From positions 1-45,632 of the IMG/VR virus record IMGVR_UViG_3300009180_000072: a stretch of DNA of 45,632 bases, one strand, 5' to 3'. The DNA is from a virus. Below, one piece after another: positions 1-45,632 of the stretch. The position numbers and the translations under genes are program-made. The notes under the pieces were generated by a model. The model was not told where the DNA came from. It saw only the letters and a program-made list of their open reading frames with translations, and made no database searches. Positions within the stretch are counted from its first letter, which is position 1, and every line of letters begins with the position of its first letter.

Positions 1-1
1 A

Positions 2-352
2 ATTATAAATTCTGGAGAAAGAACATACGTCGAGTGGATGAAACGACAGCAGAGTTTGACCTACTTGTTCAAAGAACAATCGGAAGAATTACTCTCGGAA
101 ACAAAATTAGAAGATGCTTTCAATTGTTCGAAAGGACATCCACCAGTTCTAAAAAAGTTCCTGGGCGGGAAGATTGGTATTGAAACTCTGGTGATTTATG
201 ATATAATATTCCAGTTCGGGAATGTGTTTGATAAAAAACTTTTGGACCCAGTGTGGGAAACCGTAAGTTTAAAAATTAAAAAATACAAACCGTTTCTAAA
301 TATCGATGTATTCCAGTACAAAAAACTTTTACGGGAAATTGTAAATGAGTAA
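2..352 (+). CDS. gp59: gp59-like helicase loader, C-terminal part (5' truncated by window)
   Basis: The frame is open from the window edge, so the ATG at 38 is probably internal and about 116 residues of the C-terminal half are visible; T4 gp59 is about 217 residues. The C-terminal helical domain aligns by eye with T4 gp59: a KFL..KIGIETLVIYD stretch, a VWETVSLKIKKY stretch and NID before the end correspond to the T4 segments around ISFETFILLD, VWNNYSIKLKAY and ILNID. In T4, gp59 loads the gp41 replicative helicase onto gp32-coated fork DNA. The neighbourhood supports this, because gp32 lies two genes downstream. The stop overlaps the next start by 8 bases, suggesting translational coupling. 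Confidence 0.82.
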   Translation: MINSGERTYVEWMKRQQSLTYLFKEQSEELLSETKLEDAFNCSKGHPPVLKKFLGGKIGIETLVIYDIIFQFGNVFDKKLLDPVWETVSLKIKKYKPFLNIDVFQYKKLLREIVNE

Positions 353-677
353 ATTCTTTGATTCTGAATTGATTCAGGAAGAACTTGAAGAAATTAATGA
401 ACTTCAAAAGTTCATTTATGGAAGTATTCTTACTTTTGGTTCGATGACCCGTGAAGATAAACTGGAACACATTGATAAATTGACTCAGTTGCTAGAAAAG
501 CAACGTATTATGTACACAAGACTTTCTCTTTCTGATGATCCACAAGCGGTTGAGATGAAAGAGAATCTTCGCAAATCTGTGGCAATTATGGGATTTCCTC
601 CTGACACAGATATGAATATACTTTTCAATAGTATGAACAAAACAATTGAGTCTCTCAAGGAATTTATTGACAAGTGA
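345..677 (+). CDS. DUF1825-family protein of cyanobacteria and cyanophages
   Basis: A 110-residue, mostly helical, acidic protein that begins MSKFFDSELIQEEL and ends with FNSMNKTIESLKEF. This start/end pattern (FF.SE..QEE and MNKT.E..K) is that of the DUF1825 family, shared by cyanobacteria and T4-like cyanophages; its biochemical role is unknown. It sits between gp59 and gp32, where a small transcription or replication accessory protein might be expected, but I see no specific gp33 signature. The gene overlaps the gp59 end, and its last codons contain the -35 box of the gp32 promoter. Confidence 0.7.
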   Translation: MSKFFDSELIQEELEEINELQKFIYGSILTFGSMTREDKLEHIDKLTQLLEKQRIMYTRLSLSDDPQAVEMKENLRKSVAIMGFPPDTDMNILFNSMNKTIESLKEFIDK

Positions 678-695
678 TATTATTTTTGTTATAAT
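667..695 (+). promoter_or_regulatory. sigma70-type promoter for gp32
   Basis: TTGACA (667-672), an exact 17-base spacer, then TATAAT (690-695), also with a TG extended -10. Both hexamers match the bacterial consensus perfectly. It overlaps the end of the DUF1825 gene and gives a leader of about 35 bases before the gp32 ATG. Confidence 0.85.
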
Positions 696-738
696 ATCTA
701 AGTAAATCCAAAACATCCAATTTACACAACGAATCCAA

Positions 739-1656
739 ATGTCTTTTTCTGATCTTAAGAAACAATCTAAACTTGGTTCCCTGACCGCAAAACTGGTCAA
801 GGAAGTAGAAAAAATGAATAATAACACATCATCTGGCGATGATCGTCTTTGGAAACTCGAATGTGATAAGAGCGGCAATGGTTATGCCGTCATTCGTTTC
901 CTCCCTGCTCCTAACGGTGAAGATCTTCCGTTTGTAAAACTGTACTCCCACGCATTTCAAGGCCCTGGCGGTTGGTATATTGAGAATTCTCTTACTACCA
1001 TGAACCAGAAGGATCCCGTATCGGAACTCAACTCCGAATTGTGGAACAATGGTACTGATGCTGGTAAAGAAGTAGCACGTAAGCAGAAGCGCAAACTGAC
1101 TTATGTGAGCAACATCTATGTTGTCAAGGATCCTGCTAATCCTGCTAACGAAGGTAAAGTGTTCCTTTATAAGTTTGGTAAGAAAATCTTCGATAAACTG
1201 ACTGCTGCAATGCAACCAGAGTTTGAAGATGAGACTCCTATCGATCCGTTTGACTTCTGGCAGGGTGCTAACTTCAAACTGAAGGCAAAGAATGTTGCTG
1301 GTTATCGTAATTATGATTCTTCAGAGTTTGCCGCACAAGGTGCTCTTCTGGACGATGATGATGCAATGGAAGCAATCTGGAAGAAGCAGTATTCTCTTGC
1401 AGAACTCGTTGCTGCTGACCAGTTCAAGTCTTATGATGAACTGAAGAAGCGTCTTGATTATGTTCTCGGCAACAAGACTGCTCGTCGTCAAGACCCTGAG
1501 GTTGCTGATGAGGAAGAGACTTCTCGCGGTCCAGTTCGTGACCTTGATGAAGATCTTCGCACCGAATTGAGTAATCTGAGTTCTTCTTCTAAGTCTTCTT
1601 CATATGATGAAGATGAGGATGATACTCTGTCCTACTTCGCAAAGTTGGCAGAATAA
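739..1656 (+). CDS. gp32: single-stranded DNA-binding protein gp32
   Basis: A 305-residue homologue of T4 gp32, which coats ssDNA during replication, recombination and repair. Visible layout: a basic N-terminus (residues 1-30, with K-Q-S-K and SLTAKLVKEVEKM) for cooperative self-interaction; an OB-type core with the motifs YAVIRFLPAP, SHAFQGPGGWY and NPANEGKVFLYKFGKKI; and a highly acidic Ser-rich tail (last about 50 residues) as used by gp32 to contact replication partners. Unlike T4 gp32, the core lacks the His-Cys3 zinc cluster; only one Cys is present near residue 40. The gene has its own consensus promoter, consistent with high expression, and codon use that is less AT-rich than the structural genes. 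Confidence 0.95.
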   Translation: MSFSDLKKQSKLGSLTAKLVKEVEKMNNNTSSGDDRLWKLECDKSGNGYAVIRFLPAPNGEDLPFVKLYSHAFQGPGGWYIENSLTTMNQKDPVSELNSELWNNGTDAGKEVARKQKRKLTYVSNIYVVKDPANPANEGKVFLYKFGKKIFDKLTAAMQPEFEDETPIDPFDFWQGANFKLKAKNVAGYRNYDSSEFAAQGALLDDDDAMEAIWKKQYSLAELVAADQFKSYDELKKRLDYVLGNKTARRQDPEVADEEETSRGPVRDLDEDLRTELSNLSSSSKSSSYDEDEDDTLSYFAKLAE

Positions 1657-1673
1657 GATATTTGTGCTATAAT
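1645..1673 (+). promoter_or_regulatory. sigma70-type promoter overlapping the gp32 end
   Basis: TTGGCA (1645-1650), a 17-base spacer and TATAAT (1668-1673). The predicted start near 1680 falls within the following terminator hairpin, so most of that hairpin would be in the first transcribed bases. Confidence 0.6.
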
Positions 1674-1674
1674 G

Positions 1675-1709
1675 GGGGAGAAGTTGAGAGTCCTCTCCCC
1701 TATTTTTTT
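1675..1709 (+). terminator. Rho-independent terminator after gp32
   Basis: GGGGAG (1675-1680) pairs with CTCCCC (1695-1700) and is followed by TATTTTTTT. It would end the gp32 transcript; it lies directly on top of a promoter for the next genes. Confidence 0.7.
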
Positions 1710-1713
1710 AATT

Positions 1714-2112
1714 ATGAAAAATCCTTGGAAAGCACTTATTCATAAAGCAAAAACTGCTGCGCGACCTGGACAAGAAAAGAAAAACGGAATCAAAAGAACA
1801 GAACCATTAGATGTTACTATTGATGAAACGTATTTAGTTGAGCAATTTTTTAACCAAAATGGCAAATGTTATTGGACAGGATTTCCAATTAACCCACAAG
1901 GAGTTTTTGAATCTCATAATCCACTTGCGCCAAGTTTAGAAAGATTGGACGAATTTGATGGTTATATTCCTGGCAATGTTGTTATTGCACTTAGATTATT
2001 TAATTTGGGCAGACAACGCTGTCCAGAAGAAAAATTTAAAGAACAAGTAAATTTGTTAAAAAATCATTTTAGTGGTAGTGATATTAGAAATCCTTTAGAA
2101 AAACTCTTATGA
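1714..2112 (+). CDS. HNH-like (His-Me finger) nuclease family protein, putative
   Basis: About 132 residues from the ATG at 1714. An in-frame ATG at 1672 lies inside the -10 box and terminator, so it cannot be the start. The C-terminal part has the pattern CYWTG.PI ... PSLERLDEFDGYIPGNVVIALRLFNLGR, resembling phage HNH/endonuclease VII-like proteins, whose usual form is C..TG...SLDRID...GY..GNV.....N. The CxxC zinc pair is absent, so it may be a diverged or structural variant. The N-terminus is strongly basic, fitting DNA binding. It ends in an ATGA overlap with the Mom-like gene. Function not established. Confidence 0.5.
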   Translation: MKNPWKALIHKAKTAARPGQEKKNGIKRTEPLDVTIDETYLVEQFFNQNGKCYWTGFPINPQGVFESHNPLAPSLERLDEFDGYIPGNVVIALRLFNLGRQRCPEEKFKEQVNLLKNHFSGSDIRNPLEKLL

Positions 2113-2696
2113 AGTCAGATTTTTATATAGATCGCATAAGTAAATCCGAATCTTCAGAGTTACTTCTGAAGTTTCATTATCTTAAAGATATATCTAAAGA
2201 TTTTAAATCTGGGTATAACTATGGTCTTTATAAAAATAATGATTTTTGCCCATTAAATATTGGTGGTCTTCAAGGAGTTTGTATTTTTACTGGACTGCCT
2301 GTTCCCGAAATTGCAACAGGTGCATTTGGACTTGAACGAAATGAACAACAAGGACTTTTTGAGTTATCAAGACTCTGCATCCATCCCGAAACTCAACGAA
2401 CTGAGCATAATATCACTTCTTGGTTTGTTTCAAGAGCGATTAGACAGTTACGGAAGGATACTGAAGTTAAAGCAATCATCTCTTACGCTGATAGTGATTT
2501 CCATAATGGTACAATCTATCGCGCTTGTAATTTTAAATATTGCGGACTCACAGACGCAAAAAAAGATTTCTATTATGCAGACGGAACTAAACACTCTAGA
2601 GGCAAAATTAAAGGTGCTGAAGGAGACTGGAAAGACCGCTCCCGCAAACATCGATATGTAATGATATTTGATAAGAATCTAGAACTCTTATGGTAA
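2109..2696 (+). CDS. Mom-like DNA adenine-modification protein (GNAT-related fold)
   Basis: A 195-residue protein with the conserved pattern of the phage Mu Mom family: FHYLKD near residue 25, a GVCIFTGLPVPEIATGAFG strand-loop, LFELSRLCIHP near residue 85, SWFVSRAIRQLRK, then SYADSDFHNGTIYRACNF (residues 124-141). Mom of phage Mu converts adenine in phage DNA to a carbamoylmethyl-type derivative and so blocks host restriction. By inference this protein modifies cyanophage DNA. It overlaps the upstream HNH-like gene by 4 bases and its 3' end overlaps the convergent gp53 gene by 9 bases with no terminator between them. Confidence 0.72.
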   Translation: MKSDFYIDRISKSESSELLLKFHYLKDISKDFKSGYNYGLYKNNDFCPLNIGGLQGVCIFTGLPVPEIATGAFGLERNEQQGLFELSRLCIHPETQRTEHNITSWFVSRAIRQLRKDTEVKAIISYADSDFHNGTIYRACNFKYCGLTDAKKDFYYADGTKHSRGKIKGAEGDWKDRSRKHRYVMIFDKNLELLW

Positions 2697-3335
2697 GGTA
2701 TTTCTAGTATTTTCAGTTTTAATCAATTTTTCATTAATATATTGTGAAGATTCATCATAAAGTAAACTGTTTCTCATATCTTTAATAATTTGTTTTAAGT
2801 AAGATGGTTTGATAACATATATTAATCTTTTTTTATTATTTTTTCTTACTTCATATTCATAATTAGTAATTCCAGTTACAGGATTTATAGTTTGAGTCAA
2901 CAAATTTTGGTTTGGTATAGTGAAGGATGCATCAACAACTTTTCCTGCAGGAAGAATTAATCTTCCTTTTAAATCTTTGACTTCCGTAGTCTCATAATGA
3001 TGAATATCATTTAAATTTTCACCATATATTTCTTCGGCATAAGTATAAAGATCTCTATCGGATAATGGCCATTGATCCCTAACATTAGTGATTCCTGCAC
3101 CAATTAAAACAATCCAATCATATTGTGCGCTATTATAGATCTCTTTAGCAACTAATTCTGGTCTAGATCCATCTGGTATTTGATACTTATTAAAGATCGT
3201 AAAAACATTTTGAAGATCTTCTCTAAGTTTTGCTCTACGAAATAAATTTTTTACAATTAAATATTCGTCAGAAGATACTCTATCAGAAAGTATTGATTGA
3301 TATTCTAGATTTGGTAATTCTCTAAAGTATGACAT
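2688..3335 (-). CDS. gp53: baseplate wedge subunit gp53
   Basis: A 215-residue match to T4 gp53, which locks baseplate wedges together. Diagnostic stretches are SRPELVAKEIYNSAQYDWIV (T4: SPRPEELANAIYGNPQLYWV) and, near the C-terminus, LIYVIKPSYLKQIIKDMRN. It is the last gene of a leftward block gp4 - unknown/gp2-like - gp48 - gp53, starting one base after the gp48 stop. In T4, gp4 and gp53 are also adjacent. Length is close to T4 (196 residues). Confidence 0.87.
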   Translation of the reverse strand: MSYFRELPNLEYQSILSDRVSSDEYLIVKNLFRRAKLREDLQNVFTIFNKYQIPDGSRPELVAKEIYNSAQYDWIVLIGAGITNVRDQWPLSDRDLYTYAEEIYGENLNDIHHYETTEVKDLKGRLILPAGKVVDASFTIPNQNLLTQTINPVTGITNYEYEVRKNNKKRLIYVIKPSYLKQIIKDMRNSLLYDESSQYINEKLIKTENTRNTLP

Positions 3336-3336
3336 T

Positions 3337-4233
3337 TTAGTAACCTACTCCTATTGTACCGTCTCCTTCATTATAATCTTCAGCATATACAACAGATAAT
3401 TCTTGAAATGAAAGACTTAGTTGTAGATGAACTGGAGTAGCATCTGAATAAGTTGCATACTGTCCAGAAGCAGTATAGTTTACTCCCATATTTAATAGAG
3501 CACAAGGTTTAAATTTGTTTAAAAATGGGTGTATTTTTCCACCACTCATGTAAGATAGTAAGAATACATTTGGAGATTTTACAAAAAATCCTCCACCATT
3601 AGACTCTGCACTACCTTTACTTGCTGTCATATTTTGTTTGAATAATCTAATAATATTTTTAACCACTAACGATTCTTCTTCAGATCTGGGTATCAAGTCG
3701 TATGAAAATTGAAATGGTGTTCTAATCGTAACTCCTCCAAATAACAACTCAACATTCTGATTAATAACTGCTCCAGTTGATCTGGAAACTAGTTGATTAA
3801 TATTTGCTTCTCCACTTAATAATGTTTGTACTGCTAATCCTGTAAATGCTGTCGTTGCTGCTTTTTGTCCTGTAGCATCAGTAACTCCTCCCGTAACTTT
3901 ATCAATTACACCTTTTACTGCTTTTAATCCAGTATTAAATGGAGTTGATGAGGACATTACATCTGCAGTTCCACTCATAAGTCCACCCGCAACAGAATCT
4001 AATGAATTTTCTCCCCAACTAGCAGAATTTGAATCTGAAATATTTTGTGGTATTGGTAATATAATCGTCTGTAATAGTTTTTTATTATTTTTTATTGCTT
4101 GATCCGTAGTTCCCAATGCAAATCCTTGCCCTTGCTGCCCAAGTCCAGGTGGAACATATTCAACAATCTCTATTCTGAGATAATCATCATTTATTCCTAT
4201 GTTTTTAATCGGATATCTTAAAGATCCTGCCAT
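3337..4233 (-). CDS. gp48: baseplate tail-tube cap gp48
   Basis: A 298-residue structural protein matching the gp48 type of T4-like cyanophages. It begins LRYPI..IG..DDYLRIEIVEY; a Gly/Ala-rich middle (about residues 80-145) is followed by VELLFGGVTIRTPFQFSYDLIPRS, the tube-like part, and ends with LSFQELSVVYAEDYNEGDG.IGVGY. In T4 gp48 sits on top of the central hub and, with gp54, seeds tail-tube polymerisation. gp54 is encoded just across the divergent promoter, which supports the call. T4 gp48 is longer (364 residues). Confidence 0.77.
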   Translation of the reverse strand: MAGSLRYPIKNIGINDDYLRIEIVEYVPPGLGQQGQGFALGTTDQAIKNNKKLLQTIILPIPQNISDSNSASWGENSLDSVAGGLMSGTADVMSSSTPFNTGLKAVKGVIDKVTGGVTDATGQKAATTAFTGLAVQTLLSGEANINQLVSRSTGAVINQNVELLFGGVTIRTPFQFSYDLIPRSEEESLVVKNIIRLFKQNMTASKGSAESNGGGFFVKSPNVFLLSYMSGGKIHPFLNKFKPCALLNMGVNYTASGQYATYSDATPVHLQLSLSFQELSVVYAEDYNEGDGTIGVGY

Positions 4234-4247
4234 TATTGTTTTCTAAC

Positions 4248-4255
4248 TATTTATC
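4248..4255 (-). promoter_or_regulatory. possible late promoter box for gp48-gp53
   Basis: GATAAATA on the minus strand overlaps the stop of the upstream gene, 14 bases before the gp48 ATG (4233). It resembles the T4 late box TATAAATA; the single mismatch and short distance lower confidence. Confidence 0.4.
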
Positions 4256-4820
4256 AGGTCTTTGTAATATATTTTGCATAAGGAAGTTGCTTCAAGGAAT
4301 AAAATTCTCGAACTGAAACTTCAAAAAATGGACTAGCAGCTTCTGGATAAGTATATCGGCGTACTTTTCCCCAGTGATAATTGAATCCATAAAATCCATT
4401 TGCAGTAGAATCGCCAGCAAGAATAAGTGGATGTTGATCGTAAGTTATTCTTGGAGTTTTTGCATAATATAAAAAGGTGTAGTATTTTCCTTTGGATGTA
4501 CTTGAACTTCCTCCATCAGACAGTGCTTCCAAAATATAATCCATCAGTTCCTCAGGTTCCTCAGTTCCATATAAACTGTTAACCAGTCTTTGAATTCTAT
4601 TAACTGGTCTATTATTAATATTTGGATTTGCATCCTTATAGTCATTATCATTACGAATAATTGAAATTAACTTTTCTTTTGTTAATTTGCTATAACCAGA
4701 TGTTTTTCCTTGACCAGATTCTCCAATATAATAAATTGTATATTTCTGTGCAATTTCGACCAATTCATTTTTAGTATAACTGTCTAATTGTTTCTCGTAT
4801 CCAGTTAATTTAGATGCCAT
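4254..4820 (-). CDS. conserved virion-assembly protein, possibly gp2 (DNA end protector)-like
   Basis: A 188-residue protein. The N-terminal 60 residues look like a small SAP/Rho-N-like helical unit (SYTKNELVEIAQKY ... LTKEKLISIIR). A middle helical unit (RIQRLVNSLYGTEEPEELMDYI) is followed by a C-terminal part containing YYTFLYYAKTPRITYDQHPL and GFYGFNYHWG. A hydrophobic PLI followed by GFNYHW is typical of small virion-completion proteins in T4-like phages, and position next to gp4 suggests gp2, but I cannot confirm the homology. It starts in a TAATG overlap with gp4. Alternative: an unassigned baseplate or neck protein. Confidence 0.4.
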   Translation of the reverse strand: MASKLTGYEKQLDSYTKNELVEIAQKYTIYYIGESGQGKTSGYSKLTKEKLISIIRNDNDYKDANPNINNRPVNRIQRLVNSLYGTEEPEELMDYILEALSDGGSSSTSKGKYYTFLYYAKTPRITYDQHPLILAGDSTANGFYGFNYHWGKVRRYTYPEAASPFFEVSVREFYSLKQLPYAKYITKT

Positions 4821-5257
4821 TATTTAATCCCCAAATCATCTTCGGTTAAAACTTTAAATTCCCATTGGCGATCTTCACAGAATTCCCGCGCCACTTTCCA
4901 TTTTGCCTGATTTTTAGCATATTCATAAACTTCATAGATATATCCTTTTGTTTTTCTTTTTTGTGGTATTGGTTCTACTGTTTGTTTTTTTGGTTTGATT
5001 TCAATTAGATATTTCTTAATTGAACCGTTACTTTCTTTGACCTTAATATAAAAGTCTGGAAAGTATCTATGAATGCGATTATCTATTGGAGATCTATAAG
5101 GAAGCGCCAATTCTTCACTTCCCCATTCTAAAATATTTTCATTAGTATCACAATACACCATAAATTTACGTTCCCACAAAGACCTATATGTGATATTTGA
5201 TGGATCGCCCTTATACTTTTTGGGGAATGCTGGTTGATATTTTCCCTTATATGACAT
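4820..5257 (-). CDS. gp4: head completion protein gp4 (TnsA-like nuclease fold)
   Basis: 145 residues matching T4 gp4 (also called gp50/65): Y.PKNP-like start, KYKGDPSNITYRSLWERKF, LEWGSEE, SPIDNRIHRYFPDF and LIEIKPKK. The residues E29, D68, E86 and K88 make a PD-(D/E)XK / TnsA-like active-site pattern. In T4 gp4 is needed to finish DNA-filled heads before tail joining. It is the first gene of the leftward block and has its own late-type box 26 bases upstream. Length is typical. Confidence 0.9.
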   Translation of the reverse strand: MSYKGKYQPAFPKKYKGDPSNITYRSLWERKFMVYCDTNENILEWGSEELALPYRSPIDNRIHRYFPDFYIKVKESNGSIKKYLIEIKPKKQTVEPIPQKRKTKGYIYEVYEYAKNQAKWKVAREFCEDRQWEFKVLTEDDLGIK

Positions 5258-5265
5258 CTAAATAC
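5258..5265 (+). promoter_or_regulatory. late promoter for gp54
   Basis: CTAAATAC, 27 bases before the GTG start at 5293. It forms the left half of a mirror-symmetrical pair with the minus-strand copy at 5284-5291. Confidence 0.6.
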
Positions 5266-5283
5266 TAATACGACATATAATAG

Positions 5284-5291
5284 GTATTTAG
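5284..5291 (-). promoter_or_regulatory. late promoter for gp4 block
   Basis: CTAAATAC read on the minus strand, 26 bases upstream of the gp4 ATG (5257). Confidence 0.6.
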
Positions 5292-5292
5292 A

Positions 5293-6105
5293 GTGGCTTC
5301 ACCGCGTAGAATATCGGACATTAAACCACTATTTTCAAATCTTGCCCAAACTTCACACTATGAAGTTCAATTTGGTGGATTTAGTGGTCAATTGCTGTCC
5401 TATTTGGATAGGAGAGGAATAACTCAAAGATTTATTACCAATGATGCTGGACTTCTGTGTTCTTCCACATCTCTTCCAACATTTCAATTGGGATCTGGGG
5501 AGATTTATAATCATATAGGAGTTCAAGAAAAATTTGCCCATTCGAAAGTTTATTCTCAAATTTCGATGGAATTTTATGTTGATAGTAATTATAATATATT
5601 AAAATTTTTAGAATATTGGATGGAATTCACTACGAGTGGTTCTTATAATCCAATTGCAGGAGTTTCTAATCCTATTCGGCAAGAATCTCAGGCATATTTT
5701 GTTAGGATGCAGTATCCAAAATACTATAAATCGGAATCCACAAAAATAATTAAATTTGATCGAGATTATAATGCAGAAATTGAGTATAACTTTATTGGAC
5801 TTTTCCCGTTAAGCATATCCTCAATTCCAGTTTCATATAGTTCTTCAAATATAATGCTCATCAACGTTTCATTCCAATTTGATCGTTATATTGCAGGAAG
5901 AACTACTAGTTTATCAATTTATCAAAATATTAACAATAATTTAATACCAGCATCTGCTACAATTGACAATAGTGTATTGCCAAATAAACTTGCTACTGGT
6001 AAGCAGGAAATGCTTTGGAGAAATCTAAATCAAGGTACGGGAAGATTGGATGATCCAAGACCAAGAGGAGTTGGTGGACCATACAATCCTATTCAAACAA
6101 TTTGA
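5293..6105 (+). CDS. gp54: baseplate tail-tube initiator gp54-like
   Basis: 270 residues with a GTG start; no ATG lies between the late promoter and the conserved N-terminus. The protein has the tail-tube-like beta fold pattern: HYEVQFGGF near residue 22, TSLPTFQLGSGEIYNHIGVQEKFAHSKVY, SQISMEFYVDSNYNILKFLEYW, and a C-terminal Pro/Gly-rich tail. T4 gp54 (320 residues) is a tube-fold protein that starts polymerisation of gp19 above gp48. The divergent neighbour is gp48, its direct partner. A tube-protein paralogue is possible, but position and length favour gp54. Confidence 0.72.
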   Translation: MASPRRISDIKPLFSNLAQTSHYEVQFGGFSGQLLSYLDRRGITQRFITNDAGLLCSSTSLPTFQLGSGEIYNHIGVQEKFAHSKVYSQISMEFYVDSNYNILKFLEYWMEFTTSGSYNPIAGVSNPIRQESQAYFVRMQYPKYYKSESTKIIKFDRDYNAEIEYNFIGLFPLSISSIPVSYSSSNIMLINVSFQFDRYIAGRTTSLSIYQNINNNLIPASATIDNSVLPNKLATGKQEMLWRNLNQGTGRLDDPRPRGVGGPYNPIQTI

Positions 6106-6107
6106 CC

Positions 6108-6115
6108 CTAAATAA
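6108..6115 (+). promoter_or_regulatory. late promoter for gp26-hub operon
   Basis: CTAAATAA, 24 bases before the gp26 ATG and just after the gp54 stop. Confidence 0.6.
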
Positions 6116-6139
6116 ATTTACTGAATTCTATAGGTCATT

Positions 6140-6859
6140 ATGCCTTTACCAACAATCTCTACACCAACATATGAGTTGGAAATTCCTTCAATTAAAAAAA
6201 CAATTAAATATAGACCATTTCTTGTAAAGGAAGAAAAAATTCTTATCATTGCAATGGAAAGTGAAGATTCCAAGCAAATTGCAGATGCTGTTAAAAATGT
6301 AATTTCAAACTGTTTGATTACAAGAGGAATCAAAATTGAAAAACTATCCACATTTGATATTGAATATCTATTTTTAAATATTCGTGGAAAATCTGTAGGA
6401 GAAACTGTAAATGTTTTGATTACTTGCCCAGATGATGGTGTAACAAAAGTACCAGTAAGTATCAATCTTGACGAAATTAAAGTTGAAGTTAGTGATCAAC
6501 ATTCTCGGGATATTAAATTGGACGATGCTTTGACAATGAGAATGAAGTATCCATCTATACAGGAATTTATTAAAAGTAATTTTTCCAATACTAATGATGT
6601 TAGTGTTGATGATACTTTTGACCTGATCTGTTCATGCATTGAGCAAGTTTATAGCGAAGAAGAGTCTTGGAATGCAAGTGATTTTTCCAACAAAGATCTA
6701 ATTCAATTTTTGGAGCAATTAACTTCTAATCAATTTAAAGAAATTGAAAAATTCTTTGAGACTATGCCAAAACTTTCTCATACTGTTAGTCTCAAAAATC
6801 CAAATACTAATGTTGAAAGCACAGTTGTTTTAGAGGGATTGTCAAGTTTTTTCGCTTAG
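6140..6859 (+). CDS. gp26: baseplate hub subunit gp26
   Basis: 239 residues, close to the cyanophage and T4 gp26 type (T4 208). The N-terminal block YELEIPSIKKTIKYRPFLVKEEK followed by LIIAMESED is the family hallmark, and ITCPDDG marks the middle beta unit. gp26 takes part in central hub assembly; related proteins act as T4-type chaperones of hub formation. It heads a long co-directional run of hub genes; gp51 follows two bases after its stop, as in T4 where 26 and 51 are adjacent. Confidence 0.87.
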   Translation: MPLPTISTPTYELEIPSIKKTIKYRPFLVKEEKILIIAMESEDSKQIADAVKNVISNCLITRGIKIEKLSTFDIEYLFLNIRGKSVGETVNVLITCPDDGVTKVPVSINLDEIKVEVSDQHSRDIKLDDALTMRMKYPSIQEFIKSNFSNTNDVSVDDTFDLICSCIEQVYSEEESWNASDFSNKDLIQFLEQLTSNQFKEIEKFFETMPKLSHTVSLKNPNTNVESTVVLEGLSSFFA

Positions 6860-6861
6860 GT

Positions 6862-7041
6862 ATGTCGCATGAAGATCTTGCGTCATACTATAAAACGAAC
6901 TTTGCTTTGATTCAACATCATAAATACTCTTTGACGGAGTTAGAAAATATGATACCTTGGGAAAGAGAAATTTATGTATCTCTTCTCCAACAATACATCG
7001 AAGAAGAAAATCTGAAGAATCAATCAAATGGCGGAAGTTGA
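6862..7041 (+). CDS. gp51: baseplate hub assembly catalyst gp51
   Basis: A 59-residue gene that is easily missed because of its size. It starts ATG TCG CAT and contains HEDLASYYKTNFALIQHHKY followed by SLTELENMIPWEREIYVSLL, matching the cyanophage gp51 type. In T4 gp51 acts catalytically in hub assembly and is not found in the virion. Position directly after gp26 and before the large hub proteins supports this. Its 3' end overlaps the next gene by 14 bases. Confidence 0.75.
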   Translation: MSHEDLASYYKTNFALIQHHKYSLTELENMIPWEREIYVSLLQQYIEEENLKNQSNGGS

Positions 7042-8770
7042 TTTAAAATCAGTTGCTAGTAATGGAGTAGATCCAATTACAGGATCTCCGCTGTCCAAAG
7101 AAGTAAGGCAGGCAATTTTAAATAGTACAAAAATATCAAGTTCATCCTTTAGGGGAGATACTACTTTTATATCCCAATATGTAGAGAATAATAATCAAAA
7201 TTTACAACTTGCACAAACAAATCAACAATCTTTAATTGCACTTGATACTCAGGTTAAAAATCTCAATCAGCAAGTTGTAACTTTAAATTCTGGATTAGAA
7301 AAAATTGCAGTATTAATTCAGCAAGATGGTGCTTCCGACCAATCTAGATTAATATCAGAAGCAGAAAGACAAAGAAGATATGCAGAACAGGAAATAAGAA
7401 TTGGTAAAGAAAATGAGATAGAGCAGAAAATACAATCTGCAGTTCTTATACCAGTTCAAAAACTTACACCAAAAGTTCAAGATATTTTTGGTAATGTTCA
7501 AAAGGCACTCACATTTCTTTTTGCTGGGTGGCTAACAAATGAGTTAGTTAAATTTTTTGATGCTAAGCAGCAAGGAGATAGGAGTAAACTTACTGAGATT
7601 AAAAATAATATTATTAAACATCTTGGTATTGCCGCTGGAATTCTTTTTACAATTAAAGGTGGATTTAATTTAATTATTAAAACACTTGGAAGTGTTGTTG
7701 CAAAAATTACAGGATTGATTGGAAAAATTATTACCGCTCCAATTAAAGCAGTTACATCTACGGCAAAAAGTATTTTTAGTGGTGGTGCTGCTAAAGGCGC
7801 AACAACGGCCGCCACTAAAGGTGCAACAGAGGGTGCCACTAGTGGATTATTAAAAAATACTGGTAATGTACTTAAGGGTGTTGCTAAAGGTGCCGTTAAT
7901 GTTGTTCTGGGTGCTACCGAATTTATAGAAAGAAAGAATGAGGGACAAACAAATGTTCAGGCGGGAGCAGGAACTGCTGCTAGTCTTTATGGGGCAGAAA
8001 AAGGCGCTCAGATGGGGGCAAAATTGCCAGGACCATTAAAACTTCCAGGAATGATTGCTGGTGGAGCTGCAGGATTTATACTTGCAGGAAAAGGTACTGA
8101 CCTTCTTACAGGAGCAAATGCACCAAAACCAGCAGAAAAATCATCAGAAACAGCAAAACCAAAAATTAATTCACAAAAATCAACACCTTCACCAGCAGCT
8201 GCACCATCAGTAACAGCAACACAACCAAAGATTAATTCAGCAACACCTTCACCAGCAGCTGCACCATCAGTAACAGCAACACAACCAAAGATTAATTCAG
8301 CAACACCTTCACCAGCACCAACACAACCTGAAATTAAATCTACTCCACAAACACCAATGACTGCTGGAGTTGGTAATTATACTTTCAATATTGACACATC
8401 AAATCCAGAATTTAAGCGTATCGAAAATTCATTTGATAGTAAACAATCTGAACAAAAATTAGAGGTAGAGTCTAAAACAAATGAACAAAATATTCCAGAA
8501 GTAACTTCACCCACTCAATCAAATGAGAAAAAATTAAATATACAACCAGCTCAAGTTCAAAATATACCAAAACCAGTTCCAAATGTAGGTAATTTGCCCG
8601 AAGCAAAACCAAATGTTATCGTCACATCATCTGGACAATCTCCACAAAAATCACAGAAAGTTTTTCCAAGTACTGGTGAAAGTATGACTGATGTTCCATT
8701 GATAAATTCAGCAAACCCTGATAATTTTTATATCTTGTATTCTCAGTTAAATTATAATGTGGTAATGTAA
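7028..8770 (+). CDS. tail hub / tape-measure-like coiled-coil protein
   Basis: 580 residues. The N-terminal part has Asn/Gln-rich coiled coil (about 48-145); a hydrophobic segment with FAGWL near residue 166 is followed by further hydrophobic helices to about 245. An Ala/Gly-rich segment (255-360) leads to a Pro/Ala/Thr/Gln-rich linker with 20-residue tandem repeats (about 385-430). No enzyme motif is seen. Position in the hub operon and size (T4 gp29 is 590) suggest the tape-measure/hub gp29 role, but sequence evidence is composition only. The next protein has a similar FxxAGWL hydrophobic patch, suggesting a shared ancestry or shared partner. Confidence 0.5.
   Translation: MAEVDLKSVASNGVDPITGSPLSKEVRQAILNSTKISSSSFRGDTTFISQYVENNNQNLQLAQTNQQSLIALDTQVKNLNQQVVTLNSGLEKIAVLIQQDGASDQSRLISEAERQRRYAEQEIRIGKENEIEQKIQSAVLIPVQKLTPKVQDIFGNVQKALTFLFAGWLTNELVKFFDAKQQGDRSKLTEIKNNIIKHLGIAAGILFTIKGGFNLIIKTLGSVVAKITGLIGKIITAPIKAVTSTAKSIFSGGAAKGATTAATKGATEGATSGLLKNTGNVLKGVAKGAVNVVLGATEFIERKNEGQTNVQAGAGTAASLYGAEKGAQMGAKLPGPLKLPGMIAGGAAGFILAGKGTDLLTGANAPKPAEKSSETAKPKINSQKSTPSPAAAPSVTATQPKINSATPSPAAAPSVTATQPKINSATPSPAPTQPEIKSTPQTPMTAGVGNYTFNIDTSNPEFKRIENSFDSKQSEQKLEVESKTNEQNIPEVTSPTQSNEKKLNIQPAQVQNIPKPVPNVGNLPEAKPNVIVTSSGQSPQKSQKVFPSTGESMTDVPLINSANPDNFYILYSQLNYNVVM
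8181..8317 (+). repeat. 60-base tandem repeat in hub-protein linker
   Basis: About 2.3 perfect copies of a 60-base unit starting CAACACCTTCACCAGCAGCT, coding for 20-residue Pro/Ala/Ser/Thr-rich repeats. Exact identity between copies points to recent duplication or copy-number variability. Confidence 0.9.
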
Positions 8771-8771
8771 G

Positions 8772-10742
8772 ATGGCATCTATATCCAGTTCTTTTAGATT
8801 ATCTTTACTTGCATCCGAAGATGCTAATAGATCTATTAATACTACAAAAAACCAAATCTTAAAATCTAATATTTCTATTAATAAAATTTCTAGAGTAATA
8901 TCATCTAATACGAAAGAAAAGGAAAGATTGGCATTTAAATCAAGTATTCTTGATGCAAGAAGAAGAGAAGCATCTAGAAGAAAGGAAATTGAAGATAGGA
9001 TTGAAGCATCAAAAGTAACTACAAATCCAACAAGTGGATTTAGAATGATTAGTTCAAGTTCTGCTGGACCATTTCAGAGATTATTGGGATTTCTTGGATT
9101 TTTAACTGCTGGATGGTTAGTTGAGAATTTGCCAACAATAATTTTTATAGGAAAGGAATTTATTTCTAGAGTATTTAAAGTTGGAAGTTTAATATCGGAT
9201 TTTATAGGAGATACTTTAAATATAATAAGTAATTTTGGAACTCTTTTAACAAGTGTTGTTACTAACATAGCAACTTTTGATTTTACTGATCAATCAGGCA
9301 GAGTAAAAAATTCATTTTTAGATTTAAATTCTTCCATGCAATCTGTAAATGATGAATTGTTTCAAGCTTATAAATTATTAACCACACCACTTACACAATC
9401 TTCTGATACTGAAGAAGAAGCACCACCATTAGGAGAAGAAGCGCCAAATACACTTTATCCTCAACCATCAACACCTTCTAGCCCTGTAGGAGGAATTCAT
9501 AAACAAGCATTGGATATTATTGCTGGTCCAGAAAGTGGTGGCAATTATAATGCTATGAATCAAGGAACTGATAAAAATGGAAACATAGTTGGATCAACTA
9601 TGGGAGGCAAAACTTCAAAAGATATTATTGGTAAAAATTTAACTGATATGACCATTGGTGAAGTCATTGATCGTCAAAATGAAAGAAAATATCCAAGAAA
9701 CGCAAAACCTGATTTGGGAGTTCATGCTGCTGGAAAATATCAAATGATTGGTAATACTCTTCCAGGAGCAATGAATTCTGCAGGTTTAAAACCAAGCGAT
9801 CAATTTAGTCCCGAAAATCAAGATAGAATGGCACTTGCATTAATGCAAGAAAGGGGAATAGCACCTTGGACTTCTGGAGGATCCAAATACTCTACTAAAG
9901 AAAGGGCAATTGTTGAGCAGGCGAGAAGAACTCCAGTATCAAAGGCACAACCAACACAATCAGCAAAACCAACTCCAACAACAATCTCAACAAAACCTAC
10001 AAATACTTCCACTGGATTATCACTTATACCCCAAAGTGGGTCTGGTGGATTTATTCAGGGTGGATCTGGAAATGGTAAAGATAAATTATATGCAACACAT
10101 TTTCATTTGGATTATTCTTCCAAAACAAATGATCCATCAATACTTGCAAGAATTAGAGATGTTGCCTTTTATGCTGTAAAGGCAATGTTTGCAAGAGGAT
10201 CTAGTGTTTATTTTGGAAATGCTGGAATTTTTGCAAGTAAAGATGATGCAACTCTAAAATCTCAAATTGCTGCAGAACAGCAAGCACATGGTGCAAGAAG
10301 CAGCATGGCAGTTGATATACAGGAAACTAATCCTTCAGTGCAAAGAACTTTTCCATCTCAACCAGGATCGGCAACTAAATTTCCCTTTGCCGTAGGTTCG
10401 GTCTATTATAGGGGAGGATATGGAAGAGAGGCAGAAATTGTTGGAAGTCAGGGAATTACCGTTTCTCACGGTGCTTCTGGATCTTCTGGATCGGATCTTT
10501 CTGGAAAACCAGCGAAGGCAAATTTATATCCTACAGCAAAATCAAATGTTGAACAAGTAATTACTCCAGAAAGAAAAGGTCAAACAATTGTTGTCGATGT
10601 TCCCGAATCATCACCACCTCCACAAACCACAGTAGCATCTTATCCAACAGAAGGAAAAAAACCTACTGGTCAAGTAGATAATACTTACTTGTTAAATAGA
10701 TTTATTAAGCAAAAACTTCTTCTAGAGCTAGCGTATCTATAA
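8772..10742 (+). CDS. baseplate hub protein with muramidase (lysozyme-like) domain
   Basis: 656 residues. An N-terminal basic coiled coil (about 45-80) is followed by a hydrophobic patch with LTAGWLVENL (109-118). A linker leads to a lysozyme-superfamily domain at about 242-380: IIAGPESGGNYNAMN with probable catalytic E254, then HAAGKYQMIGNTLPGAM, and FSPENQDRMALALM, the order seen in lambda-R/GH104-type muramidases. The C-terminal 230 residues contain THFHLD and AVDIQE and a late VSHGASG; these His/Asp motifs look metallopeptidase-like but I cannot assign a family. The protein probably cuts peptidoglycan during injection. It lies between the hub coiled-coil gene and the gp27-like gene. Confidence 0.68.
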   Translation: MASISSSFRLSLLASEDANRSINTTKNQILKSNISINKISRVISSNTKEKERLAFKSSILDARRREASRRKEIEDRIEASKVTTNPTSGFRMISSSSAGPFQRLLGFLGFLTAGWLVENLPTIIFIGKEFISRVFKVGSLISDFIGDTLNIISNFGTLLTSVVTNIATFDFTDQSGRVKNSFLDLNSSMQSVNDELFQAYKLLTTPLTQSSDTEEEAPPLGEEAPNTLYPQPSTPSSPVGGIHKQALDIIAGPESGGNYNAMNQGTDKNGNIVGSTMGGKTSKDIIGKNLTDMTIGEVIDRQNERKYPRNAKPDLGVHAAGKYQMIGNTLPGAMNSAGLKPSDQFSPENQDRMALALMQERGIAPWTSGGSKYSTKERAIVEQARRTPVSKAQPTQSAKPTPTTISTKPTNTSTGLSLIPQSGSGGFIQGGSGNGKDKLYATHFHLDYSSKTNDPSILARIRDVAFYAVKAMFARGSSVYFGNAGIFASKDDATLKSQIAAEQQAHGARSSMAVDIQETNPSVQRTFPSQPGSATKFPFAVGSVYYRGGYGREAEIVGSQGITVSHGASGSSGSDLSGKPAKANLYPTAKSNVEQVITPERKGQTIVVDVPESSPPPQTTVASYPTEGKKPTGQVDNTYLLNRFIKQKLLLELAYL

Positions 10743-12064
10743 TGTCAATAAAAAAATCTATATTTGAAGAATTAATTATAGAATCAAACGATCAAAGTAG
10801 AACTGTTGATATTAGTAGTGGTACTATTGCAGTTGAATATTTTGAAGATATTTTTTCACCTACCATTACTGCCAAAATTAAAGTAATGGACACTGGAAAT
10901 GTAATTGCTCCCAAAGAAAATCCAGATGGAGATAAGCAATCAATTTATAATGGACTTCCTTTAAGAGGTGGAGAGAGATTATCAATAAGAATTTCAGGAA
11001 ACAGTGAAAAAAATCCAGGATTAGATTTTTCAAAAAATTCTAATGGTTATCTTTATGTTTCAAGTATTACTGATGTAATTTCTGAGACTCAAAGAGAAAG
11101 TTTTACTCTTCATTTAACTTCAAGAGAATCAATTACAAATGAAACTTCTAGAGTTCCAAAAAAATTTAACCCATCATCAACAATTGATAATTCTGTTAGA
11201 GCAATTCTTAATGACTATTTGATAGCGAAAAAAATTGGAAAAATTGATAAGACCTCAAACAAATATGGTTTTGTTGGAAATATGAGAAAACCATTTACAA
11301 TTTTAACTTGGTTAGCATCAAAATCTGTTCCCGAATCTTCTGGATCTGGTACAGCAGGATTTTTATTTTATCAAACAATTGATGGATTCCAATTTAGATC
11401 TATTGATAATTTGATTGAACAATCTCCAAAAGCAACATACACATATAGTGAAGCAACAACTTCTTATGATTCTGAAGATAAGAAAGATGATAATGATTTG
11501 AAAATTTTAAATTATATTACTGATAAAAATCAAAATCTAATAGAAAAACTTAGATTAGGGGCGTATTCTAGTCAAAGATTATTCTTCAATCCATTGGATT
11601 TTAATTTTTCAAACACTGTATTTACATATAATAATTATTCTAAAAAAACAAAGAATCTAGGTAAAAAATTAGAACTTCCAAAAATTTCAAATAGTTCCAA
11701 TCTAGGTCTCGATGAAGTACCAACAAGAATTATGAGTCAAATTTTGGATGTTGGAACAATGGATCCAGGCGTATCTACATCGCAAAATTCGGATCCATCA
11801 TTACACCAATCACAATCATTGATGAGATATAACACTCTTTTCACACAAACTATGAGTATTATGGTTCCCTCAAATACAAATTTGAGAGCAGGTGATATTA
11901 TCGAATGTCAATTTCCCAAAATTTCCGAATCTGATGCAAAAGAATATGATTCAGAAACAAGTGGTCTATATATGATAAAAGAATTATGCCATCATTTTGA
12001 TGTTGAAAGATCATATACTTCTATGAAGTTAATTAGAGATACATTCGGACCCAAAAAGAAATGA
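10742..12064 (+). CDS. baseplate hub protein, gp27-like position and fold inferred
   Basis: 440 residues; starts on the last base of the upstream stop. The N-terminal half has ISSGTIAVEYFEDIFSPTIT ... KVMDTGN and GLPLRGGERLSIRI, typical of the beta-barrel tube-like domains of phage hub proteins; the middle carries FTILTWLASKSVP and FLFYQTIDGFQFRSID, and the end has TNLRAGDIIECQFP and SGLYMIKELCHHF. These are the features of gp27/gpD-type hub proteins that trimerise under the spike. T4 gp27 is 391 residues. It overlaps the gp5-like gene by 4 bases (ATGA), its usual partner. Confidence 0.6.
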   Translation: MSIKKSIFEELIIESNDQSRTVDISSGTIAVEYFEDIFSPTITAKIKVMDTGNVIAPKENPDGDKQSIYNGLPLRGGERLSIRISGNSEKNPGLDFSKNSNGYLYVSSITDVISETQRESFTLHLTSRESITNETSRVPKKFNPSSTIDNSVRAILNDYLIAKKIGKIDKTSNKYGFVGNMRKPFTILTWLASKSVPESSGSGTAGFLFYQTIDGFQFRSIDNLIEQSPKATYTYSEATTSYDSEDKKDDNDLKILNYITDKNQNLIEKLRLGAYSSQRLFFNPLDFNFSNTVFTYNNYSKKTKNLGKKLELPKISNSSNLGLDEVPTRIMSQILDVGTMDPGVSTSQNSDPSLHQSQSLMRYNTLFTQTMSIMVPSNTNLRAGDIIECQFPKISESDAKEYDSETSGLYMIKELCHHFDVERSYTSMKLIRDTFGPKKK

Positions 12065-14562
12065 TTGATCAATCACTACTTCAAAGTAATTTTATAGGAA
12101 GAGATGGATTTCGTTGGTGGATTGGGCAAATTCCACCAATTGAGTCTCAAGGAAAGCAGACTAATGGTGGTGGATGGGGAAATCGTTGTAAAGTTCGTAT
12201 TATGGGTTATCACCCATATAATAATGTAGAACTTAAGAATGAAGATTTGCCCTGGGCGCAAGTTCTTCTTCCAACAACTTCTGGATCTGGCGCAGCAAAT
12301 TACTCAACAAATCCCAAACTTCGACCTGGTGATGTTGTTTTTGGATTTTTCTTGGACGGAGATAATGGACAAAATCCTGTAATTATGGGACTTTTTGGTA
12401 GAACAAGTCAAGTTCCATCCAATGACTATGTTTCTCCATTCGTTCCATTTACTGGGTATACTGATAATGTTGCAGATCCAAATGGTAAAGTATATAATAG
12501 TCAAACAAGTGAATCAAATTCAACATCTCAGAAATCTCCAAGAGATGTTCCGCCAAAGGTTATTAATAAATTAAATTCAAATAAAGAAACTAAAGATGAA
12601 ATTGCATATTACAGTGGTGTAGGTAAAAAAATTGTATTCGCAAATACTTGTGATGATACTGCAGTAAAGGGAATAATAACTGAAGTAACTAATTTGTTGG
12701 ATAAGGTATCTGATGGAGTTTCAAAAGTTTCAAATATTGCCGGAGAAATTAGTCGTTCGGTTGAAAAAATAGTTTCGATTGCAAATAACATAGTTGGACA
12801 AATGTTCAACTCTCTTTTCAATAAACTTATTCCACTTCTTAAAAAAGGTCTTCAATTATTATTTAAAACAGTTTTTGCAAAAGTATTGGCAGCAACACTA
12901 AATCCTGGAATTGCACATTTAGCAGGAGTAGCAGCACAAACTGCTATGATTAATCCAGTTAAAAAGTTGGAAGAAGCAATTCCATGTGTTGCTGGAAAAA
13001 TTGTAAGTGGACTTGGCAGTATTGTAAAAAATCTTTTAAAATCTGTCTTAGATAATGTTGACAACTTTGTTACATGTGCTGGAAATCAATTTTCTGGTGC
13101 ATTTATGAATGGAATTATTAATAAGATTGTTCAAGGTCTTGCAGGACCTTTAAATGGGGTGCAAAAACTCCTATCTTTAATTGGGGGGTTTAATGTTGCT
13201 AATTTTCTTCGTAGTGGCATTGATTCAATTAAATCTATTGGTGGATTGTTTGATTGCAACCAATCAAAGGGAAAATGTTCTGGACTTGTTAAAGAATGGA
13301 CTATTGGAAGTGGTGCAAAATCAAGCGAAAATGAAGAGAGCACCTTTAAAAGTATATTGGATAATATGAATGTTGCTGCAGCTGTTGGACTATCACCATA
13401 TGTGAAAGATGTTCAAGAAAATGATTCTATTGTAAAAGATAATTACGTAGGATTAAGAAAAGTAACTAGTATAGTTACTAAAACCGATAATACTCTTTTA
13501 TTTGATAATTTGAATGGTTTTGAAGTTGATGGATTACTTACAAGTAATTCTGAAATTATGAAAATTACTTCAATAAATCCAAAAATCAATCAAATTTCTG
13601 TTGAAAGGGCATATTCTGGAATTTCTACAAATTATGATGTTGGATCAAGTTTTTCATTAATTTCTCCAATTACAGATACTACTTTATCGGAAGCATCTCC
13701 AACTTTCACATTTAATCAAGAATATGGTCAATGGGATATTTTTGGAGCAGGAACAAAAACCCCTGCAACTAATAGTCCTTTAGGGGGATGTTATACTGGG
13801 AAACCAACATCGTGTGGGCCTCCCAAAGTTCGTATTTTTGGTGGTGGTGGATCTGGGGGAACAGCAACAGCAATTTTGGGAAATTTTGCTAACAATGTAT
13901 TAAACAATAATAATATTACCGAACAAAGAACCGCAAGTATAATTGGAGTTAGATTAGATAATGCTGGATCGGGATATCGTTATCCACCATTTGTAGAATT
14001 TGTCGATAATTGTAATCAAGGATATGGGGCTGTTGCTAGATCAATAATTAATGATGCTGGTGAAATAGTTGAGATTTATATGGTATCAGAAGGTGAAAAT
14101 TATCCTTTAGGAGATGTTAATTTCCAATCATCAGTATCTACTGCTGAAACAAATCCACAATACAAACCATATGGTGTTGTTAGAGTTGCAGTTATTAATG
14201 GTGGAATAGGATACAATGCTGGAGATGTCGGAACTGATAATTATAATAATACCTACAATCTAATTGTTGATGATGTTGGAACTGTTACGTCAGTTTCCAT
14301 AACCTTACAAGACACCCTGACCCCAGAAATCATATCAAATATCATTCAAGAAAATCCTGGACTAACAGTTTCTAGTACCAATACCAATACTAATAAAAAA
14401 CTTACTCAGAGACGACCAATAAATAGTATGACAATATCAGATTTACCAGTTATTAAAATTAAATCGAAAACTGGTGTTGGAGCAATATTAAAACCAATTG
14501 TTGGAGAACTTTCAACAACTCCTCAGGGAGAATTAAAAATAGTAGTTGACTGTATAACATAA
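12061..14562 (+). CDS. gp5: gp5-like baseplate hub/spike protein with OB fold but no lysozyme domain
   Basis: 833 residues. Residues about 10-135 form an OB-fold: FRWWIGQIPP, NRCKVRIMGYHPY, LPWAQVLLPTTSGSG, LRPGDVVFGFFLDGDNGQNP and VIMGLFG, as in T4 gp5. Instead of a lysozyme domain there is a long amphipathic helical region (about 190-420) with clustered Cys, then a module with NSEIMKITSINPKINQISV (about 490-520) and Gly-rich repeats with AGSGYRYPPFVEF (about 640 and later). The latter recur in the 2139-aa fibre. The beta-helix needle is in the next gene. Predicted trimer at the tail tip. Confidence 0.72.
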   Translation: MIDQSLLQSNFIGRDGFRWWIGQIPPIESQGKQTNGGGWGNRCKVRIMGYHPYNNVELKNEDLPWAQVLLPTTSGSGAANYSTNPKLRPGDVVFGFFLDGDNGQNPVIMGLFGRTSQVPSNDYVSPFVPFTGYTDNVADPNGKVYNSQTSESNSTSQKSPRDVPPKVINKLNSNKETKDEIAYYSGVGKKIVFANTCDDTAVKGIITEVTNLLDKVSDGVSKVSNIAGEISRSVEKIVSIANNIVGQMFNSLFNKLIPLLKKGLQLLFKTVFAKVLAATLNPGIAHLAGVAAQTAMINPVKKLEEAIPCVAGKIVSGLGSIVKNLLKSVLDNVDNFVTCAGNQFSGAFMNGIINKIVQGLAGPLNGVQKLLSLIGGFNVANFLRSGIDSIKSIGGLFDCNQSKGKCSGLVKEWTIGSGAKSSENEESTFKSILDNMNVAAAVGLSPYVKDVQENDSIVKDNYVGLRKVTSIVTKTDNTLLFDNLNGFEVDGLLTSNSEIMKITSINPKINQISVERAYSGISTNYDVGSSFSLISPITDTTLSEASPTFTFNQEYGQWDIFGAGTKTPATNSPLGGCYTGKPTSCGPPKVRIFGGGGSGGTATAILGNFANNVLNNNNITEQRTASIIGVRLDNAGSGYRYPPFVEFVDNCNQGYGAVARSIINDAGEIVEIYMVSEGENYPLGDVNFQSSVSTAETNPQYKPYGVVRVAVINGGIGYNAGDVGTDNYNNTYNLIVDDVGTVTSVSITLQDTLTPEIISNIIQENPGLTVSSTNTNTNKKLTQRRPINSMTISDLPVIKIKSKTGVGAILKPIVGELSTTPQGELKIVVDCIT

Positions 14563-14563
14563 A

Positions 14564-15118
14564 ATGGCAGAAAGACCGAATCAAAATTGGGAAGCAAGAG
14601 ATATTTGGAGTTTAGGTCCAAAGTTTAGAATTGACGTTACTAATCCCCAAATGGGATCCAACGGAACAAATGTTTATGCTCTTTATGGAGTAACTGACAA
14701 CAATGATGTCAATCTTGTCGGTTTAACTGAATCTGGATCATATAGAATTTATAATGATAGGCATATTGAAATTATTGCAGGAAATAAGGAAAGTAGTGAC
14801 GGGGTAGACATTGTAATTGCGGGAATGAGTGGAGATGTTACTATTACAGCAATGAGAAATGGTTCAGTTAGAATTAAGGGGAAAAATATAATGATAGATG
14901 CAGATGAAGACGTAGATATTAAAGCGGGAAGAAATATTACATTAAATTCTGGATCTGGTAGAATTTTAATGAAGGGTAATAAAGCTGATATTGATGCTTT
15001 AACTGGAAATGCGATTAAACAATCTTTTGGTAGTCAAATATTTTCTGGAAGTTTTGTTGGTGGAGATATTGTTGGTAAAGCGTTTGATATAGCAAAAACT
15101 ACAGTGATAGGTTCATAA
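14564..15118 (+). CDS. spike-tip beta-helix protein (separate gp5 C-terminal-like)
   Basis: 184 residues. The middle (about 60-145) has short alternating strands ending in Asp/Gly, such as SYRIYNDRHIEIIAG, DVTITAMRNGSVRIKG, MIDADEDVDIKAG and ITLNSGSGRILMKG, the pattern of the triple-stranded beta-helix in gp5C and VgrG. By inference it forms the membrane-piercing needle attached to the OB protein encoded directly upstream. No metal-binding tip (HxH) motif is obvious. Starts one base after the gp5-like stop. Confidence 0.65.
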   Translation: MAERPNQNWEARDIWSLGPKFRIDVTNPQMGSNGTNVYALYGVTDNNDVNLVGLTESGSYRIYNDRHIEIIAGNKESSDGVDIVIAGMSGDVTITAMRNGSVRIKGKNIMIDADEDVDIKAGRNITLNSGSGRILMKGNKADIDALTGNAIKQSFGSQIFSGSFVGGDIVGKAFDIAKTTVIGS

Positions 15119-15119
15119 A

Positions 15120-18100
15120 ATGGCAGATATTACCGTATTTGGAAATGAATCTTATTTTAATGAAAAGGTAACTTTTTTTAAAAATATTATTGCACCAAAT
15201 CTTCAAGATGGTAAATATCAATTAGCTTCAGAATGGGAATCTGAAAATGAAATTTTATCAGCTGGTACTTTAGGTATTGAATCTGATACTAATCGCTTTA
15301 AGTTTGGTGATGGAGTTACTCCTTGGAATAATCTAGGATACGCATCCGTCGAAGCTATTCAGGGTACAAGTGGGCAATTTTCTGGACAAGGTACTCAAGG
15401 TCTTCAAGGTCGCCAAGGTCTACAGGGACTTCAAGGTACTCCGGGCAATCAAGGATTCCAGGGTACTCAAGGTACTCAAGGATTTCAAGGTACTCAAGGT
15501 ACTCAAGGTACTCAAGGAAACCAAGGCAATCAGGGTACTCAGGGTACTCAAGGTGATCAAGGTGTCCAAGGTACTCAAGGTCGTCAAGGTGCTCAAGGAT
15601 TTACTGGTGGTTTTGGTTCTCAAGGTAATCAAGGCACTCAAGGTGACCAAGGTACTCAAGGTCGTCAAGGTGCTCAGGGCACTCAAGGTGTTCAAGGTGT
15701 TCAAGGACCATTAAGTGATTTCCAAGGTACTCAAGGTAATCAAGGTCTTCAAGGTCTTCAAGGTAATCAAGGACTTCAAGGTCGTCAAGGCACTCAAGGA
15801 AACCAAGGAACTCAAGGAAACCAAGGCAATCAAGGTCTTCAAGGTCTTCAAGGTCTTCAAGGTCTTCAAGGACCATTAAGTGATTTCCAAGGTACTCAAG
15901 GTAATCAAGGTCTTCAAGGTCTTCAAGGTCTTCAAGGTCGTCAAGGCACTCAAGGACTTCAAGGACTTCAAGGACCATTAAGTGATTTCCAAGGTACTCA
16001 AGGAAACCAAAGTACTCAAGGACTTCAAGGAAATCAAGGTGTTCAGGGATTTTTGAGTAATTTTCAGGGTACTCAGGGTGCTCAAGGTACTCAAGGTCGC
16101 CAAGGATTTCAAGGTACTCAAGGTCGCCAAGGACTTCAGGGACCATTAAGTAATTTCCAAGGTACTCAAGGTCGCCAAGGTACTCAAGGTGATCAAGGTG
16201 TCCAAGGTAATCAGGGAAACCAAGGTAATCAGGGTCGCCAGGGTACTCAAGCTGCTCAAGGGCGCGTGGGCGCCCAAGGTACTCAAGGACTTTCCAATCA
16301 AGGTATTCAAGGAAATCAAGGTCTTCAAGGTCAACAAAGTGCTCAAGGTACTCAAGGTCGCCAGGGTAATCAAGGAAACCAAGGTACTCAAGGTGACCAG
16401 GGCACCCAAGGTAATCAAGGAAACCAAGGTACTCAAGGTGACCAGGGTACTCAAGGTACTCAGGGACGCCAGGGGCGCCAAGGTACTCAAGGAAATCAAG
16501 GAAACCAAGGTACTCAAGGTGACCAGGGTACTCAAGGTAATCAAGGAAACCAAGGTCTTCAAGGAAATCAAGGAAATCAAGGAAATCAAGGTCTTCAAGG
16601 AAATCAAGGAAATCAAGGTACTCAAGGAAACCAAGGTCGCCAGGGTCTACAAGGAAATCAAGGTCGCCAGGGTCTACAAGGAAATCAAGGATTCCAAGGT
16701 ACTCAAGGAAATCAAGGTACTCAAGGTGATCAAGGTACTCAAGGTACTCAAGGATTAGGTAATCAAGGACTTCAGGGTGCAGCATCTTTTCAAGGGTCCC
16801 AGGGTACTCAAGGTGCTCAAGGAAACCAAGGTGCTCAAGGAAACCAAGGTACATTAAGTAATTTCCAAGGTACTCAAGGTACTCAAGGTCAACAAAGTGC
16901 TCAAGGTATTCAAGGTCCCCAAGGTCGTCAAGGTGTTCAAGGATTTTTAAGTAATTTCCAAGGAACTCAAGGTGCCCAAGGTACTCAAGGTACTCAGGGT
17001 GCTCAAGGGCGCCAGGGTACTCAAGGAAATCAAGGTACATTAAGTAATTTCCAAGGAACTCAAGGACTTCAAGGACCATTAAGTGATTTCCAAGGTACTC
17101 AGGGACTTCAAGGTAATCAAGGCCTTGGTGCTCAAGGTACTCAAGGAAATCAGGGTCGTCAAGGAACTCAAGGTAATCAAGGTACGCAAGGTAATCAAGG
17201 TACGCAAGGTAATCAAGGTCGCCAAGGACTTCAAGGACCATTAAGTAATTTCCAAGGTACTCAAGGTGCTCAAGGTACTCAAGGATTCCAAGGTACTCAA
17301 GGTGACCAGGGTACTCAAGGAAACCAAGGTGTTCAAGGATTTTTAAGTAATTTCCAAGGTACTCAAGGTAATCAAGGTACTCAAGGTAATCAAGGTACAC
17401 AAGGTACACAAGGTAATCAGGGATTTCAAGGCACTCAAGGACAACAAAGTGCTCAAGGCACTCAAGGCACTCAAGGAAACCAAGGTGTTCAAGGATTTTT
17501 AAGTAATTTCCAAGGAACTCAAGGTAATCAAGGTACACAAGGTACACAAGGTAATCAAGGACTTCAGGGTGCAGCATCTTTTCAAGGGACTCAGGGTACT
17601 CAAGGTACTCAGGGTAATCAAGGTGTTCAAGGTACTCAGGGTAATCAAGGTGTTCAAGGTACTCAAGGTCGCCAAGGTCTTCAGGCTAATCAAGGACTTC
17701 AGGGTGCAGCATCTTTTCAAGGTCCTCAAGGTACTCAAGGTACTCAAGGTACTCAAGGACGCCAAGGTACTCAAGGAAACCAAGGTCTTCAAGGAATTCC
17801 TGGTTCTGGAGTCATAGTATTAGAAGACAATAATACTACCAATGAAGTTGATTATCTAACATTCGTAAAACAAACAAGTGGAACAACAAATAATGAATAT
17901 GTTTCTTCTAAAAAATTAGTTTATAATCCATCATCCGGTAGTGTTGGTATTGGAACAAGTATTGTAACAAATACTTTAACAGTTGTAGGAACAACAACTT
18001 CCACGGAATATTTTGGTAGTGGTGTAAATCTAGTTGGAATTGTAACGCAATTAGTACCTGGTATTGGTATTGATATTACCTCAACACAAAATCCAGGAAA

Positions 18101-21100
18101 AGGTAGGGTAACTGTTGATGCATATCGTCCAATTGGAAAAACAATTTATGTTTCTCAAACTGGTAATGATGATAATACTGGATTAGCAGAAAATTATCCA
18201 AAAAGAACTATCAAATCAGCTGCCTCTGTTGCTTTGTTTGGAGACACAATTAAAGTATTTCCGGGAGTATATGTTGAAAATAATCCAATTGTTCTGGCAA
18301 AAACAGTATCAGTACAGGGAACAGAACTTCGTAACTGTGTAGTAACACCACAATATCCAGATCAGGATCTATTCTATGTAAACAATGGATGCCACATTAC
18401 TAATATAAGTTTCATTGGACCAAATATGACCAGTGGATCTGCTGTCGTTTCTTTACAACCACTATCTGGTGTGGCGACAGATAGATTCTTTGATGCAGCA
18501 AGAATGATTCGTTTGAATTTAGATTATATTGCAAAAGAATCTGTTGGATTCTTAACAAGTGGATTTAGTGGATTTGCAGGCAGTCACAGAGAGCAAGATG
18601 CTGCAAGACTAATTGATAAGAACTTAAATTATATTTCTGCAGAAGCAGTTGGATTCTTAACATCACCTGTTGGATATGGATTTACATTATCAAGCGGAGA
18701 TTATACAAACTGTAGGGAAGATGTTGTCAGCATTATGAATGCTGTTTCTTATGATCTTAAGGCAAACAGTAATCGCAAATCAATTGGTGCGGGATATTCA
18801 TATTTCAATAGTTCTGGTGGTCTAATTCATATTACTGGTATTGCAACTCAAAGAGCAACAATTGCTGCACTAAATTATGCTGCAGGAATTGCAACTCATG
18901 TGATTAATAATTATACTCCTCCAATTTCATATCAATCTGGAATTGGTAGTGTTTCCCAAATCAAAGATGCATCGGTAATTATTGTAAATGGTGGATGTGT
19001 TGGTGTCGGAACAACTATTCGCCAACTTGTCGGTATTGTGACCAATATGATTGGGGCAGCAAGTACATTAACTGCACCATCAGTTCGTTATGGTGTTGTA
19101 CTTGAAAGTGGAGATTGTTCAGATGATGTTAGATCGGTATGGAAGTGTATAATTCATGATATTACAAGAGGTGGAAACTCTAGATCGGTTGCGGCAGGTA
19201 AAGCTTATTATGATTCTAATTGGAATCTAATTCCACAAATTCTTCATAATCCTGGAGAAGTTCAACAAACAATCTCAACATTTAATTATTCATTCAATAT
19301 TGCCCGAGCCGTAATTAATAACTGCTCCTGGGGAGGTTATCCTGTTGGATTGGGAACCACTGTGGTAAATGCTGTGTATGATGCAAATACAGGTATTACA
19401 ACTATAACCGCAATAAACCACGGATTGACTAAAAATGATCCAGTAAAGATTGCTGGTCTTGGATTCACTTGCCCTTCTGGACCTGGAACATTATTATATC
19501 CAAGTGGAAATCTTGGGTATATTTTCCCAGTTAAATCTATAGTTGGAGTGAACACATTTGAAGTTGTAGTTGGACAATCAACCTTACCACATACTTATGT
19601 TTCGGGTGGAACAATTCAAAAATACACAAACTTCCAAAATCAATACACACAAATCAAAGATCTTGCAATGCAAGTTGATCCTAAAACCGGATTTAATGAT
19701 GTTATTGCTTCGTGTGCCGATGTTGCATCAGCATTAAAATCTTGTGTTGGCATTGTAACTTCAATTGTAGGATTTGGATCTACAGCATTTGCATATGTTG
19801 GATTTAATACCACATATCCCGGAAATAGGGGATCTGGATTTGATTCGATTAGAAAAATTCAAAATGCAATTTATGATGAAAAGAGTGGTAAAACAACAAT
19901 TACATCACAAGGATTCTCTTTGAAAAAGGGTGATATTATCGAAGTCCGTGATTTACTTTTCTCTTGTTCATCTGGTGGACCAACATCGACTCAATTATTC
20001 CCATCTGGAAGATATGGATATGAGTTTTATATTGAAAAAGTCTATCCAAATGGGACATTTGACATCTATACTGGAATTAGTACTATTCCACATACATATG
20101 TTTCTGGAGGATATATTATAAATCGTTCAGTAGGTGTTACCACTGCATCATATAATAATTTAACTGGAATTACCACAATCACTGCTCCAAATTTGAATGT
20201 GAGAGTTGGAGATTTTGTAACCATTCGTGATTTGGAGTTTTCTTGTTTAAGTGGTTCTGGAACAACTACAATCTATCCAACAGGAAATAATGGATATGAT
20301 TTTAGAGTATTAAGTGTTGTTGGCACTGGAAGTACATTTACTGTTAACGTTGGTACAGCACCAATGGCACATAAGTATGTTACTGGTGGCGTAGTTCTTC
20401 CTCCATATTCTAAGGGTGTTGGTCCTATTACTCAAGGTCCTTATATTAGAAACTGTACAAACTTTATTCCAGATAGTATTGGAATGAGAGTTGATGGATT
20501 TAACGCAGAACCTGGAGAGGCAGAAGATATTGGTGTAACTGGGACCATGAGTGTTGACTCTTATACACAATACAATCAAGGTGGAATTGGATGCTCAATT
20601 ACAAATGGTGCATATTCTCAGTTAGTTTCGATCTTTACAATTTGCGATGATATTGGCATCTTTACTAAGTCTGGTGGACAATGCGACATTACAAACTCCA
20701 ACTGTTCATTCGGAAACTATGGACTAGTATCTGATGGTGTTGGAGATTATGAGACAAAATCAATTTACCGTTATACTGGTGAAGTAGTTAATAGTGCTGA
20801 AATTGAAACTGATACTGTGACAATTTCTGGATTGGGCGGGCAACGTCCATATGATGGTCAGGCAATTTATTTTGGAGAATTATATTATCAAATAAATTCT
20901 CTTCAAGTTACTAATGGTGGAAGTGGATATAGTCAACTTAATCCACCAAATGTGACAATTGATTTTCCAGAAGGTCCTAGTGGAATTCGTGCAGAAGCAT
21001 CCGCAAATGTGGATGAAAATGGTATTATAACTTCCATTGATGTTATTAGTACTGGAAGTCAATATTCAACAGTTCCTAATGTAACAATTTCCAATGCTCC

Positions 21101-21539
21101 TGGAGGATCTGGAGTTGGTGGTGATGCAACAGCAGTATTATATCCTTTATATTATACGATTCAAACTGCAACACTTCCTGTTTCTGGCATCTCAACTGTT
21201 ATTCTGACACAGAATCTAAATAATAGTGTTGATCCTGGTACGACAGTTTATTTCTCAAGAATCAGCCTTCAGATTGCAACATCAATTTCACTTGAATGGG
21301 TAGGATCTGGTACAGATATTAATACTGCAAAACCCGCATTGGGTGGAGTTACTATTCAGGAAAATGAAACTGATAAACGTAATGGTGGACAAGTTGTTTA
21401 TACCAGTACAAATCAAGGCGGTAACTTCCAAATTGGTGATGGCGTTGTAATTAATCAATTAACTGGTACTATTTCTGGAAGGGCGTTCAGTCAAAGTCTG
21501 TTAAATACAGTAACACCCCTAATCATTGCATTGAGTTAA
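15120..21539 (+). CDS. giant collagen-like tail fibre/spike protein
   Basis: 2139 residues. The first 85 residues look like a virion-attachment domain (LQDGKYQLASEWESENEILS, TNRFKFGDGVTPWNNLGY, common in phage fibre N-termini). Residues about 89-896 are Gly-X-Gln triplets, a collagen-like rod of roughly 270 triplets, interrupted by PLSDFQ, FLSNFQ, TLSNFQ and AASFQ. A shaft module with GSVGIGTS follows, then a right-handed beta-helix/DUF1565-like region from about 1007 (KTIYVSQTGNDDNTG, GDTIKVFPGVY) and large repeats with KSxxGVVLESGDC-like elements to the C-terminus, including Gly-rich NGGSGY repeats. Predicted long host-contact fibre. Lacks its own promoter; it is co-transcribed with the hub operon. 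Confidence 0.78.
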   Translation: MADITVFGNESYFNEKVTFFKNIIAPNLQDGKYQLASEWESENEILSAGTLGIESDTNRFKFGDGVTPWNNLGYASVEAIQGTSGQFSGQGTQGLQGRQGLQGLQGTPGNQGFQGTQGTQGFQGTQGTQGTQGNQGNQGTQGTQGDQGVQGTQGRQGAQGFTGGFGSQGNQGTQGDQGTQGRQGAQGTQGVQGVQGPLSDFQGTQGNQGLQGLQGNQGLQGRQGTQGNQGTQGNQGNQGLQGLQGLQGLQGPLSDFQGTQGNQGLQGLQGLQGRQGTQGLQGLQGPLSDFQGTQGNQSTQGLQGNQGVQGFLSNFQGTQGAQGTQGRQGFQGTQGRQGLQGPLSNFQGTQGRQGTQGDQGVQGNQGNQGNQGRQGTQAAQGRVGAQGTQGLSNQGIQGNQGLQGQQSAQGTQGRQGNQGNQGTQGDQGTQGNQGNQGTQGDQGTQGTQGRQGRQGTQGNQGNQGTQGDQGTQGNQGNQGLQGNQGNQGNQGLQGNQGNQGTQGNQGRQGLQGNQGRQGLQGNQGFQGTQGNQGTQGDQGTQGTQGLGNQGLQGAASFQGSQGTQGAQGNQGAQGNQGTLSNFQGTQGTQGQQSAQGIQGPQGRQGVQGFLSNFQGTQGAQGTQGTQGAQGRQGTQGNQGTLSNFQGTQGLQGPLSDFQGTQGLQGNQGLGAQGTQGNQGRQGTQGNQGTQGNQGTQGNQGRQGLQGPLSNFQGTQGAQGTQGFQGTQGDQGTQGNQGVQGFLSNFQGTQGNQGTQGNQGTQGTQGNQGFQGTQGQQSAQGTQGTQGNQGVQGFLSNFQGTQGNQGTQGTQGNQGLQGAASFQGTQGTQGTQGNQGVQGTQGNQGVQGTQGRQGLQANQGLQGAASFQGPQGTQGTQGTQGRQGTQGNQGLQGIPGSGVIVLEDNNTTNEVDYLTFVKQTSGTTNNEYVSSKKLVYNPSSGSVGIGTSIVTNTLTVVGTTTSTEYFGSGVNLVGIVTQLVPGIGIDITSTQNPGKGRVTVDAYRPIGKTIYVSQTGNDDNTGLAENYPKRTIKSAASVALFGDTIKVFPGVYVENNPIVLAKTVSVQGTELRNCVVTPQYPDQDLFYVNNGCHITNISFIGPNMTSGSAVVSLQPLSGVATDRFFDAARMIRLNLDYIAKESVGFLTSGFSGFAGSHREQDAARLIDKNLNYISAEAVGFLTSPVGYGFTLSSGDYTNCREDVVSIMNAVSYDLKANSNRKSIGAGYSYFNSSGGLIHITGIATQRATIAALNYAAGIATHVINNYTPPISYQSGIGSVSQIKDASVIIVNGGCVGVGTTIRQLVGIVTNMIGAASTLTAPSVRYGVVLESGDCSDDVRSVWKCIIHDITRGGNSRSVAAGKAYYDSNWNLIPQILHNPGEVQQTISTFNYSFNIARAVINNCSWGGYPVGLGTTVVNAVYDANTGITTITAINHGLTKNDPVKIAGLGFTCPSGPGTLLYPSGNLGYIFPVKSIVGVNTFEVVVGQSTLPHTYVSGGTIQKYTNFQNQYTQIKDLAMQVDPKTGFNDVIASCADVASALKSCVGIVTSIVGFGSTAFAYVGFNTTYPGNRGSGFDSIRKIQNAIYDEKSGKTTITSQGFSLKKGDIIEVRDLLFSCSSGGPTSTQLFPSGRYGYEFYIEKVYPNGTFDIYTGISTIPHTYVSGGYIINRSVGVTTASYNNLTGITTITAPNLNVRVGDFVTIRDLEFSCLSGSGTTTIYPTGNNGYDFRVLSVVGTGSTFTVNVGTAPMAHKYVTGGVVLPPYSKGVGPITQGPYIRNCTNFIPDSIGMRVDGFNAEPGEAEDIGVTGTMSVDSYTQYNQGGIGCSITNGAYSQLVSIFTICDDIGIFTKSGGQCDITNSNCSFGNYGLVSDGVGDYETKSIYRYTGEVVNSAEIETDTVTISGLGGQRPYDGQAIYFGELYYQINSLQVTNGGSGYSQLNPPNVTIDFPEGPSGIRAEASANVDENGIITSIDVISTGSQYSTVPNVTISNAPGGSGVGGDATAVLYPLYYTIQTATLPVSGISTVILTQNLNNSVDPGTTVYFSRISLQIATSISLEWVGSGTDINTAKPALGGVTIQENETDKRNGGQVVYTSTNQGGNFQIGDGVVINQLTGTISGRAFSQSLLNTVTPLIIALS
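15385..17810 (+). repeat. collagen-like Gly-X-Gln repeat tract (first fibre)
   Basis: Tandem 9-base units of the form GGT/GGA-NNN-CAA/CAG code for Gly-X-Gln. X is mostly Thr, Asn, Leu, Val, Arg, Ala or Phe. Nearly every third codon is CAA or CAG, producing long spurious open frames on the other strand. Confidence 0.95.
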
Positions 21540-21543
21540 AAAA

Positions 21544-21903
21544 ATGGCAGCAATTGCACTTAATAAATTTAGAACAATACGAGTCGGAATTACAACAAAT
21601 AATGTTGGAATTTATACTTGCCCAATTGGAGTATCTTCAATTGTTATTCTTTCCAAAGTTGCTAATATTTCCGTAGGAGCATCTGCAAGTACATATTCAG
21701 TGACAGCATCACATTATAGGGGTACGGATAGTCCTACGGATTATGTTTTTGCAAATGCAGTTTCAATTCCTCCAAATGATGCTTATAATTTGGTTTCTGA
21801 TGGGAGACTGGCATTAGAAACTAATGATGCTATTAAAATTCAAGCAAATGCAAATGGAGTATTGAATCTTATTTTAAGTGTTCTTGAAACTGCTAAGCAG
21901 TAA
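21544..21903 (+). CDS. small conserved virion protein between fibre genes
   Basis: 119 residues, beta-rich, starting MAAIALNKFRTIRVGI. It contains the sequence types VGIYTCPIGVSSIVILSKVANIS, YVFANAVSIPPNDAYNL, RLALETNDAIKIQA and a final LILSVLETAK. Small proteins with this pattern (uptake-gauge-like beta sandwich: IVL..QVANVS, IPPNDA, L.LE.GD) lie next to fibre genes in T4-like cyanophages. The function is unknown; a decoration or fibre-attachment role is plausible. Four bases separate it from the upstream stop, indicating one operon. Confidence 0.55.
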   Translation: MAAIALNKFRTIRVGITTNNVGIYTCPIGVSSIVILSKVANISVGASASTYSVTASHYRGTDSPTDYVFANAVSIPPNDAYNLVSDGRLALETNDAIKIQANANGVLNLILSVLETAKQ

Positions 21904-21911
21904 TAAAATAA

Positions 21912-24900
21912 ATGACAAAATATAATTCTGGAAGAGTAAAAAGATTTGGACAAACTGGTATTACATCGGATCGTTACCAATATCTGGGATTAGAGCAAGC
22001 AGAACCAGATTTAGGAGATCCAATAGTTGGTGTATCATCTGTTGTTGCAAATCCTTTTCCAGTAGGAGATCAATACCTTTTAGGTGCAGTAGCGGGAGAA
22101 ATTGGAAAAAGATATTGGATAAAAACAAGTAGTCTTTCTGGAATTGGTTCTACTGGACCTTCTGGTACTCAGGGTGCTCAAGGTACTCAGGGTGCTCAAG
22201 GTACTCAGGGTGCTCAAGGTGTTCAAGGATTTTTAAGTAATTTCCAAGGTACTCAAGGTACTCAGGGTACTCAAGGTACTCAGGGTACTCAGGGTACTCA
22301 AGGTCGTCAAGGTTCTCAAGGTGCCCAAGGTACTCAAGGGACTCAGGGTAATCAAGGTAATCAGGGTAATCAGGGTAATCAGGGTATAAGTGGAGAATTT
22401 GTTGGTCAAGGTGCTCAAGGTACTCAAGGTCGTCAAGGAAATCAAGGTGTTCAAGGAAATCAGAGTACTCAAGGATCTCAAGGATCTCAGGGTACTCAAG
22501 GAAATCAAGGTACTCAAGGTACTCAGGGATTATCAAATCAAGGTACTCAGGGATCTATAGGATCTCAAGGATTTCAGGGTATTCAAGGAAATCAGGGTAC
22601 TCAAGGATTATCAAATCAAGGTATTCAAGGATCCATAGGATCACAAGGATTTCAGGGTATTAGTGGATCAGTTGGTTCTGTGGGGAGTCAAGGAACTGTG
22701 GGTGATCAAGGTACTCAAGGTACTCAAGGTCGTCAAGGTATTCAAGGCGTTTCTGGTTTATTTGTTGGACAAGGTGCTCAAGGAACTCAAGGTGCTCAAG
22801 GAACTCAAGGTGCTCAAGGACTTTCTGGTGAATTTGTTGGTCAAGGTGCTCAAGGAATTCAAAGTACGCAAGGTAATCAAGGTATTCAAGGTCTTCAAGG
22901 ATTTTTGAGTAATTTCCAAGGTACTCAAGGTAATCAAGGTAATCAAGGAATTCAAGGTATTCAAGGATTGCAAGGTGTTGGTTCACAAGGTGCTCAAGGA
23001 TCTGCTGGGTTCCAAGGAGCTCAAGGTATTCAAGGAAGAGCAAATCAAGGTACTCAAGGATCTATAGGATCGCAAGGTTATCAAGGTACTCAAGGATTGA
23101 CTGGACAGGCGGGTATTAAAGGAGATCAAGGTGCTCAAGGTATTCAAGGAACTGCAGGAAATCAAGGCGCTCAAGGTATTCAAGGGCCACAAGGTTTCCA
23201 AGGTACTCAAGGTCGCCAAGGTATTCAAGGTCTTAGTGGATTCTCGGGTGCTCAAGGTGCTGTAGGTGATCAAGGTACTCAAGGTCGTCAAGGTGCTCAA
23301 GGTAACCAAGGTCTTCAAGGAGTATCTGGACAAACTGGTTCTACAGGCGCTCAAGGTAGTGTAGGATCACAAGGTGCTCAAGGTCGTCAAGGTGCTCAAG
23401 GATTTACTGGCGGTTCTGGTGCTCAAGGTGGAGCAGGTGCTCAAGGTACTCAGAATACCCAAGGACTTCAAGGTGCTTCTGCTTCAGTCGCCACTAGTGG
23501 AAGTGGTGGAAGTCTTGCTTTAATGGATACTTCTGTATCTGGAACATTAACTGTAGGGGCAGGTGCGAGACTCACAACTGTTGGATCAGTAACTGGAATA
23601 AATGTAGATACTCAAGTTCCAGGCACGACTTCAATTGCAGTTTTTGACGGCACTGGTGCTAGAACTTTAACAAATATTAATAAAGTTTATTTAACATCAG
23701 TAACTAAGTTATTTTATTATATAAACCGAGGCGGTGGTGGATGGGGAGATACTCCTTTTGATGCAATAAATTTACAATATTCGATTAATGGTTCTAGTTG
23801 GACTACTATAGATTCTGTAGATTATTCGGTATTATCTAGTAATGTATGGACACAACGAGAAATTATACTTAGTAATTTTACAGGTTCTCAATATTATAAT
23901 GGCGTCTTTTTAAGATTTGCCCAATCCACATCTCCAAGTTCTGGAAATGATACTTGGGCAGTTACATCACTAATTTATCAATTGGGTGCTTCTGGCGGAT
24001 CTTCATCAAGTAGTGGATCAAACTCATTTGCAGTTTTTGATTTATCAACATCAAATACAGCAATATTGCCAACATATCCCAATAATTCTGGAACCAGATT
24101 AACGACTGTTGGATCAGTAACTGGAATGAATACAAGAACTGAAGTTCCAGGCACAACTCCAATTGCAGTTTTTGATGGTAATGGTATATATAGTAGTACA
24201 AGAACAGTTACCACCCCAAATAAAGTATATTTTGTTACTGTAGATAAAATTTATTTCTATGTGAATAAAGGTGGTGGTGGATGGGGAGATATAGCATACG
24301 ATCCTTTATACTTGGAATATTCTATTAATGGGACTAGTGGTTGGACTACTTTATGGACGATTGATGATGGAGATATTCAAGATAGTAATGTATGGACATT
24401 ATTGAGTATTACAGTTCCAGCTGCGGCAAAGTATTATAATGGTGTATTTTTAAGATTTAATAATGGTTCTTATGGTACTGCAACTGTTTATCGTACTTGG
24501 GCTGTTACTTCCATAGTAGCATCTTTTTCTATTCCAGGATCATCTGGAGGAGCATCATCCGGAGGATCTACTTCTCTTGCACTATTAGATTTATCATCTT
24601 CAAATAATTTTGATTTACCAACACCTCAACCAGGAACCAGATTAACGACTGTTGGATCAGTATCTGGAATGAATTCAAGAACTGAAGTTCCATCCACGAC
24701 TCCAATTATAGTTTTTGATGGTAATGGTTACAATAATTCAACAAGAACAGTCACTACTAAGAATAAGGTTTTTCTAACATCAGTAAGTAAAGTTTATTTC
24801 TATGTGAATAAAGGTGGTGGTGGATGGGGAGATATAGCATACGATCCTTTATATTTACAATATTCTATTGACGGTTCTAGTTGGACTACTTTATGGACGA

Positions 24901-26624
24901 TTGATGATGGAGATATTCAAGATAGTAATGTATGGACATTATTGAGTATTACAGTTCCAGCTGCGGCAAAGTATTATAATGGCGTCTTTTTAAGATTTAA
25001 TAATGGTTATTATGGTACTGCAAGTGTTTATCGTACTTGGGCTGTTACTTCCATAACATTTGATTTAGATGGTGCAGCAGGATCTACTGGTTCATCTGGA
25101 GGATCTACTTCTCTTGCACTATTAGATTTATCATCTTCAAATAATTTTGATCTACCAACACCTCAACCAGGAACCAGATTAACGACTGTTGGATCAGTAA
25201 CTGGAATGGCAGTAGCTACTCAAGTTCCATCCACAACTCCAATTATAGTTTTTGATGGTAATGGATATATTAGTTCTACAAGAACAGTCACTATTAAAAA
25301 TAAGGTTTTTCTTGCAGGACTAAAAACTTTATATTTCTATGTAAATAGAGGTGGTGGTGGATGGGGAGATATAGCATACGATCCGTTATACTTGGAATAT
25401 TCTATTAATGGGACTAGTGGTTGGACTACACTTTATACTGTAGGCGTTGCTAGTTATGATGGATATACAGAGGTATTCAGTAACGTATGGGCACTAAGAG
25501 AAGTTGTAATTCCTGCAGCGGCAAAGTATTATAATGGTGTATTTTTAAGATTTAATAATGGTTCTTATGGTACTGCAAATGTTTATCGTACTTGGGCTGT
25601 TACTTCAATAGTAACAACAATTAATGAATTTGATCAATCATATAGTCCAAGTAGTTTTAGTGTAATTGATTTATTAAATCAAGATACGGTGGATCTTCCA
25701 ACTCCTACATCTGGGGGAAGATTAACTACTGTTGGATCAGTATCTGGAATGAATTCAGCTACTCAAGTTCCATCCACAACTTCAATTGTAGTATTTGGTG
25801 AAGCGGATCTTTATCCTGGATGGTATGGATCTCCCAGAAGAATAACCAACAGATCTAAGATTTGTCTTGCAGCAGTCGATATTATTCAATTTTATGTAAA
25901 CCGAGGTGGTGGTGGATGGGGAGATACTGCTTATGATGATCTATATTTGGAATATTCTTATGACAATTCAATCTGGAATATTTTAGGTACTGTTACTGTT
26001 GGAAGTTATACTTCTAATGTTTGGACATTGGTATCCGCAACAGTTCCAGCAGCGGCAAAATATTATAATGGAGTTTATTTAAGATATAGTACTCAAACTT
26101 ATTCTGCTGGTTCCAATTACCGTACCTGGGCGGTTACTTCTGCTGTTGGAAAATCTACTGCATTATTATCTGATGATACCAGTACAAATTCAACTTATTA
26201 TCCAACAATTTCAACATCTTCATCTAGTGCTGATTTTAGAACATCATCAAGTAAACTCACATACAATCCATCAACTGGAACATTAACATCAACAATAGTT
26301 GCAGATGTAGGTGGAAATATTAGAAAACTTCCAAATAATGCGAAATCTGCTAGTTATACTCTTGTAATAGAAGATGTTGGAGAATTGATTAATACCACCA
26401 CAGGTGGAGTTACTGTTCCATCTGGTGTGTTCAGTGCAGGTGATGCAATTACAATCTATAATAATTCTGCATCATCACAAACAATTTCTCGATCAGGAGT
26501 AACAATGTATCTTGCCGGAACTTCAATAAATGCAGATAGAATATTGGCACAAAGAGGTGTATGTACTGTTCTTTGTGTCGTTACACCTAATACATTTGTA
26601 ATTTCTGGAGCAGGATTATCATGA
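21912..26624 (+). CDS. second collagen-like fibre with five tandem beta domains
   Basis: 1570 residues. The N-terminus (1-80, RVKRFGQTGITSDRYQYLGLEQAEP..) is a probable attachment domain. Residues about 82-523 are collagen-like triplets with the interruptions FLSNFQ, GEFVGQ and LSNQG. Five tandem domains of about 170-180 residues start near 535, 706, 889, 1067 and 1249, each with RLTTVGSV.GM..T.VP.TT, FYVN.GGGGWGD..YD.L and AAAKYYNGVFLRF followed by YRTWAVTS. The C-terminal 150 residues (FRTSSSKLTYNPSTGTLTS ... RGVCTVLCVVTPNTFVISGAGL) are a known type of phage fibre end. The tandem domains look like carbohydrate-binding beta-sandwich units, by inference. Confidence 0.75.
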   Translation: MTKYNSGRVKRFGQTGITSDRYQYLGLEQAEPDLGDPIVGVSSVVANPFPVGDQYLLGAVAGEIGKRYWIKTSSLSGIGSTGPSGTQGAQGTQGAQGTQGAQGVQGFLSNFQGTQGTQGTQGTQGTQGTQGRQGSQGAQGTQGTQGNQGNQGNQGNQGISGEFVGQGAQGTQGRQGNQGVQGNQSTQGSQGSQGTQGNQGTQGTQGLSNQGTQGSIGSQGFQGIQGNQGTQGLSNQGIQGSIGSQGFQGISGSVGSVGSQGTVGDQGTQGTQGRQGIQGVSGLFVGQGAQGTQGAQGTQGAQGLSGEFVGQGAQGIQSTQGNQGIQGLQGFLSNFQGTQGNQGNQGIQGIQGLQGVGSQGAQGSAGFQGAQGIQGRANQGTQGSIGSQGYQGTQGLTGQAGIKGDQGAQGIQGTAGNQGAQGIQGPQGFQGTQGRQGIQGLSGFSGAQGAVGDQGTQGRQGAQGNQGLQGVSGQTGSTGAQGSVGSQGAQGRQGAQGFTGGSGAQGGAGAQGTQNTQGLQGASASVATSGSGGSLALMDTSVSGTLTVGAGARLTTVGSVTGINVDTQVPGTTSIAVFDGTGARTLTNINKVYLTSVTKLFYYINRGGGGWGDTPFDAINLQYSINGSSWTTIDSVDYSVLSSNVWTQREIILSNFTGSQYYNGVFLRFAQSTSPSSGNDTWAVTSLIYQLGASGGSSSSSGSNSFAVFDLSTSNTAILPTYPNNSGTRLTTVGSVTGMNTRTEVPGTTPIAVFDGNGIYSSTRTVTTPNKVYFVTVDKIYFYVNKGGGGWGDIAYDPLYLEYSINGTSGWTTLWTIDDGDIQDSNVWTLLSITVPAAAKYYNGVFLRFNNGSYGTATVYRTWAVTSIVASFSIPGSSGGASSGGSTSLALLDLSSSNNFDLPTPQPGTRLTTVGSVSGMNSRTEVPSTTPIIVFDGNGYNNSTRTVTTKNKVFLTSVSKVYFYVNKGGGGWGDIAYDPLYLQYSIDGSSWTTLWTIDDGDIQDSNVWTLLSITVPAAAKYYNGVFLRFNNGYYGTASVYRTWAVTSITFDLDGAAGSTGSSGGSTSLALLDLSSSNNFDLPTPQPGTRLTTVGSVTGMAVATQVPSTTPIIVFDGNGYISSTRTVTIKNKVFLAGLKTLYFYVNRGGGGWGDIAYDPLYLEYSINGTSGWTTLYTVGVASYDGYTEVFSNVWALREVVIPAAAKYYNGVFLRFNNGSYGTANVYRTWAVTSIVTTINEFDQSYSPSSFSVIDLLNQDTVDLPTPTSGGRLTTVGSVSGMNSATQVPSTTSIVVFGEADLYPGWYGSPRRITNRSKICLAAVDIIQFYVNRGGGGWGDTAYDDLYLEYSYDNSIWNILGTVTVGSYTSNVWTLVSATVPAAAKYYNGVYLRYSTQTYSAGSNYRTWAVTSAVGKSTALLSDDTSTNSTYYPTISTSSSSADFRTSSSKLTYNPSTGTLTSTIVADVGGNIRKLPNNAKSASYTLVIEDVGELINTTTGGVTVPSGVFSAGDAITIYNNSASSQTISRSGVTMYLAGTSINADRILAQRGVCTVLCVVTPNTFVISGAGLS
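22156..23480 (+). repeat. collagen-like Gly-X-Gln repeat tract (second fibre)
   Basis: Shorter tract of the same 9-base unit type as in the upstream fibre, with more frequent in-register replacements (for example GSVGSVGSQG) and several Ser/Ile/Phe-containing breaks. Confidence 0.93.
23516..26150 (+). repeat. five tandem ~530-base domain repeats
   Basis: The five domain copies keep blocks of near-identical DNA, such as GGTGGTGGTGGATGGGGAGA in every copy; copies 2-4 are the most alike. This indicates expansion by duplication within the gene. Confidence 0.85.
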
Positions 26625-27184
26625 CAACTATTCAACAGATGTTTTTTTTTAGTGGTTATTCATTAGTTGATGGAATAGTTCAAAGTTCTGTGGATTTTTC
26701 ATTAGGTACAACTTCTGGAAATACTTATACTTTCCTCGGCGCATCTTCTACCACATATAGTATTGAAGTATTAAATGACCCCAACGGAACAAAATCTATC
26801 AGATTTCCAGTGACTTATCCTGGTACAACTTTTTCAGGCGATGGGGTGATTCAAACAACCAATATTACTCCACTATCAACAACAAATTATAATATACTGA
26901 ATGATATTTTTTATATCTTCAGAACTGGATTTCTTGGAGTTAGTGGAATTTATGGCGCATCTGAGTTATTTTTTGATTTTTATAGCATGTCATTTAATGG
27001 TAATCGAATTTTTAGAGTTTCGGGTAATGTAAGTAATCAATATTATACAACATCTCCATTTAATCCAGCATCACTTTCTAATTCTGGACAAGTGCAATAC
27101 ACAACAGATGGTTCTATAAATGGTGGAAATGGACTTTTTGCGAGCACATATGGCGCTAATGCTTATTTTTACTTTAGTATTTAA
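26621..27184 (+). CDS. unassigned fibre-associated protein
   Basis: 187 residues starting in an ATGA overlap with the second collagen-like fibre. It is rich in Ser, Thr, Phe, Tyr and Asn with alternating strand-like segments (SSVDFSLGTTSGNTYTFLG, YSIEVLNDPNGTKSIRFP, LFFDFYSMSFNGNRIFRVSG), and no Cys. This suggests a secreted/virion beta-sandwich rather than an enzyme. Not recognised; translational coupling to the fibre suggests a fibre tip or fibre chaperone. Confidence 0.5.
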   Translation: MTTIQQMFFFSGYSLVDGIVQSSVDFSLGTTSGNTYTFLGASSTTYSIEVLNDPNGTKSIRFPVTYPGTTFSGDGVIQTTNITPLSTTNYNILNDIFYIFRTGFLGVSGIYGASELFFDFYSMSFNGNRIFRVSGNVSNQYYTTSPFNPASLSNSGQVQYTTDGSINGGNGLFASTYGANAYFYFSI

Positions 27185-27214
27185 TGTTACACTTGATCAA
27201 CTGGCACATCCCCC

Positions 27215-27243
27215 TTGACAGATTCCCCTAAGCGTCATATAAT
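27215..27243 (+). promoter_or_regulatory. perfect-consensus sigma70-type promoter
   Basis: TTGACA (27215-27220), 17-base spacer, TATAAT (27238-27243). It drives the two small genes that follow and possibly the tRNA region. Confidence 0.88.
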
Positions 27244-27268
27244 ATTCAGGTAATCAATCAAAGACCGA

Positions 27269-27454
27269 ATGCAAACCGAAGAGTTCTTGAGTCGTTGCGT
27301 TGTCGATACTCTTGCACGAAAGTTCTATCTTTATTCGAGTGAAGGTAAAGAACAAGTTGTAGAATGTGAGACTGTTGACCAGTTTATGAGCGTACTGGAA
27401 GTAGTTCGCACTCGGGTAAGTGAAGATTGCCTTGCATACAGTAATCCCTTTTAA
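27269..27454 (+). CDS. small protein of unknown function
   Basis: 61 residues, MQTEEFLSRCVVDTLARKFY.., with a mixed charge pattern and no motif I recognise. It is the first gene after a perfect promoter and is followed 3 bases later by the Phd-like gene, so both are one unit. I see no toxin-family signature that would pair it with the antitoxin. Confidence 0.55.
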   Translation: MQTEEFLSRCVVDTLARKFYLYSSEGKEQVVECETVDQFMSVLEVVRTRVSEDCLAYSNPF

Positions 27455-27457
27455 GAA

Positions 27458-27631
27458 ATGGAAGTTTTTACAGTGGAAGAGTTTCAAGAAAGATTCGACG
27501 AACTTGTGGAAAGAGTTGAAAATGGAGAACATTTAGGTATCGTCAACGAAAACGGGCAGGCAGCAGTGATGATGCCCGCAGATGACGACCTTATACGAAT
27601 ACACACCGAGGAGAATAACGAAGCTCAGTAG
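27458..27631 (+). CDS. Phd/YefM-family antitoxin-like protein (orphan)
   Basis: 57 residues: MEVFTVEEFQERFDELVERV, then ENGEHLGIVNENGQAAVMMP and an acidic tail. This is the Phd/YefM N-terminal DNA-binding pattern (V.EF......L...V..GE...I...G...AV..P). The family members repress their own promoter and neutralise RelE- or Doc-type toxins through the C-terminus. No toxin gene is adjacent; the short tail might still bind a host toxin, or the protein may act only as a repressor. It ends at a clear terminator. Confidence 0.7.
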   Translation: MEVFTVEEFQERFDELVERVENGEHLGIVNENGQAAVMMPADDDLIRIHTEENNEAQ

Positions 27632-27646
27632 TATTCTGAGTTTTTT
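27624..27646 (+). terminator. Rho-independent terminator after Phd-like gene
   Basis: CTCAG (27624-27628), 7-base loop, CTGAG (27636-27640), then six T. The stem overlaps the stop codon. Confidence 0.7.
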
Positions 27647-27648
27647 AT

Positions 27649-27736
27649 GGTCGTCAGAACAGGTGTTCAGAGGGATCTTATAAGTCCTTTGCCCCAGATT
27701 AGGGCCTTTGGCAGGGTTCGATACCCTGGGCGACTA
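27649..27736 (+). tRNA. tRNA-like element of class II size (aberrant D arm)
   Basis: Acceptor GGTCGTC / GGCGACT pairs over 7 bp with two G-T pairs. The T arm CAGGG-TTCGATA-CCCTG is canonical. An anticodon-like arm GGGAT-CTTATAA-GTCCT presents TAT (Ile AUA) and there is a long variable region with GCCC..GGGC. The D arm is abnormal (AAC-AGGT-GTT, 4-base loop) and the anticodon stem can extend to 7 bp. It may be a degenerate or non-standard tRNA; identity is uncertain. Confidence 0.42.
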
Positions 27737-27740
27737 TTTG

Positions 27741-27761
27741 CTATTCGTTATTTGCGAATAG
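27741..27761 (+). other. hairpin between tRNA genes
   Basis: CTATTCG (27741-27747) pairs perfectly with CGAATAG (27755-27761) around a 7-base loop; it lacks a T-tract. Likely an RNA processing or spacer structure between tRNAs, possibly an anticodon-arm remnant. Confidence 0.55.
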
Positions 27762-27766
27762 AGAAT

Positions 27767-27840
27767 GCTCCTTTAGCTCTCTGGTTGAAAGCACCGAACT
27801 CATAATTCGGCTAAGGTCGGTTCGATCCCGACAAGGAGCA
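27767..27840 (+). tRNA. tRNA with CAT anticodon (Met or lysidine-modified Ile)
   Basis: A complete 74-base cloverleaf. Acceptor GCTCCTT / AAGGAGC (7 bp), D arm GCTC..AGC, anticodon stem CCGAA/TTCGG with loop CTCATAA, and T arm GTCGG-TTCGATC-CCGAC. Discriminator A; no encoded CCA. CAT could read AUG, or AUA if the C is converted to lysidine by host TilS; AUA would fit an AT-rich phage. Confidence 0.9.
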
Positions 27841-27841
27841 C

Positions 27842-27870
27842 TTGACTATTATGATTCTTTGAGTTATAAT
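27842..27870 (+). promoter_or_regulatory. sigma70-type promoter for tRNA-Leu
   Basis: TTGACT (27842-27847), 17-base spacer, TATAAT (27865-27870); the tRNA-Leu 5' end is 11 bases downstream. Confidence 0.72.
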
Positions 27871-27880
27871 AGTCTCACAA

Positions 27881-28163
27881 GCGAGTATGGTGGAATCGGT
27901 AGACACACCAGACTTATGAAAATTGAGCCTCATTTAGGAAACTTTATGAGTGTAATTCCTCAAATTCGGTGAAACCTGTAAAATGGCAATACCGAGCCAA
28001 GCAAGAGAAATCTTGAAGGTGTAGAGACTAGACGGGGAACACCTAAACCGAAAGGTATGGTGAAGGTATAGTCCAGACCACAAACCGAAAGGGTAGTGAA
28101 AACTATAGTGGTAAGAAAATCTGTTGGGCATTGCCCGTGGGAGTTCAAGTCTCCCTACTCGCA
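27881..28163 (+). tRNA. trnL-UAA: tRNA-Leu(UAA) split by a group I intron
   Basis: Exon 1 is 27881-27915 and exon 2 is 28116-28163 (83 bases joined). Acceptor GCGAGTA/TACTCGC is a perfect 7-bp pair with discriminator A. The D arm GTGGAATCGGTAGACAC is the standard tRNA-Leu form. Anticodon stem CCAGA/TCTGT has one C-T mismatch at the top. The joined loop CTT-AAAA gives anticodon TAA; the variable arm is GGGC-ATT-GCCC; T arm GGGAG-TTCAAGT-CTCCC. The intron lies between anticodon bases 34 and 35, the position of the ancient cyanobacterial/plastid tRNA-Leu intron. No CCA is encoded. Confidence 0.92.
27916..28115 (+). ncRNA. 200-base group I intron (cyanobacterial tRNA-Leu type)
   Basis: Self-splicing elements are visible. 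P1 joins exon CTT to GAG at 27925-27927, giving the U-G pair at the splice site. P2 CTCAT/ATGAG. P4 TTCGGT (27965-27970) with ACCGAG (27991-27996). P6 hairpin CAAGA-GAAA-TCTTG. P7 GACTA (28026-28030) with TAGTC (28069-28073). P8 CACC/GGTG with an inner ACC-GAAA-GGT. P9 ACCAC/GTGGT with TAGT-GAAA-ACTA. The last base is the required G (28115). Start AAAATTGAGCC and core GAGACTAGACGGG resemble the cyanobacterial tRNA-Leu intron. It has no internal ORF on the sense strand. Confidence 0.9.
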
Positions 28164-28179
28164 CTTAAAAGGCAAATTT

Positions 28180-28187
28180 TATAAATA
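28180..28187 (+). promoter_or_regulatory. late promoter for HNH gene
   Basis: TATAAATA, the exact T4 late box, 24 bases before the HNH ATG. Confidence 0.65.
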
Positions 28188-28211
28188 ATAATAGAGTTTG
28201 CCGTTACTATT

Positions 28212-28676
28212 ATGGGAAAACCCAGAACTTACACTGATAATCAATTTATTGAAGCAGTAAAAACATCTACTAGCGTAAGACAAGTATTATCAAAACTTGG
28301 ATTAAAAGAAGCAGGTGGTAATTACAAAGTTGCCCAACAAAGAATAGAAAAACTTGGCATTAGTCTTGCTGATGGTGCTAATGGGCAAGGTTGGAGTAAA
28401 GGAAAAACACTTGGACCTAAAAGACCAATAGAATACTACTTAACTGAAAACTCTCATCATCAATCACATAAACTTAAAAAAAGATTAATTACAGAAGGTC
28501 TCAAAGAACATAAGTGTGAGTGCTGTGGTATATCTGAATGGAATAATCAACCAACACCTATAGAATTAGATCACATAAACGGCAACCATCACGATAATCG
28601 TTTAGAAAACCTTCGTATCCTGTGCCCCAATTGTCACGCACAGACTGATACTTATAGGGGTAAAAACAAAAAATAA
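28212..28676 (+). CDS. free-standing HNH endonuclease
   Basis: 154 residues. The N-terminal 55 residues form a helix-turn-helix-like DNA-reading part (TSVRQVLSKLGLKEAGGNY followed by QRIEKLGI). The C-terminal HNH domain has C102-x2-C105, D120-H121, N131-x-E/N region, and C138-x2-C141-H142 (ELDHINGNHHDNRLENLRIL), so all metal and catalytic positions are present. Such enzymes make site-specific DNA breaks and often act as homing endonucleases. It begins 48 bases after the intron-containing tRNA-Leu, outside the intron, and has its own late promoter. It may promote intron spread in trans or only its own. Confidence 0.85.
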   Translation: MGKPRTYTDNQFIEAVKTSTSVRQVLSKLGLKEAGGNYKVAQQRIEKLGISLADGANGQGWSKGKTLGPKRPIEYYLTENSHHQSHKLKKRLITEGLKEHKCECCGISEWNNQPTPIELDHINGNHHDNRLENLRILCPNCHAQTDTYRGKNKK

Positions 28677-28679
28677 ATA
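28672..28679 (+). promoter_or_regulatory. possible late promoter
   Basis: AATAAATA overlapping the HNH stop, 20 bases before the next ATG. Confidence 0.45.
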
Positions 28680-28699
28680 TAAGATATTGAAATACTTAA

Positions 28700-29002
28700 A
28701 TGTCTTATCAAATCAGTCAAGCATACTGCTGGTATAATGAAGGTAGTATGATAGTCAAAATGTATTTCATAAATCAAGTTCCCTTTACATTTGATGAATT
28801 ACCAGACGGGCACTTATACGATAAAGAACTGTGTAAATTGGCAGACAAACAAAGATCATTTGAACCAGAAGATTTATTTAAGAACTCTTTCTATTTGATA
28901 GATGAGGAGGCACATCCACTATTATTTGAGATGGATTTAGAGAATCCACAAGACCTACCAGAAGACATTATGGAGTTTAATGGGGAGGATCTGACTAACT
29001 AA
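28700..29002 (+). CDS. acidic protein of unknown function
   Basis: 100 residues, MSYQISQAYCWYNEGSMIVKM.., with an acidic second half (FEPEDLF, DEEAHPLLFEMDLENPQDL). No motif recognised and no membrane segment. It is preceded by a weak late-type box and followed by the start of the S74 fibre gene. Could be an unassigned cyanophage-specific protein. Confidence 0.55.
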   Translation: MSYQISQAYCWYNEGSMIVKMYFINQVPFTFDELPDGHLYDKELCKLADKQRSFEPEDLFKNSFYLIDEEAHPLLFEMDLENPQDLPEDIMEFNGEDLTN

Positions 29003-29006
29003 ATAA
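28999..29006 (+). promoter_or_regulatory. late promoter for S74 fibre
   Basis: CTAAATAA, overlapping the upstream stop and 31 bases before the ATG at 29038. A TATAAT at 29029-29034 lies too close to the ATG and has no -35 box. Confidence 0.55.
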
Positions 29007-29037
29007 AACATAGAAATATTTTTGTTGATATAATCCG

Positions 29038-32000
29038 ATGCCTCTTAATAAGCTAGAGAATTTTATTAAGAATACCGAAGGTCGTATTCTTTATGTAAAT
29101 CCAAATGACCTTGACGCCACTGATTCAGTCACTAATCAAGGAAATTCACTTGCACAACCATTCAAAACTGTTCAAAGAGCACTTTTAGAATCTGCAAGAT
29201 TTTCCTACTTAAGAGGTTATAATAATGATATTACCGAGAAAACAACAATCTTATTATTTCCTGGCGAACATTTAATTGATAACAGACCTGGTTATGCCAT
29301 TTATGATAATGGAGGAGTTGCATATGCTGTGCCCACAACAGGTGGAGTGGGAGTTCCTGCTGCTCAAGTATTATCCTTAGAATTAAATTCTTCATTTGAT
29401 TTAACAGATCCAGAAAATATTCTCCATAGATTTAATAGTATTAATGGTGGAGTTATAGTACCCAGAGGTACTTCGATTGTTGGTCTTGACCTCAGAAAGA
29501 CAAAATTAAGACCAAAATATGTTCCAAATCCTACAGATTCTTCTGTACCATATTCCGCAATCTTTAGAATTACTGGTGCATGTTATTTTTGGCAATTATC
29601 TATATTTGACGGAGATGAAACCGGATTAGTTTATACAAATCCAACTTATTTTACTGATACATATAAATCAACTCCAACATTTTCACACCATAAACTAACA
29701 GTATTCGAATATGCTGATGGTGTAAATGTTAATCCAATATATGATCTTACAGATCTTGATATCTATTATAGTAAAGTTTCAAATGCATATAATACCTATC
29801 GAAACATTGACTCAAAATTCCCAGCAGAACCATTAGGATTTTCAAAAAGAGCTCCAGAATGGGAAATTGTTGGGGCATTTGCATCAGATCCCATTGACAT
29901 CACTGATTTATTTTCTGGAAATGGAACTACAGCAGGAAATAGAGTAACAGTAACAACTGCTGCTGAGCACAATTTAAATGTTGGAACTCCAATAAAACTT
30001 AGAAATGTTTCAGAAGCATTCTATAATGTATCAACAAAAGTTCAAGAAATAATAAGTTCAACTCAATTTACATTCCTATTAGCAAGTTTTCCAATTAATC
30101 TAGATGCAAATCCAAGTGTATCTGGAGCAACAGTAACCGTCGAAACTGATACAGTATCTGGAGCATCTCCATACATCTTCAACTGTTCGATGCGTTCAGT
30201 ATGGGGAATGAATGGAATGACGGCAGATGGATCAAAAGCATCTGGATTCCGTTCCATGGTTGTTGCACAATATACTGCCGTATCTCTGCAGAAGGATGAC
30301 CGTGCCTTTGTTAAGTATGATGAAACAACTAGAACTTATAATGGAATTAATATTGAACCTGTATCGGGAGCAGCACTTCCTTTAGGATCTTCTGAAACTA
30401 ATCCTGCTAAGGTATATCACTTAGATCAAGATGCAATTTATAGAAACGGGTGGGAATCTAGTCACATCAAAATTCAAAATGATTCATTTATTCAAATTGT
30501 TTCTGTTTTTGCAATTGGTTTCAATAAGCATTTTGATGTTCAATCTGGTGGTGATGCATCTATTACCAACTCAAACTCAAACTTCGGACAAATTTCTTTA
30601 AACGCCGAAGGATTTAAAAAAGATGCGTTTGCAAAAGATAATAAAGCATTTATCACATCAATAATTCCACCAAGAGATATTAATCCATTTGATTCTGATG
30701 ATATTGAATGGTTATCTATAGATGTTGGACTTACAACATCATATGGCAATTCTACGACAGATAGTTCGAGACTTTATCTTTATGGTTTCACAGCTCCTGA
30801 TGGTATTCCAGTAAGTCTTACTCAAGGATATCGTGTTGGTGCTCGTAAAAATGATATTCTCTACTTCTCATATAATGGTGTGGAATATAATGCGAAAATT
30901 TATATGACAGACCCTAGTGGTACTGGTCTTATAAGCGCAGAAAAAAGTTATCGAGTAATTGGATCTCCAGCTGGAAATACATTTACCCTCGATACCGCAT
31001 TAAATTTATTGGAAGATGGTGAAAAAGTCATAATTAATAGTGCAGTTGGTGATCTTCCAGAGAATATTACCGAACATACTTTATATTATGCCATTAAAGT
31101 TAATTCACTTCAAATTCAATTAGCAGCATCTTATACAAATGCTATTTTAGGTAATGCACTTGAAGTTTATGGTGGATCAAATCTCGTAATTAAAAGTAGA
31201 GTATCTGATAAAAATGCGGGAGACATTGGATCACCAATTCAATATGACACTGTAAATGAAAATTGGTATATTAAAGTAGAAGAGGATAGTTCTTTTTATA
31301 ATGCTCTCAATACTTTGGGTGTGGAGGAACTTTCTGAAACTACAGACTTGTCTTATATTAAAAGAGTTACTGATGGAAGAGCACTTGATGAAAAACTCTA
31401 TAAAGTTAGAGTGGTAATTCCTGCAGAATTTACAAACTCCAAAAATCCAGAATCAGGATTTGTTCTTCAAGAATCGAGTTCAACTGGTGTAAGAAATGAT
31501 GCAGATTTTACCAGGCCATCTATTACTCAAAATGATTATGATTTTCAAAAAAATCCAAGATTTATTGCAAAATGCCAAACAGATGGCGTTTATGTTACGG
31601 TAACTACTGAATTACCTCACAATTTGAAGGTAGGAGATATTATTAACGTTAAGTATGTAACTGATACCAGTAATCCTGGAGGTGATGATTTTACCGATGG
31701 ATATAATGGCAAATTTAGAGTTGTTACTGTTGACAGTAATAACATGTCATTTACATATTCCATTGTTGATGTCAATGGAATTTCACACGTGATAGGAACA
31801 TTTACAAATAATTTAAATGTTCGCAGTGGAAATCTTCCAAGATATGAAAGAAATGACTTACAATCAAATATTTTTATCTATAGAAATGAAGTAATATCAA
31901 CTTATATTCAAGGAAAACAAAATGGAATATATCACTTATACTTACTGAATGCAAGCAATGCCGTTGCCACAGAATTTACAAATCTAAAATATAGTCAAAA

Positions 32001-35000
32001 TTCGGTTGATTTATATCCACAATTAGATAGAGATAATTATGAATCAAATCCGGAATCAGCAGTAACATATGCAAAAAGATCTCCCGTAGGAGATATTGTA
32101 ACTAGTGATCTTGAGAAGAGTGTCACCAGAGAAACTATCGACAAATTTTTACTTGATTTTAATAGGGGCCTTCGAATTTCCTCAGTTTCATCTTCCTCAA
32201 CAAGTGCAACTATAACTATTAATAAAGATCATAATTTATCAGGAGTTGTAAATTATTCAACATTAACTGGTGGTAGTGGAAAAACTGCAGGAACATATTA
32301 TAATGTAAAACTTTATAATGAAAATACCCTATCCACATGGAATGGTGCAACTGCCAAAGTTACAGTTTCTGGTGTCGGAAATTCTGTAACTTCTGCAAGT
32401 ATTATTGCTCCAGGATCTGGTTATAGTTCTGGAAATATCCTATATTTTGACAGTACAGTTATTGGTGGAGCGGCAAATGCTTATATCACTCTAGCAACTG
32501 CTGGTATTTCCACAAATGTTGGAGATGTTGTTCAAATTTCAGGTTCTGCTGGTGTTGGTAGAACAAGTTCTTCGAATCAATATTATCGAATTACATCCAT
32601 ACCAGATAACAATAGAATTAGTATTGCTAAAACTTCTGGAGATTCTCCAATTTTTACTTCACAGTATGCATTTATTGTTGGACCTTCTGTCAGAATTACA
32701 TCAACATCATACGACTCTACATCAGGAGTTCTGACAATTACATGCCCAGAGGCACATGGATTAGTTAGTGGAAATAAATTTAGAATCCTCGATTCTTCAA
32801 ATAATAATCTTGGAGATTATGTTGTAGATGTAAGATCTGGAGTAACTACTTTTACCACATATACTTATAAATCAATCTCTGCAACAAATGGATATATCTT
32901 AAAGCATGGAATGTCTGCAAATGAAGGTGTTTCTGACAAGAGAAGCGAAAGTCTTGCTACGAGAGGAATGCATCTATATGCAAAAGAGACTCTGAAACTA
33001 GTAAATTCAATTACAACTGAGACTAGTATTACTGTTTTACCAAGAATAGCAGGAATATCAAGTATTGCTCAAAGATTCCCATTAGGATCTTATATTCAAC
33101 TTGATAATGAAATTATGAGAATTACCAGTTCTGGTAGTGAAACCACATTTGGAGTTATTCGTGGATCCCTCGGCACTCTTCAAGAAGAACATGATGCGGG
33201 TACATTAATTCGTAAAATTTCTCCAATTGCGGTAGAATTTAGAAGACCATCTATTCTACGTGCTTCTGGACATACTTTTGAATACATGGGATTTGGTCCT
33301 GGTAACTATTCTACTGGTCTTCCACAAGTTCAAATTAGATCTCTTACAGAAAGAGAAGAGTTTCTTTCGCAGGCACAAGAAAGATCTTGCGGTGCGGTTA
33401 TTTACACTGGAATGAACAATAAAGGTGATGTATTCAGCGGAAACACTAAAACCATAGCATCTAGTGGAGAAGTTGTTTCTTATGATATTCCAAATCCAAC
33501 TGTAACTGGTCAAGATCCAACAAAATTAAGTGTGGTCTTTGATGAAGTCACAGTTAAAGAAAGATTGTTGGTTGAGGGTGGAGTTTCTGCTCAAGTTCTA
33601 TCTCAGTTTAATGGACCTCTTACACTCAATGGTCAGGTTAGAGTTAAAGCAAAAACAACATTTAGCAAACAAGTAAAAATTATTGATGTCACACCTTCTA
33701 TCAGTAGATATAGTGGCGCCTTAGTTGTAAATGGTGGAGTTGGTATTTTACAAAATACTCATATTGGCGGCATTGTTTATGCAGAAAATACATCTCAGTC
33801 TACGAGTGTTTCAACAGGGTCATTAATAGTTTCTGGTGGAGCTGGAATCTCAAGAAATGTTCAAATTGGTGGAACTGTGTATGCCAATAATACCACCGAA
33901 ACTACAAGTGCCTCAACAGGATCTTTAATAGTTGCTGGTGGAGTTGGAATTTCTAGCAGTATTCATGTTAATGGTATTATATACGGAAATAATACAATTG
34001 AATCTACAAGTGAAACAACGGGATCTTTGCAAATTGATGGTGGTGCTGGAATTGTAAAAAATGTTAATATTGGTGGAATTCTTTATGCTAATAATACCAC
34101 CGAATCTACAAGTATCACCGCAGGTTCATTAAGAGTTGCTGGTGGTGCTGGAATCGCAAAGAATGTTTATATTGGTGGAAATTTAAGTGTCGCTACTTCA
34201 AAATCTACAACTCTTGGTGGTACTTTGAGTGTTGTTGGCAACACTAATTTGAGTGGAAATCTTGGTGTTGCCGCATCAAAGACAACAGATTTAGGTGGAT
34301 CTTTAACAGTTGATGGCGCTACAACACTCAATTCGACTTTAGTTGCTGCTGGATCAGCAACCGTAAATGCTCTGAATATCAATACAAGTGGAATGGGTCA
34401 AGGTGATCTTGGAAGTTCTGGTGGATCTGATGGGGTATGGGGAATTTATAATACTGCTAATGGTGGTGAAACTATATTTATTCTTAAAAATGCAGGTGGA
34501 TCCGAAAATCAAATTTTAAGACTTACAAATACATCTTCTACTATTGCAGGAACTCTTAGCGTTTCTGGTGCTGCTACATTATCAAGTAGCCTATCAGTAT
34601 CTGGCGCACTTGGAGTTACTGGTGCTGCTACATTATCAAGTAGTCTATCAGTATCTAGTAATATTAGTGCTAGCGGTAATGTTAGTGCTACTGGTAATGT
34701 TACTGCAGGTAATAGATTAATTGGACAACTCCAAAGATCAGTCAGAATTGTGGGATCTGGAGTCGATTCCACATTTAACAATAGCAGTGATGTTACAGTT
34801 ACCCTACCAGACAAAACTAAAATAACAGTTTCTGGAAGTACAGATCCTGGTATTACCAATGGATTTAGGGAAAATATGACTGCAACCAGAAATGGTGATT
34901 CAGATACTTTAATGTTTAGGGGAATCAACGGTGGAACTGCAGTAGGAAGTGGTGGACTTACAAGTGCTGGTGATATTATCGCATTTGCTTCTGATGAAAG

Positions 35001-35289
35001 ATTAAAAACTAATGTTGAACCAATTAAGGATGGTTTGGATAAGGTACTTCAACTCCGTGGATTTACTTATAACTTCAATGAAATTGGAGAAGAACTTGGA
35101 TTTGATGTATCACTAAGACATTCAGGTGTATCAGCACAAGAAGTTCAAGCAGTTCTTCCAGAAGCAGTTTGTCCTGCTCCAGCAAGTGATGAGTATTTAA
35201 CAGTTAAGTATGATAAACTTGTACCACTTCTCATTGAAGCAATTAAAGAACTCAAAAAAGAAATTGATGAGTTAAAGAAATCTAAATAA
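29038..35289 (+). CDS. long tail fibre/spike with C-terminal S74 intramolecular chaperone
   Basis: 2083 residues. The N-terminus (15-120) resembles the DUF1565/pectate-lyase-like beta-helix seen in many cyanophage structural proteins (GRILYVNPNDLDATDSVTNQ, then QPFKTVQRALLESA). The middle includes TSNSNFGQISLNAEGF-like spike elements, and an NEIMRITSSGSETTFGV module shared with the gp5-like protein. About 1560-1900 are repeats of the type TGSLIVSGGAGISRNVQIGG. The last 100 residues are a peptidase_S74 chaperone with S1985-D-E-R-L-K1990 dyad motif (SDERLKTNV), which trims itself off after trimerisation, followed by a coiled coil. Predicted trimeric host-recognition fibre. Confidence 0.8.
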   Translation: MPLNKLENFIKNTEGRILYVNPNDLDATDSVTNQGNSLAQPFKTVQRALLESARFSYLRGYNNDITEKTTILLFPGEHLIDNRPGYAIYDNGGVAYAVPTTGGVGVPAAQVLSLELNSSFDLTDPENILHRFNSINGGVIVPRGTSIVGLDLRKTKLRPKYVPNPTDSSVPYSAIFRITGACYFWQLSIFDGDETGLVYTNPTYFTDTYKSTPTFSHHKLTVFEYADGVNVNPIYDLTDLDIYYSKVSNAYNTYRNIDSKFPAEPLGFSKRAPEWEIVGAFASDPIDITDLFSGNGTTAGNRVTVTTAAEHNLNVGTPIKLRNVSEAFYNVSTKVQEIISSTQFTFLLASFPINLDANPSVSGATVTVETDTVSGASPYIFNCSMRSVWGMNGMTADGSKASGFRSMVVAQYTAVSLQKDDRAFVKYDETTRTYNGINIEPVSGAALPLGSSETNPAKVYHLDQDAIYRNGWESSHIKIQNDSFIQIVSVFAIGFNKHFDVQSGGDASITNSNSNFGQISLNAEGFKKDAFAKDNKAFITSIIPPRDINPFDSDDIEWLSIDVGLTTSYGNSTTDSSRLYLYGFTAPDGIPVSLTQGYRVGARKNDILYFSYNGVEYNAKIYMTDPSGTGLISAEKSYRVIGSPAGNTFTLDTALNLLEDGEKVIINSAVGDLPENITEHTLYYAIKVNSLQIQLAASYTNAILGNALEVYGGSNLVIKSRVSDKNAGDIGSPIQYDTVNENWYIKVEEDSSFYNALNTLGVEELSETTDLSYIKRVTDGRALDEKLYKVRVVIPAEFTNSKNPESGFVLQESSSTGVRNDADFTRPSITQNDYDFQKNPRFIAKCQTDGVYVTVTTELPHNLKVGDIINVKYVTDTSNPGGDDFTDGYNGKFRVVTVDSNNMSFTYSIVDVNGISHVIGTFTNNLNVRSGNLPRYERNDLQSNIFIYRNEVISTYIQGKQNGIYHLYLLNASNAVATEFTNLKYSQNSVDLYPQLDRDNYESNPESAVTYAKRSPVGDIVTSDLEKSVTRETIDKFLLDFNRGLRISSVSSSSTSATITINKDHNLSGVVNYSTLTGGSGKTAGTYYNVKLYNENTLSTWNGATAKVTVSGVGNSVTSASIIAPGSGYSSGNILYFDSTVIGGAANAYITLATAGISTNVGDVVQISGSAGVGRTSSSNQYYRITSIPDNNRISIAKTSGDSPIFTSQYAFIVGPSVRITSTSYDSTSGVLTITCPEAHGLVSGNKFRILDSSNNNLGDYVVDVRSGVTTFTTYTYKSISATNGYILKHGMSANEGVSDKRSESLATRGMHLYAKETLKLVNSITTETSITVLPRIAGISSIAQRFPLGSYIQLDNEIMRITSSGSETTFGVIRGSLGTLQEEHDAGTLIRKISPIAVEFRRPSILRASGHTFEYMGFGPGNYSTGLPQVQIRSLTEREEFLSQAQERSCGAVIYTGMNNKGDVFSGNTKTIASSGEVVSYDIPNPTVTGQDPTKLSVVFDEVTVKERLLVEGGVSAQVLSQFNGPLTLNGQVRVKAKTTFSKQVKIIDVTPSISRYSGALVVNGGVGILQNTHIGGIVYAENTSQSTSVSTGSLIVSGGAGISRNVQIGGTVYANNTTETTSASTGSLIVAGGVGISSSIHVNGIIYGNNTIESTSETTGSLQIDGGAGIVKNVNIGGILYANNTTESTSITAGSLRVAGGAGIAKNVYIGGNLSVATSKSTTLGGTLSVVGNTNLSGNLGVAASKTTDLGGSLTVDGATTLNSTLVAAGSATVNALNINTSGMGQGDLGSSGGSDGVWGIYNTANGGETIFILKNAGGSENQILRLTNTSSTIAGTLSVSGAATLSSSLSVSGALGVTGAATLSSSLSVSSNISASGNVSATGNVTAGNRLIGQLQRSVRIVGSGVDSTFNNSSDVTVTLPDKTKITVSGSTDPGITNGFRENMTATRNGDSDTLMFRGINGGTAVGSGGLTSAGDIIAFASDERLKTNVEPIKDGLDKVLQLRGFTYNFNEIGEELGFDVSLRHSGVSAQEVQAVLPEAVCPAPASDEYLTVKYDKLVPLLIEAIKELKKEIDELKKSK
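35282..35289 (+). promoter_or_regulatory. late promoter overlapping fibre stop
   Basis: CTAAATAA containing the TAA stop of the fibre gene, 25 bases before the oxygenase-like gene. Confidence 0.55.
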
Positions 35290-35314
35290 TTTTATCTTAA
35301 ATTGATTATTTTTA

Positions 35315-36016
35315 ATGAATTACAATATTTTTAATATTTTTCCAACTACGGTATATGCTGGAAGATTGAATAACCATGAGGATCATAAAGCAGAATTTTA
35401 CAAAGTATATCCAAAATTTGATTATGAAGAAGATGGGGAAGATGTAAATACGGTGAGTGAAAATAGTGGAAATCCATTAATTCACTTAGAAGAAACTTTA
35501 AATCCATTATTTGAAGAAATTGTAATTCATGTTAAGAAATATATGCATGAGGTTTTATTACTCAAAGATATGTTCGATGTTGTAATTACTAAAACTTGGT
35601 TATCTAGAGCAAGACAAGCAAAAGATCAAATTCAATGGCATATTCATTCAACTAGTCATATATCTTTTGCATATTATTTGAATATGCCAAAAAATTCACA
35701 TTCAATTACATTTAAAAATCAACATCAACCAAATAGTTTATTTCTTGGGATGAATGATAATGATTATCCATCACATAAAAGAATGTTTGTAGAATCATAT
35801 AATGAAGTCAATAGTCAGACATTTTTTATAGTACCCGAAGAAGGAAATGTTGTATTATTTCCAAGTAAAACAATTCATTGCACTGATGCAATGTCCGATG
35901 TTTTTACTGGAGAAAGATTGGCAATAGTTGGAGATATTACTTTAATTCTGAAAGAAGAACATCTATCATACTCTATGGGATACATTAATGAAAAATATTG
36001 GAAAAAATTTACATAA
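35315..36016 (+). CDS. 2-oxoglutarate/Fe(II) oxygenase-like protein (TIGR02466 type)
   Basis: 233 residues. The double-stranded beta-helix signature is W108-H109-I-H111 in QWHIHSTSHISFAYYLNMP, then GNVVLFPSKTIHCT with distal H188, and ERLAIVGDI with R201 for 2-oxoglutarate. This fits the TIGR02466 (2OG-FeII_Oxy_5) pattern, where the first metal motif is H-x-H. The substrate is unknown. It sits between two fibre genes with its own late promoter, so late expression with structural proteins is likely. Metal and cosubstrate use are inferred from motif positions only. Confidence 0.6.
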   Translation: MNYNIFNIFPTTVYAGRLNNHEDHKAEFYKVYPKFDYEEDGEDVNTVSENSGNPLIHLEETLNPLFEEIVIHVKKYMHEVLLLKDMFDVVITKTWLSRARQAKDQIQWHIHSTSHISFAYYLNMPKNSHSITFKNQHQPNSLFLGMNDNDYPSHKRMFVESYNEVNSQTFFIVPEEGNVVLFPSKTIHCTDAMSDVFTGERLAIVGDITLILKEEHLSYSMGYINEKYWKKFT

Positions 36017-36018
36017 AA

Positions 36019-36026
36019 TATAAATA
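36019..36026 (+). promoter_or_regulatory. late promoter for adhesin
   Basis: TATAAATA, 20 bases before the ATG, followed by AAGG just upstream of the start. Confidence 0.65.
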
Positions 36027-36046
36027 CATAAAAAACTTAAGGTAAT

Positions 36047-37039
36047 ATGACTATAAAAGCATCTGGTTCATTAAGTTTTTCTGAAATTTCTCAAGAACAC
36101 GGATTTCCACCAGGAAGAAATCTTGGTGCATATAGAATGAGTAAAAGTATTGGTAGTTTGACTAATCTTCCACTTGCCGAAGGAATTCCACAGTCGGGAG
36201 AAATAAAATTTAGTGATTTTTATAGCACAAGATTAAATACAGTACTATTAACATACACTTCATATAGTGGACTTAATGCAAGGTCTCGTTATGTCAATAG
36301 AACTTATGCAGAGACTGTTGGTGGATTTATAAGTCCACCATCCAATAGTAGTGGTAAAAAAGTAATTATTAATGTAAATGGTACAGTTGCAAATTATTAC
36401 GCCCAGGGGCAGGGCGATGGTTCCCTTGCTACGGGATCCTGGGATGCAGACACAACTTTGTTAATGAATGTTGCTAGTAATGGATATATTCTTGGCCGCG
36501 GCGGTAGAGGTGGTGATGGCAGTGCGGGTGGTGACATTAATGGACAACCTGGAACTAGTGCTCTAATAGTTGAATATCCAGTTGCAATCACAAATAATGG
36601 ACTTATACAATGTGGTTATGGTGGTGGAGGCGGTGGAGGAGGTGCTGGAAGTGCAACAGGTGGTAAAAAAAGCAGACGAACATGGTCAGCATCCGGAGGA
36701 GGTGGGGGCGGTGGAGCAGGCCTGCCTGCGGGCGGCGGCGGCAATGGTGGTGGTGGAACAGCGGTAGGGGGAAGACCGGGAAGTTCCGCTGGAACCACTG
36801 TGAGAGGTGCTGGAGGAGGTGGAGGAAATCATGGAGGTTATGCTGCTGGTGGTACTGGTGGTAATGGTGGAGATTCATCTACATCCGCCCAAAATGGCGG
36901 CAGTGGAGTTGGTAATGTAGTTGCTAATGGTGGTGGTGGAGCAGGTTCTAATGGATATGGAGTTATTGTTAACTATAGTATCGGAGGCAGTTATACCATA
37001 ACTGGTAATCCAATTTCTGGATCTGAACTTGGGGTATAG
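36047..37039 (+). CDS. polyglycine-rich tail-fibre adhesin
   Basis: 330 residues. The N-terminus carries SGSLSFSEISQEHGF ... SGEIKFSDFYST, the short motif at the start of many phage fibre adhesins. A beta-rich middle (70-150) leads to a Gly-rich domain (about 150-305) with runs up to eight Gly and intervening variable segments (KKSRRTWSASG, LPAGGGGNGG, RPGSSAGTTVRG). This is reminiscent of the distal adhesin gp38 of T2/S16-type phages, whose polyglycine helices present hypervariable receptor loops. GC content is locally high because of Gly codons. Predicted receptor-binding tip. Confidence 0.7.
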   Translation: MTIKASGSLSFSEISQEHGFPPGRNLGAYRMSKSIGSLTNLPLAEGIPQSGEIKFSDFYSTRLNTVLLTYTSYSGLNARSRYVNRTYAETVGGFISPPSNSSGKKVIINVNGTVANYYAQGQGDGSLATGSWDADTTLLMNVASNGYILGRGGRGGDGSAGGDINGQPGTSALIVEYPVAITNNGLIQCGYGGGGGGGGAGSATGGKKSRRTWSASGGGGGGGAGLPAGGGGNGGGGTAVGGRPGSSAGTTVRGAGGGGGNHGGYAAGGTGGNGGDSSTSAQNGGSGVGNVVANGGGGAGSNGYGVIVNYSIGGSYTITGNPISGSELGV

Positions 37040-37057
37040 TTGATTTTTAAACCTAAT

Positions 37058-37065
37058 TATAAATA
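37058..37065 (+). promoter_or_regulatory. late promoter for second oxygenase-like gene
   Basis: TATAAATA, 21 bases before the ATG at 37087. Confidence 0.65.
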
Positions 37066-37086
37066 TTTTTAAATTATTTCAATAAT

Positions 37087-37659
37087 ATGAAAAATCATGA
37101 CAATTTTTTGGGCACATATGAAAATGCATTTTCTCAAAATTTTTGTGAACAATTAATTGAACATATCGACTTACTTGAAGATAGGGGAATTGTTGTTCCA
37201 AGTCGGAATTTTAAGCACAAAATTGATGACAATTCAATAAATTTTACACATTTTTACAATTTAAAATCTTGGAGTTGGATTGGAGAATTATTTCTTCCAA
37301 ATATTAAGGAGTATATTGAAGAGTATTTGGCAAAATATTCTATCTTAGCGCAGAACAAATTTTTATTATATGATATAAAAGCTACAAAAATTGATAGTGG
37401 GGGAGGATCCCATACTTGGCATTATGAAAATGGAACATATGCAAGTTCAAATAGAGTATTAGTAATACAATTATATCTTAATACAGTTAAGGAAGGTGGG
37501 GAGACGGAGTTTTTATACTTAAACAAAAGAATAAATGCAGAACAAGGAAAAGTTCTCATCTTTCCTGCAGGATTTACTCATACTCATAGGGGAAATCCAC
37601 CCATAGAACAGAATAAATATATTGTCACGTCGTGGGCAACAATGCAAGAGGAATCATGA
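37087..37659 (+). CDS. prolyl-4-hydroxylase-like 2OG/Fe(II) oxygenase
   Basis: 190 residues. Motifs: H112-Y-E114 in HTWHYENG (H-x-E form of the metal triad), VLVIQLYLNTVKEGGETEF, GKVLIFPAGFTHTHRGNPP with distal H165/H167, and K177 in NKYIVTSW as the 2-oxoglutarate anchor. This is the usual P4Hc-like arrangement of small phage oxygenases. Substrate unknown; the neighbouring fibre proteins are obvious candidates, but nucleic acids or host proteins are possible. An ATGA overlap couples it to the next gene. Confidence 0.75.
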   Translation: MKNHDNFLGTYENAFSQNFCEQLIEHIDLLEDRGIVVPSRNFKHKIDDNSINFTHFYNLKSWSWIGELFLPNIKEYIEEYLAKYSILAQNKFLLYDIKATKIDSGGGSHTWHYENGTYASSNRVLVIQLYLNTVKEGGETEFLYLNKRINAEQGKVLIFPAGFTHTHRGNPPIEQNKYIVTSWATMQEES

Positions 37660-38054
37660 AAGTAGCATTTAAAATTGTAAATTATTATCCAGAAACTGAA
37701 CATGGGGTAGAACAAATTGAAGTTAAGTATTGTAGACAGAGGGCGCCCAAAAATATTGATGACTATTATTCGGTAATGGTTGATTGTGTAAATTTAGATT
37801 TCACCGATTATGAAAAATTTATTTGTAGTATTATGAAATCTGGATTTAGTTCAATGAAGGCACAAGAATCTGAAGAACCAATCATGGAAGGAAATATGGA
37901 AAGTGAATTGGAAAAAATTCCATCAATTGAAAATCATTTAAATAAAGTTGTTGTTGCTGAGGTTGACCACTTAGTTTCCACTATTCTTATAGGGGAATTG
38001 CCATCAATGGATGAAATTGATCTTTTTGAAGAGGAAGGTGAAACTGAATTATAA
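37656..38054 (+). CDS. unassigned acidic protein coupled to the oxygenase-like gene
   Basis: 132 residues from the ATG at 37656, which overlaps the previous stop as ATGA; an upstream in-frame ATG (37632) would overlap by 28 bases and is less likely. The protein starts MKVAFKIVNYYPETEHGVEQ and ends in a strongly acidic tail (MDEIDLFEEEGETEL). Cys residues at about 25, 43 and 57. No family recognised. Confidence 0.55.
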   Translation: MKVAFKIVNYYPETEHGVEQIEVKYCRQRAPKNIDDYYSVMVDCVNLDFTDYEKFICSIMKSGFSSMKAQESEEPIMEGNMESELEKIPSIENHLNKVVVAEVDHLVSTILIGELPSMDEIDLFEEEGETEL

Positions 38055-38056
38055 TT

Positions 38057-38566
38057 ATGAATGATTTAAATGATCCAAAATGTAAAAGATTTTTTAGAAA
38101 TTGTGATGAGTTTTCTTTATGCGTTAATATAGGGGAATCTGGATATGTAATTTCCGAACATCCAAATGAAAGATATACTATTTTTTATTATGGAGTATAT
38201 GGATCTGGAAAATTTGGTAGAATCTTTGATCCTAATCCAATAACTTTAGATGCTAATAAAAAAGAAATTGCAGATGTTCGAGATTATGTAAATGACCGAG
38301 TATCATTCGCATCTGATAGTGATTTTTTTCTTATTGGGTTTAATACATTAGATAAAGATGTTAAATGGGCATATAAAATAATTACTTCAAATGATGATGA
38401 TCTTGTTTTTGGATCCAAGAAAACTTTTATTCTTTGTTTAGACGGAAATCCAATAGTAAATAATAAAAAGTTAAAAAGATATGATTATTCGCAGATATAC
38501 GCCAATAAGAAATATAATTTAAATATGAATGATAAAGATGTATTGGGAATTTTTTATATTCTATAA
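38057..38566 (+). CDS. unassigned protein in oxygenase/fibre cluster
   Basis: 169 residues starting MNDLNDPKCKRFFRNCDEF, with YTIFYYGVYGSGKFGR and FFLIGFNTLDKDVKWAYKI, and a C-terminus ending VLGIFYIL. Alternating strand-like segments suggest a beta fold, but I recognise no motif. It follows the previous gene by 2 bases and precedes the third oxygenase-like gene by 9, so it is in the same unit. Confidence 0.5.
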   Translation: MNDLNDPKCKRFFRNCDEFSLCVNIGESGYVISEHPNERYTIFYYGVYGSGKFGRIFDPNPITLDANKKEIADVRDYVNDRVSFASDSDFFLIGFNTLDKDVKWAYKIITSNDDDLVFGSKKTFILCLDGNPIVNNKKLKRYDYSQIYANKKYNLNMNDKDVLGIFYIL

Positions 38567-38575
38567 TAATAAAAA

Positions 38576-39091
38576 ATGATAACAAAACAAGATTTACAAA
38601 CATTATATCAATGGGCAAAAGATAGTCAGGTTTATTATCGTACTGCTCCAACTGCCGAAGGATATTCAAATAAACCCATTTCATATTGTTGGGTAAAAGG
38701 TGAATCGATAAGTAAATGTGGAAATTCTGTTGTTAAGTATATTAGAAAGAAGATTATTAAGAATATCGAAGTTGAAAACATTTATGATAATTCGGAAATT
38801 ATTTTTTCAATGTTTGCAGCATTTGATTCTGGAACAGAACTGGGCCCGCACCGAGATCCAAATATCTATAGAGAACCATATAAAAGAATTCAGATACCTT
38901 TACAAATTCCCGATAAAGAATTATGTTATATGATTTGGGGTGGAGAGAAGGTTTATTGGAATGAGGGAGAACCAAAGGTATTTGAAGTTATGGATTATAT
39001 TCATGAAGGATATAATTATTCCCAGTCTGCAATGAAATTTTTAATGGTTGATGTGAAAAAATCCACAGAAGTTGAATTAATAAATAACTAA
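38576..39091 (+). CDS. aspartyl/asparaginyl-hydroxylase-like 2OG oxygenase
   Basis: 171 residues. The first metal motif is H92-R-D94 in LGPHRDP, followed by YKRIQIPLQIP, a YMIWGGEKVYWNEGE strand and distal H143 in DYIHEGYNYSQSAMKFLMVDV. This order (PH.D.....R..PL......W..GE...F.D...H...N.S...) is the aspartyl/asparaginyl beta-hydroxylase pattern. The usual 2OG-binding Arg is replaced by Lys (K154). Substrate unknown; it directly precedes another fibre gene by 15 bases. Confidence 0.65.
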   Translation: MITKQDLQTLYQWAKDSQVYYRTAPTAEGYSNKPISYCWVKGESISKCGNSVVKYIRKKIIKNIEVENIYDNSEIIFSMFAAFDSGTELGPHRDPNIYREPYKRIQIPLQIPDKELCYMIWGGEKVYWNEGEPKVFEVMDYIHEGYNYSQSAMKFLMVDVKKSTEVELINN

Positions 39092-39106
39092 AAATGTATC
39101 TAGAAG

Positions 39107-41734
39107 ATGGCAAATTATAATAAGTCATTTAATTTTAGAAATGGGGTACAAGTTGATAATAGTAATTTTATAGTCAATTCGAATGGATTGGTGGGAATTG
39201 GAACAAGTATTCCAAGAGAAGTCTTAGACGTTTATGGAACTGTCAAAGTTTCTGGTTTTCTTACAGCAACTTCAATTAACTCACCAACTATTACTGCTCC
39301 AATCATTAGTTCAAACAGATTAAATGTTGGAATTGTTTCAATAACATCAGGTATTGTAACAGCAACTTCTGGTATCATAACTTATTATGGTGATGGTAGA
39401 AGACTCCTTAATTTGCCAACTTCACAATGGATAGATGTTGATCCTGGATTTGGTTATACTAGCATCTATGCCGCAGGAAATGTTGGAATAGGTACAACTC
39501 TTCCATATTATACCTTACAAATTGGTGGAAATGTTGGTGCAGGACAATCTGGTGTAGGAATTAATTCGAATGGTACAATTATTACCGCTGGTTCAATTAT
39601 TACCTATGGATCAATTACTGCCTCTGGTTCAATTAATGCTTCTGGTATTATTACTGGATTCAAATTTGTGGGTATTGGTTCGGATATTACCACAATCAAT
39701 GCAAGTAATATTTCCTCAGGAACATTAACTAATTCTAGATTGCCACAAACTATTAGTGTAGCTGGTAGTATTACTTCAGCAGACGATCTATATGGGCAAG
39801 ATGCTTTGTTACAAGGTAGTATAACAGCAAGTAATTTCTTTGGAGATGGATCAAACATTACATCAATCAGCGCAAGTAATGTTTCTTCTGGAACCTTAAA
39901 TAATGCCAGATTACCACAAAGTATTAGTATCACTGGAATTGTTAGTGCGGTAGGAAGCATAAGTGCAGGACAAAGTATTACTTCAGGTTCTTTTTATGGA
40001 TCTGGAATTGGAATAACACAAGTTAATGCAAGTAATATTTCTTCCGGAACTTTAGATAATGCCAGATTGCCACAAAATATTAGTGTTAGTGGAATTGTTA
40101 CGGCAGGAGTAGTTTCTATTAATAATGGAAATATTACTGGAGTATCAAATATTAGTGTTGGAAGTAGTACTACTTCAGGTTCTTTTTATGGATCTGGAAT
40201 TGGAATAACACAAGTTAATGCAAGTAATATTTCTTCCGGAACTTTAGATAATGCCAGATTGCCACAAAATATTAGTGTTAGTGGATCAATCTCCGCATCA
40301 TCTGGTTTTAGTGGAAATCTTATTGGAAATGTAACTGGAACTTCATCATTAGCATCAAATCTAACAGGATTTCCAAATATTAATGTTAATAGCATTTATA
40401 GTGATTATTCTAGATTGGGGATTTCAACATCGACAGTTGCATATGTCACTGGTAATGTTGGCATTGGAACACTAGATTTAAGTAATGTATTTGAAAATGT
40501 TCATATTAGACAAAATTCTACATGTAGTGTAAGAATAACAAGTGCCTCTGCAGAATCTTATGTTGCTATAGGTAGGTCTACTGATCGTTTGGGGCAAAAT
40601 GCGGAAATTAAATATGGAAATACTTCTGGGATATATCCATACAGTACTCAACATACTTTAGATATTATAAATTATTCCTATGGAAATATCAATAGTTATC
40701 TTCATTTAGGAACAATTAGTGGATTAGGAACTGGAAGTTTTAATTGGATTTATGGAGGTCAAAATTCTATTTTAATGTCATTGACTTATGGTGGAAATCT
40801 TGGATTGGGAGTTACAAATCCAACAAATAGACTTCATGTTGTAGGAACTTCAACAGTTACTGATAGTGCATATTTTGGAAGTAATCTTGAGGTAAAAGGA
40901 AATACTACTCTATATGGAAATACTACATTTGGAGTTAGTCCCACATTTACTAACACCCTATTTGCAAATATTCAAGGAAATCTTACTGGAAATGTATATG
41001 CCAATACGGGCGTATCTACATTTTTCAATGCAAATATTTCCCAATTAAATGTAACAAATTCAATTGGAATTGGTACAACCAATGTGCCTTTTCCATATGT
41101 TTTTAAAGCTTCTTCTACGAGTTCTCAGTTAGGATTTATAGTACTCAACGATGGTGCTATAGGAGTCAGAACCAGTTTTATTTGGACAGATATTGAATGG
41201 CCCACACCAACTATTGGGCCCACTAGTGTAGATGCCTCATCAGGAACTATTCTTGGTCAAGCGATTGGTATTGGGACAACTGCACCAAAATCTACGGTTG
41301 ATTTTAGATTTGCTGGAAATCCCGACAAATCATACCGTTACATAATTCTACCAACTGTTTCAACATCAGATAAACTCAATTTCTATATTGCTCCAAATAC
41401 AACTGCTGGACCGAATGGAATTTCAACTGCAGAAGGTGCATTAATCTATAATAGCACATCTAAGTCAGTTGAAAATTATAATGGAACTAAATGGAATAAT
41501 CTAACCAATCCATTTACAGAAACTACAAATCTTAATAATATTAATGCTGGCATAGTAACTGCTACTGATATCAGAGTTGGTACTGGAGTAACTATAAACG
41601 GTACAGCAGGTATTGTAACATCGATCAATGGATTTAGTAGTGGTATTGGAACTGCAGTGAAAATTACTACAGTTGGAAATAGATTAACATTCACTGTTGT
41701 TGGTGTTGGTTCTACAAGCTTGACACTTTTCTAA
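39107..41734 (+). CDS. tail fibre protein with GIGTS/SGTLDNARLPQ repeats
   Basis: 875 residues. The N-terminus FNFRNGVQVDNSNFIVNSNG followed by LVGIGTSIPREVLDVYG is the common fibre-shaft start of cyanophages. Shaft repeats are of the type SNISSGTLDNARLPQNISVSG (four copies between about 195 and 395). Further GIGT-type turns (LGLGVTNPTNRLHVVG) and a C-terminal ENYNGTKWNNL segment follow; the latter is found near fibre ends. The last 60 residues resemble the C-terminal beta cap (GIGTAVKITTVGNRLTFTVVG). No chaperone domain is seen. It is the last gene of the fibre region; a terminator lies about 80 bases further. Confidence 0.72.
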   Translation: MANYNKSFNFRNGVQVDNSNFIVNSNGLVGIGTSIPREVLDVYGTVKVSGFLTATSINSPTITAPIISSNRLNVGIVSITSGIVTATSGIITYYGDGRRLLNLPTSQWIDVDPGFGYTSIYAAGNVGIGTTLPYYTLQIGGNVGAGQSGVGINSNGTIITAGSIITYGSITASGSINASGIITGFKFVGIGSDITTINASNISSGTLTNSRLPQTISVAGSITSADDLYGQDALLQGSITASNFFGDGSNITSISASNVSSGTLNNARLPQSISITGIVSAVGSISAGQSITSGSFYGSGIGITQVNASNISSGTLDNARLPQNISVSGIVTAGVVSINNGNITGVSNISVGSSTTSGSFYGSGIGITQVNASNISSGTLDNARLPQNISVSGSISASSGFSGNLIGNVTGTSSLASNLTGFPNINVNSIYSDYSRLGISTSTVAYVTGNVGIGTLDLSNVFENVHIRQNSTCSVRITSASAESYVAIGRSTDRLGQNAEIKYGNTSGIYPYSTQHTLDIINYSYGNINSYLHLGTISGLGTGSFNWIYGGQNSILMSLTYGGNLGLGVTNPTNRLHVVGTSTVTDSAYFGSNLEVKGNTTLYGNTTFGVSPTFTNTLFANIQGNLTGNVYANTGVSTFFNANISQLNVTNSIGIGTTNVPFPYVFKASSTSSQLGFIVLNDGAIGVRTSFIWTDIEWPTPTIGPTSVDASSGTILGQAIGIGTTAPKSTVDFRFAGNPDKSYRYIILPTVSTSDKLNFYIAPNTTAGPNGISTAEGALIYNSTSKSVENYNGTKWNNLTNPFTETTNLNNINAGIVTATDIRVGTGVTINGTAGIVTSINGFSSGIGTAVKITTVGNRLTFTVVGVGSTSLTLF
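39979..40093 (+). repeat. 115-base direct repeat, copy 1
   Basis: Identical to 40171-40285 over 115 bases; spacing between copies is 192 bases. Encodes the shaft repeat of the fibre. Confidence 0.95.
40171..40285 (+). repeat. 115-base direct repeat, copy 2
   Basis: Exact second copy of 39979-40093. Confidence 0.95.
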
Positions 41735-41812
41735 AATACTGCTAGAGTACCTTTGTTGGGTTTGAAGATGAAGCTTTAAGGATCTATAGGACACTTTAAA
41801 AACCGTCCACTG

Positions 41813-41836
41813 AACCCCCATCACAGGGGGTTTTTT
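41813..41836 (+). terminator. strong Rho-independent terminator after fibre gene
   Basis: AACCCCC (41813-41819), loop ATCACA, GGGGGTT (41826-41832), in a run of six T (41831-41836). It closes the late fibre region and is followed at once by a promoter. Confidence 0.88.
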
Positions 41837-41838
41837 AG

Positions 41839-41847
41839 TGTTATAAT
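41839..41847 (+). promoter_or_regulatory. extended -10 promoter for helicase gene
   Basis: TG-T-TATAAT with no clear -35 box. Predicted start near 41854, leaving a very short leader. Confidence 0.55.
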
Positions 41848-41860
41848 GGTCCCATACACA

Positions 41861-43096
41861 ATGAAACCCATGATTCTTCGTCCCCATCAAGACCGTGCTT
41901 ACGATGCCATGAAGCAGCACAGCAAAGGTCAAGTGCTCATGACCACTGGAGGTGGTAAGACTCTGACCATGATCGCTGATGCTATCAGAGAGTTTTCCAG
42001 TAATGTTCCTCAGAAGATTGTAGTGGTGGCTCCAAGAATCATGCTGGCAGAGCAGTTGTCTGCAGAGTTCTTGGAGCATATTACAAATGCTTCTGTGATG
42101 CACGTGCATTCTGGTGAGACACATCACTTTAGTACAACCAATCCAAGTAAGATCTTTGCTTGGAATTATCAGGTCAAAGGTCATAAACTGATCTTTACGA
42201 CTTATCATTCACTGATTCAGATTCAACGATCTGGTATTCCTATTCATACCATTTATTTTGATGAAGCACATAATTCAGTTCAACGACACTTCTTTGAACC
42301 TACCAAACATTTCAGTGATTGTGCGAATCGTTCCTATTTCTTTACTGCAACTCCAAAGCATTCTGCTGTTGCATCCAAACCTGGAATGAATGATAGTGCA
42401 ATTTATGGTCCAGTGATCTGTAATGTTTCTGCACCTGAATTGGTTAATGGTGGATACATTCTTCCTCCTCAAATTCAAGTGCATTCTATGAACGTTTACC
42501 GTGACCAAGAGTTTGCTGCGGAACGTGATTGCATGACCCTACTTGACACGATTCTCAATGAGGATAACATGGAGAAGGTGTTGGTGGCCGCACCAAACAC
42601 TAAGGTTCTCATGCGGATGCTTGCAGAAACTGAATTCATGACTGAAGTGCAGTCTCATGGTTATGATGTGATGTGGATCACTGCAAAGTATGGTGCATTC
42701 ATCAACAATCAGAAGGTTGGTCGTGAAGTGTTCTTTGATACTCTGACTGAATGGGGTAAGGATTCTGAGAAGAAATTCATTCTTCTTCACTATTCGATCC
42801 TGAGTGAAGGTATCAACTGCCCTGGTCTGACCTCCTGTGTGCTCATGAGGAACATGGACTACATTGCCATGGCACAGACTATCGGTCGTGTGATTCGCCT
42901 CCATACAGACGATGCTAGGCGCCTCTCAGAAGGGTCTCTGATTCCTGGACAATTGAAGAACTATCACAAGGCATATGGATTTGTTCATGTTCCCGTGTAC
43001 AGTAACACTGGCATTACAACCGCCAAGAAACTGCAGGCAGTCGTGGACACTATCTTTGTTCAGGGCGAACCTGCTGTCAGTGTGATCAAACGCTGA
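41861..43096 (+). CDS. SF2 DEAH-box helicase
   Basis: About 412 residues from the ATG at 41861; the ATG at 41846 lies within the -10 box and would be untranscribed. Motifs: Q-like LRPHQDRAYDAM, Walker A TTGGGKT (28-34), Ia VVAPRIMLAEQL, Walker B DEAH (134-137), motif III FTATP (161-165) and motif VI QTIGRVIRL. The general layout is as in UvsW/RadD-type phage SF2 helicases, but it is shorter than T4 UvsW (587) and has no clear N-terminal double-stranded DNA-binding domain. Likely branch-migration or R-loop unwinding. GC and codon use are richer than in the structural genes, resembling gp32. Confidence 0.85.
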   Translation: MKPMILRPHQDRAYDAMKQHSKGQVLMTTGGGKTLTMIADAIREFSSNVPQKIVVVAPRIMLAEQLSAEFLEHITNASVMHVHSGETHHFSTTNPSKIFAWNYQVKGHKLIFTTYHSLIQIQRSGIPIHTIYFDEAHNSVQRHFFEPTKHFSDCANRSYFFTATPKHSAVASKPGMNDSAIYGPVICNVSAPELVNGGYILPPQIQVHSMNVYRDQEFAAERDCMTLLDTILNEDNMEKVLVAAPNTKVLMRMLAETEFMTEVQSHGYDVMWITAKYGAFINNQKVGREVFFDTLTEWGKDSEKKFILLHYSILSEGINCPGLTSCVLMRNMDYIAMAQTIGRVIRLHTDDARRLSEGSLIPGQLKNYHKAYGFVHVPVYSNTGITTAKKLQAVVDTIFVQGEPAVSVIKR

Positions 43097-43112
43097 TTTT
43101 TCGACAGGGGGC

Positions 43113-43141
43113 TTGACATGTCTATCCAAAGATGTTATTCT
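43113..43141 (+). promoter_or_regulatory. sigma70-type promoter
   Basis: TTGACA (43113-43118), 17-base spacer, TATTCT (43136-43141). Drives the next gene with a leader of about 68 bases. Confidence 0.7.
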
Positions 43142-43151
43142 TTTAATATGG

Positions 43152-43175
43152 ATTGGGGAAAAGGTTTCCTCCAAT
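43152..43175 (+). promoter_or_regulatory. 5' leader hairpin
   Basis: ATTGGGGAAA pairs with TTTCC-T-CCAAT (10 bp, one bulged T, loop AGG). It lies just after the predicted transcription start and has no T-run, so it is a leader structure (stability or translation control) rather than a terminator. Confidence 0.55.
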
Positions 43176-43215
43176 AATCCAAAATTAACCGCCATCTCAA
43201 AAAGGTAATTATTTA

Positions 43216-44358
43216 ATGTTAAATAACAAATTCCGCACAATCATGGACAATCTTATGTCTATGAAGAAAGGCGGTGTAGAAAAACCTGTACTTGCAGGAG
43301 CAGAACTTTCACGAGTTTTTCCACTTCGTGAACAGGTCATTGAGCAATATCATCTGATTCAACAAAACTCAGATCATGTTCCTGAAATCAAACTGTATGA
43401 AAGCGATAACGCAATTCAAGTTCTCACAGAAAGCAAGATTGCAGAAGCAGGAGTTTTGACTGAAGCACAACGCCAATTTACAAAAACTCATAGTAAGAAA
43501 ATTTCTCGTCGTGGGTTTGATCTTTCCGTTCGTGGAGTATTTCAATCTGTTTCAGATGAAAACTACGGCAACATTGTATTTGATCAGCAACATTCTTTAG
43601 CCGCACTTCTTGATAACGCAGATGATCTAGATTTCGCTGTTCCTTTCGCCAAAACTATTGTCAAGAAAGGATCTACAAAAACTGCGAAAGAGATTTGTGC
43701 TTTTGGATATGATGCAGTAAATAACAAATCAAAGAAGAGCAATCCAGAAGAAAACTTCTTTATTGGGTATCATGCAAATAACCGTGATTGCATTCGCATT
43801 TACAATGAATTGGATGATCTAAAACTTGATCTGATGCCAAATTCATACAAAGTATTTCCAACAGAACCCAATCGTTACAGCATAGAAGGTTTTGCAGTTT
43901 TTTCTTTGATTTTTGGTACAAAACCCACTTCAATGGCACCTTGGGCAAAATATCTCAAAAAATCTTGCAGTCTTCTTCAAGAATGCTATACCAACTCCAA
44001 ATATGCAGTTATAGATCTTAAACGTGCCAAAATTGTAAACGCTTATGATCTAAAAGGTGTTGCTTATATTTTCTATCGTGCAGATCAATTAGCAGTTTCT
44101 GACAACATTATCTTTGATCGGGAACATCTTGAGTTTTCTATCAAAACATATTGGAACAGGCACGATAAAATGATTCAAATTGATGGTGAGACAATGACTC
44201 ATCTTAGCAAACCCAGAATTTCTGGTCTGTGGGAAGAAAGTGTGGCTTACAATTATATTCTTCGCGCATATAACCGCTTCGCCGCAGAACGAGGTGTTGC
44301 TAAACTTGATCTGAAAACGTTCTTTCCCAACGTTTGGCAGGCATATAACCCCAACTGA
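43216..44358 (+). CDS. protein with ParB/DGQHR-like motif, function unknown
   Basis: 380 residues. Residues 60-150 have a ParB/DGQHR-like arrangement: a strand region ending IVFDQQHSLAALLDNADDLDF followed by PFAKTIVKKG, resembling the DGQHRL.AL......PV.V motif of that fold with G to Q and R to S changes. The rest has no motif I know: FFIGYHANNRDCIRIY, a helical segment with SLIFGTKPTSMAPWAKYL, and FYRADQLAVSDNIIF, ending KTFFPNVWQAYNPN. It follows a helicase gene but has its own promoter and a structured leader, so it is separately controlled. Could be a DNA-binding or nuclease-related protein. Confidence 0.5.
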   Translation: MLNNKFRTIMDNLMSMKKGGVEKPVLAGAELSRVFPLREQVIEQYHLIQQNSDHVPEIKLYESDNAIQVLTESKIAEAGVLTEAQRQFTKTHSKKISRRGFDLSVRGVFQSVSDENYGNIVFDQQHSLAALLDNADDLDFAVPFAKTIVKKGSTKTAKEICAFGYDAVNNKSKKSNPEENFFIGYHANNRDCIRIYNELDDLKLDLMPNSYKVFPTEPNRYSIEGFAVFSLIFGTKPTSMAPWAKYLKKSCSLLQECYTNSKYAVIDLKRAKIVNAYDLKGVAYIFYRADQLAVSDNIIFDREHLEFSIKTYWNRHDKMIQIDGETMTHLSKPRISGLWEESVAYNYILRAYNRFAAERGVAKLDLKTFFPNVWQAYNPN

Positions 44359-44391
44359 TAATTGGGTATGACACTTTCATAACTGTCACAT

Positions 44392-44419
44392 GGGGATCCT
44401 TAGGGGTCCCCTTTCTGTT
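44392..44419 (+). terminator. terminator after the ParB-motif gene
   Basis: GGGGATCC (44392-44399), loop TTAG, GGGGTCCCC-side pairing (44404-44411) for 8 bp, then TTTCTGTT. Two smaller hairpins precede it: CCCAA/TTGGG at the stop codon and TGACA/TGTCA. Confidence 0.65.
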
Positions 44420-44424
44420 ATAAT
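44416..44424 (+). promoter_or_regulatory. extended -10 promoter inside terminator tail
   Basis: TG-T-TATAAT, about 30 bases before the next ATG. No good -35 box; the terminator stem occupies that position. Confidence 0.55.
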
Positions 44425-44453
44425 ATTCATGTAACCAACAGAGGTTCCTCTCA

Positions 44454-44594
44454 ATGAAATGCCAAGTTAAACTTTATGTTGCTGGTAAAGTCTTTTATGA
44501 AGAAGTTCAGGCGCGTGACTATGAAGATGCAAAGCGCACTGCTCTTGCACGTAATCCAACCGCAAAATTTATGAGTGTAACCGCAGTATTCTGA
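44454..44594 (+). CDS. small conserved cyanophage-type protein (46 aa)
   Basis: MKCQVKLYVAGKVFYEEVQA followed by RDYEDAKRTALARNPTAKFM and SVTAVF. This compact beta-alpha-beta pattern occurs as a small conserved protein in T4-like cyanophages. Function unknown. It has a promoter of its own, and its stop overlaps the next start by one base (TGATG), so the two are coupled. Confidence 0.65.
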   Translation: MKCQVKLYVAGKVFYEEVQARDYEDAKRTALARNPTAKFMSVTAVF

Positions 44595-44857
44595 TGAGTG
44601 AACGTTTTCAAAAACCTTTTATTGATTTTCCCAGCATTCTTGGTCCAACTCCTGGAGATCCTCAGGGTTATGTGTCAAATGATGGCATGTGGGCTGCAGT
44701 TCCTTTTGGAAAAAAGTTTATGATCCTTCACAATGGGGAGCAGGTTCATGTTGTTGGAACTCTTGCGACTGCTAAATCTTACATTCAAAAACAGATTAAG
44801 GCATCCAAACCAAAAAAAGTAAAATCAAGTACATCATCATTAGAAACATTTCTGTAA
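44594..44857 (+). CDS. unassigned basic small protein
   Basis: 87 residues. FQKPFIDFPSILGPTPGDPQ at the start, then a beta-rich GYVSNDGMWAAVPFGKKFMI..NGEQVHVVGTLATAKSYI unit and a basic Lys/Ser tail (KASKPKKVKSSTSSLETFL). Not recognised. Translationally coupled to the upstream 46-aa gene. Confidence 0.55.
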   Translation: MSERFQKPFIDFPSILGPTPGDPQGYVSNDGMWAAVPFGKKFMILHNGEQVHVVGTLATAKSYIQKQIKASKPKKVKSSTSSLETFL

Positions 44858-44890
44858 ACTTGATTAAATAGTAAAATAAAAATTTGCTAT

Positions 44891-45121
44891 ATGACCGCCT
44901 ACTACTTTTGGTTTGGAATCTTTATCTTCGTCTTCTACCTTGTAGCAACGGATGATAGTGTAGCATATGCTGTCACCTTAGTCTCTAAGATCTTAAGATT
45001 CCAATACGAAAAACAAAAGTGGTGGTTGCTTCACAATCCTGCAAATCCAATTGTAAAACATCTTATGTGGCGTCGTTCCTTAAGAATTGCAAAGGAACTT
45101 GAAAAAGAATTCAATAAGTGA
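44891..45121 (+). CDS. small inner-membrane protein
   Basis: 76 residues. Residues 4-20 (YYFWFGIFIFVFYLV) form one strongly hydrophobic membrane segment, with a second moderate one (AYAVTLVSKILRF) before a basic amphipathic tail ending AKELEKEFNK. No known holin signature, but a membrane-acting role is possible. Not otherwise recognised. Confidence 0.55.
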   Translation: MTAYYFWFGIFIFVFYLVATDDSVAYAVTLVSKILRFQYEKQKWWLLHNPANPIVKHLMWRRSLRIAKELEKEFNK

Positions 45122-45127
45122 TATAAT
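45099..45127 (+). promoter_or_regulatory. sigma70-type promoter
   Basis: TTGAAA (45099-45104), 17-base spacer, TATAAT (45122-45127), overlapping the end of the membrane-protein gene. Confidence 0.72.
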
Positions 45128-45153
45128 TAGTATTGTGTTTATTCACAAACATT

Positions 45154-45366
45154 ATGTCTAGAACTTATAGGAATACAGAAGGTTGGCATAGCGGAGCATT
45201 TAGATATCCGCATACAGAAAACGAAAGAAAGCAGTTAGATGGAGTGCTGCACGACCCAGAGTTACTTGAACTTCCAATTTCAGGTTTAAATCATATGAAA
45301 TCCCGAGAGCACGAACTACCGAGTGCATGGGATGATAAAGTGATTAGTGCTTATTACGAAGTCTAA
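45154..45366 (+). CDS. unassigned small protein (70 aa)
   Basis: Start taken at ATG 45154; an upstream in-frame TTG (45133) lies at the predicted transcription start and cannot carry a usable leader. MSRTYRNTEGWHSGAFRYPH.., with several His and charged residues and a C-terminal SAWDDKVISAYYEV. No family recognised. A strong promoter precedes it and a hairpin follows. Confidence 0.55.
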   Translation: MSRTYRNTEGWHSGAFRYPHTENERKQLDGVLHDPELLELPISGLNHMKSREHELPSAWDDKVISAYYEV

Positions 45367-45391
45367 GCAGACACCTGAAAAACCGTCCACT

Positions 45392-45418
45392 GACCCTTGA
45401 CTTTCGCAGTCAGGGGTC
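45392..45418 (+). terminator. long hairpin, possible terminator
   Basis: GACCCTTGACT pairs with AGTCAGGGGTC over 11 bp (one T-G pair), loop TTCGC. The T-run is weak (TTATAG), so termination may be partial. Confidence 0.5.
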
Positions 45419-45425
45419 TTATAGT
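45397..45425 (+). promoter_or_regulatory. promoter nested in the hairpin
   Basis: TTGACT (45397-45402), inside the stem, 17-base spacer, TATAGT (45420-45425). Confidence 0.6.
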
Positions 45426-45447
45426 ATGGGGGTAATCGAATAAAACC

Positions 45448-45632
45448 ATGTCTTACAACGCAACCATCAAGTTTTCTTACATCAACGACACAGAAGCATC
45501 TCACAACAGGTATTTTCCTGAAACCGTAGATAAGCAGACGATTACTATTGAAGCACCTGCACAAGACTTGACTACTCATCAGTATTTTGAACTCTTCAAG
45601 AGTTTTCTTCGTGCTGTTGGATTTGATGAGTA
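45448..45632 (+). CDS. small conserved cyanophage-type protein, cut by window end
   Basis: The first 61 codons: MSYNATIKFSYINDTEASHN, RYFPETVDKQTITIEAPAQD and LTTHQYFELFKSFLRAVGF, then DE and the two bases TA. The next base probably completes a stop codon. The LTTHQYFELFK..L...G pattern occurs in small proteins of T4-like cyanophages; function unknown. It is placed directly after a promoter, suggesting separate regulation. Confidence 0.6.
   Translation, partial: MSYNATIKFSYINDTEASHNRYFPETVDKQTITIEAPAQDLTTHQYFELFKSFLRAVGFDE

Follow-up and report, generated by a model that had tools for sequence, protein, structure and literature searches.

A group I intron in the tRNA-Leu(UAA) gene of a T4-like cyanophage and its association with an HNH endonuclease gene

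Known systems and the cyanophage locus

The intron of tRNA-Leu(UAA) is a textbook case of an old intron that has been inherited mostly vertically. Its horizontal transfer has been argued by some authors, to go by a title cited in PMC3984707, and the available part of that paper states that phage group I introns tend to occur in conserved protein-coding genes. Collaborative homing has been described at the psbA gene of cyanophages (Zeng, Bonocora, and Shub 2009, as presented in parts of PMC3984707 and PMC10448857), and SegB provides an instance of phage tRNA clusters serving as targets of homing enzymes (PMC13096335, in part). Introns of this type, introns within protein genes of phages and the collaborative homing seen at psbA of cyanophages are, then, already known. 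In the part of the open-access literature covered, we found no report of a group I intron in a phage tRNA-Leu gene, nor of phages in which the tRNA-Leu(UAA) intron is a mobile element beside a nuclease gene.

The window, i.e., the whole stretch of DNA analysed (45,632 nucleotides), is the entire virus record IMGVR_UViG_3300009180_000072 and represents part of the genome of a T4-like cyanophage. Its gene set is of this kind and includes a single-strand binding protein (79–84% identical to those of P-SSM2, S-SKS1 and S-SRM01), a baseplate hub (up to 47% identity to that of S-SRM01), a tail tube protein and a helicase. A lytic lifestyle, assumed in the preliminary description of this DNA, would follow only from these T4-like genes. 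Long structural genes flank a small tRNA cluster that holds tRNA-Leu(UAA), with the following features:

27649–27736, + strand: tRNA-like gene with anticodon loop CTTATAA (UAU), a long variable arm and a very short D-loop (read by eye)
27767–27841, + strand: tRNA with a CAU anticodon (ARAGORN; Rfam tRNA, 53.4 bits)
27842–27870, + strand: promoter-like element ahead of tRNA-Leu, TTGACT-17-TATAAT (agrees with the consensus at 11 of 12 positions)
27881–27915, + strand: 5' exon of tRNA-Leu(UAA), ending at U34 (same letters in the intronless allele L345)
27916–28115, + strand: group I intron, 200 nt (Rfam, 62.1 bits; covariation; ORF list)
28116–28163, + strand: 3' exon of tRNA-Leu(UAA), starting at A35 (same letters in the intronless allele L345)
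28212–28676, + strand: HNH endonuclease of 154 aa encoded by a free-standing gene; putative homing enzyme of the tRNA-Leu site (PHROG 10822; linkage to UAA tRNAs)
28700–29002, + strand: gene M, conserved small gene of PHROG 4134 (marks the locus whether or not a phage has the HNH gene)

The tRNA-like gene at 27649–27736, whose D-loop has about 4 bases, received no ARAGORN call; its relatives on other viral contigs are called tRNA-Ile(tat) by ARAGORN, with lengths of 72–91 nt. An isoleucine anticodon together with a long variable arm is an odd combination. The promoter-like site overlaps an exact 9-base inverted repeat (27844–27852 and 27866–27874), and similar inverted repeats of other letters occur in viral contigs L345, L109 and L014. 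The region holds five promoter-like sites where 4.5 are expected, a count that is uninformative by itself.

Like the cyanobacterial tRNA-Leu(UAA) intron, the window intron lies in the same tRNA, directly after U34, and has a group I fold. In contrast to it, the window type is phage-borne, shorter (197–203 nt in 61 of the 77 viral copies described below), placed outside the cyanobacterial clade and sometimes found beside an endonuclease gene. The proteobacterial tRNA-Leu(UAA) introns (e.g., of Achromobacter and Rhodanobacter, among the matches listed) share the tRNA and the site but form a separate clade. With the psbA system, as far as described in the sources cited, the window shares a free-standing endonuclease beside an endonuclease-free intron, as well as the setting in cyanophages; it differs in that the target is a tRNA anticodon rather than a protein gene and in that cleavage is here a prediction. 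As a candidate homing enzyme that is free-standing and linked to tRNA genes of phages, the HNH protein resembles SegB of T-even phages. SegB, however, is a GIY-YIG enzyme with no intron and no favoured tRNA type, to the extent covered in PMC13096335, whereas the window enzyme is of the HNH type and its closest relatives adjoin UAA tRNAs.

Structure of the split tRNA-Leu(UAA) gene

The preliminary description, made from the letters of the window, had proposed that a group I intron of 200 nt interrupts tRNA-Leu(UAA) at the boundary of anticodon bases 34 and 35. This reading is confirmed by an Rfam search, by the fold of the exons and by an empty allele. The Rfam search, suggested there as a check, matched RF00028 (Intron_gpI) at positions 27906–28097 with 62.1 bits against a gathering threshold of 50 (E 1.7e-13). 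The joined exons fold into a class II tRNA with seven acceptor-stem, five T-stem and four of five anticodon-stem pairs; ARAGORN, run over the window, did not report this split gene. Viral contig L345 has the exact exon letters of the window, joined and without an intron, so that the junctions at 27915 and 28116 are fixed independently of any model. In this empty allele, too, the tRNA is preceded by a promoter-like stretch resembling that of the window, and a gene M relative (71%) lies downstream.

The intron begins after U34, its P1 helix consists of three pairs ending in U-G, and its last base is G. The pairings listed earlier and the terminal G were borne out, and P3, P5 and P7, which were missing from that list, are also present; the sequence thus has the U-G pair of P1 marking the 5' splice site, a P3–P8 core with the P3/P7 pseudoknot, and the terminal G of group I introns. 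The subgroup may be IC3; the window intron was aligned with bacterial tRNA-Leu introns. No open reading frame of 80 aa or more was found within the 200 nt of the intron in the ORF list.

In a covariation test of 18 phage introns with 52 named pairs, 99.4% of the 936 cells were paired and 25 of the 52 pairs were altered on both sides, a level of covariation reached by none of 500 shuffles; when the partners were slid, pairing dropped to 27–41%. Helices P1 and P6 are invariant and P4 and P7 nearly so, the three-pair guide being identical in all 18 introns; P2, P3, P8 and P9 covary, as does the anticodon stem of the tRNA. The fold of the window intron as a single sequence has a modest advantage over shuffled versions (z −2.43). 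These substitutions indicate that the structure of the intron is under selection and is kept by compensatory change. That the split gene is dead, yielding neither splicing nor a tRNA, appears extremely improbable given the compensatory changes in most helices including the anticodon stem, and a promoter-like site is in place. In the 200-nt ribozyme, the internal guide GAG would pair with CUU at the end of the exon; guanosine would then attack at 27915/27916, and U34 would be joined to A35, yielding a tRNA of 83 nt that reads UUA. The transcript is predicted to self-splice in this way in the cell. UUA is the most used leucine codon of the fragment, with 363 of the 973 leucine codons counted across 31 ORFs.

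Distribution, movement and origin of the intron

A pattern spanning the 5' exon and the start of the intron gave 107 matches in viral contigs, which comprise 77 complete intron-bearing tRNA-Leu genes, 20 intronless genes whose variable arm fitted the pattern, nine cut or unresolved cases and one spurious match (L042). Five of the 77 viral copies (L031, L032, L056, L098 and L102) have introns of the proteobacterial type, and these contigs may be prophage edges. The intron of L098 is identical to those of two Achromobacter genomes (L149 and L160). Among huge phages, LR756501 (735 kb) and LR756511 (595 kb) carry an intron in tRNA-Leu, as does the cultured Agrobacterium jumbo phage Atu_ph07; the word "intron" was not found in the available part of the text of the Atu_ph07 paper. 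Pelagibacter phage HTVC120P (L004) carries a related intron, 76.7% identical over the part matched, in its capsid gene, where it sits between two open reading frames that are each annotated as capsid protein.

An RF00028 search of 386 cyanobacterial genomes, in which at most five candidates per genome were scored, gave matches in at least 109 of them; the same genome search gave no match in the Achromobacter genome L149, although that genome is intron-bearing. At the gathering threshold, Rfam called no intron in L002, L003, L005, L307 and L449, though reading and alignment show one in each, so that Rfam alone undercounts these introns. With introns allowed, ARAGORN labelled several relatives as tRNA-Tyr or tRNA-Ser. 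Split phage tRNAs thus escape detection, being either unreported or misnamed by ARAGORN.

Phage tRNAs with a UAA anticodon differ in their bodies; in those of L242, L264, L270 and others the variable loop is short, which sets them apart from ordinary bacterial tRNA-Leu. One such tRNA(UAA) of a different body, with a short variable loop, is that of L449, whose intron is 99.5% identical to the intron of L071 while their exons are only 55.4% identical. Similarly, on the separate contigs L448, L450, L471 and L263, the introns are 95–96% identical to their nearest relatives and the exons 56–60%. Near-identical introns in unlike exons mean that the same intron entered different tRNA bodies at the same anticodon base, and the comparison indicates that the intron moves horizontally among phages. 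The suggestion of a phage-borne route for horizontal intron movement therefore holds among phages; movement between phages and cyanobacteria, or a link to the intron of a cyanobacterial host itself, was not seen in the trees and comparisons.

The relationship to the host introns was addressed with a quick tree and with a careful tree of 64 introns, which is unrooted and omits the long rows L205 and L135. In the careful tree, 18 cyanobacterial introns split off with support 100/100 and in all 200 bootstrap trees examined, although the bootstrap was not quite settled and the group tested was chosen after the first tree had been seen. Nesting of the window-type phage introns within the cyanobacterial crown gave a p-AU of 0.0038 on the careful tree and 0.06 on the quick tree. 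The phage introns do not form one clade and are placed between the cyanobacterial and the proteobacterial ones, with L045, L018, L039 and L310 weakly on the cyanobacterial side of the careful tree. The proteobacterial tRNA-Leu introns form a clade (100/100) that also holds L031, L032, a planctomycete MAG and the huge phage LR756511 (L003). The window intron shares its tRNA and site with the cyanobacterial introns and falls outside their clade.

Acquisition of the intron and the tRNA-Leu gene by the phage from its cyanobacterial host would account for the same tRNA, the same site and about 82% identity of the window-type intron to cyanobacterial introns over 190 aligned bases. We consider it very unlikely in view of the separate position of the cyanobacterial introns and the rejected nesting; in addition, the exons closely match intronless cyanophage tRNA-Leu, with 95.6% identity to that of S-TIM5. 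Host origin is disfavoured by the trees, and a recent capture from a cyanobacterial host is unlikely. Because the cyanobacterial introns stand apart and near-identical introns occur in unlike phage tRNA bodies, the most likely source of the window intron is another phage, which would largely answer the question, left undecided earlier, of whether it derives from the host or from a phage.

The HNH gene beside the intron

The HNH gene (28212–28676, 154 codons) starts 48 nt past the end of tRNA-Leu. Its product has an HNH domain by profile (PHROG 10822 HNH endonuclease, E 4.7e-47); the Pfam HNH_3 match (E 4e-4, 20.4 bits) is below the cut-off of 24.8. No GIY-YIG domain was found among the PHROG and Pfam matches listed, and a PDB sequence search with the protein gave no match. 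Comparison with L109 and L345 reveals the gene as a clean insertion between the tRNA and gene M, so alleles of one locus can be laid side by side: empty in L345, with intron only in L014 and L109, and with intron plus HNH gene in the window, L024 and L074. This layout, an endonuclease-free intron adjoining a free-standing endonuclease gene, fits a collaborative-homing pair.

Among the best 80 of 326 viral HNH relatives, 76 (including L238 and L272, both cut inside the intron) start about 40–80 nt past a tRNA with a UAA anticodon. In the remaining four, the relative lies antisense within a tRNA(UAA) intron (L307), just 5' of a UAA tRNA (L310), next to an opposite-strand tRNA-Leu(UAA) whose intron site is occupied by some 41 inserted bases (L311), or on a cut-off contig (L303). 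The L311 insert, too short for a group I intron, is perhaps a remnant. In the huge phage LR756511 (L003), an HNH relative (44% identity) resides inside the tRNA-Leu intron. The HNH tree, from which L303 was left out, with L311 unscored and the states of L238, L255, L272, L307, L308 and L310 set by eye, has 11 changes of intron state, of which eight are forced by well-supported branches. Three identical HNH proteins are found beside an intron-bearing tRNA in L252 and L253 and beside a quite different, intronless tRNA in L254. The cultured cyanophage S-CRM01 likewise possesses both a tRNA-Leu and an HNH gene.

At 16 of the 66 intron loci that could be evaluated, this HNH gene comes immediately after the interrupted tRNA-Leu; it does so after an uninterrupted window-type tRNA-Leu at none of 112 evaluable loci among the matches listed. 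These counts include near-copies and ignore shared ancestry. Loci were evaluable with at least 500 nt past the splice point, a limit that removed 16 short empty and six short intron loci, and the five proteobacterial-type loci (listed above) were excluded. A hand count, requiring at least 520 nt past the tRNA, gave 14 of 64 intron loci, and 11 of 47 with window-type exons. Gene M lies downstream in 43 of the 112 uninterrupted and 50 of the 66 intron loci, so both sets represent the same locus. Viewed from the nuclease, a window-type target is present in none of 58 HNH rows scored as intronless (two of them misassigned, L293 being another sequence and L307 not intronless) versus 13 of 16 intron-bearing rows that were read. 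Since 50 of the 66 evaluable intron loci lack this HNH gene and 58 of the 81 scored rows of the HNH tree have no intron, neither element needs the other.

A second sample was selected by gene M alone (best 80 of 347 loci, 76 evaluable). HNH matches were scored there at one of 11 empty window-type sites versus 17 of 65 others, a difference that is not significant in this small sample (Fisher p 0.44). The sole exception is another HNH gene between tRNA-Ile and tRNA-Met, which leaves 0 of 11, still few; in three of the 13 noncanonical HNH-scored loci (L442, L482 and L507) the HNH gene is elsewhere. On contig L455, another HNH gene adjoins tRNA-Ile(UAU), between tRNA-Ile and tRNA-Met, and several tRNA genes of the cluster may have a nuclease of their own.

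Collaborative homing at a tRNA anticodon, with the HNH enzyme as the homing partner of the intron, appears to us the best explanation of this linkage, and we hold it with moderate confidence, kept down because the exclusion between the HNH gene and the intact site rests on one biased sample. In a co-infecting phage, an uninterrupted tRNA-Leu(UAA) gene would most likely be cut by the HNH enzyme close to the intron site. Repair of the cut would copy the intron, the tRNA and the HNH gene together, and the carrier would be protected by the intron or by a changed tRNA sequence. Cleavage, its target and carrier protection are predictions.

Alternatively, the HNH gene could spread on its own as a free-standing homing gene of tRNA clusters, in the manner of SegB, and the intron would then be no partner but an old passenger carried along with the tRNA region. 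Such a role is known for SegB (PMC13096335, in part) and would agree with the many intronless HNH rows and HNH-less intron loci. The HNH gene also adjoins other intact UAA tRNAs, and a different HNH family follows an uninterrupted window-type tRNA in L484, with the same spacing in six more loci. Because that other family also occupies the slot after tRNA-Leu, the slot is a general hot spot, which speaks for self-spreading as well. Against this, the HNH gene never directly follows the uninterrupted window-type tRNA-Leu among the matches listed, and in LR756511 and L307 a relative of it is situated within the intron, making the self-spreading gene rather unlikely as the main account. By eye, HNH genes of another family occupy the same slot in L078, L087, L104 and L484, after interrupted and uninterrupted tRNA-Leu alike.

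The L449/L071 pair appears to count against collaborative homing, as these unlike exons would share too little sequence for ordinary repair. Movement mainly by reverse splicing of the intron RNA into the anticodon loop, with no endonuclease, would explain this pair and the similar cases in L448, L450, L471 and L263, where the exon homology would be too short for ordinary repair that does not replace the tRNA body; the constancy of the three-pair guide is also in its favour. However, this route would require reverse transcription and recombination, and the linked HNH gene is a simpler one in part of the cases, so we regard reverse splicing as the unlikely main path. Collaborative homing could be part of a wider pattern, which we put forward tentatively, as a doubtful extension: a mobile ribozyme-plus-nuclease module might target the UAA anticodon loop, enter unlike tRNA(UAA) bodies of either leucine shape or short variable loop, and drive tRNA(UAA) turnover in aquatic phages, whose carriers would escape the nuclease only with a split tRNA or an altered tRNA body.

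An intron of the kind long known from the same base is found here as a moving phage element, and one locus occurs in an empty, an intron-only and an intron-plus-nuclease state. Since all three allele states exist at that locus, tests of intron spread are practical within one phage group, and the mobile intron may explain why the tRNA(UAA) genes of these phages are so dissimilar.
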